Made by a program: the position numbers and the translations under genes. From Phocicoccus schoeneichii (GTDB lineage Bacteria; Bacillota; Bacilli; Staphylococcales; Salinicoccaceae): a stretch of DNA of 64,000 nucleotides. Shown in pieces: positions 1 through 64,000 of the stretch. The stretch spans positions 806,001 through 870,000 of the forward strand of contig NZ_BMDB01000001.1 of NCBI RefSeq assembly GCF_014635565.1. The letters are read 5' to 3'. Below the pieces are notes generated by a model. It was not told where the DNA came from. It did no database searches and worked only from the letters and a program-made list of their open reading frames with translations. The first letter of the stretch is position 1. Every line of letters begins with the position of its first letter.

Positions 1-2
1 GT

Positions 3-752
3 CTTCTATTATCATTAGTGTTCGTTATCATCCCTTTAATTTTGACAGCGTATTTGAAGCTTGGGTTAACGAAAGATATTTTAATTGCGACTATCCGTTC
101 GATTATTCAACTGATTGCGGTCGGGTATATCTTGACTTTCGTGTTCGAAGGCGACAACGCAATTTATATTGTTTTGATGATATTATTGATGATTGGTGCA
201 GCGAGTCAAAATATCGTAAAAAAAGGAAAAGGTATTCCGCACATCACGTGGATCATTATTCTGGCGCTTGTTGTCGTTGAAGCTTTTTCAATGACTATGC
301 TCATCGTGTTCAACATCATCCCGTTTACACCTCAGTACGTCATTCCAATTTCAGGTATGATTATCGGTAACACTATGGTTTTATCGCTTCTATTCTTAAA
401 TAAATTTAAGTCTGAAATCAGTCAAAACGATGAAGTGATTGAACTCATCTTGAGTTTTGGTGGGACACCAGAAGATGCGATTAAGACGAGTTTGAAGTCG
501 GCGATTAAGACCAGCATGATTCCGACGATTGAAGCTCAGAAGACGATGGGACTCGTGCAACTACCAGGAATGATGAGCGGTCTCATCATCGGTGGTGGCG
601 ATCCACTAGAAGCAGTGATGTACCAACTCTTAATTCTCTTCCTTATCTTGAATACTGCCGCAGTTGCGAGCGTACTTGTTGGATATCTTTCATACCGAAA
701 TCTATTCAACGAACGTATGCAGTTTATGGGAATTAGAGAAGACGTGAAATAG
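3..752 (+). CDS. FetB/YbbM-type ABC transporter permease (UPF0014), 5' end cut by window
   Basis: The frame is open to the window edge and the true start lies upstream; the first start-like codon inside is a GTG at 18. The protein is almost entirely hydrophobic, with about six or seven membrane segments. Its C-terminal half carries the signature of the UPF0014/FetB family: a stretch with MIPTIEAQK, GLVQLPGMMSG and IIGGGDP. FetB pairs with the ATPase FetA, implicated in iron export and oxidative-stress tolerance in E. coli; the partner would lie upstream, outside the window. Family assignment is good. The substrate here is inferred. Confidence 0.85.
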   Translation, partial: LLLSLVFVIIPLILTAYLKLGLTKDILIATIRSIIQLIAVGYILTFVFEGDNAIYIVLMILLMIGAASQNIVKKGKGIPHITWIIILALVVVEAFSMTMLIVFNIIPFTPQYVIPISGMIIGNTMVLSLLFLNKFKSEISQNDEVIELILSFGGTPEDAIKTSLKSAIKTSMIPTIEAQKTMGLVQLPGMMSGLIIGGGDPLEAVMYQLLILFLILNTAAVASVLVGYLSYRNLFNERMQFMGIREDVK

Positions 753-831
753 TAAAATTAAATATGTATGGTGCTTTTACGATAATGGATCTCGCGTCTC
801 TATTACCTGTTTTGAAAAAATAAAAATAATG

Positions 832-860
832 AAAAAAGAGAACCTCTCGGTTCTCTTTTT
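832..860. terminator. Bidirectional terminator between convergent genes
   Basis: AAAAGAGAACC and GGTTCTCTTTT are perfect inverted arms around a TCTC loop, with an A-run on the left and a T-run on the right, so it can end transcription from both the FetB-like gene and the thioredoxin-like gene. Confidence 0.85.
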
Positions 861-861
861 C

Positions 862-1413
862 TTATGCTTTTAATAACGTTTGCTTAATATCTTCGTATAC
901 GCCGAGCCAGATTTCTTCGTCGGTTGAGAAGATATCTTTCATCTTCGCACGCATGTCTTTTAATTTCTCGTCGTAGTCAGGGGCATCTGTTTTTGGTAAG
1001 TGTTGCTTTTCTTTATCTTGTGCTTCTTTAGTCAGTGGTGCGATTGGTCCCCAAGCTGCGCGCTCATTACCATCTGCATCTAATACGATAACTCTTGGAA
1101 TTACATTTTTGCCGTTTGTTTGGTATTGTTCCATTAAATCTAAGTTTTCGTCACGAAGTGAAAAGCGTACATCAAATCCAACTGCTTCTGAAATTCTGAG
1201 TAAGATTGGCAAGTTCAGCATACAATGGCCGCACCAAGGTTCAGCAATGACTAGGACTTTCATATCTTTATCTTTTAACGTTTCAATATCATCATCGCGT
1301 GAGACGCTGAACTCATCATAAATTTTGTCGAATCCATCTTTTAGATCCGTGAGCGTTGCTCGATATTGCTCCGGCGATAATGCGTTATCGTACCATTTTG
1401 ATAAATTTGTCAT
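862..1413 (-). CDS. Thioredoxin-family protein with WCGHC motif
   Basis: A 183-residue cytosolic protein without signal peptide or membrane segment. The core near residues 50-65 is the thioredoxin strand VLVIAEPWCGHCMLN, with both redox cysteines present, followed by a cis-proline region (VIPRVIVLDADG). The ends are longer than in classic thioredoxin (about 105 residues). This matches the 'thioredoxin family protein' annotated in bacilli and staphylococci, presumably a thiol-disulfide oxidoreductase; the substrate is unknown. It is a single gene ending in the shared terminator at 832-860. Confidence 0.8.
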   Translation of the reverse strand: MTNLSKWYDNALSPEQYRATLTDLKDGFDKIYDEFSVSRDDDIETLKDKDMKVLVIAEPWCGHCMLNLPILLRISEAVGFDVRFSLRDENLDLMEQYQTNGKNVIPRVIVLDADGNERAAWGPIAPLTKEAQDKEKQHLPKTDAPDYDEKLKDMRAKMKDIFSTDEEIWLGVYEDIKQTLLKA

Positions 1414-1532
1414 TATTATCCCTACTCTCTTAATTATTATCTCTATTATTCCACATTTCGTATCAAATGAAACGCATATTGCCTTTTACATAGTGCTCAT
1501 ATAAAATAGATGCATCGAAAGTGGGTGGTCAT

Positions 1533-2456
1533 GTGCAAAAAAATGAGTCACATATCCGTGGTCTCGTATTCGTTTGTCTCGGAGCAATTCTTTGGGGCGT
1601 CGGCGGTACTGCGACTGATTACATATTTAAAAATACACCAGTGACAGTAGACTGGTATGTGACAACGCGTCTTATAATCAGCGGTGTCATTCTGCTCCTC
1701 ATTTATTTAATCTTTTTTAGAAAAAAGCATTCCATGGTTTGGGATAAATACATCATCACCATGTTTATTATCTATTCCATTTTTGGGATGACTGCTGTTC
1801 AGTATACGTATACCGCTGCTATAGGTCATGGGAATGCGGCGATTGCGACTGTTCTGCAATGTACAGGACCCATTTATATCATCCTTTATTATGCCTTTAA
1901 GAAATATATTCAGTGGACATATCGTGAAGCGATTGTCATCATTGTGATGATTGTTGGAGTGGCGCTCATTGCAACAAATGGTGACTTTACAGTATTCGCA
2001 GTTCCACCAAAGGCAATTTTTTGGGGGCTTTTATCTGGAGTAGCGCTTGCATATTACACGATTCATGCTGGATACTTGCTCGTCCGACTGCATCCATTGC
2101 AGCTCGTTGGGGGATCGATGTTAGTAGGGGGTGTCCTACTCAACTTCTTTGCACCAATTTGGAGCTTTGACTTTAGTTACGAGTGGCAAGGAGTCGATCT
2201 CGCAATTTTAGCGTTCAGTATATTCTTTGGAACAGCACTTGCGTTTTACCTATATATCGGAAGCCTAAAATATATCTCTTCAAAAGAAGCAGGTATCTTG
2301 GGATTACTAGAACCCGTTTCCGCAATTATCACATCCGTACTCGTGCTCGGAGTGGTTCTCGGTTTTTATCAATTTGTAGGAATCATATTGGTATTGACTG
2401 TCACTATATTTAATACACTTTCTTCCGGAAAGCGTGGAAAAGAAAAATTGAATTAG
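1533..2456 (+). CDS. EamA/DMT-superfamily transporter
   Basis: A roughly 307-residue protein with ten predicted membrane segments in two EamA repeats (about residues 10-150 and 160-300). Typical motifs are FVCLGAILWGVGGTATDY in the first helix and SAIITSVLVLGVVLGFYQ in the last. Such drug/metabolite transporters export amino acids or other small metabolites; the substrate cannot be told from sequence. The GTG at 1533 is preferred because GGGTGG lies about four bases upstream; an in-frame GTG at 1521 sits on that ribosome site. It stands alone, with a terminator directly downstream. Confidence 0.82.
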   Translation: MQKNESHIRGLVFVCLGAILWGVGGTATDYIFKNTPVTVDWYVTTRLIISGVILLLIYLIFFRKKHSMVWDKYIITMFIIYSIFGMTAVQYTYTAAIGHGNAAIATVLQCTGPIYIILYYAFKKYIQWTYREAIVIIVMIVGVALIATNGDFTVFAVPPKAIFWGLLSGVALAYYTIHAGYLLVRLHPLQLVGGSMLVGGVLLNFFAPIWSFDFSYEWQGVDLAILAFSIFFGTALAFYLYIGSLKYISSKEAGILGLLEPVSAIITSVLVLGVVLGFYQFVGIILVLTVTIFNTLSSGKRGKEKLN

Positions 2457-2459
2457 AAA

Positions 2460-2490
2460 CGCGCGTCTGTCATGGTGGCAGGCGTTTTTT
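2460..2490 (+). terminator. Rho-independent terminator after EamA transporter gene
   Basis: GCGTCTGTC and GGCAGGCGT can pair as a nine-base stem with some G-U pairs around ATGGT, followed by a run of T. It lies immediately behind the stop codon at 2456. Confidence 0.6.
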
Positions 2491-2612
2491 TATTACAAAA
2501 GAAAACGATTGTATTACACTTTTTTACAATTCAATTAAATGCGTTTAAGTTACTTTTAGTTTGGGAAAATCTCCGATATACTTTCTTTTCACGAATAGAA
2601 GGACGGGATTTT

Positions 2613-3659
2613 ATGGAGAGGAAACGGATTACCGAAATCGATGCGCTTCGAGGTATCGCTGCGGTCATTGTCGTTATCTATCATTACACTTTTCACTACA
2701 ATGAAAGATTTGGGCATGTAAAGCCAGACTACAATACAACACTTTTTGACTTTGGACATTATGGTGTTCAGTTATTTTTCATAATCAGTGGATTTGTTAT
2801 ATTCATGTCTGTATCTCGCGGAAAAAGTGCATTAGATTTTATGATTAAACGTACTTTTAGAATATATCCAGCATATATATTCGCAATCATACTGACGTTT
2901 TTAGTTCTTGGAAAAAGCGGAATTGATATAAACCGAACCTTTTTTGAAGCGATCATCAACTTTACGATGTTCCAAGAATTCTTTGGCGTTCGCAACATCG
3001 ACGGCGTCTACTGGAGTTTACGTGTCGAAATGACATTCTATCTCATGATGGCTGTAGTGCTTTATCTTGGAGCAAAAAATCGAGTAATGCTTGTTTCCTT
3101 TGCTATGCTTGCCGGTGGGTTTTTTATTCAGATCATGAATGACCGCGTTGGCGGAGATTTTTGGACTACAATGGAGCGATTTTCAACAGCTAACTACGTG
3201 CAAATGTTTGTTATCGGAATCATGTTTTACTGCATTTGGCAACATGGTCCGAAGATAAAATACATGAGTCTCGTGGTAGTATCAATCATCTATGACTTTG
3301 TATTTGAAGGACTTACGAATGGCATGTTCACCTTATTATTCATTGCGATATTTGGACTTGTATTAGCAGGAAAAATGAAATGGCTGAACAATCGATTTCT
3401 ACTATTTTTAGGAAGTATCTCATATCCGTTATATCTCGTTCACCAAAATATAGGGTACGCGATGATTAGAGAAATGGAGAAATTTGGTATGATACACGAG
3501 CTGTGGATTCTTGTCCCCCTTTTCCTATCCATCGCTTTATCTATGCTCATCGTAAAATATGTAGAAGTGCCTGTACAAAATCTCTTGTACAAAAAATACA
3601 AGGCATATCGTGACAAAAAAAGTGCCCCAATCGTACCAGGCACAAACGAAGTCGCATAA
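2613..3659 (+). CDS. Acyltransferase family 3 membrane protein
   Basis: A 348-residue protein with about ten membrane segments. The N-terminus ITEIDALRGIAAVIVVIYHY is the acyltransferase-3 signature with the conserved Arg and His, and YGVQLFFIISGFVIF follows. The C-terminus is short and charged, with no SGNH domain. These enzymes O-acetylate cell-surface glycans or transfer other acyl groups across the membrane. The ATG at 2613 is chosen because GGACGGG lies about seven bases upstream and the homologous region begins there; the open frame further upstream is unlike the family. The target polymer is unknown. Confidence 0.85.
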   Translation: MERKRITEIDALRGIAAVIVVIYHYTFHYNERFGHVKPDYNTTLFDFGHYGVQLFFIISGFVIFMSVSRGKSALDFMIKRTFRIYPAYIFAIILTFLVLGKSGIDINRTFFEAIINFTMFQEFFGVRNIDGVYWSLRVEMTFYLMMAVVLYLGAKNRVMLVSFAMLAGGFFIQIMNDRVGGDFWTTMERFSTANYVQMFVIGIMFYCIWQHGPKIKYMSLVVVSIIYDFVFEGLTNGMFTLLFIAIFGLVLAGKMKWLNNRFLLFLGSISYPLYLVHQNIGYAMIREMEKFGMIHELWILVPLFLSIALSMLIVKYVEVPVQNLLYKKYKAYRDKKSAPIVPGTNEVA

Positions 3660-3718
3660 TGTGTGGTTCCTTCCAAAGTGGCCATTACTATTTTTTAGAT
3701 GAAAACCATAACAAATCC

Positions 3719-3778
3719 AAAAACAACCAGCGCAGTGGAACATCCTCATAAATAACCCCACCAGCACTGGTTGTTTGT
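3719..3778. terminator. Bidirectional terminator between acyltransferase and DUF2200 genes
   Basis: AAACAACCAG and CTGGTTGTTT are perfect ten-base arms at about 3721-3730 and 3767-3776. A partly paired inner region lies between them, and A- or T-rich flanks follow on both sides. Confidence 0.65.
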
Positions 3779-4123
3779 TTACCTAAAAATGTTTTCGAAA
3801 TTTTTGCCGCGCGCGAGCTCGTCGACGATTTTATCCATATAACGGATTTCCTGCATGAGGGGGTCTTCGATGTCTTCGACTCGAACGCCACATACTACGC
3901 CTTTGATTTCTTTTCGTCTTGGATTCATCGGTGCTGCTTCAAAAAATTCTCGCAACGTTGCGTTATTTTGTTTATATTCTGCTAATTCATTATCGTTAAG
4001 TTCTGTGAGCCATTTTAGAAGCGCATCGAGTTGTTCTACCGGCTTATCTTTGCGCTCTACCTTGTTAACATAATTCTTGTAAATGCTGCTAAATGTATAG
4101 TTATATACACGTTCGTTTGACGT
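3779..4123 (-). CDS. DUF2200-family protein lacking a canonical start codon
   Basis: Minus-strand reading gives about 114 residues matching the small DUF2200 family over its whole length: NERVYNYTFSSIYKNYVNKV near the start, then REFFEAAPMNPRRKEIKG, then CGVRVEDIEDPLMQEIRYMD and DELARGKNFENIF at the end. No ATG, GTG or TTG exists in frame between the upstream stop codons and the conserved N-terminus. A strong GGAGG (4129-4133) sits five bases before ACG at 4123, where family members start with a Met followed by SNER or similar. ATA at 4126 is the other option. So it is either a rare ACG start, a start-codon mutation, or a sequence error. Function unknown. Confidence 0.75.
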   Translation of the reverse strand, partial: TSNERVYNYTFSSIYKNYVNKVERKDKPVEQLDALLKWLTELNDNELAEYKQNNATLREFFEAAPMNPRRKEIKGVVCGVRVEDIEDPLMQEIRYMDKIVDELARGKNFENIFR

Positions 4124-4171
4124 TATTACCTCCGTAAAACACTACTTTCATCTATTATACAAAATTTTGTA

Positions 4172-4579
4172 CTAAATTTTTTGGTCGTTCTTCTCTCGTT
4201 CTGCGTTTGCGGGTAAGTTTATGAATAAGTTTACTGCGAACAGAATAATTCCAAGTAATAACATTGGTCCACCAATGAATGTAAAAATGTGTGCGAATGC
4301 TGGGTCAATTTGTACCCAAAATGCACTGAATAAGAAAATTGGCACGCCAATGTGGTACAGCCAAAATGTCGCTTTTCCAAGTCCATTTTTTGCTAGATGT
4401 GGATAAACACAGAGTACAAGACCGATCACCGATGTGACGACCATTCCTAGTAAGTTTGTGTGTGCGTGCGCTGATGCCCAGTTGAGTTGGATGGTGTATG
4501 ACATAAAGTGTCCCACTCCAAGTCCAAAAATCAAATACAAAATACCAATTTTAAGCCAAGTTGGTCCCATAATTGCCAC
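4172..4579 (-). CDS. Small heme-copper-oxidase-I-like membrane protein
   Basis: A 135-residue protein with four predicted membrane helices and a short charged tail. The HAHTNLLGM motif in helix 2 and another His near FWLYHIG resemble helices of cytochrome oxidase subunit I. Short proteins of this kind are annotated as cytochrome-c-oxidase-like in Bacillus and staphylococci; they are far too short to be a complete oxidase. Possible heme or NO binding is inference. It is monocistronic, and its ATG follows AGGAGTGG in the leader. Confidence 0.6.
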   Translation of the reverse strand: MAIMGPTWLKIGILYLIFGLGVGHFMSYTIQLNWASAHAHTNLLGMVVTSVIGLVLCVYPHLAKNGLGKATFWLYHIGVPIFLFSAFWVQIDPAFAHIFTFIGGPMLLLGIILFAVNLFINLPANAEREKNDQKI

Positions 4580-4700
4580 TCCTCTTTTTCAAAAATATGT
4601 AGAACAACCACTACTTACTATTATCTACCCTACAATTTATTTATGTAAGCGTTTTATCCTGAAGAAATAAAAATCATTCGAAAGTAGGATTAATCCACAT

Positions 4701-4731
4701 AAAAAATCCCAGGATAAAAATCCTGGGATTG
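4701..4731 (-). terminator. Terminator of the suf operon
   Basis: AATCCCAGGAT and ATCCTGGGATT form a perfect 11-base stem around AAA. On the minus strand it is followed by a T-run, just after the sufB stop codon. Confidence 0.9.
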
Positions 4732-4741
4732 TACAAATATA

Positions 4742-6142
4742 TTAACCGATTGAACCTTCCATCTCGTAAGAAATCAGACGGTTCATCTCTACTGCGTATT
4801 CCATTGGTAATTCTTTTGTGAATGGCTCGATGAAGCCCATTACGATCATTTCTGTCGCTTCGATTTCACCAATACCTCTGCTCATTAGGTAGAATAATTG
4901 TTCTTCAGATACCTTAGATACACGTGCTTCGTGCTCTAATGAGATATTTGAGTTGAACACTTCGTTGTATGGAATCGTGTCTGAAGTAGACTCTTTATCC
5001 ATGATTAACGTATCACATTCGATTGTAGATTTAGCGCCATCCGCTTTTCTACCGAAGTGTACGATACCGCGGTAAGTTACCTTACCACCGTGTTGTGCAA
5101 TCGATTTAGACACAATTGAAGATGAAGTGTTTGGTGCTAAGTGCATCATCTTCGCACCAGCGTCTTGAACTTGCCCTTTACCAGCAAGTGCGATTGACAT
5201 TGTCATACCACGTGCGCCTTCTCCTCTTAGGAATACAGCTGGGTATTTCATTGTAAGTTTAGAACCGATGTTTCCATCAACCCATTCCATTGTACCGTTC
5301 GCTTCAACGAATGTACGCTTAGTAACTAAGTTGTACACGTTGTTCGCCCAGTTTTGGATTGTAGTGTAACGGCAGTACGCGTTCTCTTTAACAATGATTT
5401 CAACTACAGCAGCGTGCAGTGAGTTTGTTGTATAAACTGGAGCAGTACAACCTTCAACATAATGTAACCATGAACCTTCGTCACAGATAATTAACGTACG
5501 CTCGAATTGACCCATGTTTTCTGAGTTAATACGGAAGTATGCTTGTAATGGTGAATCTAGTTTTACGTGTGGTGGCACGTAAATGAATGACCCACCTGAC
5601 CATACCGCTGAGTTAAGTGCTGCGAACTTGTTGTCCGTTGGAGGAATTACTGAACCAAAGTATTCTTTGAATAATTCTTCATTTTCTTTTAATGCTGTGT
5701 CTGTATCTTTGAATACTACACCTTTATCTTCAAGGTCTTTCTCCATGTTGTGGTACACAACTTCTGATTCGTACTGTGCAGATACACCAGCAAGGTATTT
5801 CTGCTCTGCTTCTGGGATACCTAGACGGTCAAACGTACGTTTGATTTCTTCAGGTACCTCATCCCAAGAACGTTCTGTTGCTTCAGATGGTTTTACATAG
5901 TAACGAATTTCGTCGAAGTTTAATTCTGAAAGGTCTCCACCCCAAAGTGGCATTGGCTTAGAGTAGAAATGTTTAAGTGACTTCAAACGGAAGTCTAACA
6001 TCCACTCTGGCTCTTCTTTCATCTTCGAGATTTCCCTAACGATTTCTTCAGTTAGTCCTCGTTCTGAACGGAAAATTGACACGTCTTCGTCACGGAAACC
6101 ATATTTATATTCACCGATTTCGGGTGCTTTTCTAACTGCCAT
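4742..6142 (-). CDS. sufB: Fe-S cluster assembly scaffold subunit SufB
   Basis: A 466-residue SufB, the scaffold subunit that with SufC and SufD forms the cytosolic SufBC2D complex for Fe-S cluster assembly. Typical stretches are [17 protein letters not shown] near the N-terminus, [12 protein letters not shown] in the middle and [14 protein letters not shown] near the C-terminus. The ATG at 6142 is chosen because GGAGTG lies six bases before it; the in-frame GTG at 6151 lies inside that ribosome site. It is the last gene of sufCDSUB, six bases after the sufU stop region, and ends in the terminator at 4701-4731. Confidence 0.97.
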
Positions 6143-6157
6143 TTTGTTCACTCCTAA

Positions 6158-9132
<2,975 letters not shown>

Positions 9133-9147
9133 TGTGATCCTCCTGTA

Positions 9148-9927
9148 TTATTCTGCTTCTACTGTTTCGTCTTCGATACCTAACTCTTCTTTAATCCAGT
9201 CGTAACCTTCGTTCTCAAGACGTTCAGCAAGTTCTTTACCGCCTGATTTTACAACTTTACCTTGCATCATAACGTGTACGAAGTCTGGTTCGATGTAGTT
9301 AAGCAGACGTTGGTAGTGTGTAATAATAAGTGATCCAAATTCTGGTCCACGAAGTTCATTGATCCCTTTAGAAACGATTTTTAGTGCATCGATGTCAAGA
9401 CCTGAGTCAATTTCGTCTAAAATAGCGAATTTTGGTTCAAGCATCATAAGTTGTAGAATTTCGTTACGTTTCTTTTCCCCACCTGAGAAACCTTCGTTTA
9501 GGTAACGTGTTGCCATATCTTGGTCCATCTCAAGGTAGTCCATGTTTTTATCTAATTTCTTAATGAATTGCATTAAGTTAATTTCGTCGCCTTCTTCACG
9601 GCTCGCGTTGATTGCAGAACGTAAAAAGTCTGAGTTTGTAACACCTGAAATTTCAGATGGATATTGCATAGCTAGGAATAATCCAGCATGCGCACGCTCA
9701 TCTACTTCTAATTCAAGAACGTTTTCGCCATCTAAGAGTACTTCACCTTTAGTAACTTCATATGAAGGGTGACCCATAATCGCTTGTGCAAGTGTTGATT
9801 TACCTGTACCGTTAGGTCCCATCACAGCGTGAATTTCACCCTGTTTAATTGTAAGGTTTACACCTTTAAGTATTTCTTTGCCTTCGATTTCGACATGTAA
9901 GTCTTTAATTTCTAGAACAGATGTCAT
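9148..9927 (-). CDS. sufC: Fe-S assembly ATPase SufC
   Basis: A 259-residue ABC-type ATPase that drives conformational change of SufBD. Walker A is GPNGTGKST near residue 37, the signature is FSGGEKKR, and Walker B is [12 protein letters not shown], the SufC-specific form. It is the first gene of the operon; ATG follows GGAGG by nine bases. The upstream spacer holds a promoter-like region between inverted repeats at 9961-10008. Confidence 0.97.
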
Positions 9928-9960
9928 TCTTTAAATCCTCCAATAGATTTTATAGTTCAT

Positions 9961-10008
9961 ACTCTATTAGTTTATAATAATTCTAAATTATAGTCAAAGT
10001 AATAGAGT
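9961..10008 (-). promoter_or_regulatory. Candidate suf promoter framed by a 9-bp inverted repeat
   Basis: ACTCTATTA (9961-9969) and TAATAGAGT (10000-10008) are perfect inverted arms 30 bases apart. On the minus strand TTTGAC and TATAAA lie between them with a 16-base spacer, about 50 bases before the sufC start. This is the only clear promoter-like stretch upstream of the operon. Whether a repressor binds the arms is unknown. Confidence 0.45.
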
Positions 10009-10100
10009 ATCGTTAAGCTCTTCATATTATATCGTAATTCCTAGGTATTTAAAAGGATACTCCCTCCTTATCCAACTTTTGTTTGAATGATAAAACCCAT

Positions 10101-10142
10101 AAAAAATAAGCCCTAAATGATTATGAAACTCATTTGGGCTTA
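10101..10142 (-). terminator. Terminator of DUF4870 gene
   Basis: TAAGCCCTAAATGA and TCATTTGGGCTTA pair with one bulge around TTATGAAAC. A T-run follows on the minus strand directly after the stop codon. Confidence 0.85.
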
Positions 10143-10146
10143 CACA

Positions 10147-10503
10147 CTATTTAAGAAACTTAATTGTTAGTGGTGCAACATATCGTTCACCATTGTAAGA
10201 TTTCACTGCTCCGATGATAGAGAAGATGATCATCAATAGTCCAATAATTGGAGTTGTTATAAAACCAATTAAAACAACAGTTAGTATTCCTGAAACAAAT
10301 AGGTAAATCGTGTACGAAATTGAGAAGTTCAATACGTCAGCTAGCGCTTCGCCTGTTTCTCTGTCTTCATCTTTTTTCATTACCCATAAAATTACCGGAA
10401 TAATAAAAGTGGTTACTAAAGTCGAAAGATATGAAATCATTACTATTTGGTTATCAAAACGTGAGTGATTAACGGGTTCAAATTCTTCTTTTTCGTAATC
10501 CAT
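10147..10503 (-). CDS. DUF4870-domain membrane protein
   Basis: A 118-residue protein with three predicted membrane helices. It matches DUF4870 (formerly Tic20-like): a first helix MISYLSTLVTTFIIPVILWV followed by charged KKDEDRETG, then two helices ending in a loop with GERYVAPLTIKF. Function is unknown in bacteria. The second ATG (10503) is preferred because GGAGG lies about eight bases upstream; the first ATG (10509) is too close to it. Monocistronic. Confidence 0.82.
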   Translation of the reverse strand: MDYEKEEFEPVNHSRFDNQIVMISYLSTLVTTFIIPVILWVMKKDEDRETGEALADVLNFSISYTIYLFVSGILTVVLIGFITTPIIGLLMIIFSIIGAVKSYNGERYVAPLTIKFLK

Positions 10504-10587
10504 GACCATGCCTCCAATATTATGCTACATACATTATACCCTGTATAGAGGCAAGTTAACCATGATTTTTATAAAAATTTTACACTT

Positions 10588-11385
10588 TTATTCTGCAGGA
10601 ATTACTGCTCCGTCATAGTTGTCTTCAATGAATTTTTTGATTTCTTCATCTTGTAAAACTTCTACAAGTGCATTCAGTTGTTCATTGTCTTTATCAGCAG
10701 AACGTGCGATAACGATATTCACGTAATCTGAGTCTGCACTTTCTAGTTCGATTGCTTCTTCCGCTGGACGAATACCTGCATCAATAGCAAAGTTTGCGTT
10801 AATGAAAAATACATCTGCTTCATTATTTTCGTAAGCTTTTGCCATGATTTCAGGTGCTGTTGTGTTATCAAAGTCAAAGTTATGTGGATTTTCTTCAATA
10901 TCTTCTACACGTGCAGTTTGTTCATTTGTACCTTCTTTAAGTGTAATTAAGTCAAGGTCTGTAAAGAATTTAAGGACACGGCCTTCGTCTGCAACGTTAT
11001 TTGATAAGAAAATTTTTGCGCCTTCTGGTAATTCTTCTAATGAATCGTAGTCATTTGAATATGCACCGATTGGTTCTAAATGAACGGCACCAAGGTTAAC
11101 AAAATCGAATCCTTCGTTTTCTACTGAATTATTGAAGAATGGGATATGTGCAAAAAATGTTGCATCTGCATCTTCAGATTCAAGTAATTTGTTTGGCGTA
11201 ACATAGTCGTTTACAACTTTAACGTTAAGATTAATACCACGCTCTTCAAGAAGTGGTTTTGCCTCTTCTAAGATTTCAGCGTGTGGAACTGGTGTAGCAA
11301 CAACTGTTAATTCTTCTTCTTTATTGCCACAAGCAGCAAGAACAAGAACTGAAACAAAAGTAAGTAAGAATAATATTCTCTTCAT
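10588..11385 (-). CDS. metQ: Methionine ABC transporter substrate-binding lipoprotein MetQ
   Basis: A 265-residue NlpA/MetQ lipoprotein. The signal peptide ends in the lipobox VLAAC with Cys19 to be lipidated, then the mature domain (EELTVVATPVPHAEIL, and NKLLESEDADATFFAHIPFF) typical of methionine-binding proteins. It is the third gene of metN-metP-metQ and is presumably anchored outside the membrane, delivering D/L-methionine to MetP. AGGAG precedes the ATG. Control is by the SAM-I riboswitch upstream of metN. Confidence 0.95.
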   Translation of the reverse strand: MKRILFLLTFVSVLVLAACGNKEEELTVVATPVPHAEILEEAKPLLEERGINLNVKVVNDYVTPNKLLESEDADATFFAHIPFFNNSVENEGFDFVNLGAVHLEPIGAYSNDYDSLEELPEGAKIFLSNNVADEGRVLKFFTDLDLITLKEGTNEQTARVEDIEENPHNFDFDNTTAPEIMAKAYENNEADVFFINANFAIDAGIRPAEEAIELESADSDYVNIVIARSADKDNEQLNALVEVLQDEEIKKFIEDNYDGAVIPAE

Positions 11386-11418
11386 GTCTGTATCTCCTTA
11401 AAAAATATTTTTATATTG

Positions 11419-12102
11419 TTATCGTTTGTCGATTGCTTTGGCAACTCTGTCGCCAATGATTTGAATCGCAAAAACGATAATTAATATCACAACAGTAGCA
11501 ACTAACGTTACGTCTGGTTGACTTCGAGTAAATCCGACCATATATGCGAGTGACCCGAGTCCACCTGCTCCGATAACCCCTGCGATCGCAGTAGATCCAA
11601 CGAGCATGATTGACGTCACTGTAATTCCAGACACGAGTGCTGGAAGTGATTCTGGGATGAGCACTTTGTAAACGAGTTCCCATGTGCTAGCTCCCATTGA
11701 CTCAGCGGCTTCAATGACCCCTTTGTCGATTTCTTTCAATGCAATTTCAGCAAGTCGAGCGTAGAACGGCGCACTCCCAATGATTAAGGCCGGCATCGCA
11801 CCCCATACTCCCATGATTGTACCCATCAACACTTTCGTGAACGGCATGAGTAAGATGATAAGAATGATGAACGGAATTGCACGGAATAAGTTCACGACGA
11901 ATGAAGTCGCGCCGTAAACAGGTGTTGAGACTGCCCCTCTTTTTCTTGAAGATAAAAACAAGATCAGCCCGAGAACAAGTCCAATAATGAAAGCGAAAAG
12001 CGTCGCGACACCTGTCATGATGAGTGTTTCATACGTTGCTTCAAGTACCGCATCAAGCTTTACGTGTTCGAAACTAAACATTTCTTTTAACGTCTCAATC
12101 AT
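11419..12102 (-). CDS. metP: Methionine ABC transporter permease MetP (MetI)
   Basis: A 227-residue permease with five or so membrane helices and the binding-protein-dependent transport motif EAAESMGAS...VLIPESLPA contacting MetN. Its start overlaps the metN stop by four bases (ATGA), so the two are translationally coupled. Confidence 0.95.
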   Translation of the reverse strand: MIETLKEMFSFEHVKLDAVLEATYETLIMTGVATLFAFIIGLVLGLILFLSSRKRGAVSTPVYGATSFVVNLFRAIPFIILIILLMPFTKVLMGTIMGVWGAMPALIIGSAPFYARLAEIALKEIDKGVIEAAESMGASTWELVYKVLIPESLPALVSGITVTSIMLVGSTAIAGVIGAGGLGSLAYMVGFTRSQPDVTLVATVVILIIVFAIQIIGDRVAKAIDKR

Positions 12103-13118
12103 TGTGCCACCTCCACATTCACACTTTCAGCATTAAGGTCATTCGTGATTTGTTCTAGCGTGTCGCTTGTAATGTCGACCGCAATGTATAAATGACCATA
12201 CGACTCGTCGTTTGTATTCTTGATGTTTCCAGATAAGATGTTCACATCAAGTCCGTATTTCTTCACGAGCATCGATACGATTGGTGCACGTGCTTTTGTT
12301 CCGACAAATCCGAGTTTTAGAATCGTCGCTGTAGGGAATGTTTCTTTGATGCTCTCGATTTGGATTTCTGTTTCTTCATCATCTAAATCGTCGCGAACAA
12401 AGCGTTTTGTTACGTCGTGTTCTGGTGCTTGGAACAATTTGATGACTGGCCCTACTTCTACGACGCGACCGTTTTCCATAACTGCAGCACGATCACAAAT
12501 CTTACGGATGACTTCCATTTCATGTGTGATTAACACAATGGTAAGTCCGAGTTCCTCACGAATTTTTAAAAGTAAGTTCAACACTTCTTCCGTTGTCTCT
12601 GGATCTAGTGCGCTTGTCGCTTCGTCACAGAGCAAAACCTCTGGTTCATTAGATAACGCACGTGCGATACCAACACGCTGCTTTTGTCCACCAGACAGTT
12701 CGCTCGGATAGTTTTTCTCGCGTCCTGTGAGTCCAACAAGGTCGATGAGTTCACGAGCACGACGTTCGCGTTCCTCTTTTTTTACACCTGCGATTTCGAG
12801 TGGTAGCATGATGTTTTCAATCACTGTACGTGACCAAAGTAAATTGAAGTGTTGGAAGATCATGGATACTTTCTGGCGCTTTTTGCGTAAGTCTTTTTTA
12901 TCGAGTGCTCCAATGGATGCATCTCCAACAATGATTTCACCTTCAGTTGGAAGTTCGAGTCCGTTTAATAAACGAATGAGCGTCGATTTACCTGCACCGG
13001 AATATCCGATGATCCCAAAAATTTCACCTTTATTGATTTCTAGCGAAACATCTTTGACCGCTTCAATTGTCTGTGATTTAGTTCTAAATATTTTACTGAC
13101 ATTTTTTATATCGATCAC
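12099..13118 (-). CDS. metN: Methionine ABC transporter ATPase MetN
   Basis: A 339-residue ATPase: Walker A GYSGAGKST near residue 38, signature LSGGQKQR, Walker B VLLCDEATSALD, then a C-terminal NIL domain (about 260-339) that senses methionine in this family. The start is GTG (13118). It is the first gene of the operon, about 30 bases behind the riboswitch-controlled terminator. Confidence 0.96.
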   Translation of the reverse strand: MIDIKNVSKIFRTKSQTIEAVKDVSLEINKGEIFGIIGYSGAGKSTLIRLLNGLELPTEGEIIVGDASIGALDKKDLRKKRQKVSMIFQHFNLLWSRTVIENIMLPLEIAGVKKEERERRARELIDLVGLTGREKNYPSELSGGQKQRVGIARALSNEPEVLLCDEATSALDPETTEEVLNLLLKIREELGLTIVLITHEMEVIRKICDRAAVMENGRVVEVGPVIKLFQAPEHDVTKRFVRDDLDDEETEIQIESIKETFPTATILKLGFVGTKARAPIVSMLVKKYGLDVNILSGNIKNTNDESYGHLYIAVDITSDTLEQITNDLNAESVNVEVAQ

Positions 13119-13145
13119 TTTTATCTCATCCTAATTTTTATAAAA

Positions 13146-13176
13146 TAAAAAGCCTACTCCATTGATATGAGTAGGC
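13146..13176 (-). terminator. Riboswitch-controlled terminator before metN
   Basis: On the minus strand GCCTACTC and GAGTAGGC form a perfect eight-base stem followed by a long T-run, between the SAM-I aptamer and the metN start. This is the expression platform: formed when SAM is bound, disrupted when it is scarce. Confidence 0.9.
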
Positions 13177-13188
13177 AAATACGTTCGC

Positions 13189-13287
13189 CTCTCATCTTCG
13201 AATTGAATTCAGTGATTTGGCACCTTGTCTATTCAGACGGTTGCCGTGGTTTCACAGGGCACTTCCCTCCACCACTCTTGATAAGAG
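13189..13287 (-). ncRNA. SAM-I (S-box) riboswitch aptamer for metNPQ
   Basis: The minus strand carries the S-box core: CTTATCAAGAGTGGTGGAGG at the 5' side, GCCCTGTGAAACC and GGCAACC in the middle, and GATGAGAG closing helix P1 against CTCTTATC (eight pairs, one G-U). The known class represses methionine genes by premature termination when S-adenosylmethionine is abundant. The position upstream of metN fits exactly. Confidence 0.95.
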
Positions 13288-13326
13288 TTATTTATTTAAT
13301 TGAGATATATCTTAACACTCATTTTA

Positions 13327-13638
13327 TTAATCGTCAATATTTTTTAAAAATTCAACCAAGTTCGTGACACTTTCAAAACGATAAAGTGTTTTGACCAGCT
13401 CACCATCTTTAAAAGCCATGAGTGTCGGCACGCTTTTTATTTGATACGTTTCAATGAAGTTTTCGTGATAATTTAGATCTACTTTGATTAAGTCACGAGG
13501 CGCAACTTCCATGGCAATATCAAGGAAGCGTTCGGCGAGCGCACACGTTGCACAGATCGGTGTATAACCGTAAACGACATGTAAACCAGATTGATTTATA
13601 TATTCAGTTAGTTCACTTTGTGAAATTTGTTTTTTCAT
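13327..13638 (-). CDS. Thioredoxin-like protein (YtpP type) with CATC motif
   Basis: A 103-residue single-domain thioredoxin fold with the active site TPICATCALAER near residue 30 and the cis-proline in KSVPTLMAFKDGE. The CxxC is CATC rather than CGPC. It resembles B. subtilis YtpP and the staphylococcal gene next to gcvH. It is probably a cytosolic disulfide oxidoreductase, perhaps acting on low-molecular-weight-thiol mixed disulfides (inference). It follows gcvH on the same strand after a terminator. Confidence 0.8.
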   Translation of the reverse strand: MKKQISQSELTEYINQSGLHVVYGYTPICATCALAERFLDIAMEVAPRDLIKVDLNYHENFIETYQIKSVPTLMAFKDGELVKTLYRFESVTNLVEFLKNIDD

Positions 13639-13654
13639 AATAACCCTCTAAAAG

Positions 13655-13682
13655 AAAAAACTCTAGACCCGTGTCTAGAGTT
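13655..13682 (-). terminator. Terminator after gcvH
   Basis: AACTCTAGAC and GTCTAGAGTT are perfect ten-base arms around CC, followed on the minus strand by a T-run. Confidence 0.85.
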
Positions 13683-13688
13683 GTAAAA

Positions 13689-14069
13689 TTAAGCGTTTGT
13701 CATTTCATCGTAAGCTGCAGCATCCATTAAAGTTTCAACTTCAGATTCATCTGATAGTTCAACTTTAATCATCCATGCACCTTCGTATGGAGATTCGTTT
13801 ACAAGTTCAGGGCTGTCTTCAAGCTCTTCGTTTACTTCTACTACAGTACCTGATACTGGAGCATATAATTCTGAAACTGTTTTAACAGACTCAACAGAAC
13901 CGAAAGAATCGCCTTTTGTGATTTCATCGCCTTCTTCAGGAAGTTCTACGAATACGATGTCGCCAAGTTCAGACTGAGCAAACTCAGTAATTCCAAGTGT
14001 AACCGTATTACCTTCAGATTTTACCCATTCATGATCTTCAGAATATTTTAAGTTCTCTGGTGATGCCAT
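13689..14069 (-). CDS. gcvH: Glycine cleavage system H protein
   Basis: A 126-residue lipoyl carrier: [20 protein letters not shown] near the N-terminus and the lipoylation lysine in [18 protein letters not shown]. It shuttles the aminomethyl group in glycine cleavage and, in Bacillus and staphylococci, also serves lipoyl relay. The ATG at 14069 follows AGGGGG by nine bases and gives the family's usual length; an in-frame start at 14120 would add an unrelated tail. The glycine cleavage P and T genes are not in the window. Confidence 0.95.
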
Positions 14070-14440
14070 TAATAAAAACCCCCTATAAGTTAATACCTTA
14101 ATTGTGTCATAAAAAACCATTTAAAACAATATATATAATAGTTAATCTAGTAAATTTCAAGAAAACACTTACTTTTTAAGATAAAAACACGGAAACCCAC
14201 GTGAGCACAGCTCAAGTTTAGGTGGAACAAGACTAGTTTTGTCTCTTTTTCTGAGATGACTTTGCACGAGTGCGCCTCTATATTGAACTGTCTTTTACTT
14301 CCCACAAAGTGTAGCAGAGATGCACGATAGTGCAAGACCAGTTGTGGTTTTATCACATCAGCCCGGTTCCGTGCGGTAGATGCTTGTTTTTATTGAGTCC
14401 AGTTGCTAGATTCTGACAATCGCATGAGTGTGCATCATTA
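14070..14440. other. Non-coding spacer upstream of gcvH and before repeat array A
   Basis: No convincing gene is seen. A palindrome-like ACAAGACTAGTTTTGT lies near 14228-14243. The right end (about 14398-14440) looks like one more degenerate unit of array A, with GACAATCGCATGAG and TGCATCATTAGG in the right register. A 69-residue open frame on the minus strand has no ribosome site or recognisable domain. Confidence 0.5.
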
Positions 14441-14862
14441 GGTGTCCGATTCATCTCTTCATTCGGACAACCACAGGTTTTTCGGCGCATGGTTGTCCGA
14501 TTCAACTCTCTATTTGGACAACCACAAGTTTTTCGGTGCATGGTTGTCCAATTCAGCACTCTATTTGGACAACCGCAGGTTTTTCGGTGCATGGTTGTCC
14601 GATTCAACTCTCTATTTGGACAACCGCAGGAATTTCGGTGCATGGTTGTCCAATTCAACTCTCTATTTGGACAACCACAGGTTTTTCTGCGCATGGTTGT
14701 CCAATACAACTCTCTATTTGGACAACCACAGGTTTTTCAGCGCACAGTTGTCCAATTCAACTCTCTATTCAGACAACCGCGTGTGTTTTTAAGTCTTGTT
14801 GTCAAAAATAACTTGCAATACTGGCAACCATGAGAGTTTTATAGCCTGGTTGTCAGTATTTC
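14441..14862. repeat. Tandem array A, 51-bp units, with alternating inverted arms
   Basis: Seven clear units start at 14441, 14491, 14542, 14593, 14644, 14695 and 14746, followed by degenerate copies to about 14862. Each unit has GGTTGTCC, a 17-base CT-rich spacer, GGACAACC, then a second spacer containing GGTTTTTC and GCAT. The two arms are complementary and alternate about every 25 bases, so hairpins can form within or between units. The last copies form a 14-base hairpin (14817-14830 with 14847-14860). All three plus-strand frames stay open across much of the array because 51 is a multiple of three, which argues against a specific coding frame. It lies between two minus-strand genes. Confidence 0.9.
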
Positions 14863-14916
14863 TTCATTAAATCAAGTTTTTATCTTTTAGTGAATAAACG
14901 CGGCACAGACTTCACC

Positions 14917-15273
14917 CTACAACTGTAATTTTTCTTTATACTCGTCCTCTTTGAATCCTAGAAACACACCTGCTTCGTAGTCGACCATCGGACGCTTGAT
15001 GAGCATACCGTCTTTTGATAATAGATCGAGTTTTTCGTCATACGTTAAGTCACCAAGTGCTTCTTTTAAATTCAGCTCTTTGAACGCATTTCCACGTGAG
15101 TTGAAAAACTCGTCGACATTGCGTCCACTCTGTTTTACTAGACCATCGAGCACTTCCACTGATGGTGGTGTTGTCACCATGTCCACCGCTTCAAATTCTA
15201 CTCCCGCTTCTTCTAAAAATTTCTTTGTTTTTCTGCATGTCGTGCATTTTGGATATTCATATACAGTAATCAT
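14917..15273 (-). CDS. ArsC/Spx-family protein with CTTC motif
   Basis: A 118-residue thioredoxin-fold protein: YPKCTTCRKTKKFLEE at the N-terminus and IKRPMVDYEAGVFLGFKEDEY at the C-terminus, as in the ArsC/YffB/Spx superfamily. The CxxC resembles Spx redox switches, but the Spx-specific G52 region cannot be judged. A cytosolic reductase or a regulator are both possible. Its start overlaps the aroD stop by four bases, so the two are co-expressed; the same pairing with a shikimate gene is found near gcvH in staphylococci. Confidence 0.8.
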   Translation of the reverse strand: MITVYEYPKCTTCRKTKKFLEEAGVEFEAVDMVTTPPSVEVLDGLVKQSGRNVDEFFNSRGNAFKELNLKEALGDLTYDEKLDLLSKDGMLIKRPMVDYEAGVFLGFKEDEYKEKLQL

Positions 15274-15959
15274 TTTGTTCCTCCATATATTTCTCTTAAT
15301 TTTGCTACATTCACTTGACCTGGTGCTTGTGGTTCATTTAAAGTTCCGTACGTAAATCTCGACGGAAACTCCACACTTGTTCTCGTCTTTGTACCAAGCT
15401 CGCCCATCGAAATCGCAGTCACGATATCTCCAAATTTTTCTTTAGATTGTTCGAGCACAGCCACGACTCTCTCCACATCTTCTGGCGTTTGTGGCATGTA
15501 AGCAATTTTATAAAAGTCACCCTTAGCGGCAGTCATTTCATCTATTATGCCTGTCATCACTGCGTCGCTTGGTGTCCCGTTAAAATCATGATGACTCAAA
15601 ATCACCTTAGAGTAGCGCTTCAGTTGTTCAACAATTGTCGGATCACTCACTTGCAAGATTTCCACATCAATGTAATCCACAGGAATCGACTTTTGAATCG
15701 TCGCTAGATGATATAGGTAATCTTCACCAAGCAAGGCACCTTGGCCACCCTCTTTTTCAGTGCGATACGTGTAAAGAACCGGCTTATCAATTGAGTCACG
15801 AATCATAGCAATCGCGCGCACCAATGTGTTCACGTCTTTAAAATAATCGCCGCGCACCTCGATGATATCGAAACTATCCCGTACACTGCGCATCTCCATA
15901 ATTTCATCTTGTAATCTAGAAAGCGTGCCACTCTCTAAAGTCAAAATAATTTCTGTCAT
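15270..15959 (-). CDS. aroD: Type I 3-dehydroquinate dehydratase
   Basis: A 229-residue class I enzyme, third step of the shikimate pathway. The catalytic residues are visible: Glu in EVRGDYF, His in VILSHHDFNGTP and the Schiff-base Lys in FYKIAYMPQTPED; SMGELGTKTR follows near the C-terminus. It is the first gene of a two-gene unit with the ArsC-like gene. Confidence 0.95.
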   Translation of the reverse strand: MTEIILTLESGTLSRLQDEIMEMRSVRDSFDIIEVRGDYFKDVNTLVRAIAMIRDSIDKPVLYTYRTEKEGGQGALLGEDYLYHLATIQKSIPVDYIDVEILQVSDPTIVEQLKRYSKVILSHHDFNGTPSDAVMTGIIDEMTAAKGDFYKIAYMPQTPEDVERVVAVLEQSKEKFGDIVTAISMGELGTKTRTSVEFPSRFTYGTLNEPQAPGQVNVAKLREIYGGTK

Positions 15960-16037
15960 AATCTACCGCCCTTAATTGTTGCTATTATTTAAAAATGATA
16001 CCATAAAACTGACATATAAACGAATGGAGCAATGGAT

Positions 16038-16577
16038 ATGAAACGACTTCTTTCACTATTTATTCTTACCCTATTTTTAACAGCATGTACCATAGATTCT
16101 TCTGAAGATAAAAACACGCAAAAGTCCGAGATACCAGCGCCCGAGCCTACAGAAGAGGTGAAAACAGAAACGCTTCCAGAAGAGGAAGTACCTGAAGATG
16201 ACCGCCTTCAGTTCGGAGAGTCTGCTGAAATTGATGATATTGAATTGACCATCCATGACGCTGAATTTACAAAAGAGAGAATCCCGGATCATTTTGAGAC
16301 ATTTGAATACGTCATTAAACTTAGTGTGACCTATAAAAATAATTCGGCTGTGGTTTTCCCTGCTGGTCGCGACATCACCATCACTGTGAATGACGAGACG
16401 GAAGCGACCTATTACGACATGGAAGGAACATTACTACAAGATGTGAATCAGGGGGAATCGGTCACTGGAGATATCTATTACGCATTTAATGGTCAGCCAG
16501 AAAAAATCACAGCAAAATTTGAACCGTTATTAAATACTGAAGATGAACACACATTATTCAATGTGTTCCCCGAATAA
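16038..16577 (+). CDS. Lipoprotein with DUF4352-like domain
   Basis: A 179-residue protein with a lipobox LTAC (Cys17) after a short signal peptide, then an acidic Pro/Glu linker (about 18-60). A beta-sandwich domain follows: GESAEIDDIELTIHDAEFT and ...FEYVIKLSVTYKNNSA resemble DUF4352 immunoglobulin-like domains. It is membrane-anchored on the outside; function is unknown. The second ATG is preferred (GGAG eight bases upstream). It is a single gene divergent from aroD. Confidence 0.72.
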   Translation: MKRLLSLFILTLFLTACTIDSSEDKNTQKSEIPAPEPTEEVKTETLPEEEVPEDDRLQFGESAEIDDIELTIHDAEFTKERIPDHFETFEYVIKLSVTYKNNSAVVFPAGRDITITVNDETEATYYDMEGTLLQDVNQGESVTGDIYYAFNGQPEKITAKFEPLLNTEDEHTLFNVFPE

Positions 16578-16614
16578 AAAGAGACGCGCATCCATCTGGA
16601 TACGCGCCTCTTTT
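16578..16614 (+). terminator. Terminator after lipoprotein gene
   Basis: AAAAGAG...CGCGCATCC and GGATACGCGCCTCTTTT pair around ATCT and are followed by T residues, directly after the stop codon. Confidence 0.8.
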
Positions 16615-16869
16615 TTCATGAATTACGTTTAGTACTTATATACTACCCCACAAAATTAATATCAAAACATAATTTTATGCTTTTTTTATCGCAATGATGA
16701 CTCTAAACAAACGCATCATACTGAGCTATATTTTTTATAAACTAGGAAACGCTCTTCCCACATAGCTTTGAACTTTTGTTTGTAGTGCCTAAGTCCTGTG
16801 AAATTATAATAGGAAAAGGGGCGAGTTGACTTGTGGCTTTACCTGTAAAATCATCTCTACCCCTCCTTT

Positions 16870-17865
16870 TTATATCGTTTTTCCTCTAAATAATAAGTAC
16901 AAGAAGTACGGTCCACCTATAAGTGACACAACAATCCCAACTGGGATAATAAGTGGCTCTGCCACTGTCTTACCGATGAGATCCGCGAAACTTAATAGAA
17001 ACGCACCTATTAATAATGTACCCACAAATATGATTTTCATATCTACTTTAAATAACATTCTTGCAATGTGTGGTGCGATCAGTCCAATAAACGATATCGA
17101 ACCCGCAACGCTCACGCTGATACTCGATAATAGTGCCGCTAAAACAATTAAGATAATCTTTTCACGTGTGACATTCATACCGAGCGTCTCTAGCATGTCA
17201 TCATCGAGCGACATCATCGACATCTCGCGCACTCTAAATAATGTAATGACCATGATAATTACGATATATGGAATCGTCACGATGACAAATTGCCATGAAT
17301 CACCCCAAATATTCCCCGCAAAGAATCGATTTAACATGTCCATTTGCGTGTCATCAAACATCGATGTAAATACATACACAAATCCTGTGACACCTAATGC
17401 GGTCGCGATTCCAATCAAAATAAACGTGTTGCTCGAGAATTTACCACCAACAAATGACAATGTGAACACGAGTAAAACAGTGAGTAATCCTCCAACAAAA
17501 CTCATAAGAGGCAAAGTGTATAAGTGGTTCACACCACTACTTCCAGCAACAAAAGCAATAAATAATACAACACCAAATCCGCTACCTGCGTTCACTCCGA
17601 TAATCCCTGGATCTGATAATGGGTTTTTCGAAACGACTTGCAAAATGAGTCCAGATAACGCAAGCGCTGCTCCACAGACGAGTGTGATGATGAGTCTCGG
17701 CATTCTAAATTTATAAAATACGAGCTCTATTTTGCTAGATGCTTGCCCTGTCACTAATGCCCAAATATCTGTGAGTGACATCTTAAACGTACCTGTCGTT
17801 AACGTGAACACAATTGTCACGACAATTAGTGCGACTAATATTAAAATTTTTACACTGTTACGCAT
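16870..17865 (-). CDS. FecCD-family ferric siderophore permease (second)
   Basis: A 331-residue permease with about nine or ten membrane helices of the BtuC/FecCD family: FRMPRLIITLVCGAALALSG, NPLSDPGIIGVNAGSGFG and FIGLIAPHIARMLFK. The ATG at 17865 follows a GGGGG stretch; it overlaps the upstream permease gene by eight bases, pointing to coupled translation. It forms the heterodimeric channel with the upstream permease. A long antisense open frame lies opposite it and is not counted. Confidence 0.92.
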   Translation of the reverse strand: MRNSVKILILVALIVVTIVFTLTTGTFKMSLTDIWALVTGQASSKIELVFYKFRMPRLIITLVCGAALALSGLILQVVSKNPLSDPGIIGVNAGSGFGVVLFIAFVAGSSGVNHLYTLPLMSFVGGLLTVLLVFTLSFVGGKFSSNTFILIGIATALGVTGFVYVFTSMFDDTQMDMLNRFFAGNIWGDSWQFVIVTIPYIVIIMVITLFRVREMSMMSLDDDMLETLGMNVTREKIILIVLAALLSSISVSVAGSISFIGLIAPHIARMLFKVDMKIIFVGTLLIGAFLLSFADLIGKTVAEPLIIPVGIVVSLIGGPYFLYLLFRGKTI

Positions 17866-18829
17866 ACGTATGCCCCCTTCTTCTAATGATGTAGATAAAG
17901 AACGGGAGACCAATCATTGCGATAACAGCATTAACTGGCATTTCGCTAAACATTCTTGCAAACATATCTGCTAAAACGAAGAATACGCCACCTAAAATTG
18001 CTGTAAAAATGAGTGCTTTTTTATGCAAGTGCCCGACAATCATCTTAACAATATGAGGCACAAGCATACCTAAGAAAATAATATTACCTACGAGTGCGAC
18101 TGAAATCGCTGCAAGCATAATCGCAATAAACAAACTCACGAATTTATAGATGCGCTGATTCTGTCCTATAGAATGCGCAACGTCATCGGATAATAGAAGT
18201 ACGTCAAGTTCTCGTGACATCAAAATTAATATGAGGATTAACACAATCGCCACCGGCGTCACCATCAAAACATTCGACAATGTCTGACCCGCTGCACCAC
18301 CAGAGGTGAAGAACATCGCGAACTGTCCGAGTCCATTTGCGATGACAATAAAATTCGTTAACGCGAGTAGTAATAAAGAAATCCCCGCACCTGCTAAAAC
18401 GAGTTTCACTGGTGAATTATAACGTGTCATCATTAATATGAATATGCCAACTAACGCACCACCCATAAACCCACTGATGACAAGTCCGACAAACGTAATT
18501 GTTGGTACAAGCACAACAACGAGAACTATCATGAGGTTAGCCCCAGCGTTTATTCCCAAAATACTCGGTTCACTTAAATCATTATGCGTCACCGTTTGCA
18601 TAATTAACCCTGCAACACTGATCATCATACCTACGAGAAACGCGACTAAAACACGTGGTAAGCGAATCTCCATCAATGTTTGAGTCACCGTATCATCGGC
18701 ACCTGGGTGCATTAAACTGTTTAAAACTGTCTGAAAGGAATAATGTTCTACTCCAATCATCATGGCTAAAAAGAATGAGGCGAGCACCCCTATAAAAAGA
18801 GCACTCGCTAAAATATATGTTCTATTCAT
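17858..18829 (-). CDS. FecCD-family ferric siderophore permease (first)
   Basis: A 323-residue permease with the same fold: IRLPRVLVAFLVGMMISVAG, HNDLSEPSILGINAGANL and FLGMLVPHIVKMIVG. It overlaps the ATPase gene by eight bases. Divergence between the two permeases is the usual heterodimer pattern. Confidence 0.92.
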   Translation of the reverse strand: MNRTYILASALFIGVLASFFLAMMIGVEHYSFQTVLNSLMHPGADDTVTQTLMEIRLPRVLVAFLVGMMISVAGLIMQTVTHNDLSEPSILGINAGANLMIVLVVVLVPTITFVGLVISGFMGGALVGIFILMMTRYNSPVKLVLAGAGISLLLLALTNFIVIANGLGQFAMFFTSGGAAGQTLSNVLMVTPVAIVLILILILMSRELDVLLLSDDVAHSIGQNQRIYKFVSLFIAIMLAAISVALVGNIIFLGMLVPHIVKMIVGHLHKKALIFTAILGGVFFVLADMFARMFSEMPVNAVIAMIGLPFFIYIIRRRGHTYA

Positions 18830-19631
18830 TGTGAATATCCTTTATTGTGTTACAGAATAAGTCGTAAGCTGCAAGATACGGTCGTCCTGTGATTGCATCA
18901 AACTCGATTCGACCATCAATGTTAAATACATTATTTAATACGTCGTTCGTCAGCACGTCTTCTGGCTTACCGAATGTCACAATTTCGCCTTCTTGCATGA
19001 CGATGATTTGATCTGAATAACGAATCGCTTGGTTTAAATCATGTAGGACCATGACTACGGTCTGACCCGTCTTACGGTTTAACTCATGCACGATATTCAG
19101 TGTTTCAAGCTGATGATGAATGTCTAGGTATGTCGTCGGTTCATCGAGTAATAACGTGTCCGTCCCTTGTGCGAGAAGGAAACTAATCCATACACGTTGT
19201 TGTTGTCCACCAGACAATTCGCTCATCATTCGGTCTTTGAAATGAATAGCGCCCGTCTCTTTTAACGCCCAGTCAATCATATCAATGTCTCTTTGTTTTA
19301 ATCCTTCAAACCGTTTTAAGTGTGCATAGCGACTGTAAGTTAACAGGTCAATCACGCGCACGTCATACTGTAATCTATTTTTTTGAGATAAAATCCCGAC
19401 CATCTTCGCCATCTGCTTCGATTTTAAATCGCGGATTTTGATGTCATCAATATAAACCTCACCTTTATATGGTAAAAGTTTTACGATTGATTTAAGCAAC
19501 GTAGATTTACCACAACCGTTTGGACCGATAATTGTCGTCACCTGTCCGCCCAAGATTTTCATGTCGATATCTTTTAGGATTCTCGTGTTCCCTACTTCAT
19601 ATACGATATTTTTTAGTTCTACTTTGCTCAC
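18822..19631 (-). CDS. Iron-siderophore ABC transporter ATPase
   Basis: A roughly 269-residue FecE/FhuC-type ATPase: Walker A GPNGCGKST, signature LSGGQQQRV, Walker B TLLLDEPTTYLD and switch His in VLHDLNQAIRYSDQI. A GTG at 19631 giving SKVELKN is preferred since GGAAG lies about eight bases upstream; the in-frame start at 19646 would overlap that site. It lies between the binding protein and the permeases. Confidence 0.92.
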   Translation of the reverse strand: MSKVELKNIVYEVGNTRILKDIDMKILGGQVTTIIGPNGCGKSTLLKSIVKLLPYKGEVYIDDIKIRDLKSKQMAKMVGILSQKNRLQYDVRVIDLLTYSRYAHLKRFEGLKQRDIDMIDWALKETGAIHFKDRMMSELSGGQQQRVWISFLLAQGTDTLLLDEPTTYLDIHHQLETLNIVHELNRKTGQTVVMVLHDLNQAIRYSDQIIVMQEGEIVTFGKPEDVLTNDVLNNVFNIDGRIEFDAITGRPYLAAYDLFCNTIKDIHNE

Positions 19632-19650
19632 AAAAACCACTTCCAAATGT

Positions 19651-20571
19651 TTATTTCGTTAATTGCTCTACAATAAATTCAAGTTGATATTCGAGTGATA
19701 GTGGATCGTTAAACCAGAATGTGCTCGAATCAAACTCTACGACACGGTCATTTTTCACTGCGTCTAAGTTTTTCCACACACTCGTTGATTCGATTGCATT
19801 GTTTGTTGTTGGATCTCCGTCACCTAAAAAGATGAAATCTCCAGAATACTTTGCCACTTCTTCAGCTGAAATCTTTTTCCAACCTGATTCAACAACATCT
19901 TTTTCGATTGTTTCAGGCACTTTCATTTCTAACCCTTGGTAAATAATCTCTGTTCCACGGCCCCAGTTTGTACCATAGACATAAATATCTTTAGAAAATC
20001 CTTCTGCTACAGAAACGCTTGTATCTGTGCCGAGTTTGTCTTGGACTGTCTTTTTATCTTCAGCCAGTTTTGCTTCGAAATCTGCGACCCACTTGTTTGC
20101 TTCGTCTTCTTTACCAACAATCTTACCAAGTTCTTTATGAACATCTAAATAATTCCACTTTGCATAATCAAACCCAATTGTAGGGGCTACTTCTTTTAAC
20201 TCATGAATATTCTCATCTGTATTATAAGTGATAATTAAATCAGGATCTAAATTTAAGACCTGTTCAATATTTCCTTCTTCGATTAATTCAATATCTCCAA
20301 CTTCTTTACTCAGAATTTCTGAATCTTGAACTAAATTATGGACACCAACAATATTTGCGTCAAGTTGTTTCAAGTTACCGAAATAACCAGAACCCATCAC
20401 AACAATACGCTTTGGCTCTTTCGGAATATCCACTTCCTCACCATCGTCAGTGGTATATTTTACAGTTTCAGGTGTTTCGTCCTTTGCTGTGTTTTCTTTG
20501 TTGTCTCCTCCAGAACATGCCGCGAGTGCCACGACAAAAATTAAACTGAGTAAAAATAAAATACGCTTCAT
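19651..20571 (-). CDS. Ferric hydroxamate (FhuD2-like) binding lipoprotein
   Basis: A 306-residue lipoprotein, lipobox VALAAC with Cys19. The body follows S. aureus FhuD2 as I remember it: IPKEPKRIVVMG, DPDLIITYNTDENI, VAPTIGFDYAKWNYL, GTNWGRGTEIIYQG and TFWFNDPLSLEYQ, including Trp and Tyr residues of the hydroxamate pocket. It probably captures ferric hydroxamate xenosiderophores. The ATG at 20571 gives the normal signal peptide. It is the first gene of the importer operon, with a Fur box about 25 bases upstream. Confidence 0.88.
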   Translation of the reverse strand: MKRILFLLSLIFVVALAACSGGDNKENTAKDETPETVKYTTDDGEEVDIPKEPKRIVVMGSGYFGNLKQLDANIVGVHNLVQDSEILSKEVGDIELIEEGNIEQVLNLDPDLIITYNTDENIHELKEVAPTIGFDYAKWNYLDVHKELGKIVGKEDEANKWVADFEAKLAEDKKTVQDKLGTDTSVSVAEGFSKDIYVYGTNWGRGTEIIYQGLEMKVPETIEKDVVESGWKKISAEEVAKYSGDFIFLGDGDPTTNNAIESTSVWKNLDAVKNDRVVEFDSSTFWFNDPLSLEYQLEFIVEQLTK

Positions 20572-20596
20572 TATGTTTCCCCTTTTTATATCTAAT

Positions 20597-20611
20597 TGAT
20601 AACCATTCTCA
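20597..20611. promoter_or_regulatory. Fur box between the siderophore operon and iruO-like gene
   Basis: TGATAAC-C-ATTCTCA matches the 7-1-7 Fur consensus (TGATAAT-N-ATTATCA) in 13 of 15 positions. It lies in the 93-base gap between two divergent start codons, so one site could repress both sides when iron is plentiful. Confidence 0.8.
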
Positions 20612-20664
20612 ATTAGATTATAATATGAATAATGGTAAATGTACAATAGAAATGGGGCAAAAAT

Positions 20665-21681
20665 ATGAACAAAACGGATTGTCTGATCGTAGGCGGGGGA
20701 CCGTCGGGACTATTCGCAGCATTTTATGCAGGATTACGAGGGTTAGACGTAACGATTATAGAGCACCAAGACCGACTCGGAGGAAAGCTTAAATTTTATT
20801 TAGATAAGATCGTATGGGATATCGGTGGCGTCGAGGCCAATACTGCGGCAAACATTCGCGAGTCCATGGTGAAACAAGGACTCACATTTGACCCGACCGT
20901 TCATTTGAATGAATCAGTGATCAGTGTAAATAAAGAAAGAGACGTGTTTAAAGTAGAGACAACAAAGGACACACATTACGCGAAGACGGTAATTTTAGCG
21001 ACTGGCGTCGGTGTCTTTAGTCCGGTTAAACTTGATTTAAAAGAGACTGAAGACTTTGAGTATGAGAATTTGCACTACTACATCGAAGAAACCAAACACT
21101 ATAAAGATAAGCATGTGTTAATCTCGGGTGGAGGAAATTCCGCACTCGACTGGGCCGCACATCTTGCGGACGGTATTGCAAACGTGACGCTCGTGTGTAG
21201 AAAAGATGAACTCAAAGGATACGAGGCGACAATCAAAGACTTAGAGACAAAACACGTCCGTATTATTAAGCAACGCACGATAGAAGAACTCCGTTCAAAT
21301 CAAGACGGCACATTAATTGACCGCGTGGTTTTATCTGGTGGCGAAGAAATTGATGTCGATATTGTTTTTGTAAACCATGGATACAAGTCAGACAGTGCCT
21401 TATTAGAATCATTAAAAACTGATGTTAAAATGAACGAGCATAACCAAATATTGACAGAAGACCGAGTGAAAACAGGTGTGGATGGACTATATGCAATCGG
21501 CGACCAAGTCCACTATGACAACCGTGTACACCTGATTGCGACGGGATATCCTGAGGCAAGTGAAGCGGTGAATTTTGCGAAATATTATATCGATAAAGAA
21601 GAACGAGATTATGCAACAGTCTCTAGCCACAACGAAAAATTCGATGAATTAAATAAAGAAGTAAGACGTAATTTAGAATAA
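20665..21681 (+). CDS. iruO: IruO-like NAD(P)H-dependent ferric siderophore reductase
   Basis: A 338-residue flavoprotein of the thioredoxin-reductase-like fold. It has an FAD site VGGGPSGLFAAFYAG, an NADPH site LISGGGNSALDWAA, and no CxxC of thioredoxin reductase. It follows S. aureus IruO along its length from memory (KIVWDIGG, NLHYYIEE, the C-terminal VSSHNEKFDE). IruO reduces ferric siderophores (notably hydroxamates) and heme-degradation intermediates to release iron. Divergence from a FhuD2-like importer across a shared Fur box supports this. The alternative is a YumC-type ferredoxin-NADP reductase. Confidence 0.82.
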   Translation: MNKTDCLIVGGGPSGLFAAFYAGLRGLDVTIIEHQDRLGGKLKFYLDKIVWDIGGVEANTAANIRESMVKQGLTFDPTVHLNESVISVNKERDVFKVETTKDTHYAKTVILATGVGVFSPVKLDLKETEDFEYENLHYYIEETKHYKDKHVLISGGGNSALDWAAHLADGIANVTLVCRKDELKGYEATIKDLETKHVRIIKQRTIEELRSNQDGTLIDRVVLSGGEEIDVDIVFVNHGYKSDSALLESLKTDVKMNEHNQILTEDRVKTGVDGLYAIGDQVHYDNRVHLIATGYPEASEAVNFAKYYIDKEERDYATVSSHNEKFDELNKEVRRNLE

Positions 21682-21726
21682 TATAAATAAAGTTAGAGAA
21701 TCACAGTCTGATTTTGAATCATAATA

Positions 21727-21768
21727 AACAAGGGATACCTCTTAAAAGAGACGTCTCTTGTTTTTTTC
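21727..21768 (+). terminator. Terminator after iruO-like gene
   Basis: AACAAG...CTCTT and GAGA...CTTGTT pair as an interrupted stem and are followed by seven T residues. Confidence 0.75.
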
Positions 21769-21779
21769 ATTGTGAATAG

Positions 21780-21980
21780 GATTTGTTTTTAAACTAGGTG
21801 ACTTGGCAGCTCTACTTTTGAAATAAAACTGATTTGTTTCTAAACTAGATGACTTAGACGCTCTACTTTTGAAATAAAACTGTTTTGTTTCTAAACTAGA
21901 AGACTTAGACGCTCTACTTTTGAAATAAAAACGATTTGTTTCTAAACTAGAGATGAAAACTGCCTAATTTTAAAATAAAA
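21780..21980. repeat. Tandem array B, four 51-bp units
   Basis: Units begin at 21780, 21831, 21882 and 21933. Shared words are TTTGTTTCTAAACTAGA, GACTTAGACGCTCTAC and TTTTGAAATAAAA; the fourth copy decays after its first 18 bases. TCTAA and TTAGA form small inverted arms in the second and third units. The array fills the space between the terminators of two convergent genes. Its sequence is unrelated to arrays A and C, but the period is identical. No coding potential is seen. Confidence 0.88.
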
Positions 21981-22018
21981 TACCCCTCAAGCTGTTTAAT
22001 ACAGCCTTGAGGGGTACC
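21979..22018 (-). terminator. Terminator of the VOC-family gene
   Basis: TACCCCTCAAG and CTTGAGGGGTA are perfect arms with a further CTGT/ACAG pair inside. The minus-strand side continues into a T-rich run. The VOC stop codon is 56 bases away. Confidence 0.85.
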
Positions 22019-22073
22019 TATCTTGTTTTTCAAATTATTTCAATCGATAAACACACGGTTTATCTTTTATTCT

Positions 22074-22844
22074 CTAGTTTACAATCATTTCAATTCCTTC
22101 TGGTGTTTCTACTGTTTCGCTCTTAGCGTCTGGCACTGATATGTTAAATGATTTTAAGCCGTATGTGTGCGCTGGATCGATTCTTGCTTTGTTACTCTGC
22201 CACTGGTTCACCGCAATGTGGTGGTGATATTTATTTGAGCCCATGAAATATGCGCTCATGACTTTAGTCGCAATTTCAAATCCATATTTACCGTAGAATT
22301 CTGGATTAATCGATTCGCCACCTTTCAGGTGTAAGTGACCGATCATCGTACCTTCTGGCATACCTGCCCACTCTGTATTCCCACTTGATTCAACAATTCC
22401 AGCAAAGTCTAAAGCTAGAGTGTCCATTGCCACTTGTCCGTTAGACCAAGTCCATGTATCTGGATCTCTATCCACATATACTTCAATACCGTTACCTTCA
22501 GGGTCAACAAGATACGTCGCTTCACTCACTAAGTGATCTCCACCTGATAGAGGAATCTGTCTACCAAACATATATTTGATAAAACGACCAAGATCCGCAC
22601 GAGTTGGAAGTAAGATCGCGATGTGGAATAAACCAGCTTCACTTTGAGCCGCTACTCTACCGTTTTCTAATACTTCAAAAGTGAATGTGTGCGTGCTACC
22701 ATCAAAACCAGCAACGAAACCTGAATCACTTTCTTCTATCAACTTCATACCCAACACATTGATGTAGAAATCTTTCTGTTTATTCAAATCTTGAATGTTT
22801 AATGTGATATTTGTTACATGAGCATTGTCTTTATGAAAATTCAT
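22074..22844 (-). CDS. Two-domain VOC protein, catechol-2,3-dioxygenase-like (CatE type)
   Basis: A 256-residue protein with two vicinal-oxygen-chelate modules (about 8-125 and 165-245). VTNITLNIQDLNKQKDFYINVLGM opens domain one and SEATYLVDPEGNGIEVYVDR carries a metal-ligand Glu. GLFHIAILLP and HHHIAVNQW supply candidate His ligands. It resembles Bacillus CatE/YfiE, which act on catechol or quinone compounds; the real substrate is not determinable. Monocistronic. Confidence 0.82.
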   Translation of the reverse strand: MNFHKDNAHVTNITLNIQDLNKQKDFYINVLGMKLIEESDSGFVAGFDGSTHTFTFEVLENGRVAAQSEAGLFHIAILLPTRADLGRFIKYMFGRQIPLSGGDHLVSEATYLVDPEGNGIEVYVDRDPDTWTWSNGQVAMDTLALDFAGIVESSGNTEWAGMPEGTMIGHLHLKGGESINPEFYGKYGFEIATKVMSAYFMGSNKYHHHIAVNQWQSNKARIDPAHTYGLKSFNISVPDAKSETVETPEGIEMIVN

Positions 22845-22952
22845 TAGAATACCTATCCTTCTTAATATGATTACCGTATTTTAACATTGTTCGACACCGT
22901 TCTATTAACGATTTGCTCAAATCAAAAAATCTCTGATTTAATTAAGTTTGAA

Positions 22953-22981
22953 ATGACAACACCTCATTTTATTTGTATGAT
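22953..22981 (+). promoter_or_regulatory. Candidate SigA promoter of the PurC-like gene
   Basis: ATGACA (22953-22958) and TATGAT (22976-22981) with a 17-base spacer, 34 bases before the start codon. Confidence 0.5.
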
Positions 22982-23014
22982 AGATATATAAATTTATTTT
23001 GCGGGGAGTATACA

Positions 23015-23698
23015 ATGGAACAAATTTATAAAGGTAAGACAAAAGACGTTTATAGAGATACTAACGGAGAGATTGTTCTCTTCTTTAAGGATGACATGAC
23101 AGGTAAAGACGGTGTGTTTGACCCAGGTGAAAACCAAGTTGGACTCACAGTTGAAGGGTCTGGTCTTGCTGGACTTAAAATGACAACGTACTTCTTCGAA
23201 TTATTAAATAAATTAGAAGTTCCAACGCACTTCATCTCTAGCGATTTCGACAAGAATGAGATGCGTGTGCGCGAAGTGACAACGTTTGGTGACGGCCTAG
23301 AAGTGATTTGCAGATACGTTGCGACTGGTAGCTACTACAAACGCTATGGTAAATACATTGAAGATGGCACTAAGCTAGACACTCCAATTGTTGAATTCAC
23401 GTTAAAAGACGACGAACGACAAGATCCAGTAGCTTCAAAAGAAACGCTAGTAGCGTTAGACTTGCTTAACGAAGAAGACTACAACACAATTGCAGCACTC
23501 ACTGTCCGTATCAGTGACGTTGTGAAAGAAAAATTAGCAGATAAAGGCCTAGAACTCTATGATATTAAACTTGAGTTCGGTAGAGATAAAGAAACGAACG
23601 ATATCTTACTCATTGATGAAATCTCAGGTGGTAATATGCGTGTCTTTAAAGAGGATGAAAATATCCATCCCCTAGATATTGGAAATTACTTATTATAA
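23015..23698 (+). CDS. SAICAR synthetase (PurC)-like protein, divergent type
   Basis: A 227-residue protein starting at ATG 23015 behind GGGGAG. IYKGKTKDVY, THFISSDFD, RYVATGSYYKR and LEFGRDKETNDILLIDEISGGN align with PurC landmarks (YEGKAK, THF, RNxxxGS, KxEFG, DExSPD). However, the DDMTGKDGVFDPGENQV loop differs from the usual DxxTAGNG, and the final DEISGGNMR differs from DEISPDTCR. PurC makes SAICAR in purine synthesis. Here the gene stands alone with its own promoter and terminator instead of sitting in a pur operon. It may be the genome's PurC or a paralogue with another substrate. Confidence 0.75.
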   Translation: MEQIYKGKTKDVYRDTNGEIVLFFKDDMTGKDGVFDPGENQVGLTVEGSGLAGLKMTTYFFELLNKLEVPTHFISSDFDKNEMRVREVTTFGDGLEVICRYVATGSYYKRYGKYIEDGTKLDTPIVEFTLKDDERQDPVASKETLVALDLLNEEDYNTIAALTVRISDVVKEKLADKGLELYDIKLEFGRDKETNDILLIDEISGGNMRVFKEDENIHPLDIGNYLL

Positions 23699-23700
23699 AG

Positions 23701-23734
23701 AACTCGGAGAGCACATGCTCTCCGAGTTTTTTCT
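23701..23734 (+). terminator. Terminator of the PurC-like gene
   Basis: AACTCGGAGAGCA and TGCTCTCCGAGTT form a perfect 13-base stem followed by six T. Confidence 0.92.
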
Positions 23735-23841
23735 TGCCTAAATTTCCTACTATAACCTCGCTAACCTCTGAATTACATATACGTTTCTTAAAATAAATAA
23801 GGGGTATATTTTTTATACTATGTCTTTTAGGGGGTAAGCAG

Positions 23842-24453
23842 ATGTTTGGGCTTTCTGATTTACTTTACTTAATTATTTCCGCTTTTATTATTTTGCCTGT
23901 TGTTGCATTTATGAGAGAATTTTCTTATCTAGTCGCAGGTGCTATGATTGGAATTGAAAATCCAAGAGTTACGATTGGCTCAGGACGAAAATTATTTTTA
24001 GTAAATTTAATCGGATTTGGTCAATTGGACTTTAGAAGAAATTATCACCTATATAGTTGGTTTTCATTTGACCAACTAAAAAGAGAAGGCAAATTTGCAT
24101 ATATCTTTCTATATGCGAGTCCAATTGTGTTTAGTACCACAGTTGGACTCATATTAAATGCATTACTTGCAAATGGGTATTTAGATGATTACGCGACGTT
24201 TTTTGATCGGTTTATTTTTTACTTGTTCTTTTATGTGTTATTTGATGCTGTACCGATGACAACTATTAATGGTAAGCCGAACAATGGTAAAATTATTTTT
24301 GATATGCTGCTACATGGAAAGCGAACGGATCCGAATCTTGAAGATTTTATTCCATCGACATCTAATGTCGATGAAGTGTATGAAGAAATTAAGGAAGATT
24401 TAGAAGATATTAAAAAAAATAACACCAAAAATGAGGTGTGGATATATTTATAA
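23842..24453 (+). CDS. Membrane protein resembling an M50 site-2 protease without catalytic histidines
   Basis: A 203-residue protein with about four membrane segments and an acidic, Lys-rich cytoplasmic tail (about 165-203). Residues 25-29 are REFSY where M50 proteases have HExxH, followed by GAMIGIENPRVTIGSGRKLF, which fits the usual sequence after HExxH. FDAVPMTTINGKPNNG matches the second M50 motif region (NLxPxxxxDGG). If this alignment is right, both His ligands are replaced and the protein cannot be a normal protease. ATG follows GGGGG. The next gene overlaps by 16 bases. The family assignment is inference. Confidence 0.55.
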   Translation: MFGLSDLLYLIISAFIILPVVAFMREFSYLVAGAMIGIENPRVTIGSGRKLFLVNLIGFGQLDFRRNYHLYSWFSFDQLKREGKFAYIFLYASPIVFSTTVGLILNALLANGYLDDYATFFDRFIFYLFFYVLFDAVPMTTINGKPNNGKIIFDMLLHGKRTDPNLEDFIPSTSNVDEVYEEIKEDLEDIKKNNTKNEVWIYL

Positions 24454-24866
24454 TCACGCTAAAACTCGCTTTAGGTTTCATCATAATTTTATTAATTATG
24501 CGTTTGCTCGGAAAGCGAAATCTCGCACAACTTAATGCAGGCGACGTTATTTATTTACTTGTATTTGGAGGAATACTAGAAGAAAGTATTTATGATATAA
24601 GTGAAATAAAAAATATGTATGTTGAAAGTGATGGCGGATTTTCAATTGAAAAATATAATACTGCTTATCCGCTTAAAGAATATGATTACCAAATATATGA
24701 ACTAATAAAGAATAATGAAATTAATACAGATACGCTTAAACATATCAATCATGATGAGCATTGGTTATTTAAGCAACTTGAAAAAAGACAGATTACTACA
24801 ATTAACGACGTCTTTTATGCAGACTGGTCATTCGACCGAGGCATTCACATCATTAAATATAAATAG
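24438..24866 (+). CDS. DUF421 (YetF-like) protein with internal deletion
   Basis: A 142-residue protein. Residues 1-50 contain one membrane helix and the DUF421 signature LRLMGKR-type (here IMRLLGKRNLAQLNAGDVIYL). Residues 90-142 resemble the cytoplasmic C-terminal domain (HWLFKQLEKRQITTINDVFYADW). The second and third helices and the first part of the soluble domain expected in DUF421 proteins (usually about 160-230 residues) are absent, yet the frame is continuous. The GTG start at 24438 lies only one base after GAGG, so translation may depend on coupling to the preceding gene. Confidence 0.6.
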   Translation: MDIFIITLKLALGFIIILLIMRLLGKRNLAQLNAGDVIYLLVFGGILEESIYDISEIKNMYVESDGGFSIEKYNTAYPLKEYDYQIYELIKNNEINTDTLKHINHDEHWLFKQLEKRQITTINDVFYADWSFDRGIHIIKYK

Positions 24867-24869
24867 CAT

Positions 24870-24912
24870 AGAAAAATCCCTTTGCTCGCATAATGAGCAA
24901 AGGGATTTTTAA
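24870..24912. terminator. Bidirectional terminator between DUF421 and cold-shock genes
   Basis: AAAAATCCCTTTGCTC and GAGCAAAGGGATTTTT are perfect 16-base arms around GCATAAT. Confidence 0.92.
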
Positions 24913-24924
24913 TAGATATTCTTA

Positions 24925-25125
24925 TTATCTAGCTACAACGTTAGACGCTTGTGGTCCACGTTGTCCATCAGTGATGTCGAATTCTACTGTTTGGCCTTCT
25001 TCTAGTGACTTATATCCGTCACCAACGATTGAAGAGAAGTGAACGAATAAATCGTCTCCATCTGTTCTTTCGATGAATCCAAAACCTTTTTCTGAGTTAA
25101 ACCATTTTACTGTACCGTTATTCAT
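24925..25125 (-). CDS. Cold-shock protein, CspA family
   Basis: A 66-residue single OB-fold protein with RNA-binding motifs RNP1 KGFGFIER and RNP2 LFVHFSSI, an RNA chaperone. The ATG at 25125 follows GGAGG by eight bases; the longer frame upstream is leader. About 100 AT-rich bases precede the start, which fits the long leaders of cold-shock genes, though no specific structure is claimed. Confidence 0.95.
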
Positions 25126-25335
25126 ATTGAATACCTCCGTGTGCATTTGCACAAATATTTGTAACAAATTCATTTATCTAAACTGAGGATATTCAAAAAA
25201 CAATACACAACATTTAAACTCACGATTCTTTATTACTTAATTACTAGTATACACGCATGTCGATGAGTTGTCCAGCAATTTCATCTAACTCCGATTATTT
25301 GTTACGATAGAACTAGAGAAAAAGGAGTGATTGGT

Positions 25336-25890
25336 GTGATTCGTAAAAAAGAACAGAAAGATAACAGAAAAGTTGCTGAGCTCGTTTATATCATTTGGGA
25401 CGGTATGTCTCTTGAGATGATAGAGAAATTTGACAAGGAAACGATTCTAAGTGCGATTGAAGCATGTTTAGAGGACGAGGAATTCCAGACATCCGAGCGT
25501 ACAATCCATGTGTATGAACAAGACGACGCAGTTGCAGGTTGTGTCGTGAGTTATCCTGGAAATACCGAGTTCGGATTTAAGCGTGTGTGGGAAAAACTTG
25601 GATTTGATGAGAAGTTCCATCCTTACAGTCCCCCACTCGAGGTGAAAGAAGCACGTGACGATGAGATGTACATAGATAGCGTTGCGACGTTTGGTGAGTA
25701 CCGTGGGCAAGGCATTGCAACGAAGTTATTAAAGTACCTGTTAGAAAGTGACGATGGGCGCCCTTGGGGCTTAATATGCGAAGTAGAAAACGAGAAAGCT
25801 TTAGGTCTTTATCTGAAATTAGGGTTTAAAAAAGACGAGGACGTCCATTTATACGGACATGAGTATTATCATATGACGTATGTAAAGTAA
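25336..25890 (+). CDS. GNAT acetyltransferase, first tandem copy
   Basis: A roughly 184-residue GCN5-type acetyltransferase. The acetyl-CoA motif is SVATFGEYRGQGIATKLLKYLLE (R/Q-GxGxA form), the C-terminal LGFKKDEDVHLYGHEYYHM. The GTG at 25336 is preferred over 25327 because AGGAG is then about nine bases away and the copy downstream begins the same way (IRK). About half of the residues match the next gene. The substrate is unknown. Confidence 0.85.
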   Translation: MIRKKEQKDNRKVAELVYIIWDGMSLEMIEKFDKETILSAIEACLEDEEFQTSERTIHVYEQDDAVAGCVVSYPGNTEFGFKRVWEKLGFDEKFHPYSPPLEVKEARDDEMYIDSVATFGEYRGQGIATKLLKYLLESDDGRPWGLICEVENEKALGLYLKLGFKKDEDVHLYGHEYYHMTYVK

Positions 25891-25905
25891 GAGAGGGGAA
25901 TTTAC

Positions 25906-26463
25906 GTGATTCGAAAAGCAAGACCGGAGGATAAATACAGAATTGCCGAGCTGATCTATATTATTTGGAATGACATGGAACTTCGGGTGGTAAAAGAGTT
26001 GCCGAAAGAGAAAGTGATTCGTGCGATGGAGCGTTCGATTGTGGACGTGCAGTATCGCGATTACTATGAACATGTTTATGTGTATGAAGTGGACGGCGAA
26101 GTTGCTGGATGTTTAGTGAGTTATCCGGCGGATAGAGAACTTGAATTTGAGCGTAATTGGGAGAAGTTAGACTTGCCGGATGATATAAAAGCCTACGGAA
26201 CACCCTTACCTGTTAAAGAAGCACGAGACGGTGAGATTTATATAGAATCCGTGGCAACGTTTAGTGAATATCGCGGACAAGGCATTGCATCAAAACTGTT
26301 TAAACATGTGCTGGAAACTGATACGAATGCGACGTGGGGCCTCATTTGTGAGAAAGATAACTACGGTGCACAACGTTTGTACGAAAAACTTGGATTTAAA
26401 GTAGACGGAGAAACTGAGTTGTATGGCCATGAGTATAATAGAATGGTGTATAGAGGTGAGTAA
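25906..26463 (+). CDS. GNAT acetyltransferase, second tandem copy
   Basis: A 185-residue paralogue of the preceding gene, collinear over its whole length: AELIYIIWNDM, VAGCLVSYP, SVATFSEYRGQGIASKLFKHVLE and LYGHEYNRMVY. It starts 15 bases after the first copy's stop and overlaps the next gene by one base (TAATG), so three genes form one transcript. The duplication looks old because both copies have diverged throughout. Confidence 0.85.
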   Translation: MIRKARPEDKYRIAELIYIIWNDMELRVVKELPKEKVIRAMERSIVDVQYRDYYEHVYVYEVDGEVAGCLVSYPADRELEFERNWEKLDLPDDIKAYGTPLPVKEARDGEIYIESVATFSEYRGQGIASKLFKHVLETDTNATWGLICEKDNYGAQRLYEKLGFKVDGETELYGHEYNRMVYRGE

Positions 26464-26999
26464 TGAGTGACATCGCTTGGTTAATTGTATTTTGTGAAAT
26501 CGCCTTTTGGGTCGTTATTGCCATCGGGTTGGTTTTTAGGTATATTTTTAGAAAAGAAAAATTAGGATTTATATTTTTAGCATTGACACCAGTGATTGAT
26601 CTGGTGCTTTTAACAGTGACTACGTTTGACTTGATGAACGGAGCAACAGCAGGATATCCGCATGCAATAGCTGCAGTATATATTGCCGTGTCACTTGTGT
26701 TTGGTAGAGATATGATCCGCTGGTTTGATGACCGTTTTAGATATTATGTAATGAAGCAAGGAGAAAAGCCAGGGCAAGTATTTGGATATGATTATGCAAA
26801 ACAATATGCAAAGTCGTTCATCAAACACATTATTGCGTACGTAATAGGAACTGGATTACTTTATCTGATAAAAATACTCGTACATAATAATGAGCAGACA
26901 CAAGCGTTAGATGGAGTGATAAACGTCTGGACGATCGTTCTAGCAGTAGATCTAATCATAACACTCTCAAATTTTATATGGCCAAAGAAAAAGAAGTAA
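26463..26999 (+). CDS. Conserved membrane protein, function unknown
   Basis: A 178-residue protein with five or so membrane segments (about 5-25, 35-55, 70-85, 118-140, 150-172). A cytoplasmic loop contains GRDMIRWFDDRFRYYVMKQGEKPG, a feature I associate with YmcC-like integral membrane proteins of bacilli. No catalytic motif is visible. It is the last gene of the acetyltransferase unit. Confidence 0.65.
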   Translation: MSDIAWLIVFCEIAFWVVIAIGLVFRYIFRKEKLGFIFLALTPVIDLVLLTVTTFDLMNGATAGYPHAIAAVYIAVSLVFGRDMIRWFDDRFRYYVMKQGEKPGQVFGYDYAKQYAKSFIKHIIAYVIGTGLLYLIKILVHNNEQTQALDGVINVWTIVLAVDLIITLSNFIWPKKKK

Positions 27000-27011
27000 T
27001 AACTTATTAAA

Positions 27012-27058
27012 GTGAACTGACCCCCTAAATTCGTATCCGGAATTAGGGGGTCAGTTCA
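27012..27058. terminator. Strong bidirectional terminator between membrane gene and ssrA
   Basis: TGAACTGACCCCCTAA(A)TTCG and CCGGAATTAGGGGGTCAGTTCA pair almost perfectly around TAT. It could serve both the plus-strand operon and the minus-strand tmRNA. Confidence 0.8.
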
Positions 27059-27078
27059 TGGTTTAGATGTTTTTTGTA

Positions 27079-27429
27079 TGGAGACGGCGGGAGTCGAACC
27101 CGCGTCCAAGGGTCTTGCCACATTTCTTTCTACGTGTGTAGTTCTAGTTTAAATTTCGCAAAAATCCTGGTACCGAACGAACCTGAATTTAAGCTAGTCT
27201 GCTTAAGTTCTTCATACACCCTTCAGACTGCAGAGAGTATGCATATCCTACTAAATTTGAATCATCTCAATATGCCGTAGGATTACATAAGAGATGATGT
27301 AGCTGAATTAAGCAGCTACTAAATTGTTTTGTTTGCCAGTTATTATAACTGTTATCGTTGATGACGGAGTCGAAACCTCCGACACGCTTAAAATGCTCAA
27401 CCAACCCCTGTCGAATCCAGAACGTCCCC
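27079..27429 (-). ncRNA. ssrA: Transfer-messenger RNA (ssrA)
   Basis: The minus strand begins GGGGACGTTCTGGATTCGAC and ends in a T-arm GGTTCGACTCC and acceptor CGTCTCC that pairs with GGGGACG (one G-U). CCA is not encoded. The tag frame at 27308-27337 reads GKQNNLVAA then TAA, so the added tag is (A)GKQNNLVAA. It rescues stalled ribosomes with SmpB, whose gene is 68 bases upstream. Confidence 0.97.
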
Positions 27430-27497
27430 TAATTATTAAATGAGTCAATCGACCGCATTTAATATCATATCATTTTTTCTGTTTTCTCTCAATAATT

Positions 27498-27962
27498 TTA
27501 CATGTTACGTTCTTTTAACGCACGGTCGATGTCTCGTTTCATTTGCTTTTGTTTTAAGTCTTCACGTTTGTCATACTTTTTCTTACCTTTCGCAAGTCCG
27601 ATGAGCACTTTACATACACCGTTCTTGATATACAGTCTTAACGGAATTAACGCATGACCGGGATTGTGAAGATATCCAATCAGCTTATCTATTTCTTTTT
27701 TATGAAGCAGTAATTTACGGGGCCTTAATGGATCATGGTTAAATCTGTTTCCTTCTTCATATGGTGCGACGTGCATATTATACACATACATCTCACCTTG
27801 GAAGTCACGGCAGAACGCGTCTTGCAAGTTTGCACTGCCGCGACGGATGGATTTAATTTCTGTTCCTTTTAAAACAATTCCCGCTTCAATCGTATCTTCT
27901 ATAGAGTAATCATGACTGGCTTTTCTATTCTGGCTGAGTACTTTACTATGATGTTTTTTCAT
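27498..27962 (-). CDS. smpB: tmRNA-binding protein SmpB
   Basis: A 154-residue Smp[39 protein letters not shown] and the basic C-terminal tail [13 protein letters not shown]. It is required with tmRNA for trans-translation. It follows rnr by six bases. Confidence 0.97.
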
Positions 27963-27968
27963 ACGATT

Positions 27969-30269
27969 CTACTTCCTTTTCTTTTTACCTTTACCTTTCG
28001 GTGCTGCTTTGTAGAAAGGTTTTTTAGACTTTGGCTTCTTACCTCTTGATTCATTCACCTTATCTCTATGTGAACGACTTCTTGTTTTTGCCTTGATGTT
28101 AACTGGTTTTCTATTACGTCGTTGTTCGTCACGCTTACTTTCTGACATACCTACCACTTTAAAGTCGATGAGTCTCTCATCTAAGTTCACATCTTTGACT
28201 TCTATTTCTACAGTATCACCAATTCTGAACACTTTACCTGTCGATTCTCCGAGCATTGCCATCATGCGTTCATTGAAGTTATAGAAATCATCTGTAAGAT
28301 TGTTTACATGTACCAGTCCTTCAATTGTGTTTGGTAATTCTACAAACATACCAAAGTTCATCACACCACTGATGACACCTTCAAATGTTTCACCAATGTG
28401 CTGTTGCATGAATTCTGCTTTCTTAAGATCAACTGTGTCTCTTTCAGCATCTACTGCACGACGTTCGCGTTCTGATGTGTGCTTCGCAATTTCTGGTAAT
28501 TCTTTCTTGAAGTGGTCTACAGTCTCTTTACGCACATTTTTATTGATGATATACGTTCTAATCAGTCTGTGTACCATCAAGTCTGGATAACGTCTGATTG
28601 GTGACGTAAAGTGTGTGTAGTATTCAGTCGATAAACCAAAGTGTCCAAGTGATTCTTCAGAATATCTTGCTTGCTGCATCGATCTTAACATCAGTGTAGA
28701 AATAACCATTTCTTCTGGTGTATCTTTTACTTGTTCTAAGATTTCTTGAAGTGCGTGTGGGTGAATTTGATTCCCTTTTCCTTTAACAAATATTCCAAAT
28801 CCAGTTAAGAAATCAAAGAACTGACGAAGTCTATCTTCTTTTGGATCCTCATGTACACGGTAAATGAATGGGAGTTCCATCCAATGGAATGTTTCTGCAA
28901 CTGTTTCGTTTGCAAGTAACATAAACTCTTCAATGAGTTTCTCTCCTGCACCTCGTGTTCTTAATACGATATCTTCTGGGGAGCCTTCTTTATCAACCAG
29001 TACTTTTGCTTCATTAAAATCAAAGTCAATCGCACCGCGTAGTTCTCTCTTACGTCTTAGAATCTTAGCAAGTTCCCCTGCTTCTAAAATCATTGGTGTG
29101 ATTTCATGAAACTCTTTTTTTGTGGCTTCGTCGTCATCTTCTAAAATCTTATTCACCGCTGTGTATGTCATTCTATAATCAGACTTGATTACACTTTCAA
29201 AGATTTCATGGTCAACGACTCTACCTTCATGATCCACTTCCATACGACAACTCATTGCGAGTCTTTCTACATCTGGATTTAATGAACAAATCCCATTAGA
29301 TAACTTATGTGGAAGCATCGGAATTACTCTATCTACAAGATAAACGGACGTTCCTCTGTCATAAGCTTCTGTGTCGAGTGGTGAGCCTTCTTTAACATAG
29401 TGTGATACATCCGCAATGCTTACGGTTAACTCGTAGTTTCCATTTTTTAGTTTTTTAACTGCTACAGCATCATCTAAGTCTTTCGCATCTTCCCCATCAA
29501 TTGTGATCGTTAAGTCATTACGTAAATCAACTCTGCCCTTTTTCTCGTCCTCTTGAACTGTTTCAGGTACGGATTCAATCTCATGCATAACGTCCGTTGG
29601 GAAATCGATGTTAATACCATGTTGAATTACGATAGAAAGGATATCAACACCCGGGTCATTCTCATGCCCTAAAATTCTTGTGATGTGTCCTTCAGGATTT
29701 TCATCATTATCCGGAAACTTTGTAATTTCAACAAGTACTTTATGTCCAGATACTGCACCTAAGTTATTGCTTTTAGAGATGAATATATCTTTCTTGAATG
29801 TTTGACTATCCGGTACAACAAAACCAAAACCTTTGCTGCCTTCGTATCGTCCAACCAGTTGTGTGATATTATGCTGTAGAATTTCTACAACAGTACCTTC
29901 AGAACTTTCTCCTCTAGAACCGTCTTTCAGTTCTACAAGAACAGTATCTCCGTCAAAGGCACCATTCACATCGCTTGGTGGGATGAAAATATCGTCCATC
30001 CCCTCTTCTTCGACGCGTAAGAATCCAAATCCACGTTTATGCATAGATAATGTCCCTTTGGCATACTTTGCTTCTGTTTCTTTAATATAACGGTCTTTCT
30101 TTGTTCTACGAATAACGCGCAACTCTTCTAGAGAGACTAAAGTTTTTACAAGTGCTTTAAAATCATCTGAGTCATGAGCGTCGAGTTCGTTCGTTAATTC
30201 TTCTATTGTTAAGGGTGTGTAATCATCACGATCGATGATCTCTAACACTTCACTTTTAAAATCTCTCAT
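27969..30269 (-). CDS. rnr: Ribonuclease R
   Basis: A 766-residue 3'-5' exoribonuclease: N-terminal winged-helix region, two cold-shock domains (KRGFGFLRVEEE about 80, SKGFGFVVPDSQ about 145), and the catalytic RNB domain with the acidic cluster TIDGEDAKDLDDAV near 255. An S1 domain lies near 630-710 and a Lys/Arg-rich tail follows. It degrades structured RNA and acts on non-stop mRNA with tmRNA/SmpB. The operon order secG-est-rnr-smpB-ssrA is conserved in bacilli. Confidence 0.97.
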   Translation of the reverse strand: MRDFKSEVLEIIDRDDYTPLTIEELTNELDAHDSDDFKALVKTLVSLEELRVIRRTKKDRYIKETEAKYAKGTLSMHKRGFGFLRVEEEGMDDIFIPPSDVNGAFDGDTVLVELKDGSRGESSEGTVVEILQHNITQLVGRYEGSKGFGFVVPDSQTFKKDIFISKSNNLGAVSGHKVLVEITKFPDNDENPEGHITRILGHENDPGVDILSIVIQHGINIDFPTDVMHEIESVPETVQEDEKKGRVDLRNDLTITIDGEDAKDLDDAVAVKKLKNGNYELTVSIADVSHYVKEGSPLDTEAYDRGTSVYLVDRVIPMLPHKLSNGICSLNPDVERLAMSCRMEVDHEGRVVDHEIFESVIKSDYRMTYTAVNKILEDDDEATKKEFHEITPMILEAGELAKILRRKRELRGAIDFDFNEAKVLVDKEGSPEDIVLRTRGAGEKLIEEFMLLANETVAETFHWMELPFIYRVHEDPKEDRLRQFFDFLTGFGIFVKGKGNQIHPHALQEILEQVKDTPEEMVISTLMLRSMQQARYSEESLGHFGLSTEYYTHFTSPIRRYPDLMVHRLIRTYIINKNVRKETVDHFKKELPEIAKHTSERERRAVDAERDTVDLKKAEFMQQHIGETFEGVISGVMNFGMFVELPNTIEGLVHVNNLTDDFYNFNERMMAMLGESTGKVFRIGDTVEIEVKDVNLDERLIDFKVVGMSESKRDEQRRNRKPVNIKAKTRSRSHRDKVNESRGKKPKSKKPFYKAAPKGKGKKKRK

Positions 30270-30280
30270 GAAAAATCCTC

Positions 30281-31018
30281 CTATATGTGTTCCTTTATAA
30301 ATTCATAATAATCTTTAAAGAATGTTTCTTTATCTTTGTCTAGCGTTAATACGTGGCCTGAGTCTTTATAGTAGATTATATTTTTATCATCACTGTCTAC
30401 TGTAGCATAAATTATTTTAGCACTACCTTGGTCAATGACTACGTCCTTCTCACCTTGAGCAATGAACATTGGGACATAGATTTCATCCAAATCATCTCTG
30501 ACACTCATAATGAATGAACGAATGTCTTCAAACACAGATTCGTCAGATAAAAGATCAATCTCTTTCTCTATTTCCCCTTCATCCTTCTGTTCAAAACGTG
30601 ATTTGAACATTCTCGCATATGTTTTAAAGTTCTCTAAGAGTTCGTCATTCGTTTTTAACGACATTGGAGAACAAACTGTAGCGAGTGCTTCAACTTCTCG
30701 GTCTAAAGTCAGTCTTAGTCCAAGAACACCACCGATTGATAGTCCGACAACAAACACACGATCATACTGTTTCTTTAACTCATCGTATGTGTCGACGACT
30801 TGTTTATACCAAATATACGGTGAACTTTTTAGAATCTTTTCTGGTGCCTCACCATGTCCTTCATAGTTAAACGAGTAGCTTGGAATGTCGTGTTTTTCTA
30901 AATATCGCCCGAGTTGTCTGACGTCTGAAGTATTACCTGTAAATCCATGTAACATCAGCACAACATAAGGTTTCTTACCTTCGTTAAAATGAAATTTCCC
31001 AGGAATTTTTACTTGCAT
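30281..31018 (-). CDS. est: Carboxylesterase, YvaK/Est30 type
   Basis: A 245-residue alpha/beta hydrolase. The oxyanion region is VVLMLHGFTGNTSDVR, the nucleophile Ser sits in VVGLSIGGVLG, the Asp in AQGEKDVVID and the His in DSGHVLTLDKD. The ATG at 31018 follows GAGGTG by seven bases and matches the family start; the in-frame ATG at 31039 adds an unrelated heptapeptide. It is cytosolic; natural ester substrates are unknown. Confidence 0.92.
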   Translation of the reverse strand: MQVKIPGKFHFNEGKKPYVVLMLHGFTGNTSDVRQLGRYLEKHDIPSYSFNYEGHGEAPEKILKSSPYIWYKQVVDTYDELKKQYDRVFVVGLSIGGVLGLRLTLDREVEALATVCSPMSLKTNDELLENFKTYARMFKSRFEQKDEGEIEKEIDLLSDESVFEDIRSFIMSVRDDLDEIYVPMFIAQGEKDVVIDQGSAKIIYATVDSDDKNIIYYKDSGHVLTLDKDKETFFKDYYEFIKEHI

Positions 31019-31093
31019 TCTTTTACACCTCTTACTCACATTGTACGTTAAATCGTAACGAAACTAAATATCAACGGGTTGAACAAACGAAAT

Positions 31094-31125
31094 TAAAAAA
31101 ACCAAGCAATTATACATTGCTTGGC
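31094..31125 (-). terminator. Terminator after secG
   Basis: CCAAGCAAT and ATTGCTTGG pair around TATAC; the minus-strand side runs into TTTTTTAATTT. Confidence 0.85.
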
Positions 31126-31148
31126 TTAAAATTCTTAGTTCATGCGTA

Positions 31149-31379
31149 TTAACTTACATAAGTTAATAAAATCATTATTAAGAAGAATGCGACAGCTAGT
31201 ATCACTGTAATTCTGTGTAGTACTAAGTCCATTCCACGTGCTTTTTGCTTACCGAATAATTGTTCAGCACCGCCGCTAATCGCGCCAGATAATCCAGCAC
31301 TTTTACCAGATTGAAGTAACACAACCGCAATTAGTGAAATGCATACAATAATCAGTAACACGACTAGAGCTGTATACAT
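31149..31379 (-). CDS. secG: Preprotein translocase subunit SecG
   Basis: A 76-residue protein with two membrane helices (about 3-22, 53-74) joined by the SecG loop [20 protein letters not shown]. It stimulates SecYEG-dependent export. It has its own terminator ahead of the esterase gene. Confidence 0.95.
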
Positions 31380-31451
31380 TGCGTGTTCCTCCTGAGTATA
31401 TATAACGTATTAAATTATATCAGTGTTTTTTCTAACTTACAATACTTTCAG

Positions 31452-32750
<1,299 letters not shown>

Positions 32751-32773
32751 TTAAATATCTCCTTAGTAAATAA

Positions 32774-34291
32774 TTATTTAATTAATGATTGGCCAGTCAT
32801 TTCTTCTGGTTGTTTAATTCCAAGTAAATCTAGCACTGTTGGTGCGATGTCAGCTAAAATTCCACTGCCGACTTCAATGTCTTTTTTCGTTACAATAATT
32901 GGAACAGGATTTGTTGTATGTGCAGTCATTGGCGATCCATCGAGTTGTAATACCTCATCCGAGTTACCGTGATCTGCTGTGATGATTGCGACACCGTCTT
33001 GAGAGAGAATTTCTCTAACGATTGGACCTAAGCATTCATCTACCGCTTCAATCGCTTTAATTGTAGGCTCTAACTTACCGCTATGTCCAACCATATCTGG
33101 ATTAGCGAAGTTAAGGATCATTAAATCGAGCTCTTTTGTTTTTAGTGCCTCTACTGCTCTATCTCTGACTTCATACGCACTCATCTCAGGTTGAAGATCA
33201 TATGTTGCAACCTTAGGTGAGTCAATAAGAATGCGTGATTCACCATCAAACGGCGCATGACGTCCACCAGACATGAAATAAGTCACGTGTGGATATTTCT
33301 CAGTCTCAGCAATTCTTAATTGTTTCATTCCACTCTGTGCTACGACTTCACCAACCGTATTCTTTAAATCATCTTTATCAAATACGATATTTGCGTCAAT
33401 CGCATCGTTGTAGTTTGTGAATGTTGTGAGCATAATATCTTCATACATATTTGGTTTAAACGCATCGAATTCCTCATCTTTAAACACTCGTGATAGTTGC
33501 GTTGCACGATCTGGTCTAAAGTTGAAGAAGATGATGCCATCGCCATCATGTACAAATTCTTTTTCTTCACCTACTACAAACGGAGTGATAAATTCATCAG
33601 TCACGTCGCTTTCATAGCATTCTAATATGCCCGACTTCGCATCTTTGAAAGAAGGTCCAACTCCATTCGTGATTGTGTCATATGCAAGTTTTGTACGTTC
33701 CCATCTTTTGTCACGGTCCATTGCATAATATCTGCCTGAAACTGTTTTAATTTCACCAATACCAATCGTTTGAATTTGTCTTTCTAACTCTTCTACATAT
33801 TTTAAAGCGGATTGTTTTAAAACATCACGACCATCTAAGAACGCATGAATATAAACTTTTTTGATGTCGTGTTCTTTAGCGAGCTTTAATAACGCAAATA
33901 GGTGATCATAATGTGAGTGAACACCTCCGTCACTAAGTAAACCCATGAGATGTAGTGTACTATCATGATCTTTCACATGCTGAATCGTTTTTAGTAACAT
34001 ATCATTTTTAAAGAATGACTCATCTTCAATTGATTTATTAATACGCGTTAAACTCTGATAGACGATACGTCCAGCACCAATGTTTAAATGTCCAACTTCA
34101 GAGTTCCCCATTTGTCCTTTAGGTAGACCAACCTCTTCTCCAGAAGCGATGAGAATATTATGTGGGTATTCATTGTAGTAATAATCGAAGTTGGGTTTAT
34201 TTGCTTGCGCAACGGCATTACCTTTTACTTCATCACGACAAGCGAAACCATCTAAAATGATTAAACCAACCGGTTTAGTCATTTTTGGCAC
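32774..34291 (-). CDS. gpmI: 2,3-bisphosphoglycerate-independent phosphoglycerate mutase
   Basis: A 505-residue alkaline-phosphatase-superfamily enzyme: metal-binding LIILDGF at the start, the active-site Ser in [17 protein letters not shown], and [13 protein letters not shown] near the C-terminus. It interconverts 3- and 2-phosphoglycerate with manganese. It overlaps tpiA by 17 bases. Confidence 0.97.
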
Positions 34292-35033
34292 CTTCTAGTA
34301 GTGCTATAAAGCCATCTACTTCTAGTGATGCACCGCCTACTAAAGCACCATCAATATCCGCTTCAGCCATGTACTCAGTAATGTTTTCAGGTTTAACAGA
34401 TCCACCATATTGAATACGTACAGCTTCTGCTACTGAGTCACTATATAGTTCTTTAATTGTCTCACGAATGAATTTACACATATCGTTCGCATCTTTACTT
34501 GTTGCTGATTTACCTGTACCGATTGCCCAAATTGGTTCATAAGCGACAACAACTTTAGATGCATCTGTTTCAGTTACGTTCATAAACGCTTTCTCTATTT
34601 GTCTTTTAATGAGTGATTCGTATGAGCCGTCTTCACGCTCTTCTAATGATTCACCTACACACACTACGGGAACAACATTCTTTTCTAAAGACTTAAGTAT
34701 CTTTTTATTAATTGCTTCATCAGTTTCAGCAAAAAACTGTCTTCTTTCGCTGTGTCCAATAATTACATAATCGACTCCAAGGTCTGCTAGACTCGCAATT
34801 GAAACTTCACCAGTGAATGCACCACTGTCTTCATAGTGTCCATTTTCAGCACCAATTCCAAAATCTGAATCCTTTGAACCTGCCACAAGATCGCTCAAGT
34901 GAATAAACGGTGCACAGATGCCTGCTTCAACACTTTTTGGTAGTTCTCTTGTTTTTAATTCATCTATAAATTCAATCGCTTCACCAAGCGTTTTATGCAT
35001 TTTCCAGTTACCAAGTATAATTGGTTTACGCAT
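34275..35033 (-). CDS. tpiA: Triosephosphate isomerase
   Basis: A 252-residue TIM barrel: GNWKMHKT, catalytic His in IIGHSERRQ and Glu in [13 protein letters not shown], phosphate loop YGGSVKPEN and GALVGGASL. It lies 12 bases after pgk. Confidence 0.98.
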
Positions 35034-35045
35034 TATAAATCTCTC

Positions 35046-36233
35046 CTATTTGTTGTTAATTGCATTTAGTCCAGGTAATACTTTACCTTCTAGGTATTCT
35101 AAGGAAGCACCGCCACCCGTTGATACGTGTGAGAATTTGTCTGCAAATCCAAGGTCTTCTGCAGCTGTTGCAGAATCTCCACCACCGATAATCGTGATTG
35201 CATCATCCAGTTTAGCGAGTGATTCACATACTTTAATCGTACCTTGCGCAAAGTTTTCCATTTCGAACACACCCATCGGACCATTCCAAACCACTGTTTT
35301 TGCCTCTTTAAGTACATCGTTGAATCGTGCTACTGTTTTCTCACCGATATCTAATGCCATTTCGTCATCTTCAATACTTTCTAAATCTACTGTTCTAAAT
35401 GCACTGTCATTGCTGAATTCTTTCGCAACAACTAAATCTACAGGTAATACGAGCTTATCTTTACCTTTTTCAATCAGTGATTTTGCGAGATCTAGGTTAT
35501 CTTCTTCAACTAGGGATTTACCTGTGTCATGTCCTAAAGCACGAACAAATGTGTTCGCCATTCCCCCACCGATTAAGATCTTATCTGCTTTTTCAAGTAA
35601 ACGTTCGATCACTGTAATTTTATCAGAAACTTTCGCACCACCTAAGATTGCCACAAATGGACGTTCCGGTTCGTCTACTGCATTACCGATAAATTCAATT
35701 TCCTTTTCCATTAAGAATCCAGAAACAGCTTCAACGTTTTCAGAAATACCAACGTTAGATGCATGCGCACGGTGAGCCGTACCGAATGCATCGTTTACGA
35801 ATACATCTCCTAAAGATGCCCAGTATTTCCCAAGCTCTGGATCATTTTTACTTTCTTTTTTGCCCTCTAAATCCTCAAAGCGCGTATTCTCTACTAAAAG
35901 TACCTCTCCTGACTTTAAGTCTTCGACTGCACTTTCAAGTTCAGCACCACGTGTTTCGTTCACAAATAAAACGTCTCTGTCAATCAATTGACTTAAACGC
36001 TTTGCTACTGGGAAAAGTGATAGTTTTTCTTTGTCACTTTCTTCTTTCACACGACCGAGGTGTGAGAATAATACAACCTTTGCACCTTGGTCTAAAATGT
36101 ATTGAATTGTAGGTAGTGCTGCTTTGATTCGCTTGTCATTAGTAATGACCCCGTTATCCATAGGCACGTTAAAATCCGCACGTACAAGCACTGTTTTTCC
36201 TGATAATTCAACATCTTTAACTGTCTTTTTCAT
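35046..36233 (-). CDS. pgk: Phosphoglycerate kinase
   Basis: A 395-residue kinase: [20 protein letters not shown]-like [17 protein letters not shown], and WNGPMGVFE with GGGDSATA at the nucleotide site. It is the first gene of this glycolytic run. A TATAAT hexamer lies on the minus strand at 36264-36269, 31 bases before the start codon. The gap and cggR genes that usually precede pgk in Bacillus and Staphylococcus are not here. Confidence 0.98.
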
Positions 36234-36296
36234 GAATACGCCTCCATTAATTACACTAACCTTATTATACAGATAACGGGCACAATTTTAAATCAA

Positions 36297-36340
36297 AAAA
36301 AGACGGTTTATTCACCTAAATTGGTGAAATAACCGTCTAT
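36297..36340 (-). terminator. Terminator of the thrE-glutaredoxin operon
   Basis: AGACGGTTTATTCACC and GGTGAAATAACCGTCT pair with one bulge around TAAATT, with a T-run on the minus strand. The stem overlaps the 3' end of the glutaredoxin-like gene. Confidence 0.85.
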
Positions 36341-36565
36341 ATACTCATGTATTGTGAAAAAATCTATAATCCCTTCTTGGATAATCTCTTCTTGATGCAT
36401 AACTACAGGAATTCTTAACATATATTCCTCTTGTAACACGTCATCATGATCGATATTGATACGCTCATAATCGACGTTTTCAAAATCCTCTAATGCTAGT
36501 TTGAGCTCTATAATCGCATCGTCACATAATTTACAGTCGTTTCTCATCAGTAATTTAAGACGCAT
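36308..36565 (-). CDS. Glutaredoxin-like protein (DUF836 type)
   Basis: An 85-residue thioredoxin fold: LKLLMRNDCKLCDDAIIEL with a CxxC at the start, and IPVVMHQEEIIQEG with the cis-proline. It resembles small glutaredoxin-family proteins annotated in Firmicutes. The ATG at 36565 gives the normal fold start. It overlaps the preceding transporter gene by 11 bases, and its coding end lies within the terminator stem. Confidence 0.78.
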   Translation of the reverse strand: MRLKLLMRNDCKLCDDAIIELKLALEDFENVDYERINIDHDDVLQEEYMLRIPVVMHQEEIIQEGIIDFFTIHEYIDGYFTNLGE

Positions 36566-37016
36566 GATTCTTCTCCTTAACCCGGTTTGATATATTGCGG
36601 AACAGCTCATAAATCATTTCTGTCAAAATGATTCCCATAGCAATTGAAAATGATATAAGTGCAGCTTGGGCCCCTGATTCTAATGCTTTTGAATAATCAC
36701 TTTCAACGATATTTCTTACCGCTTCATAAGCCTTACCTCCAGGTACAAGCGGAATAAGACCACATGTAACAAAGACGATAATAGGCGCTCGGAATTTTTT
36801 AGTAAAAATAATCGAAAATGTTGTAAGCATAATCGCACCAGCAAAGTTTGAGAGTAATGGGTTAATATCGAAGCCTTGTAATAAAATATAATAAGTCAGC
36901 CATGCACAAGCACCTGTTATCCCACTTGCTATTAAATGTTTTCTAGGGATATTGAATAAAATACCAAAGCTAAAAGAGGCAACGAAACTGAAAAAGAATT
37001 GCAAAAAGATATTCAT
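36555..37016 (-). CDS. Threonine/serine exporter, small subunit (ThrE_2/DUF3815)
   Basis: A 153-residue protein with four or five membrane helices; GLIPLVPGGKAYEAVRNIV is the family landmark. It corresponds to the C-terminal half of one-piece ThrE exporters. It is seven bases after the large-subunit gene, so both parts are made together. Confidence 0.85.
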   Translation of the reverse strand: MNIFLQFFFSFVASFSFGILFNIPRKHLIASGITGACAWLTYYILLQGFDINPLLSNFAGAIMLTTFSIIFTKKFRAPIIVFVTCGLIPLVPGGKAYEAVRNIVESDYSKALESGAQAALISFSIAMGIILTEMIYELFRNISNRVKEKNHAS

Positions 37017-37023
37017 ACTAGAA

Positions 37024-37812
37024 TCACCCTACAAGTACGAAGACTATACCTACACCAGCACCAATCGCTACTGCTGTAAGTCCTGCTTCGACCCCTTTCA
37101 TTGTTCCTGCTAAAAAATGCCCACGAATAATTTCTCTTAATGCATTCGTAATCGGTACACCAGGGACAAGTGGCATTACTGACGCGATGATAATAAGATC
37201 CACATTCGACCCTATACCGAGCCCAACATAGATATTTGCAATTAGCGCAATCATTAATGCAGCTAACACTTCAGTAAAAAATTTAATAGATGTATATCTC
37301 TGTATCCCTTCTGTAATAAAAACCCCAGTAGCAGCAGCAATAAATGTCACTGCTAAATCTTGAATGGGTCCTCCAAACATCATAAGAAACATAGAGCCAG
37401 CAATACCGCCAAACATTACCATAAGCCACATAGGGAATATTCTTGAATCACTAATTTTTTTTAGTTCGATAAGCGCATCTTCAATATTTAAACCACTCAC
37501 GATTCTTCTAGACAAATCATTGATATTAACGACTTTTTCCAAGTTGTTGTTGCGTTCAGTGATGCGTACTTGTTGAGATAGAGAATAGTCATTCATAGAG
37601 AGGATAATCACTGTTGTTGTAACAAATACTTGAACGTTCTCTATGCCATAGTATGTAGCGATTCGGTACATGGTATCTTCAACACGATACGTTTCCGCAC
37701 CATTCTCCATCAACGTTTTTCCACAGTTTAGCGCCACGAAAAACACTTTTCTCACATACTTTAAATCAAGACTATCATCTGGACGGTCTAATTGTTCTAA
37801 TTGGTCAAGCAT
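37024..37812 (-). CDS. Threonine/serine exporter, large subunit (ThrE/DUF1212)
   Basis: A 262-residue protein: a soluble N-terminal part (about 1-115) with LMENGAETYRVEDTMYRIA, then five membrane helices with VMPLVPGVPITNALRE. It matches DUF1212 of ThrE-type amino-acid exporters. It is the first gene of a three-gene unit with the small subunit and a glutaredoxin-like gene. Confidence 0.87.
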   Translation of the reverse strand: MLDQLEQLDRPDDSLDLKYVRKVFFVALNCGKTLMENGAETYRVEDTMYRIATYYGIENVQVFVTTTVIILSMNDYSLSQQVRITERNNNLEKVVNINDLSRRIVSGLNIEDALIELKKISDSRIFPMWLMVMFGGIAGSMFLMMFGGPIQDLAVTFIAAATGVFITEGIQRYTSIKFFTEVLAALMIALIANIYVGLGIGSNVDLIIIASVMPLVPGVPITNALREIIRGHFLAGTMKGVEAGLTAVAIGAGVGIVFVLVG

Positions 37813-37877
37813 ACATTAGCCTCCAAAAATAAGTTATACATCATTATACTAAATCGAGACTAAAATAGTAACGCACT

Positions 37878-38879
37878 TTACACACTTGGCACAAATAGAT
37901 GTCCATTGGTTGAAGCCATAATTGCTTTAATCGAATGGAGCCTATTCTCAGCTTGTATAAACTGTTTTGCGTTCGGACTTTTAAACACATCATCCGTAAC
38001 TTCCATTTCATCGATACCATACTTTTCTTTTACATAATTTCCTACCTCTGTATCTGTATTATGAAACGCAGGAAGACAGTGCATAAAAATATATTCCCCT
38101 TCAATATGGGACACAAGTTCTTTATTCACCTGGTATTTGTATAACTCATCAATTCTTTCTTTAAACTTATCTTCTTCACCCATAGATGCCCATACATCAG
38201 TGTAGACAACTGTTGCTTTTTTAACAGCAACATTCGGATCTTTGTTAAATGTAATAGAAGCACCACTCTCAGAAGAAAGTGTTTCAATGAGTGCCAGAGT
38301 TTTAGAATTTGGACGTAAACAATCAGGTGAAGCGGTTGTCATATCGATACCTAGAATTGCACACGTCACCATGAGACTAATTGCGACGTTACTAGAACCA
38401 TCGCCACAAAAGACGACGTGCTGGTGATCAAAAGTGCCATAATGCTCTTTAATTGTCATGAAATCTGCAATCATTTGAGTCGGATGCCACTCATCCGTCA
38501 TACCGTTCCATATAGACACACCCGCCTGTTCGACAAAAGTATCTACAATATCTTGTTTAGAAACACGGAGCATGATTCCATCAAACATAGAACCAAATAC
38601 TCTGGCAGAATCCAGAACAGACTCTTTCTTACCGAACTGAATGTCACTTTTAACGAGCGTTTCACTATGTGCACCAAGATCATGACTCGCTACAACATAA
38701 GCTGAACGTGTTCTTGAAGATGTTTTATCAAAAATAAGTGCGATATTTTGCCCCTTTAAATATTCATGTGGAATACGATTGGCCTTTAATTGTTTTAAAT
38801 GAATAGAAAAATCAATTAAATATTCGAGTTCTGCTTTAGTAAAATCTTGCAACAAATTAAAATGCTTAGGAGTATACAT
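37878..38879 (-). CDS. Ornithine carbamoyltransferase, ArcB-like
   Basis: A 333-residue protein aligned over its length with OTC, especially the ArcB type: HPTQMIADF, YTDVWASMGEEDKF, FMHCLPAFHNTDT and the C-terminal VTDDVFKSPNAKQF and AENRLHSIKAIM. The carbamoyl-phosphate loop is SSRTR instead of STRTR, and the segment usually GDARNN is GDGSSN, so it is a divergent member. The ATG at 38879 is preferred; the upstream ATG at 38891 overlaps GAGGTGG. No arginine biosynthesis or deiminase gene is adjacent. It converts ornithine and carbamoyl phosphate to citrulline, or the reverse, in this family. Confidence 0.85.
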   Translation of the reverse strand: MYTPKHFNLLQDFTKAELEYLIDFSIHLKQLKANRIPHEYLKGQNIALIFDKTSSRTRSAYVVASHDLGAHSETLVKSDIQFGKKESVLDSARVFGSMFDGIMLRVSKQDIVDTFVEQAGVSIWNGMTDEWHPTQMIADFMTIKEHYGTFDHQHVVFCGDGSSNVAISLMVTCAILGIDMTTASPDCLRPNSKTLALIETLSSESGASITFNKDPNVAVKKATVVYTDVWASMGEEDKFKERIDELYKYQVNKELVSHIEGEYIFMHCLPAFHNTDTEVGNYVKEKYGIDEMEVTDDVFKSPNAKQFIQAENRLHSIKAIMASTNGHLFVPSV

Positions 38880-38925
38880 GTGCCACCTCATTTAATCATT
38901 CTTTAGTAAATATTTATTAATTATA

Positions 38926-38948
38926 TTGAATATTTAATTAATATTCAA
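38926..38948. promoter_or_regulatory. Palindrome upstream of the carbamoyltransferase gene
   Basis: TTGAATATT and AATATTCAA are perfect nine-base arms five bases apart, 47 bases before the start codon. TGAAT/ATTCA are ArgR/AhrC half-site words, but the spacing is wider than the classic 18-base ARG box, so the assignment is only a possibility. Confidence 0.4.
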
Positions 38949-38988
38949 CACATATTTATCAACGATCGAAACTTTTTCAGGTTCATGT

Positions 38989-39014
38989 GTTTTTAAATTC
39001 GCTGAAACGGCTAT
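38989..39014 (+). promoter_or_regulatory. Possible SigB-type promoter of the cupin gene
   Basis: GTTTTT and GGCTAT separated by 14 bases partly match the SigB consensus GTTTAA-N12-15-GGGTAT, 33 bases before the start codon. It is weaker than the site at 39525. Confidence 0.35.
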
Positions 39015-39046
39015 AACTAAATAACATACAAAAGGGAGAGTTGTAT

Positions 39047-39466
39047 ATGAATTTAAAAGATTATGGCAAAGATCCACTGACGATTAATATTGAAGACGCT
39101 ACGTTACAAAACGAAAATTTTAGAACTACTTTATGGACAGGTGACTTTTTTCAAGTCACGCTAATGTCTATTCCTGTAGGAGGCGACATTGGTCTTGAGA
39201 TTCATAAAGACACAGACCAATTTTTACGACTCGAACAAGGAAAAGGCAAAGTACAAATGGGAGATTCTAAAGAAGATTTATCTTATGAAAAAGAAGTTGC
39301 TGCAGATGATGTTGTTATCGTCCCTTCAGGTAAATACCATAATATTACTAATATTGGCGACGTACCTATGAAAGTATATTCTATATATGCGCCGCCACAT
39401 CATCCAAAAGGGACTGTTCATGAAACACAGGACGATGCGATTGAAGAAGAAGGTCATGAACTTTAG
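39047..39466 (+). CDS. Cupin-domain protein
   Basis: A 139-residue single cupin barrel: GGDIGLEIHKDTDQFLRLEQGKG is cupin motif 1 and VVIVPSGKYHNITNIG motif 2, supplying His/Glu metal ligands. It resembles mannose-6-phosphate-isomerase-like cupins common in bacilli. The ATG at 39047 follows GGGAGAG; an in-frame TTG at 39041 is too close. Function is unknown; neighbours suggest a stress context. Confidence 0.85.
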   Translation: MNLKDYGKDPLTINIEDATLQNENFRTTLWTGDFFQVTLMSIPVGGDIGLEIHKDTDQFLRLEQGKGKVQMGDSKEDLSYEKEVAADDVVIVPSGKYHNITNIGDVPMKVYSIYAPPHHPKGTVHETQDDAIEEEGHEL

Positions 39467-39473
39467 ATCTTCA

Positions 39474-39507
39474 TAATCCGACATAGTATTATGTCGGATA
39501 TTTTTTT
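39474..39507 (+). terminator. Terminator after the cupin gene
   Basis: ATCCGACATA and TATGTCGGAT pair perfectly around GTAT and are followed by seven T. Confidence 0.88.
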
Positions 39508-39524
39508 ATGACCACTCAAATTCC

Positions 39525-39550
39525 GTTTAAATAGTTCTGTTTTAGGGTAT
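39525..39550 (+). promoter_or_regulatory. SigB general-stress promoter
   Basis: GTTTAA (39525-39530), a 14-base spacer, then GGGTAT (39545-39550) match the SigB consensus in all positions. The start codon of the DUF2382 stress gene lies 38 bases downstream, with GCGGAGGA as ribosome site. Confidence 0.85.
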
Positions 39551-39587
39551 CAATTGAATACTAAGATCTGAGCGGAGGATATCCATT

Positions 39588-40316
39588 ATGGGACATATAG
39601 AATACTTACAAAATACGAATGATTTAAAATTAAAAGTCGCACATTACACAGAAACAGGTATACCTGAAAGCCATATTACAGTTATTACGCGATTGAGTGT
39701 AAAAGACTATTTAAAATCTAGACCAGATATTAAAGAGGTCCTTGTGTCCGAAGGTCATACGATTAAAGATGTTTTTAATGACGCGCAAAAATATCCATTT
39801 AATCGTATGTCTCACTATAGCATTGACGACTACGAACGAGTTTTAGAAGAAGGCGGTATGCTTTTATATGTGGATGACGAAGACATCTCATCTGTTTCTA
39901 ATCGTTCTGATACGTTAAAAACAGATGACAAAACGCTAGATTTACACGAAGAGGTCCTTGAAGTCAGTAAAGAAGATGTCCATCGCGGAGATGTCATTGT
40001 AAATAAAGAAACGCATACAAAATTAGAAGAGTTTGATGTGCCCATCAAAAAAGAAGAAGTCACTGTAGAACGCCGTAAAGTGGAAGGCGAGCCCTTATTT
40101 GAAACATATAATAATACAGAAGATCCTGATGATGGTCTAAATATAATTCGTATCCCAGTTACTAGAGAACGTATTAAAATTATAAAAGAGAAAGTAGTTA
40201 CTGAGGAAATCATTATTAGAAAAGAAGTTGTAGAAAATACGGAACACGTTTCTGGTACGCTCCGTTATGAAGACGTGACTGTCTCTGAACGTTTGAATAA
40301 ACCAGAAGACAAATGA
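39588..40316 (+). CDS. General stress protein: YflT-like domain plus DUF2382
   Basis: A 242-residue soluble, highly charged protein. The N-terminal part (about 1-100) resembles the general-stress-protein-17M/YflT module (IPESHITVITR, with a Glu-Tyr rich end). The C-terminal part (about 118-238) is DUF2382/YsnF-like with the repeated words HEEVLEVSKEDVHRGDVIV, VPIKKEEVTVERRKVEG and RIPVTRERIKIIKEKVV. Such proteins are SigB-dependent in Bacillus and staphylococci, and a full SigB promoter is present here. The molecular role is unknown. Confidence 0.82.
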   Translation: MGHIEYLQNTNDLKLKVAHYTETGIPESHITVITRLSVKDYLKSRPDIKEVLVSEGHTIKDVFNDAQKYPFNRMSHYSIDDYERVLEEGGMLLYVDDEDISSVSNRSDTLKTDDKTLDLHEEVLEVSKEDVHRGDVIVNKETHTKLEEFDVPIKKEEVTVERRKVEGEPLFETYNNTEDPDDGLNIIRIPVTRERIKIIKEKVVTEEIIIRKEVVENTEHVSGTLRYEDVTVSERLNKPEDK

Positions 40317-40319
40317 TAA

Positions 40320-40352
40320 ATGCCTCTTAAGAAAATCTTAAGAGGCATTTTT
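40320..40352. terminator. Bidirectional terminator
   Basis: ATGCCTCTTAAGA and TCTTAAGAGGCAT pair perfectly around AAA, with T-runs on the right. It is shared by the stress gene and the agmatinase remnant. Confidence 0.88.
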
Positions 40353-40353
40353 A

Positions 40354-40752
40354 TTATTTTTGTTCTTTTTCTTCTTTATTCTTAGTAACATAGCTCAGTA
40401 AGTCTAGCATGACACGAGCTGCTGTTTGACCTGTCATTTGAGTTGGGTCATATTGCGGTGCAACTTCAACACAATCAAACCCAATGACTTCACCGTGACT
40501 TGCGATAGCTTTTAATAATTCATTCACTTCGTCATAGAGTAACCCACCTGGTGACGGTGTACCCGTACCTGGTGTAATCGACGGATCTAGTCCATCAATA
40601 TCAATCGTAATATAGTATTTCTCCCCTTTAGGAAGTAAGTCTAGAATACCCTTCACACCCATGTCTCTCATTTTTTTCGGTGAAAGAATTGTCGCTCCGT
40701 AATCGCGAGCTGCATCCACATCTTCTTTTAAACTGCTACTAATTCCATGGAC
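40354..40752 (-). pseudogene. Agmatinase/arginase-family remnant lacking its N-terminal half
   Basis: About 133 codons encode the C-terminal half of a ureohydrolase: the metal-binding TIDIDGLDPSITPGTGTPSPGG, then GFDCVEVAPQYDPTQMTGQTAARVMLDLL. Intact members have about 290-320 residues; the first metal motifs (GGDHS, DAHxD) are missing. An ATG at 40800 keeps the frame open, but the residues before about 40752 do not look like the family. The break coincides with the start of a plus-strand LysR-like remnant. It is very probably inactive. Confidence 0.78.
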
Positions 40753-40754
40753 CT

Positions 40755-40853
40755 GACTTGTATTTGAACTATATGAAGCGGCAGAACTTTCCACCAGCAA
40801 TTGAAGATTTCATGACAGAAATAAAAGAATATGTTGCATCAATAAACACATAA
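40755..40853 (+). pseudogene. Possible C-terminal remnant of a LysR-type regulator
   Basis: The plus strand reads about 32 codons ending at TAA 40851: DLYLNYMKRQNFPPAIEDFM then TEIKEYVASINT. The pattern LYLxYxK-R-x-x-PPAxxxF is typical of LysR-family C-termini. There is no start codon context and no helix-turn-helix. It adjoins the agmatinase fragment on the opposite strand, suggesting a collapsed divergent pair. The family call is tentative because the fragment is short. Confidence 0.45.
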
Positions 40854-40855
40854 AA

Positions 40856-40881
40856 AAATCCAGGTCATAAGACCTGGATTA
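40856..40881 (-). terminator. Terminator of the LCP gene
   Basis: AATCCAGGTC and GACCTGGATT pair perfectly around ATAA; the minus-strand side has seven T. Confidence 0.88.
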
Positions 40882-40885
40882 AATT

Positions 40886-41854
40886 TTACTCTAAGCTTAA
40901 GTTTTGTCTGTATGCATTTGAAATTTCATTAATACTTTCATCATATGGTAAGAAGTACCATAGGCCATCATCGAGAGTAGCCCCTTCACCTTCAAGTTGA
41001 TATTTCTCCATATCCTTCCTTGCTGGTAAGTAATTAATCATCAACTCATCTAGTTGAGATACTTTAACACTTGTTGTCATGTTATTACCTAATGCATTAA
41101 AGATATCATTTACTCGACCAATCGAACCGATGCTTGCCATCTTATTAACCATAGCTTCTAGTACGATTTGTTGTCTATTTTGACGTCCAAAATCTCCACC
41201 AGAACCATCTTCATAACGACTTCTCATAAATGCGAGAGCCTCGTCACCATACATATGATATGTTTCACCTTCAACATAAGAATTACCTTTAACAGTGAAT
41301 GTACCATTACTAACAACATCCACACCACCAACAGTGTCTACGAGGTCTTTAACGCCGTCCATGTTGATTGATACATACTCATCAATTGGAACGTTTAATA
41401 AACGCTCTAAAGAATTAACTGCCATTTCAGGACCACCGTAAGCATATGCGTGGTTGATTTTTTCAACAGTGCCGTATCCAACAATCTCAGCACGCGTATC
41501 ACGGGGAACACTTACCATGACAGATTTCTTATCCTCAGGGTTGATAGAAAGTAAAATGATAGAATCAGAACGCTCCCCACCACCAACAGCATTACGATCC
41601 GCATCAGAATCCACACCGAAGATAGCAATAGAAATCGCGTCACCATCTTTAGTTTCTACAGTTTTCTCACGAAGCTCAGACTTCTCACGCTCTAAAGGCT
41701 TATGAACCTCAGTATCTAATTGATTTAATTTGTAGAAGAAGTAGCCTATTAAAACAAGGCTGACGATAATGATAAGTAACAAAATAGAGATAATGATTTT
41801 ACCAATACCGAACTTTTTCTTCCTTTTTTTATTTCTTTGTAAGTTCTCTTCCAT
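40886..41854 (-). CDS. LytR-CpsA-Psr (LCP) family glycopolymer transferase
   Basis: A 322-residue protein: a Lys/Arg-rich cytoplasmic start, one membrane helix (about 18-40), then the extracellular LCP domain with AIFGVDSDAD, SVPRDTRAEIVGYG, KINHAYAYGGPEMAVN and FMRSRYEDGSGGDFGRQNRQ, supplying the conserved Asp and Arg residues. LCP enzymes attach wall teichoic acid or capsule to peptidoglycan. The neighbours (mnaA remnant, galE, CapD-like, Wzz-like) fit a surface-polymer locus. Confidence 0.93.
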   Translation of the reverse strand: MEENLQRNKKRKKKFGIGKIIISILLLIIIVSLVLIGYFFYKLNQLDTEVHKPLEREKSELREKTVETKDGDAISIAIFGVDSDADRNAVGGGERSDSIILLSINPEDKKSVMVSVPRDTRAEIVGYGTVEKINHAYAYGGPEMAVNSLERLLNVPIDEYVSINMDGVKDLVDTVGGVDVVSNGTFTVKGNSYVEGETYHMYGDEALAFMRSRYEDGSGGDFGRQNRQQIVLEAMVNKMASIGSIGRVNDIFNALGNNMTTSVKVSQLDELMINYLPARKDMEKYQLEGEGATLDDGLWYFLPYDESINEISNAYRQNLSLE

Positions 41855-41899
41855 TAGTTAACTCCTATGATTTAATAATACTATAACTATACTTAATTT

Positions 41900-42226
41900 C
41901 TGTTGAAAATTAAAGTATCAACATCTAACACTGATTTCTATAATGAAGATAAACCAAACACTTTCCACAATCACACCCGGTACTTTATTTGGATTAGATG
42001 ATGTTCTTAAAGAAATAGCAGTCGGATATGGTTTTCGTTCATGGTGATACTACAACTACTTTTGTAGGATTTATAACACCTTTCTATCAACAAATTGATA
42101 TTGATTACGTACAAGATGGCTTACGTACATAGCAAAAATATGCGCCCTATCCTGAATAACTAAATAGACAAATGGTTACTAAATTAGCTGATAAACATTT
42201 TGCTCCTACAGTATTATCTAAATAAA
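41900..42226 (+). pseudogene. Remnant of UDP-N-acetylglucosamine 2-epimerase (mnaA)
   Basis: A decayed plus-strand segment. Frame one from about 41943 reads MKINQTLSTITPGTLFGLDD then stops; one frame shift later, near 42030, FVHGDTTTTFV and FYQQIDI continue, then GLRT, a stop, QKYAPYPE, a stop, and NRQMVTKLADKHFAPT. These match the MnaA/WecB block around HGDTTTT, AGLRT, PE-x-NRQ and ADxHFAPT in order. At least one shift and two in-frame stops are present, and both ends are missing. Intact MnaA makes UDP-ManNAc for teichoic acid or capsule. Confidence 0.85.
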
Positions 42227-42294
42227 ATTTACTTAAAATTACATTTCTAAGTGATTATAATCTAACTAAATAGTACCTTAATTTTACTTTTAAA

Positions 42295-42321
42295 CAAAAA
42301 AGCCCACCCTAAGGCAGACTT
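42295..42321 (-). terminator. Terminator of tRNA-Arg
   Basis: On the minus strand AAGTCTGCC and GGTGGGCTT pair (nine pairs, several G-U) around TTAG, followed by five T, just behind the tRNA. Confidence 0.65.
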
Positions 42322-42326
42322 TAATA

Positions 42327-42398
42327 CACCCCCGAGAAGGATCGAACTCCCATCTTGAGAACCGGAATCTCACGTGTTATCCATTACACCACGAGGGT
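42327..42398 (-). tRNA. tRNA-Arg (anticodon CCG)
   Basis: The minus strand folds as a tRNA of 72 bases: acceptor ACCCTCG/CGGGGGT (one G-U), D-arm with GTAATGGATAACAC, anticodon stem TGAGA/TCTCA enclosing TTCCGGT (anticodon CCG), T-arm GGGAGTTCGATCCTTC. CCA is not encoded. Confidence 0.9.
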
Positions 42399-42426
42399 AC
42401 AACAGTGCTTATTATAACACATGTGT

Positions 42427-43437
42427 TTACTCAAATACCTTTTTCTCTGTTTGTTCTTTATAATAGTTCCAACTGTCTCTACACATTTCTTTAATCCCAT
42501 AATTCGTCTTATAGTTCAGATACTGGTTCGCCTTTTCGACGTCTGCTACTGACACAGGAATATCTCCTTCTCTATTCGCTTCGAAGGTTTTATTCAGAGT
42601 CACATCTGTTTCTTCTTCCATCGCAGTCACAAGGTCTAAAACTGTCGTTCCGATGCCTGTGCCTAAGTTAAATACATGTGCGCCTGTTTCTTTAAACGAG
42701 AATGCTTTTACATGCCCTTCAGCCAAGTCTTCCACGTGTACATAATCTCTAATCGTCGTACCGTCTTTTGTGTTATATGAATCACCAAAGATTTTAAACT
42801 TCTTCTTTTTACTATCCAGTGCTTGCATGAGTACTGGCATGATGTTCGTTGTATGCGCTGAAATGTATTCACCGATCATCCCTGATTTGTGTGCACCGAT
42901 TGGATTAAAGTAACGAAGGATCATCGCTTTAAATCCTGGTGTACTATTTGCATAGTCTGTAATAATATCTTCGCACATCGCTTTTGTTCTGCCATATGGA
43001 TTTAACGCGTTCTTATTAGACACGTCTTCAGTTAGCGGTGGTGGTGTACCTCCATAAACGATTGCACTTGAACTGAATATAAATTCTTTTACTTTATAAC
43101 GTTCGCATGCTTTTAACAAGTTAATGGTACCTGTGACGTTTGTTTCATAATATTCTAGTGGGATTTCAAAGCTTTCTCCGACATACTTCAGTGCAGCAAA
43201 GTGTAGCACCGTATCGAATCTTTCGTATTGAAATACTTCCATCAACTTATACGTATCTAGAATATCGACCTCATAGAAATCAATATACGCATTGGTTAAT
43301 GTGCGCAATTTCTTTAAACGATCTTTTTTCGAATTTGAGATATTGTCTAAAATCACGACTTCGTGGTTTTCTTCTATTAATTTAAGCACCGTATGTGACC
43401 CGATATACCCGAGTCCTCCTGTTACTAATACTTTCAT
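42427..43437 (-). CDS. galE: UDP-glucose 4-epimerase
   Basis: A 336-residue short-chain dehydrogenase-type epimerase: NAD site VTGGLGYIGSHT, catalytic Ser in FIFSSSAIVYGG and YxxxK in NPYGRTKAMCED, then LRYFNPIGAHKSG and TTIRDYVHVEDLA. It interconverts UDP-glucose and UDP-galactose. It overlaps the CapD-like gene by four bases, so it serves surface polysaccharide synthesis in this operon. Confidence 0.95.
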   Translation of the reverse strand: MKVLVTGGLGYIGSHTVLKLIEENHEVVILDNISNSKKDRLKKLRTLTNAYIDFYEVDILDTYKLMEVFQYERFDTVLHFAALKYVGESFEIPLEYYETNVTGTINLLKACERYKVKEFIFSSSAIVYGGTPPPLTEDVSNKNALNPYGRTKAMCEDIITDYANSTPGFKAMILRYFNPIGAHKSGMIGEYISAHTTNIMPVLMQALDSKKKKFKIFGDSYNTKDGTTIRDYVHVEDLAEGHVKAFSFKETGAHVFNLGTGIGTTVLDLVTAMEEETDVTLNKTFEANREGDIPVSVADVEKANQYLNYKTNYGIKEMCRDSWNYYKEQTEKKVFE

Positions 43438-45326
43438 GAAAACACTCCAGTTAATTTTAGTTTGATGCGTGCCTTACTTTCCTTTGGTACAAGCTGAGTC
43501 CAGACTAGTCCCATAAACATAATCGAATAGATTGGGATGTGAATCACCATATCGATAATTGATTTTTCGTTTGTAAAGATAAAGTGATATAGGAAGTAAT
43601 AGATTGCTGTGAGTGTTTCTTCATCAACCGCTCTTACTTTTCCGCGATAAATTTTTTCATAGATTTGATTTGGATGAATTTCACTCGGTCCGAGAAGTTC
43701 TTCATAGAGTTTTTCTCCTGGACGCATGCCACTAAATTCGATTTTGATGTCACGTTCATTGAACCCACTGAGTCGGATAAGTTTTGTCGCAAGATCTACA
43801 ATTTTTACCGGTTCACCCATGTCTAGGACAAGTACTTCCCCACCGATTGCAAGTGTACTTGCTTGTAATACAAGACGTGACGCTTCCGGAATCGTCATAA
43901 AGTATCGTGTCATTCTTGGATCTGTTACAGTAACTGGACCGCCACGTTCAATTTGTGATTTAAATAGTGGGATGACTGATCCTCTACTACCTAGTACGTT
44001 TCCGAATCTAACGGCAATAAAGTCTGTGTCTGACTTCACATTCATGTTTTGGATGACCATTTCAGCGACACGCTTTGTTGCACCCATCACGTTTGGTGGG
44101 TTTACCGCTTTATCTGTAGAGATCATGACAAATTTCTTCACGCCTGCTAAAACCGCTGCTTCAGCTGTATTTTTTGTACCAAAGATATTGTTCTTAACAG
44201 CTTCTAACGGGTTGTACTCCATCATCGGTACATGTTTGTGTGCTGCTGCATGATAAACGACATGTGGCTTATAAGTTGCGAGAATTTCACGCATCCTGTG
44301 TTTATCTTGAATATCTGCAATGACTGGAATAAATTCTGTGTCTGTATTTAAACGACTCAGTTCTTGGTGAATTTGATAGATACTGTTTTCACCGTGTCCG
44401 AGCAAGATGATTCGGCTTGGGTTGAAACGTGACACTTGGCGAGTAATTTCAGATCCAATTGAACCTCCAGCACCTGTGACAAGTATTGTTTCTCCTTCAA
44501 TTTCATTTCGAATTGTTTCGATATCTAGTTCAACTGGCTCACGACCGAGTAAATCTTCAACATCTACTTTCTTTAAGTTGTTTACTTCAAGCGTCCCGCT
44601 CATAATATCTTCAATGTTTGGCATTTTTAGGACTTGAACATTTAAGTTTTTCGTCATTGTGTAAATTTGTTCGAGTCTAAACTTAGGTAATGTAGGAATC
44701 GCGATGATAATCTTTTTGATTCTAAACTTCGTAACGAGCGTCTCTATATCGTCGATTGTTCCGCCTACTTTTACACCATGAATGAACATGCCTTGTTTTT
44801 TTTCATCATCATCTACTGCGACAACAGGTTCTAGATTCATGCTGTTTTTCTCTCTCATTTGACGCATTAAAAGTGCCCCACCGTCACCTGCTCCAACAAT
44901 GAGTGTAGGTTCTTTTTCTATACCTTTTGACTGGTTTCGGCTCACTACACGTGTCATGAGCCTTGTCCCTCCGATGAGCATAATGTGCATCATCCATGTG
45001 AGTAGGTACAGTCTAAAGAAGAATGGTGTATTCGTTGCGAGTGGTACGACGAACGCTGTTATTACTACTGATGACGTCACTGATTTTACAACGAGCATCA
45101 GTTCATTTACGCTCGCGTACTCCCATGCGCGGTGATACAGATCAAAAATACTTGCGAAAATATGGTGACTTGCGAGAAGTAATAACGATGAAAACACAAG
45201 TACACTTCTCGGAAAGCCTGCAAAGTATGGCTCTAAAATGTAGTAACACACAAATACTGAAAACGTCACTGAAATACTGTCTAAAATAATGAATGATAGT
45301 GGTTTCCATTTGATATGTTTCTTCAC
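43434..45326 (-). CDS. CapD/EpsC-like nucleotide-sugar dehydratase, membrane-bound
   Basis: A 630-residue protein: four membrane helices (about 10-125), a CoA-binding-like NAD domain (LIVGAGDGGALLMRQM near 145), then the SDR catalytic domain with VTGAGGSIGSEITRQV near 290, KHVPMMEYNP and a STDKAVNPPNVMGATKR active-site region. It resembles EpsC/CapD/PglF 4,6-dehydratases that make UDP-sugar precursors for capsule. The last 60 residues are unusually hydrophobic (YYFLYHFIFT, IPIYSIMFMGLVW) and not like the tail I expect. It overlaps genes on both sides by four bases. Confidence 0.9.
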   Translation of the reverse strand: MKKHIKWKPLSFIILDSISVTFSVFVCYYILEPYFAGFPRSVLVFSSLLLLASHHIFASIFDLYHRAWEYASVNELMLVVKSVTSSVVITAFVVPLATNTPFFFRLYLLTWMMHIMLIGGTRLMTRVVSRNQSKGIEKEPTLIVGAGDGGALLMRQMREKNSMNLEPVVAVDDDEKKQGMFIHGVKVGGTIDDIETLVTKFRIKKIIIAIPTLPKFRLEQIYTMTKNLNVQVLKMPNIEDIMSGTLEVNNLKKVDVEDLLGREPVELDIETIRNEIEGETILVTGAGGSIGSEITRQVSRFNPSRIILLGHGENSIYQIHQELSRLNTDTEFIPVIADIQDKHRMREILATYKPHVVYHAAAHKHVPMMEYNPLEAVKNNIFGTKNTAEAAVLAGVKKFVMISTDKAVNPPNVMGATKRVAEMVIQNMNVKSDTDFIAVRFGNVLGSRGSVIPLFKSQIERGGPVTVTDPRMTRYFMTIPEASRLVLQASTLAIGGEVLVLDMGEPVKIVDLATKLIRLSGFNERDIKIEFSGMRPGEKLYEELLGPSEIHPNQIYEKIYRGKVRAVDEETLTAIYYFLYHFIFTNEKSIIDMVIHIPIYSIMFMGLVWTQLVPKESKARIKLKLTGVFS

Positions 45327-46402
45327 TTTATGTCGCCTCCTTTTTTGTCGGACTGTAGTAATATAAAGTCGAGTGTTCCATATTGTTTGATTGTATTTAC
45401 CGTTTTAATGATTGATTGTTTTTCATTATCTTTTTTGTCGATGACGAGCAGTACGATATCTGCCGCTTCTAAAACAATTGGAAAATCCGCAACTTCTTCT
45501 GAATTATTCACTGGTAAGAAGATAAAATCATTCATCTCTCTTAGGTGTGCAAGTTCTCCACTATGTACTGATTTGATGTGACACGTTGTTGTGTACTCTT
45601 CAGTGATCAGTGATCTTTCGAGTGCTTTTGAAAGTGTGGCTACGTGTGACGTATCATTTGGTGACGCGATAACTACTGTTTGTGCTTTTCTTTTTTCGTG
45701 CATCACTGTGAGTTCAGCACGAAGACGTTCGATATCATTCGTATCTGTAATCTCACGGATGTGCGTGTGTTTATCTTGTAAAAAGTCAAGGTCATGAATA
45801 CTATTGATACGTTTCGACACCATATCTTGTAAGAGCATGAGCACTACAGCGAAGATAAACCCAAACACAAGTCCTAGAATTCCGTTCTTTAATAGATTGG
45901 CATTTTTCTTTTCGCCAAGTCTCTCTGCTTCAGAAAGAATTTCTACTGGTGCCATATCAACGATATCGTTCACTTCTTCGGTGAATGTTTCAGCGATTGT
46001 ATTCGCAATTTCTTTTGCTTCATCTTCTGATTTTTGTTTAACCGTAATGTTAAGAATGTTAGAATCTGTTCTTGAAGAAACCGTAATGTCTTTACGAAGC
46101 TTATCTGTATCATATTGATTACCAAGTCTCTCATTCACTTCATTCAGGATACGTGGACTTTTTATGATTTCTGTATACGTGCTAACGATTTGTAAATGTG
46201 CTTTAACGCGTTCCTCCATATCGAGGTCACCATTTTTCGTATCCGTAATCAAGATTTGAGATGTAACCTCTTGCTTTGGATTTATGAAGAGAAACGTTAG
46301 TATGAGCGCTACTACTAGAAATGAGAGCGGTAAAAATACTAGACGTTTGATGTTTCTCTTTATGAGTTGTTTGCCTTTATCTATATTAAAAAGTGATTCC
46401 AT
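45323..46402 (-). CDS. Fused Wzz/CapA-like chain-length regulator with degenerate CapB-like domain
   Basis: A 359-residue protein. Residues 1-195 form a Wzz/CapA module: helix at about 21-40, EVTSQILITDTKNGD, VKQKSEDEAKEIANTIAETF, second helix about 172-192. Residues 225-359 look like a CapB/CpsD tyrosine-kinase domain (LRAELTVMHEKR, TVVIASPND at 242-250, ADIVLLVIDKKDN), but the P-loop GEGKS/T is absent: the positions read NDTSHVATLSKALE. In most Firmicutes CapA and CapB are separate or have an intact P-loop. The ATG at 46402 follows GGAGG. It is probably the first gene of the polysaccharide operon. Confidence 0.82.
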   Translation of the reverse strand: MESLFNIDKGKQLIKRNIKRLVFLPLSFLVVALILTFLFINPKQEVTSQILITDTKNGDLDMEERVKAHLQIVSTYTEIIKSPRILNEVNERLGNQYDTDKLRKDITVSSRTDSNILNITVKQKSEDEAKEIANTIAETFTEEVNDIVDMAPVEILSEAERLGEKKNANLLKNGILGLVFGFIFAVVLMLLQDMVSKRINSIHDLDFLQDKHTHIREITDTNDIERLRAELTVMHEKRKAQTVVIASPNDTSHVATLSKALERSLITEEYTTTCHIKSVHSGELAHLREMNDFIFLPVNNSEEVADFPIVLEAADIVLLVIDKKDNEKQSIIKTVNTIKQYGTLDFILLQSDKKGGDIK

Positions 46403-46598
46403 CGGTGCCTCCTGAGTTTTGATTTCATGGTAAGTATAATTCAGAAATTTCATTAAAAGTGGGATTTCACAAACACCTTAGAATCTTTACATTCCGTTAA
46501 TGTTATTGACTGTTTGTTTATGAAATATACAATTGGTGGTTCAGTTTTTTATCTTATAAATGAAATTATTGGGAGAAGAAATAAAATGAGTTGTATCT

Positions 46599-46615
46599 TT
46601 TGACCTTATTTGACT
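46599..46615. promoter_or_regulatory. CtsR operator of clpP
   Basis: On the minus strand AGTCAAA-TAA-GGTCAAA fits the CtsR heptad repeat (A/GGTCAAA-NAN-A/GGTCAAA) exactly. Confidence 0.9.
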
Positions 46616-46628
46616 AAGGTGGTATAAC
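46600..46628 (+). promoter_or_regulatory. SigA promoter of clpP
   Basis: TTGACC (46600-46605), 17 bases, TATAAC (46623-46628). The -35 lies inside the CtsR operator, so repressor binding would block polymerase. The start codon is 34 bases on. Confidence 0.75.
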
Positions 46629-46662
46629 TATATTAAGAGATGTTTATTTAGGAGGATTTTTA

Positions 46663-47274
46663 ATGAATTTAATACCAACGGTTATTGAAACAACAAGTCG
46701 TGGGGAACGTGCTTACGACATTTATTCAAGACTTTTAAAAGATAGAATTATTATGATCGGGAGTGCGATTGACGATAACGTCGCAAACTCAGTCGTGAGT
46801 CAGTTACTTTTCTTACAAGCACAAGATGCGGAGAAAGATATTTACCTTTACATTAATTCACCAGGTGGAAGTGTGACAGCAGGTATGGCAATCTACGATA
46901 CAATGCAACACATCAAACCTGACGTACAAACAATTGCGATGGGAATGGCTGCATCAATGGGATCATTCTTACTCGCAGCAGGAGCGAAAGGTAAACGATT
47001 TGCATTACCAAACGCTGAAGTTATGATTCACCAACCACTCGGTGGCGCGCAAGGACAAGCAACTGAAATTGAAATTGCAGCAAAACACATCCTGAAAACA
47101 CGCGAGAAATTAAATAAAATTCTTGCTGAAAGAACAGGACAACCTTTAGAAAAAATCGAAAAAGACACAGATCGCGACAACTACCTTTCCGCTTCAGAAG
47201 CAGCAGAATACGGCTTAATTGACGAAGTGCTAGAACCAGGTAAAGAAGTCAAAAAAGACATGTCAGAAGAATAA
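46663..47274 (+). CDS. clpP: ATP-dependent Clp protease proteolytic subunit
   Basis: A 203-residue ClpP with the catalytic triad: Ser in [16 protein letters not shown], His in [12 protein letters not shown] and Asp in [10 protein letters not shown]. The N-terminal [20 protein letters not shown] is typical. AGGAGG precedes the ATG. It associates with ClpC/ClpX ATPases. It is monocistronic with a CtsR site and its own terminator. Confidence 0.98.
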
Positions 47275-47285
47275 AAGAATTGAAG

Positions 47286-47320
47286 CATCCACTCGCCGGA
47301 AACGGTGGGTGGATTTTTTA
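47286..47320 (+). terminator. Terminator of clpP
   Basis: ATCCACTCGCCG and CGGTGGGTGGAT pair with one mismatch around a GAAA loop, followed by six T. Confidence 0.88.
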
Positions 47321-47356
47321 TATAGGGGAGCGCCTCTCTCCTAAAACCCACATATC

Positions 47357-47394
47357 AAAAAAATCTCCCTCCATCCTGATGGATGAAAGGAGAT
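47357..47394 (-). terminator. Terminator after whiA
   Basis: On the minus strand ATCTCCTTTCATCC and GATGGAGGGAGAT pair around ATCAG and run into seven T, 15 bases after the whiA stop codon. Confidence 0.82.
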
Positions 47395-47409
47395 CTTACT
47401 AATCAAATA

Positions 47410-48360
47410 TTAGAGCTTTACTTCCTCGCCATTTCTGAGTTTATCGGCAATTTCGTCTAGCTTGCGGAGTCTATGGTTCACGCCGGATTTTGAAATCGCA
47501 CCGGTTGATACCATCTCGCCGAGTTCTTTTAAACTGACGTCTTGGTGCTCGACACGAAGCTTCGCAATTTCTCTTAGTCTATCTGGTAATGCATCGATGC
47601 CGAGTTCTTCATCAATAAATTTTATATTATCGACTTGGCGCATCGCCGCATTTATTGTCTTATTCAAGTTCGCCGTCTCACAGTTCACAAGGCGATTCAC
47701 TGAGTTTCTCATATCACGAATAATACGAATGTCTTCAAACTTCAACATCGCTTGCACTCCACCGATTAACCCAAGGAAATCTGAAATTTTCTCAGCTTCT
47801 TTTAAGTAGGTGATGTAGCCACGTTTACGGTCAATGTATTTCGCATTCAGTTCATACATATTCATCAGTTCCGTCAACGCTTCTGCATGTTCTTCATAAA
47901 GTGACGCAATCTCTAAATGGTACGCGCTTGTCTCAGGATTGTTTACAGAACCAGCGGCAAGGAATGCACCTCTTAAATATGCACGCACACAACAGTCATT
48001 TTTAAGAATGTCTTCGCTCACGCTATGAATGATTTCACCTTGACGCAGTACGTTCAAGTCATCAAGTATCTCACGCGTCTTTTCTGAAATTCTACAGATA
48101 TAGACGTTATTCTTTTTCAACTGCATTTTTCTTCTAACAAGGAGTTCGATTTCCACGCCATACACTTCTTTTATGAGTGAAAAAATTCTTCTTGCAATGG
48201 CTGCGTTTTCAGTCTGGATATTCACTACAAATTTCCCATTATGAAAACTAATCGTTCCATTCATTTTTAAAAGTGCAGCGAGTTCTGATTTCATACAACA
48301 CGCATCTACTTCCATACGCGTGAGTTCGTTTTTCATCTCTCTCGCAAAGGACACAGTCAT
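47410..48360 (-). CDS. whiA: WhiA, DNA-binding cell-division regulator
   Basis: A 316-residue WhiA: N-terminal LAGLIDADG-derived region ([37 protein letters not shown]) and C-terminal helix-turn-helix ([25 protein letters not shown]). It is linked to cell division and nucleoid organisation in Bacillus. It is the last gene of rapZ-yvcK-whiA, five bases after yvcK. Confidence 0.96.
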
Positions 48361-48365
48361 CCCTC

Positions 48366-49355
48366 CTATCCTTTATAAGTCAGTGCATCCATTTCGTCGA
48401 GCATTAAATCATATACACATTTTGCGAGTACTTCACTGTTATGATGGATGATGCCTTCTTCATTCACGTCTACAAGTTCCGTATTAGTATGTAATTTAAT
48501 TCCACGACGTTTAATATTTTCACTGTCGCACTCTACAAAGTCAATGCCTTCTGCAGTGTAACGTGCTGTTTCATCTTCAGTTAATTCTAGTTGACTCATA
48601 ATCAAAAAGTCGATAATTTCTTTTTCAACATGTGCGTGTAATGCATCTACATGGTCGCACGCACTCATACCCATCGTTTCGCCAGGCTGCTCCATAATGT
48701 TGCAAATGTAGATTTTCTTAGCAGCTGCATTTTGAAATGCTCCTTTTAATGCCGTCGGTAAAACATTTGGAATGATACTTGTAAATAAACTCCCCGGGCC
48801 AAATATAATATAGTCCGCCGCTTCAATTGCCTCTACCGCCTGACGTGATCCTTCTAAACCCATCGGCAAGAGTAACAACTTCTTGATGTTTTTACCCACT
48901 TTCGGAATATAACTCTCACCCACATAAATAGAGTCATCATCCATCACTGCAGCAAGCTTTGGTGACTCATTTGTACTCGGAATTACTTCACCGCGCACGT
49001 TTAAAATCTTTGAGAGCTGTTTAATCGCGAGTGAGAAGTCTTTTGTCATATCAAACATTGCTGCAATCATTAAGTTTCCAAGGGAATGTCCGTTAATTTC
49101 ATTTTTATTAAATCTAAACTTAAATAAATTCTCAAGTGTCTCTTCACTTTCGCTTAGCGCAGAGAGTACGTTTCTGATATCACCAGGCGCTGGCATATCA
49201 ATCTGTTCGCGGATTAAACCAGTCGATCCGCCATCATCTGCAACAGTAACAATCGCTGAGATATCAATCGGATATTGTTTTAGCCCACGGGCAAGAACAC
49301 TCAGACCGGTACCTCCACCTACTAATACGACCTTAATCTTTTTCACGGACTTCAC
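48366..49355 (-). CDS. yvcK: YvcK/GlmR-type UDP-sugar-binding regulator
   Basis: A 329-residue CofD-like protein: [47 protein letters not shown] and [13 protein letters not shown]. In Bacillus it binds UDP-GlcNAc and steers glucosamine synthesis and gluconeogenic growth. It overlaps rapZ by 23 bases. Confidence 0.95.
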
Positions 49356-50217
49356 CTTCTATATGTGCGTCTCTATGAATCGTATTAATTTCATACTTGT
49401 ACTTATTTTTTAATCGTTTAGATAAACGTTCAACTAATGCTACTGAGCGGTGCTGTCCGCCAGTACATCCAATCGCAATATTAAGTTGTGATTTACCTTC
49501 TTTCACGTATAACGGCAACATGAATGTCAGCAGATCTGCGAGCTTTCTATAAAAACGCTCTGTATCGTTGAACTTCATAACATAATCATAGACTTCTTGG
49601 TCAAGACCCGTTTTCTTACGTAGTTCTTCGATATAGTATGGGTTTGGCAAAAAGCGCACATCAAACACAAGGTCTGCATCTTTTGGCAGTCCGTGCTTAA
49701 ATCCAAAACTCAGCACATTCACAGAGAATATTGAGTCTTTTGTTCTATTTAAGTATTTATAAACTTCTTCTTTTAAATCTTTTGGACTGAACTCTGTCGT
49801 ATCAAAAATATATGTCGCGTTCCCTTTTAAATCTGTTAAGATATCGCGTTCTTCTCTGATTGCTTCAGTCAGTGTAATTCCTTTGTTTAGTGGATGTGAA
49901 CGTCTCGTTTCTTTATAACGAGAGATCAGACGTTCATCTGCCGCATCTAAAAAGAGAATGGATAATTTCATGTCTTTCAAAAGTGGTAACTGATTGATTT
50001 CATGGATGTAGTTTTCGAACATAGACTGTCCACGAAGGTCAATACCGAGCGCGACATCATGCATTTCTTCATTCGTCGACTCCATGAGTTCAACAATTTT
50101 TGGAAGTAAAACGGGAGGTAAGTTATCGATGCAGAAGTATCCCATGTCTTCAAGCGCATCTAGTGCTACGGATTTCCCCGCACCACTCATACCTGTCAAA
50201 ATAATTAAATTTTTCAT
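49333..50217 (-). CDS. rapZ: RapZ/YvcJ nucleotide-binding regulator
   Basis: A 294-residue protein with P-loop GMSGAGKSVALDALED at the N-terminus and the C-terminal domain IGCTGGQHRSVALVERL. Family members bind nucleotides and, in enterobacteria, RNA that controls glmS. The ATG at 50217 follows GGGG and starts the P-loop domain normally; the upstream frame is unlike the family. Confidence 0.95.
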   Translation of the reverse strand: MKNLIILTGMSGAGKSVALDALEDMGYFCIDNLPPVLLPKIVELMESTNEEMHDVALGIDLRGQSMFENYIHEINQLPLLKDMKLSILFLDAADERLISRYKETRRSHPLNKGITLTEAIREERDILTDLKGNATYIFDTTEFSPKDLKEEVYKYLNRTKDSIFSVNVLSFGFKHGLPKDADLVFDVRFLPNPYYIEELRKKTGLDQEVYDYVMKFNDTERFYRKLADLLTFMLPLYVKEGKSQLNIAIGCTGGQHRSVALVERLSKRLKNKYKYEINTIHRDAHIEGEVREKD

Positions 50218-50274
50218 TTTGCCAACCCCTCGTCTGGTTTTAAAAATGATGGAACCCAGTGGTCCCATCATCAG

Positions 50275-51204
<930 letters not shown>

Positions 51205-51263
51205 TTAAATTCTCCTATATCTTAGATTCACTTTCCTAATTATAGTAGAAAGAGTACATTCTT

Positions 51264-52688
51264 TCATTCATTTTGCTTGATTAGAGTCACCGCATCTTCT
51301 AGTTGTCTCATGTAAATCTGATTCATTTTGGAAATGTCTAAAAGTGAATCGTCTTCCGAGTTGTGATAGATATACATGTACGCGAGTGCAAGCGTTTCTC
51401 CTTCAAATTTAGACGTATTTAAACCCTCTTCTAATTGTCTAATTAAATCGATAAACCCAAGCATCTCTTCGTCAGTCGCATCAATACCTTCTAACGTCAC
51501 AAGCCCGTCGTGGAGTCTATCAATTTTAGCCATCTCTAATTTATTGAAAAGATATGCGGTATAGAGTTTTTCCTTGTTCCCAAAACCATCAATAAGATCC
51601 CACATTGGAGATCCTAAAATAATGTCAGATGGTGCGATGAGCGATGATTTAAAGAGCCCGAGCATTCTCATGTCTGGGTCTTCAGACTGTAAATACACAT
51701 CAATAATGCGGTTCAGCGTATCTCGTGCTTCTTGCCTCTTCCAAGGACTATGAATTTCATCTAGTGATTGGTATTTTTGAAGCTCTTGCCAATATTGACG
51801 CGACTCTTCTTCTTTTCCTATGTTGAAGGAAGACTGAGCGAGTGCGTGTAATAACTGGAAATTGATAATAACTTTTTTCTTATATAACGGATAGAGTAAC
51901 TTGTACGACATCTCACTTTTATTTAAGAAGTTCAGGACGAGTCCGACTTTTAGTCTTGCATCCTCGTCGAGTGGCTCAACGACTTCTAGCTTGCGTAAAA
52001 ATCTCGAGTATTCTTCCATATTTCCTGTGTAAAAGTACAGTAGAGTCAAGTGACTCAGTGCGTTCATGTCCGTCTGATCTTCTTCTAAGAGTGTTTCTAA
52101 GATCACTTGTGCTTCTTCAAATTTATTTAAAAACAGTAACGCCATCGCTTTTTGATTTCGGTATTCACGCGTCTCTTGGACTTCGATATCTAATGAATAC
52201 AGAAAATCGAGTGACGCTTCGATATTGCCGTTCATGAAGAGTGTCTGAAAAATAAACATGCCGATAAACTCATCGGCCTCTTGCACGAGTTCGTCATAAT
52301 CAAATTCAGCGATCTCAAAGATTTCAAAGAGCTCATCATAGAATGCGTTATCGTCGTAAAGATCGACATACTTCATACCGAAAAGTAACGCTTTATTCGG
52401 CTCTTCATCAATGATATTGACTTCCGACAAATCATAATAATACTTCGTGTCAAAATTGTCTCTCACAAACATATCGATTAGAAACTGTTCTGCGATTTCT
52501 GCTTGGCCGGATGATGCGGTCATGTACGCGAGTTCAGAAATATACTCTCTGTTGTACGGCTCGAGTTCGTGCGCGCGAAGCAGTAAATCACGTGCTTCAC
52601 TGTATCGTTCCGCATGCTTTTTCTTCATAGCTTGCATGTAGTAGATTCGCCCGTCAGATTGGAGCGAAATGATATTATTCTTTTTCAT
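51264..52688 (-). CDS. Tetratricopeptide-repeat protein (YvcD-like position)
   Basis: A 474-residue soluble, acidic, almost all-helical protein with multiple TPR units ([20 protein letters not shown] near 30, [16 protein letters not shown] near 190, and others). No signal peptide or catalytic motif. The place upstream of trxB matches B. subtilis YvcD. A role as a protein-interaction scaffold is inferred. Its start overlaps the acetyltransferase gene by 14 bases. Confidence 0.8.
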
Positions 52689-53169
52689 TGTTGCGCTCCT
52701 TTATGATCATTGGGTTTCCGTATGCGAGCGCGTTGTCTGGCACGTCTTTTGAGACGACAGTGCCTGCGCCAATCATACAGTTTTGGCCGATTGTGATTCC
52801 CGGGAGAATCGTGACGTTTGCACCGACCATTGTCTCGGCGCCAATCACGACGTCGCCGATTCTGTATTCATTCACCAGGTATTCGTGAGTCAAAATGGTT
52901 GTGTTGTAGCCGATGATTGAGTTTTCTCCGATTGTAATGCGTTCCGGGTAAAAGAGGTCTGGCATCGCTTTGTACGCAATCGATACTTTGTCCTCTAATT
53001 TCATGCCGAGCCCTGTCTTATAGAGTGCATGTTTTAATCTTGTAGAAGGCGTAAAGCGTCCAAGTTCAATCACGACAAAGTTTTTGACCACTTTTAAAAA
53101 TGAAATTGTGCGGTACATTCTCCATAATGGATTCGGTCCCTTAACTTTAAACCGTTCTACGTTCCTCAT
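52675..53169 (-). CDS. Hexapeptide-repeat acetyltransferase (YvoF-like)
   Basis: A 164-residue left-handed beta-helix protein with hexapeptide turns ([45 protein letters not shown]) and the catalytic His in ILTHEYLV. It resembles B. subtilis YvoF, which lies in the same hprK-lgt neighbourhood. It is probably an O-acetyltransferase; the acceptor is unknown. The gene starts directly after lgt. Confidence 0.88.
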
Positions 53170-54054
53170 TTATTTCTTCCTTTTCTTGTTGGCCTTCACT
53201 GTTTTAACAGGTTGTGTTCTTCTCGTGCGTCTGTCTTTATCTTTTAAAAGATTGCCATGAATTTCACCGTAAACGGGTGGTTTCACTTTAATTTCGCGGT
53301 AAATCCACAGTGCGATCGCTAAGATGATTAACGATAGCGACATGAGTTGTGCTGTACGGAGTCCGCCGAAGAACATGAGGCTGTCTGTACGCATGCCTTC
53401 AATGAAGAAGCGTCCGATTGAGTAATAAATCATGTATAAAAACAGTGTTTGACCGATTTTTAGTTTTGGTCTGAGTAATATTAAAATGACGACTCCGATG
53501 ATGTTCCAAATACTTTCGTATAGAAATGTCGGATGGTAATATGTCCCGTCGATATTCATTTGGTTGATGATAAATTCAGGGATGTGCAAGTTTTCTAGAA
53601 AACTACGACTGACTGGTCCGCCGTGTGCTTCCTGGTTAATAAAGTTCCCCCAACGCCCGATTGCCTGCCCGAGTAATACGGATGGAATTAAAATATCCGC
53701 AAATTGGAAGAAACTGTATTTGTGTTTTTTCGTGAAATAGAGTCCCGCGAGTACGCCACCGATGAGCCCCCCATGGATGGCCATTCCGCCTTCCCATACT
53801 GCTAAGACTTCAAGAGGATGCTGTGCGTAGTACCCGATGTTGAATAGTACAAAGTACAGTCTCGCACCGATGAGTGAGAAAATGATGATGTAAAACATCA
53901 TGTCCATCAGTAAATCTTTGTCGAACCCTTTTTTAACCATTTCTCTATTTGCAACGAAATAGGCGAGGAGCATCGCCATAAAAATAATGATGCCGTACCA
54001 ATAGACATCCCATCCGAAGATATTAAACGCGACGCGGTCGATGCTATTTGTCAT
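53170..54054 (-). CDS. lgt: Prolipoprotein diacylglyceryl transferase
   Basis: A 294-residue membrane enzyme with seven helices. The Lgt signature [14 protein letters not shown] and [13 protein letters not shown] are present, and a basic tail (about 270-294) follows. It attaches diacylglycerol to the lipobox cysteine of the lipoproteins encoded elsewhere in this window. It overlaps hprK by 11 bases. Confidence 0.97.
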
Positions 54055-54988
54055 GACGATTCTCTCCTTCTGACTTTTGTTTGATGAATGCTTTTAGTCG
54101 TTCGTTAAATTCTTCAGCTGCGTTGATGCCCATTTTTTGTAGGCGGAAGTTCATGGCAGCTACTTCAATGATATTGACGAGATTTCGTCCTGGTCTTACT
54201 GGGATGAGTTTCTGGGACACTTCTGTATCGAGAATTTTCATGGATTTTTCTTCTAACCCGACACGATCGTATTCCTTGTTTTTATCCCAAAATTCTAAAT
54301 GCACGTTCAGCATGATGCGTTTTTCGTTCAGCACAACACCCGCACCAAATAACGTCATCACATTAACGATGCCGATGCCGCGAATTTCGAGTAAGTTCTC
54401 GATGAGTTTCGGTGCTTTCCCGATGAGCTGTCCTTTTTGAATCTGCTTAATTTCGACATTGTCGTCTGCGACAAGACGATGCCCATTTTTGACAAGCTCG
54501 AGTGCAATCTCACTCTTACCGATGCCACTTTCACCGGTGATTAACACCCCGATGCCGTATACATCTAGAAGCACACCGTGAACGTTCGTCTCCGGCGCGA
54601 GAGCCATTTCAAGATAGTCTGTGAGTGTATAGTTGAACGCAGTTGTTGTGAGTTCCGTTGAAAGAAGCGCAGTGCCTGTGTTATTGCACGCTTTGATGAG
54701 TGCTTCCGGTGGCTCGTGACCATGCGTTAAAATAATGCATGGCGTGTCCTTACGACACAGTGACTGCGCGCGGCTCTCTTGCTCTTCATCAGTCAAGCGA
54801 TGCATGAAGAACGTCGTCTCCGTCGTACCAAAAATCTGGATGCGCTCAGAAGAATAGTGAGAGAAATACCCGGCAACCTCAAGACCGGGACGCGACACAT
54901 CGATGCTCACGACCTCTTTATTTAGACCCTCCGCACCCGCATGGAGTGTCAGATTAAACTTTTCTAATATATTTTTTACAATAAGCAT
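54044..54988 (-). CDS. hprK: HPr kinase/phosphorylase
   Basis: A 314-residue protein: N-terminal domain with [13 protein letters not shown], then the kinase P-loop [14 protein letters not shown] near 150, [15 protein letters not shown] and [17 protein letters not shown]. It phosphorylates HPr on Ser46 for carbon catabolite control. It is the first gene of a minus-strand run reaching whiA; about 185 bases of unremarkable AT-rich sequence separate it from repeat array C. Confidence 0.97.
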
Positions 54989-55173
54989 AATGAGCCCTCA
55001 ATTTTTCGGATAATAAGTACATTATATCAAAATATGAGTAGCTAAAATATGAATAGACCGTTAAAAGATGAAAGATGCTGAACTTCTATTCGATCGTGTG
55101 ATTTTAAGGAAGATAATTACAAGAATTATTCACGAGCTCGGGTGTTTAGGTTAGTACGTGGATTATTACCCCT

Positions 55174-55632
55174 TTTATCTTCGATATAGCACACAATCAT
55201 GCTTCCTATATAGAAGATTATCCATTTATCTTTGAGATAGCACACAATCATGCTTCCTATATAGAAGATTATCCATTTATCTTTGAGATAGCACACAATC
55301 ACGCTTCCTATATAGAAGATTATCCCTTTATCTTTGAGATAGGACACAATCATGCTTCCTATATAGAAGATTCTCCCTTTATCTTTGAGATAGCACACAA
55401 TCATGCTTCCTATATAGAAGATTATCCATTTATCTTCGAGATAGAACACAATCTTGCTTCCTATATAGAAGATTATCCATTTATCTTTGAGATAGCACAC
55501 AATCTTGCTTCCTATATAGAAGATTATTCCTTTATCTTTGAGATAGCACACAATCTTGCTTCCTATATAGAAGATTATCCATTTATCTTTGAGATAGGTC
55601 ACAAACTCAGGACCTATATAGAAGATAAACAC
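55174..55632. repeat. Tandem array C, nine 51-bp units
   Basis: Nine head-to-tail copies of 51 bp; eight are close to identical and the ninth (from 55582) diverges in the middle. Shared words are TTTATCTTTGAGATAG, CACACAAT and GCTTCCTATATAGAAGAT. CTTC(C)TATATAGAAG is a bulged palindrome, and AAGAT/ATCTT form further inverted arms. A minus-strand frame (GTG 55632 to 55126, 168 codons) runs through all copies with a 17-residue period (hydrophobic FYIGSMIVCYL plus KDK), but differences between copies mostly change residues, so coding is doubtful. The array lies between hprK and the DUF4097 gene. Confidence 0.92.
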
Positions 55633-55660
55633 CTACTTCCCAGAAACTCCTACCAAAATT

Positions 55661-55692
55661 AAAAACCCGAACCTCACTCAAGAGGTTCGGGT
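55661..55692 (-). terminator. Terminator after the DUF4097 gene
   Basis: ACCCGAACCTC and GAGGTTCGGGT pair perfectly around ACTCAA; the minus-strand side has a T-run. Confidence 0.9.
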
Positions 55693-55701
55693 CATATCAA
55701 A

Positions 55702-56871
55702 CTAGTTTCTATGCAACGTGATGCTGCCGATTTTTGTTGATGCTTCGATCACGAGTCCTGTTTCTTTATCGTTTAAAATCATGAGTTCTTTTAAGCCAAA
55801 GTCTGATGGTTTCATATATCTCGTGTCGAGTCCTGGTGGATAGTTCAGGTTCCCCATCACTGTCGACAGGCGACCAGCGATTTCTGTTCCCGCAGGTACT
55901 TCAATATTAACGCCACCGACATTTGTGTTGACGCTCACAACTTCTGTCTTGTTGCTTACAGATACATTCACGGAACCGTTCGAGTGAATGTCGATCTCTC
56001 GTGCGTTCAGATCATCTGTTTTCACAGATCCAACCATTGTCACGACTTCAAGTGCATCATACTCGCCTTTGTCAACAGACACTTGTCCTTTAGAGGTTCT
56101 CACGAAACCAGTTTTCACAAACAGGTTTTCTACCTCGATATCTCCGTTTAAAATGTCGATTGTTAAGTCTTCTGTCGCGATGTCTTTTACATCGATATTT
56201 CCATTTGAGCCAGAAATGATGATGCGGTTTAAGTCTAATGGATTCACTTCAACTTCCACGTTCACTTTCGCGCTTCTCAGTGGAGATAGAACAAGCAGCT
56301 CATCGTCTTTAACTTCACACACGATATCTTGGAAATAGTTGCGCTTTTTGTCAAGTTTGCGATAAAACGGTGTGACTTCAAAACGAACCACTGTCCGATC
56401 TGTTGTGGGCTTGACAGATACATTACCGTTTGTCACATCGATGCTCATTTTTTTGAATGGTAAATCGATTGTTTCAATCAATCTATTTTTTGATCCTTTT
56501 GAAAAAATCGAATCGACGTTTGTATTTTTCACAGAATCAAATGTCTTTTCAAACGTTTTAACGACCTGTTTAAACTGTGATTGATTTTCTGCTGACGTTT
56601 TCACATTTTGGAATGTATCTTTCACGTTTTTCTCAATTTTGTCGATATCTACATATTTACCCACTTCGTCCGTCATCTGTTCAAAGAATTGGAACATTGG
56701 GTTTGTGTCTTTTTCAGTTTTTTGGTTTTCTGTTTCTTCAACTTTTGGTTCTTCACCGTTAACATTTACGTCTTCAGTTTTATAGTTGAGTGCGTTCATC
56801 AGGTCAATCGCTTCTGCTGTTGTAATTTTACCTTCTTCTAATAATTTTAGAATTCTTTCTTTGCTCTCCAT
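55702..56871 (-). CDS. DUF4097 beta-repeat protein (YvlB-like) with SHOCT-like start
   Basis: A 389-residue protein. Residues 1-25 (KERILKLLEEGKITTAEAID) form a SHOCT-like helix pair. A charged linker follows, then from about 120 a repetitive beta structure with SNGNIDVKDI, LNGDIEVENL, SNGSVNVSVS and VGGVNIEVPAG. It resembles YvlB, found with uvrBA in Bacillus. Membrane-stress association is inferred from that family. The ATG at 56871 overlaps the uvrA stop by one base (TAATG-type), so it is cotranscribed. Confidence 0.82.
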   Translation of the reverse strand: MESKERILKLLEEGKITTAEAIDLMNALNYKTEDVNVNGEEPKVEETENQKTEKDTNPMFQFFEQMTDEVGKYVDIDKIEKNVKDTFQNVKTSAENQSQFKQVVKTFEKTFDSVKNTNVDSIFSKGSKNRLIETIDLPFKKMSIDVTNGNVSVKPTTDRTVVRFEVTPFYRKLDKKRNYFQDIVCEVKDDELLVLSPLRSAKVNVEVEVNPLDLNRIIISGSNGNIDVKDIATEDLTIDILNGDIEVENLFVKTGFVRTSKGQVSVDKGEYDALEVVTMVGSVKTDDLNAREIDIHSNGSVNVSVSNKTEVVSVNTNVGGVNIEVPAGTEIAGRLSTVMGNLNYPPGLDTRYMKPSDFGLKELMILNDKETGLVIEASTKIGSITLHRN

Positions 56872-59720
56872 TACTTGACCTCCTGATGGCTTCTTTCGAG
56901 CCATTTCTTTAAGTGGTACCCCGTATAACTACGTGGTTCTTTCATGATATCTTTAATTGTACCATGCGCGACGATCTCTCCTCCACCGTCGCCCCCTTCA
57001 GGACCTAAATCAATAATATGATCGGCGACTTTTATCACATCTAAATTGTGCTCAATGATGACTACAGAGTCTCCATTATCTACTAGACGTTGAATGACAT
57101 CGATTAAGCGACGGATGTCCTCAGAGTGTAGTCCTGTTGTTGGTTCGTCAAGTATATACAATGTCTTTCCATTCGAACGTTTGTGTAATTCCGATGCAAG
57201 TTTTACACGTTGAGCTTCCCCTCCAGACAGTGTTGTTGCTGGTTGGCCAAGTTTCACATACTCTAAACCAACATCTTTAAGCGTTTTTATCTTACGCTTA
57301 ATTTTAGGAATGTTTTCGAAGAAATTATATCCTTCTTCTACTGTCATCTCTAAAATGTCTGAGATGTTTTTATCTTTATAAGTGACCTCTAATGTTTCAC
57401 GATTATAGCGTTTACCATTACATACTTCACATGGCACGAAGACGTCTGGCAAGAAGTGCATCTCTATCTTGATGATACCGTCTCCTTTACATGCTTCACA
57501 GCGACCGCCTTTTACGTTGAAACTAAAGCGACCTTTTTGATATCCGCGAACTTTCGCTTCGTTCGTGTTGGCGAATACGTCGCGAATGTCATCGAACACA
57601 CCCGTGTATGTTGCTGGGTTCGAACGTGGTGTACGACCAATTGGCGACTGGTCAATATCGATGATCTTGTCGAGATATTTTACACCAGTTACGCTGTCTG
57701 AGTTCCCTGGTGTTTGTTTAGATTTGTAAAGTTCTTTATGAAGTCCTTTATAAAGAATCTCATTGACTAATGTACTTTTCCCTGATCCTGATACACCAGT
57801 AACGACAGTCAGAACCCCTTTTGGAAAGTCTACATCAATATTTTTTAAATTATTTTCTTTTGCTCCACGAACTTTAAAGACTTCGTCTTTATTGTATGTG
57901 CGATAGTTTTCAGGGAGTGGAATACGGCGTTTTCCACTTAAATATTGTCCAGTTAATGAGTGGTCATCCTTCATGACATACTCTGGCGTTCCTTCAGATA
58001 CGACTTCTCCACCATGCACACCAGCTCCTGGACCGATGTCAATGAGGTAGTCACTTGCGAGCATTGTGTCTTCATCATGCTCAACTACAATTAACGTGTT
58101 ACCTAAGTCACGCATTTCATGTAGCGTTGAAATGAGTCGGTCGTTGTCACGTTGATGGAGTCCAATTGACGGCTCATCTAGAATGTAGAGTACGCCAGAG
58201 AGCATTGAACCGATTTGAGTTGCGAGACGAATACGCTGCGCTTCTCCACCAGATAAAGTTCCGCTTCGACGATTTAAAGTTAAATAATCGAGTCCCACGT
58301 TTTGTAAGAATTTTAGACGGTCATTCACTTCTTTAAGAATTGGTTTTGCTATTTGACTGTTTTGCTCAGATAGATTCAAGTTTTTGAAGAAATCGAGTGC
58401 TTCTTGAACTGATTGATCTACAGATTCACCGATGTGTTTGTGGTCGATCTTGACGGATCTCGCTTCTTCGTTTAAACGATAGCCGTCACATGTTGGACAC
58501 ACTGTTTCTCTCATATACTGAGACATTTGTTCTCTTGTAAACGCTGATGGACTTTCACGGTAACGTCTGTCGATGTTGTTCATAACACCTTCATATTTCA
58601 TTTCACGTGAACGTTTCACACCATTCATCTGTTCAAAGTGGTACAGTATTTCATCATCAGAACCAAATAGAATAATTTTTTGTTCTTTTTTCTTTAAGTC
58701 TTTGAACGGTTTGTCCATGTCGATGTCATAATGTTTTGCTGTTTGTTCGAGCAGGTTTGGATAGTAGTTCGAGCTAATTGGTTGCCAAGGTAGAATCGCA
58801 CCTTCACGAAGTGACAGGGTTTCATCTGGCACAACTAAATTTTTGTCTACTGCCCATTTTACGCCAAGGCCATCACAGTCTGTACATGCACCAAATGGAG
58901 CATTGAATGAGAATAATCTCGGCTCTAGTTCTGGTAAAGTGAATCCACAAATTGGACAAGAGAAGTGCTCTGAGAAGTGCAGGTCTTCTCCGTCAATCAC
59001 GTTAATATCCACGTTCCCATGTGCTTTTTCTAATGCGATTTGGAGTGAGTCTGATAGACGTGACTCCACGCCTTCACGAATACCGATTCGGTCAACGACC
59101 ACATCAATATCGTGTTTTGTGTTTTTATTTAATTCTGGTACATCGTCGACGTCGTACATTTCACCGTCAACGATAACGCGAGCAAACCCTTCTTTATGAA
59201 GGTCTTCGAACACTTTTTTGTGCTGTCCTTTTTTACCACGAATGATTGGAGAGAATACTTGTATACGTGTTCTCGCAGGAAGTTTCATAATTTCATCGAC
59301 CATTTCTTCAATCGTTTGACTAGAAATTTCGATGTCGTGGTTTGGACAATACGGTGTTCCTGCACGTGCGTATAATAGTCTTAAATAGTCGTAGATTTCA
59401 GTGATCGTCGACACTGTAGATCTTGGGTTGTTTGACGTCGTTTTTTGGTCAATTGAAATTGCTGGAGATAATCCTTCAATCGTGTCGACATTTGGTTTCT
59501 CCATTTGCCCTAAAAATTGACGGGCATATGAACTGAGCGATTCGACATAGCGACGTTGTCCTTCCGCATAGATTGTGTCAAACGCGAGCGATGATTTCCC
59601 AGAACCGGATAGTCCTGTCATGACTACCAGTTGGTTTCTTGGGATATCAATATCTACATTTTTTAAGTTGTGCTGTCTCGCACCTCTTATTTTTATATGT
59701 GTGTTGTTTCCTAATGCCAA
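56871..59720 (-). CDS. uvrA: Excinuclease ABC subunit A
   Basis: A 949-residue ABC-type DNA damage sensor with two P-loops (GLSGSGKSS near 35, GVSGSGKST near 645), two LSGGEAQR signatures and zinc-binding cysteines in [18 protein letters not shown] and [16 protein letters not shown]. It works with UvrB and UvrC in nucleotide excision repair. It starts six bases after uvrB. Confidence 0.98.
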
Positions 59721-59726
59721 ATTAAA

Positions 59727-61697
59727 TCACCCTTCTGCTTTGAGTTCAAAGAGTGCATCACGCAGTTCTGATGCGCGTTCGAAGTCGAGTTCGCGCGCCG
59801 CTTCTTTCATGTCTTTTTCTAACTGCTTGATAACTTTTTCTCGCTCTTTCTTTGTCAGTTTTATCGTACCCGATTTTTCCGGTTTCTTATCATCTTTATT
59901 TTCTACTTCTGCACTGATTACATCTCGGATATCTTTCTTGATTGTCGTCGGTGTGATACCATGTTTTTCGTTAAATGCAATCTGGATTTCACGGCGTCGT
60001 GCTGTTTCATCTAATGCATATCTCATCGAGTCCGTGATTTTATCGGCATACATAATCACGTGACCTTCACTGTTACGTGCCGCGCGTCCAATCGTCTGTA
60101 CTAATGAACGAGATGAACGCAAGAACCCTTCTTTGTCTGCGTCTAATATCGCAACGAGCGATACTTCTGGAATGTCTATCCCCTCACGCAGCAAGTTGAT
60201 TCCGACGAGTACATCATATGTGCCGAGACGGAGTTCTCGAATGATTTCAATACGTTCTAACGTCTTGATTTCAGAGTGTAAGTACTGCACTTTTACGCCA
60301 GCTTCTTTTAGATAAGTAGTTAAATCCTCTGACATTTTTTTCGTGAGTGTCGTGATGATGACACGTTCGTTTTTTTCACTACGCTTCACAATTTCATCTA
60401 ATAAGTCGTCGATTTGATGCTCTGTTGGACGTACGTCAATTGTAGGATCTAAAAGACCTGTCGGGCGAATGATTTGTTCCACCATTTTTTCAGTGTGCTC
60501 TAGCTCGAACGGTCCTGGTGTCGCTGACACATAAACGAGTTGCTTTGCTTTATCTAAAAATTCGTCAAACATCAGTGGACGGTTATCGAGTGCTGATGGT
60601 AGACGGAATCCATGATCAACAAGCACCTTTTTACGCGCTTGGTCACCGTTGTACATGCCTCGAATCTGTGGCAGTGTCACGTGAGACTCGTCGATCATGA
60701 TGACGAAGTCTTTAAAGTAGTCGAGAAGCGTATAAGGTGTTGACCCGAGTGGTCGTAACGTCAAATGCACTGAATAGTTCTCGATACCTGAACAGAAGCC
60801 CATCTCTCTCATCATCTCAAGGTCATAGTTTGTACGTTGTTCGAGACGTTGTGCTTCAAGTAACTTGTTTTCATCTCTCATCTTTTTAAGCTGTTCTTCT
60901 AATTCTTTTTCAATACGCTCGATTGCTACTTGTAGCTTCTCATCACGCGTTACGAAGTGGGATGCTGGGAACAGCACAAAGTGCTCGCGTTCGTTGATGA
61001 CTTCACCTGTCAGATAGTTAATTTCTCTAATTCTATCAATCTCATCACCGAAAAACTCAATGCGAATACACTGTTCTTCTTTTGAGGCAGGGAATACCTC
61101 AACAATATCTCCACGTACTCTAAACGTACCGCGCTTAAAGTCGATGTCGTTACGCTGATATTGAATGTCAACGAGCTTTCTAAGTAACTGGTTACGGTCA
61201 ATTTCCATACCGACACGTACATTTAATCTCATGTTTTGGTACTCTTCTGGGTTACCTAAACCGTATATGCATGACACCGATGCGATGATAATGACATCGT
61301 CCCCTTCAAATAAAGATGAAGTTGCCGAGTGTCTTAATTGGTCGATTTCATCGTTAATCGACGCATCTTTTTCAATAAAAGTATCCGTGGACGGAACATA
61401 AGCTTCTGGCTGATAAAAATCATAGTAGCTCACAAAATATTCCACACGGTTATTTGGAAAGAATTCTTTAAATTCACTATATAATTGTCCTGCAAGTGTT
61501 TTGTTATGTGCGATGATCAAAGTCGGTTTGCCGATTTCTTTGATGACTTGACTCATCGTAAATGTCTTACCTGTACCCGTTGCACCGAGTAATGTCTGGT
61601 GGCGCTGACCACTTTTAATTTGCTCCACGAGCTCTTTTATTGCTCTGGGTTGGTCACCTGCAGGTTCGAACTCTGATACTAATTCAAACTTTGCCAT
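59727..61697 (-). CDS. uvrB: Excinuclease ABC subunit B
   Basis: A 656-residue helicase-like protein: Walker [13 protein letters not shown], beta-hairpin region [12 protein letters not shown], helicase motif [20 protein letters not shown] and a C-terminal UVR domain with [22 protein letters not shown]. The ATG at 61697 follows GGAGG; the longer reading from 61712 covers that site. Confidence 0.98.
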
Positions 61698-61750
61698 ATT
61701 TTTTGCCTCCACTTAAAGTTACTTCTATCTTACTACAAATTGTCCGAAAT

Positions 61751-61792
61751 AAAAAAAGAAACGACAAACACACGTTCGGTCATTTCTTTTCG
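61751..61792 (-). terminator. Terminator after csbA
   Basis: On the minus strand AAAGAAATGAC and GTCGTTTCTTT pair (one mismatch) with CGAACGTGTGTTT between, and continue into a T-run. Confidence 0.7.
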
Positions 61793-62025
61793 TCATTTTT
61801 ATGTTGTTCTACGTTGAATATATCAATCAGCATATATCCGATAACAATGCTTAATGCATCTAAATAAATTACCCACTCTGAGTTATAAAAACCACGTGAA
61901 ATTGAAACCGCAAAGATGATAAAAACAAGAATAATCGCGACGTAGCGATTTCTTGTGAATGCGGTAAACATTACGATTAGGAATGCAGGCACAACAAGTG
62001 CCATCATGTACCAAAATAATTCCAT
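61780..62025 (-). CDS. csbA: CsbA-like small membrane protein (DUF2198)
   Basis: An 81-residue protein with three short membrane segments and a charged tail ending DEKK. It matches CsbA, a SigB-controlled protein of unknown function encoded next to uvrBA in Bacillus. No SigB promoter was found directly upstream, since the preceding gene ends three bases before it. The coding end overlaps the terminator stem. Confidence 0.78.
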   Translation of the reverse strand: MELFWYMMALVVPAFLIVMFTAFTRNRYVAIILVFIIFAVSISRGFYNSEWVIYLDALSIVIGYMLIDIFNVEQHKNDEKK

Positions 62026-62028
62026 ATA

Positions 62029-62664
62029 CTATTCTAACTCGAGAATCGCTTCAGTGATAGTTTTTAGCTCAGATTGGGGAATGGAGCGCTCTGCGAGCAT
62101 CTCTGTGAGTATATTTTCTAAAAAGTCTCTAACACATGCCAGTTGTTTATATCGTTTGATTACGCCGAGTGATTCTTCATATACTTCAAAGAATAGCTCT
62201 TCTGGATTTCCTTTTTGGATTTCTCCAAATGATTCATATAATAAATCTATTTTGTCGGCAACTGCTAATATTTGCCCTTCGATTGTACTATCTTTTCCTT
62301 CACTAAATCGTTCCTTATAAATCTCTTGAAACTCTTTCGGAAATTCTCTGTCGACAAATTTAGCTGTCATTGTTTGTTCGACTTGTGAAAATAGTTGGTT
62401 CAACTCTGACGATGCGTATTTTACAGGAGTTTTAATGTCCCCTGTAAATATCTCTGGATAGTCATGGTTCAACGCTTTTTCATATAGCAACTTCCAGTCA
62501 ATTTCAGTTCCGTTGTATTCTTCAACTGTTGCAAGATATTGCGAGATCTTAGTTACTTTAAAACTATGTGCTGCTACATTATGCTCTTGGTATTTAAATT
62601 TACCTGGCATACGTGTTAATTTTTCGAGGTCATTTAAACTTTTAAAATATTGATGTATTCCCAT
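62029..62664 (-). CDS. HD-domain nucleotidase-like protein (YfbR type)
   Basis: A 211-residue HD-domain protein: metal ligands in EHNVAAHSFKVTKIS, NHDYPEIFTGDIKTPVK and VADKIDLLYES. This matches the YfbR family of 5'-deoxynucleotidases, cytosolic dNMP phosphatases. It lies one base after the TlpA-like gene. Confidence 0.85.
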   Translation of the reverse strand: MGIHQYFKSLNDLEKLTRMPGKFKYQEHNVAAHSFKVTKISQYLATVEEYNGTEIDWKLLYEKALNHDYPEIFTGDIKTPVKYASSELNQLFSQVEQTMTAKFVDREFPKEFQEIYKERFSEGKDSTIEGQILAVADKIDLLYESFGEIQKGNPEELFFEVYEESLGVIKRYKQLACVRDFLENILTEMLAERSIPQSELKTITEAILELE

Positions 62665-62665
62665 G

Positions 62666-63241
62666 TTACTGCTCCTTTACAAATTGAATGTATTGGTCGA
62701 GTGTTTTGTTCGATAACTCTCCGACATAGACTCGTGCTATATTTCCTTCTTGGTCAATAAAAAATGTCGTCGGTATCATCATGAGTTTATATCTTTCAAG
62801 TGCTTTTTCTTCATCTTCGAATAAATAGATTGGATAGTCTACATCGAATTCGTCTAGAAATTTATTTCGACCTTTTTCGTTATCTGAGATGTTCACACCC
62901 ACAAGTGCGACATCGTCATCTAAATTTTTGTTGTATTCATCTAGGAGAGGCGTTTCACTTCGGCAAGGTCCACACCATGATGCGAAGAAATTCACAACAG
63001 TTACCTTGTTTTCTTCTATTAAATCTTTTAAATCTTCGTCAGCATTTATGATTTCGGTCACAGGTAAATCAAATGTGTCCCCAGACGCGTGATGGGTATC
63101 ATGCGACTCTGTATTTTTAATGCTCTCTACATTTGAGTTCGACAGAATTTCATCTGACTTCTGTATTACTGTATAAATACTAATGCCGATCACGACGACT
63201 GCTACAATTATAGTCACCGTAATGAGTAACTTTTTGTTCAT
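62666..63241 (-). CDS. Membrane-anchored thiol-disulfide protein, ResA/TlpA type
   Basis: A 191-residue protein with one N-terminal membrane helix (about 5-27). A short linker with SHDTHHASGDTFDLPV follows, then a TlpA/ResA domain with VVNFFASWCGPCRSETP and the cis-proline in MMIPTTFFIDQEGNI. It faces outside and keeps thiols reduced, for example in cytochrome c maturation (family knowledge; no c-type cytochrome gene is nearby). Confidence 0.92.
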   Translation of the reverse strand: MNKKLLITVTIIVAVVVIGISIYTVIQKSDEILSNSNVESIKNTESHDTHHASGDTFDLPVTEIINADEDLKDLIEENKVTVVNFFASWCGPCRSETPLLDEYNKNLDDDVALVGVNISDNEKGRNKFLDEFDVDYPIYLFEDEEKALERYKLMMIPTTFFIDQEGNIARVYVGELSNKTLDQYIQFVKEQ

Positions 63242-63329
63242 GAAGCTGCCTCCCTAATTTGTTACACCAATCTTACCATGAACTCGACTTATTTATTAAA
63301 TAAATCTATTACAAATTTGTTAGATAAAA

Positions 63330-63352
63330 AAAGCTACCCCGAAGGGTAGCAT
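63330..63352 (-). terminator. Terminator of the CHAP gene
   Basis: GCTACCC and GGGTAGC pair around CGAA; the minus-strand side continues into seven T. Confidence 0.88.
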
Positions 63353-63359
63353 ATATATA

Positions 63360-64000
63360 TTAATGAATGAAGTTGTGGTTTGCAACTTTGTCTGCTGAGA
63401 TTGTTCTCATTGTTTTAGTGCCTGCTGTTGGCCAGCCCATTTCTGATACTGTAATTGATCCGTCTGGGTTGATTGATTCAACAACTGCAACGTGTCCAGA
63501 GCTGTATGCACCGTTCGTGCCAGCATAGCTATGAACAATCGCACCAACTGAAGGTGTGTTGTTTACGTTGTAACCATTCGCACGCGCATTGTCTGCCCAG
63601 TTATTTCCGTTACCCCACATGTTACTTACGCCTTTACCTAATTCTTTACGACGTTCGAATGCATACCATGTGCAGTCTCCGTAGTAGTAATAGTTTACAC
63701 CGTAAGAGGATTGTGTTTTAGATGAAGTGCTTGGAGCTGCTGCTTGTTCTGCCGCTTTTCTTTCAGCCGCAATCTTCGCTTGACGTTGTTGTTCTTTTTG
63801 AGCTGCGATTCTATTTTGTTCAGCTTTGATTGCCGCTAGACGATCTGCTTCGGCTTTCTCAGCTGCTGCTTGTTCTCTAGCAATTCTATCTTGTTCTGCT
63901 TTTTCAGCTGCTGCTCTATCTGCTTCAGCTTTTTGTGCTGCTTGTTCTCTAGCAATTCGATCTGCTTCAGCTTTTTGTGCAGCTGCTTGTTCAGCCGCTA
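63360..64000 (-). CDS. Secreted CHAP-domain amidase, 5' end outside the window
   Basis: The C-terminal 213 codons are visible; the frame is open to the window edge. An Ala/Glu/Gln/Lys-rich region (beyond about 63730) has repeated words such as AEADRIAREQAA, predicted to form a long coiled coil. A CHAP domain follows: catalytic Cys in YYYYGDCTWYAFERR, His in SGHVAVVESINPDG and the final MGWPTAGTKTMRT. CHAP enzymes cut peptidoglycan peptides during wall growth or division, as in SsaA/Sle1-type proteins. The start and any signal peptide are not visible. Confidence 0.88.
   Translation of the reverse strand, partial: AAEQAAAQKAEADRIAREQAAQKAEADRAAAEKAEQDRIAREQAAAEKAEADRLAAIKAEQNRIAAQKEQQRQAKIAAERKAAEQAAAPSTSSKTQSSYGVNYYYYGDCTWYAFERRKELGKGVSNMWGNGNNWADNARANGYNVNNTPSVGAIVHSYAGTNGAYSSGHVAVVESINPDGSITVSEMGWPTAGTKTMRTISADKVANHNFIH

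Follow-up and report, generated by a model that had tools for sequence, protein, structure and literature searches.

Helically phased intergenic arrays with complementary arms in Phocicoccus schoeneichii and other Salinicoccaceae

The locus and layout of array A

The window analysed, a stretch of 64,000 nucleotides of the Phocicoccus schoeneichii genome (assembly GCF_014635565.1, contig NZ_BMDB01000001.1, positions 806,001 to 870,000), contains a tandem array, array A, in the gap between a gene of the ArsC/Spx family, whose 3' end faces the array, and gcvH, which encodes the glycine cleavage H protein and lies on the opposite side (Table 1). Both genes are on the minus strand and the gap is co-directional. 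A consensus scan detected no terminator from arsC up to the array and one terminator-like hairpin on its far side; array A may therefore belong to the 3' untranslated region of arsC, and this copy may be transcribed. Rfam matches in the window are limited to tmRNA, tRNA and a SAM riboswitch (RF00162, 89 bits; 13189-13287, minus strand), with none to array A. The riboswitch precedes a methionine-type ABC transporter operon (12099-13118, 11419-12102 and 10588-11385).

Table 1. Positions of array A, its parts, its neighbours and the two other arrays of the window
Feature	Position	Strand	Basis or remark
gcvH, glycine cleavage H protein	13689..14069	-	Pfam GCV_H, 1e-50
Terminator-like hairpin with T tail, between array A and gcvH	14187..14202	-	consensus scan only
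Array A, 51-bp units with alternating complementary arms and decayed end copies	14411..14860	.	TRF, repeat finder, arm map
Left-end decayed copy of array A, TGACAATC ... AGGTGTCC	14411..14450	.	arm map
Homogeneous core of array A, ten consecutive perfect arms GGTTGTCC / GGACAACC	14491..14727	.	arm map
Right-end hairpin of array A, AATACTGGCAACCA...TGGTTGTCAGTATT	14817..14860	.	14 pairs, one G-U
Arm starts of array A, first half	14414<, 14440>, 14465<, 14491>, 14516<, 14542>, 14567<, 14593>, 14618<		
Arm starts of array A, second half	14644>, 14669<, 14695>, 14720<, 14746>, 14771<, 14797>, 14822<, 14848>		
ArsC/Spx-family gene, 3' end facing array A	14917..15273	-	Pfam ArsC, 1.9e-18
Array B, same class, 51-bp period, convergent gap	21780..21983	.	
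Array C, same class, 51-bp period	55174..55632	.	last copy has best-paired arms (by eye)

TRF called array A at 14443-14778 (51-bp period, 6.6 copies, 89% matches, no indels), and decayed copies extend it past this call to about 14860. A search for the arms GGTTGTCC (>) and GGACAACC (<), with at most two mismatches, placed 18 arms from 14414 to 14855, in an unbroken alternation of orientation and with arm-to-arm steps that are all 25 or 26 bp. This confirms the alternating complementary arms about 25 bp apart that a sequence-only reading had described between 14441 and 14862; the array stands at that place, with borders slightly wider on the left (about 14411-14860). The evenness of the arms is partly trivial, since an inverted pair within any tandem repeat puts the dyads half a period apart; for this reason the similar size of the two loops was not counted as evidence. 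Eleven of the 18 arms are perfect: ten form the core, and the eleventh, at 14465, lies outside it. The left-end copy has only 20/51 identity with the consensus and is still in register, and at the right end 14817-14830 pairs with 14847-14860, which is the 14-base hairpin of decayed copies that had been noticed before. Shuffling the consensus unit 3000 times gave a perfect 9-bp inverted pair in 8 cases, the array folds far better than shuffled sequences on both strands (z -7.9 on plus and z -7.3 on minus), and the fifth harmonic is the largest component of its GC spectrum (0.112).

A CRISPR array was rejected because the spacers repeat with the unit (the 89% of the TRF call applies over the whole 51 bp). 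Reading frames are open across array A on both strands; a protein-coding repeat was rejected because the 52-bp and 41-bp sister arrays break the frame and the arrays lie between genes. Type III toxin-antitoxin RNA repeats were set aside, there being no toxin gene at array A and too many arrays. A separate motif, AGATAAAAACA(C) / (G)TGTTTTTATCT, occurs in the window at 14177-14190 and 14872-14884 and is strongly over-represented in the host stretches L038-L057, in which GATAAAAACA was seen 72 times against 5.9 expected under an order-4 Markov model. It turns up within genes as well as between them, on either strand, and frequently forms the tail of a terminator. In the sister species, Phocicoccus pinnipedialis, it is weaker but still present (16 occurrences, 2.8 expected). 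The motif resembles a signal of the uptake type or one linked to terminators. Ala/Gln-rich coding repeats with periods of 30-75 bp (63808-63987, extending into stretch L043) are likely a surface-protein repeat.

A paralogue of array A with related arms is carried on another contig, C3. The two arrays end in the same diverged hairpin, where their homology stops, and this right-end hairpin is the only end structure that they share. A family-wide DNA search with array A matched array A itself and this one paralogue only, and no match to the exact arm pattern turned up among 85,000 genomes scanned, both of which are expected if the sequence is not conserved. In Phocicoccus pinnipedialis, the nearest named relative, the orthologous gap measures about 160 bp and has no array, so the copy in P. 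schoeneichii is dispensable; at this diverged empty site no border or target duplication was found.

Unit length, GC phasing and placement across the family

Intergenic arrays of this kind number in the dozens across Salinicoccaceae, and two besides array A lie in the window (Table 1). In 464 kb of sampled host genome there are fifteen arrays, every one with a period of 51 or 52, which belong to several unrelated sequence families; arm sequences are unrelated between some of them, and the unit family of array C (TTATCTTTGAGATAG...CTATATAGAAGATAA) is found at four loci of the sampled stretches. The family sample comprised about 1.27 Mb, in stretches, from 19 genomes of six genera. Its 44 non-coding tandem repeats have periods of 41 bp (20), 50-52 bp (23) or 47 bp (one), so that 43 fall at about four or five helical turns; four of the 51-bp arrays have a long open frame and were scored as non-coding by their position in gaps, and two of these four are in one orthologous gap, next to enolase. 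Coding tandem repeats in the same sample have periods of 24, 27, 30, 33, 36, 45, 72 and 234, and about 0.8 Mb of other Staphylococcales and Bacilli gave three non-coding arrays only, of 31, 60 and 122 bp. The counts by period are non-independent, as relatives inherit unit length, and removal of relatives left 28 mutually unrelated units; unit length may just have been inherited from two ancestral arrays. Arrays of 52 bp with diverged sequence also occupy an apparently orthologous gap in the host (L039, 2060-2824) and in the sister species (L059, 6956-7104), an orthology judged from flanking gene sizes only.

In 14 unrelated units of 50-52 bp the strongest Fourier component of GC is the fifth harmonic, at 10.2-10.4 bp, with a value of 0.109 against 0.043 +- 0.011 in dinucleotide shuffles (z 6.1). 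The 41-bp units show the fourth harmonic more weakly (z 2.7), and random genomic 51-mers, used as a control, have a flat GC spectrum. Both neighbouring genes were called for 41 of the sampled arrays. Of these, 25 occupy convergent gaps, whereas 112 of the 749 gaps without such an array are convergent (odds ratio 8.9, p 1e-10).

Arm pairing within arrays and between species

The longest perfect arm of the 28 unrelated units has a mean of 6.1 bp, against 4.68 +- 0.17 bp after shuffling (z 8.3). Within 14 arrays with clear arms, variation amounts to 3.2% in the arms and 9.6% in the remainder (p 0.001), the arms having been picked on the consensus, which is a mild bias. The arms are less variable in 13 of the 14, and in array A the values are 3.7% and 9.1%, in agreement with the earlier view that arms are the most conserved part and spacers vary. 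Wobbles within arrays are 29 G-U and 24 A-C, which indicates no overall strand preference, and compensatory pairs inside single arrays number 3 against 1.2 +- 0.9 expected.

The strong covariation signal comes from the array ends and from comparison between species, not from the interiors of single arrays. When the right-end hairpins of array A and the C3 paralogue are compared with the inner copies, three pairs are changed on both sides, and 0 of 500 shuffles reach the observed covariation score or number of both-side-changed cells. The wobbles in the arm cores of these two arrays are G-U on the plus strand.

Eight species of genus g3 share an orthologous gap flanked by enolase and a convergent NERD-domain gene, both named from their translated sequences, and a 51-bp array is present in all eight sampled. 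The arms, among them ATGAGACAG/CTGTCTCAT, ATGAGCAAG/CTTGCTCAT, GGTGATAAGT/ACTTATCACC and ATAGAC/GTCTAT, are complementary inside each array, and closely similar arms are common to some of the species. Gap-free alignment is possible for the units of G009, G006 and G005, whose spacers are still similar; three arm pairs are changed on both sides (GC to UA, UA to CG and GC to UA), and no shuffle among 500 reaches the covariation score or the count of both-side-changed cells. A second alignment, of four other species, has two such pairs (1/500 shuffles on the same measures). G006 shows by eye a GGTGATAAGT...ACTTATCACC copy at the enolase-side edge, beside a core of the new type, which reads as an older unit surviving at the array edge. 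These arrays sit, also by eye, past an apparent enolase terminator hairpin. In the G005 assembly an N lies inside the array (L169, 8525 onward), and draft genomes may therefore understate how long the arrays are. The pepF neighbourhood of six species of genus g6 holds exact 41-bp arrays whose units differ.

The sequence-only reading had suggested that the pairing was kept rather than the sequence and had proposed covariation of the arms as the check; that check is positive for array A with its paralogue, and more strongly so across species at the enolase locus. As judged from these sequences, evolution has conserved the length of the unit and the ability of its arms to pair, not the letters.

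Interpretation and comparison with known systems

We interpret array A as a member of a family-wide class of intergenic DNA-shape elements, perhaps wrapped by gyrase and used at gene ends as BIME-2 arrays are, a reading to which we assign a probability of roughly 0.4. The retention of repeat length and arm pairing despite free change of sequence points to a role for DNA shape, and a DNA-level reading fits best, in view of the near-integer-turn period across the family and the helical-period GC oscillation. Each unit spans about five (or four) helical turns and has two complementary arms, and its GC rises and falls once per turn, most clearly in the five-turn class. A whole array is in this way smoothly phased with the helix, and its two-fold symmetry axes recur at intervals of 2.5 (or 2) turns. 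The near-integer helical period, the GC phasing and the two-fold axes together favour a symmetric wrapping protein. Such an element would act as DNA at the ends of genes, the places where supercoils meet, and its user would be a DNA-wrapping enzyme, most probably gyrase, with the job that BIME-2 arrays have in E. coli. A gyrase-wrapping role is favoured by the GC-pattern preference of E. coli gyrase, whose sites share a symmetric motif of 130 bp in which GC oscillates with a period of 10.75 bp (PMC6379681), by the BIME-2 arrays, which are gyrase sites in that species (PMC6379681), and by a 2025 preprint that ties wrapping to phased GC content (PMC12393610). We infer both selection as the cause and gyrase, or another protein, as the user. 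Gyrase alone does not account for the exact complementarity of the arms, to which hairpin or cruciform extrusion, or template switching from arm to arm (PMC8794818), must contribute. More tentatively, the arrays could be a family-wide, geometry-defined chromosomal element of integer helical turns and self-complementary arms that may change in sequence, providing supercoil or wrapping stations in transcription gaps as a bacterial counterpart of phased satellites.

The former suggestion of evenly spaced inverted binding sites agrees with the DNA-level reading and must be modified in one respect: a sequence-specific binding protein is unlikely, as arms differ among arrays of one genome. Several observations count against the shape element or its use by gyrase. 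The GC period is 10.75 bp in E. coli and 10.2-10.4 bp in the arrays, the 41-bp class is phased weakly, and perfect complementarity exceeds what indirect readout by gyrase would need. The gap of array A is co-directional and the sister species has no array there, the period draws are not independent if inherited from two ancestral arrays, and convergent gaps also best tolerate parasitic repeats (PMC3049150).

In the main rival, a serious one, the arrays are a neutral satellite: unequal exchange would add and remove units, template switching during replication would copy one arm of a hairpin-prone unit onto the other and so change both together without selection, convergent gaps would simply tolerate the array and its unit length would be inherited. 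We regard this as a real possibility, short of even odds, since perfect stems reportedly arise and persist through template switching (PMC8794818), a homogeneous core with decayed ends is satellite-like, the orthologous place in the sister species is empty, and BOX, RUP and SPRITE, also enriched in convergent gaps, are read as parasites (PMC3049150). Neutrality does not predict the helical-period GC oscillation in unrelated units, nor a unit that stays at 51 or 41 bp despite strong turnover in eight and six species, respectively.

Action at the RNA level, as a hairpin chain in read-through or 3' UTR transcripts that would protect 3' ends, act in attenuation or form a bistable switch, the last being the proposal of the sequence-only reading, is improbable. 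It is consistent with the fold scores on the two strands, the possible place of array A in the arsC 3' UTR and the plus-strand G-U wobbles of array A and its paralogue; however, both neighbours of array A are on the minus strand, which puts these wobbles on the untranscribed side. The bistable chain is not borne out, as the strands fold equally well, wobbles are balanced overall and the enolase-locus arrays lie beyond an apparent terminator; the 10.3-bp phasing would have no reason at the RNA level. We likewise consider improbable a non-autonomous mobile repeat, BOX-like or MITE-like, with the array ends as borders. One unit family does recur at several loci of one genome, and the end hairpin common to array A and C3, where homology stops, would suit such borders, but the host genome has no Y1/RAYT-type transposase, arrays are long-lived at orthologous loci, and the diverged empty site gave no border or target duplication.

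Bacterial intergenic repeats are usually classed by sequence, whereas unit length and pairing define the class here; homology searches would miss it, as sequence identity fails as a definition across species. The arrays are a ready candidate set of gyrase or wrapping sites in Gram-positive cocci, and the enolase gap, with its many arrays and species, is a natural experiment that sets selection on DNA shape against template-switch mutation. In open-licence literature no published description of such a class was found; the sole match was a Salinicoccaceae genome note that lists '58 tandem repeats' without analysis (PMC4667468).

The REP/BIME-2 repeats of enterobacteria resemble the arrays as intergenic, cruciform-prone tandems of alternating inverted palindromic units, mostly placed in convergent or co-directional gaps, and BIME-2 is bound by gyrase (PMC6379681, PMC3733652). 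REPs have, however, one sequence per genome with GTAG/CGTC tags, while unrelated sequences coexist in Salinicoccaceae, with a period fixed near four or five helical turns, unlike that of REP/BIME. The arms of array A (GGTTGTCC/GGACAACC) do not show a conserved palindrome with a GTAG or CGTC tag, and the Y1_Tnp (PF01797) RAYT-type transposase is absent from the host genome, on which ground REP/RAYT membership was rejected, and present in 3 of 33 family genomes. BOX of Streptococcus pneumoniae is likewise a composite intergenic repeat enriched in convergent gaps, with a variable tandem number of boxB and hairpin ends, but it has a single consensus and defined boxA/boxC ends, and turnover of arms with kept pairing is not described for it (PMC3049150). 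Bacterial minisatellites such as the VNTR loci of S. aureus are also intergenic, of about 50 bp and variable in copy number. Known VNTR sets have assorted unit lengths, whereas the arrays sampled in Salinicoccaceae all measure 41 or 50-52 bp, apart from one of 47 bp, and have paired arms. The Mu strong gyrase site and the E. coli gyrase sites share GC phased per turn over more than 100 bp and two-fold symmetry (PMC6379681, PMC12393610), but are single sites with a 10.75-bp period and do not require complementary arms. Array A has the 51-bp period, the complementary, conserved and covarying arms and the fifth-harmonic GC of the proposed class; its layout and placement are BIME-2- or BOX-like, yet it is not a member of REP/BIME.
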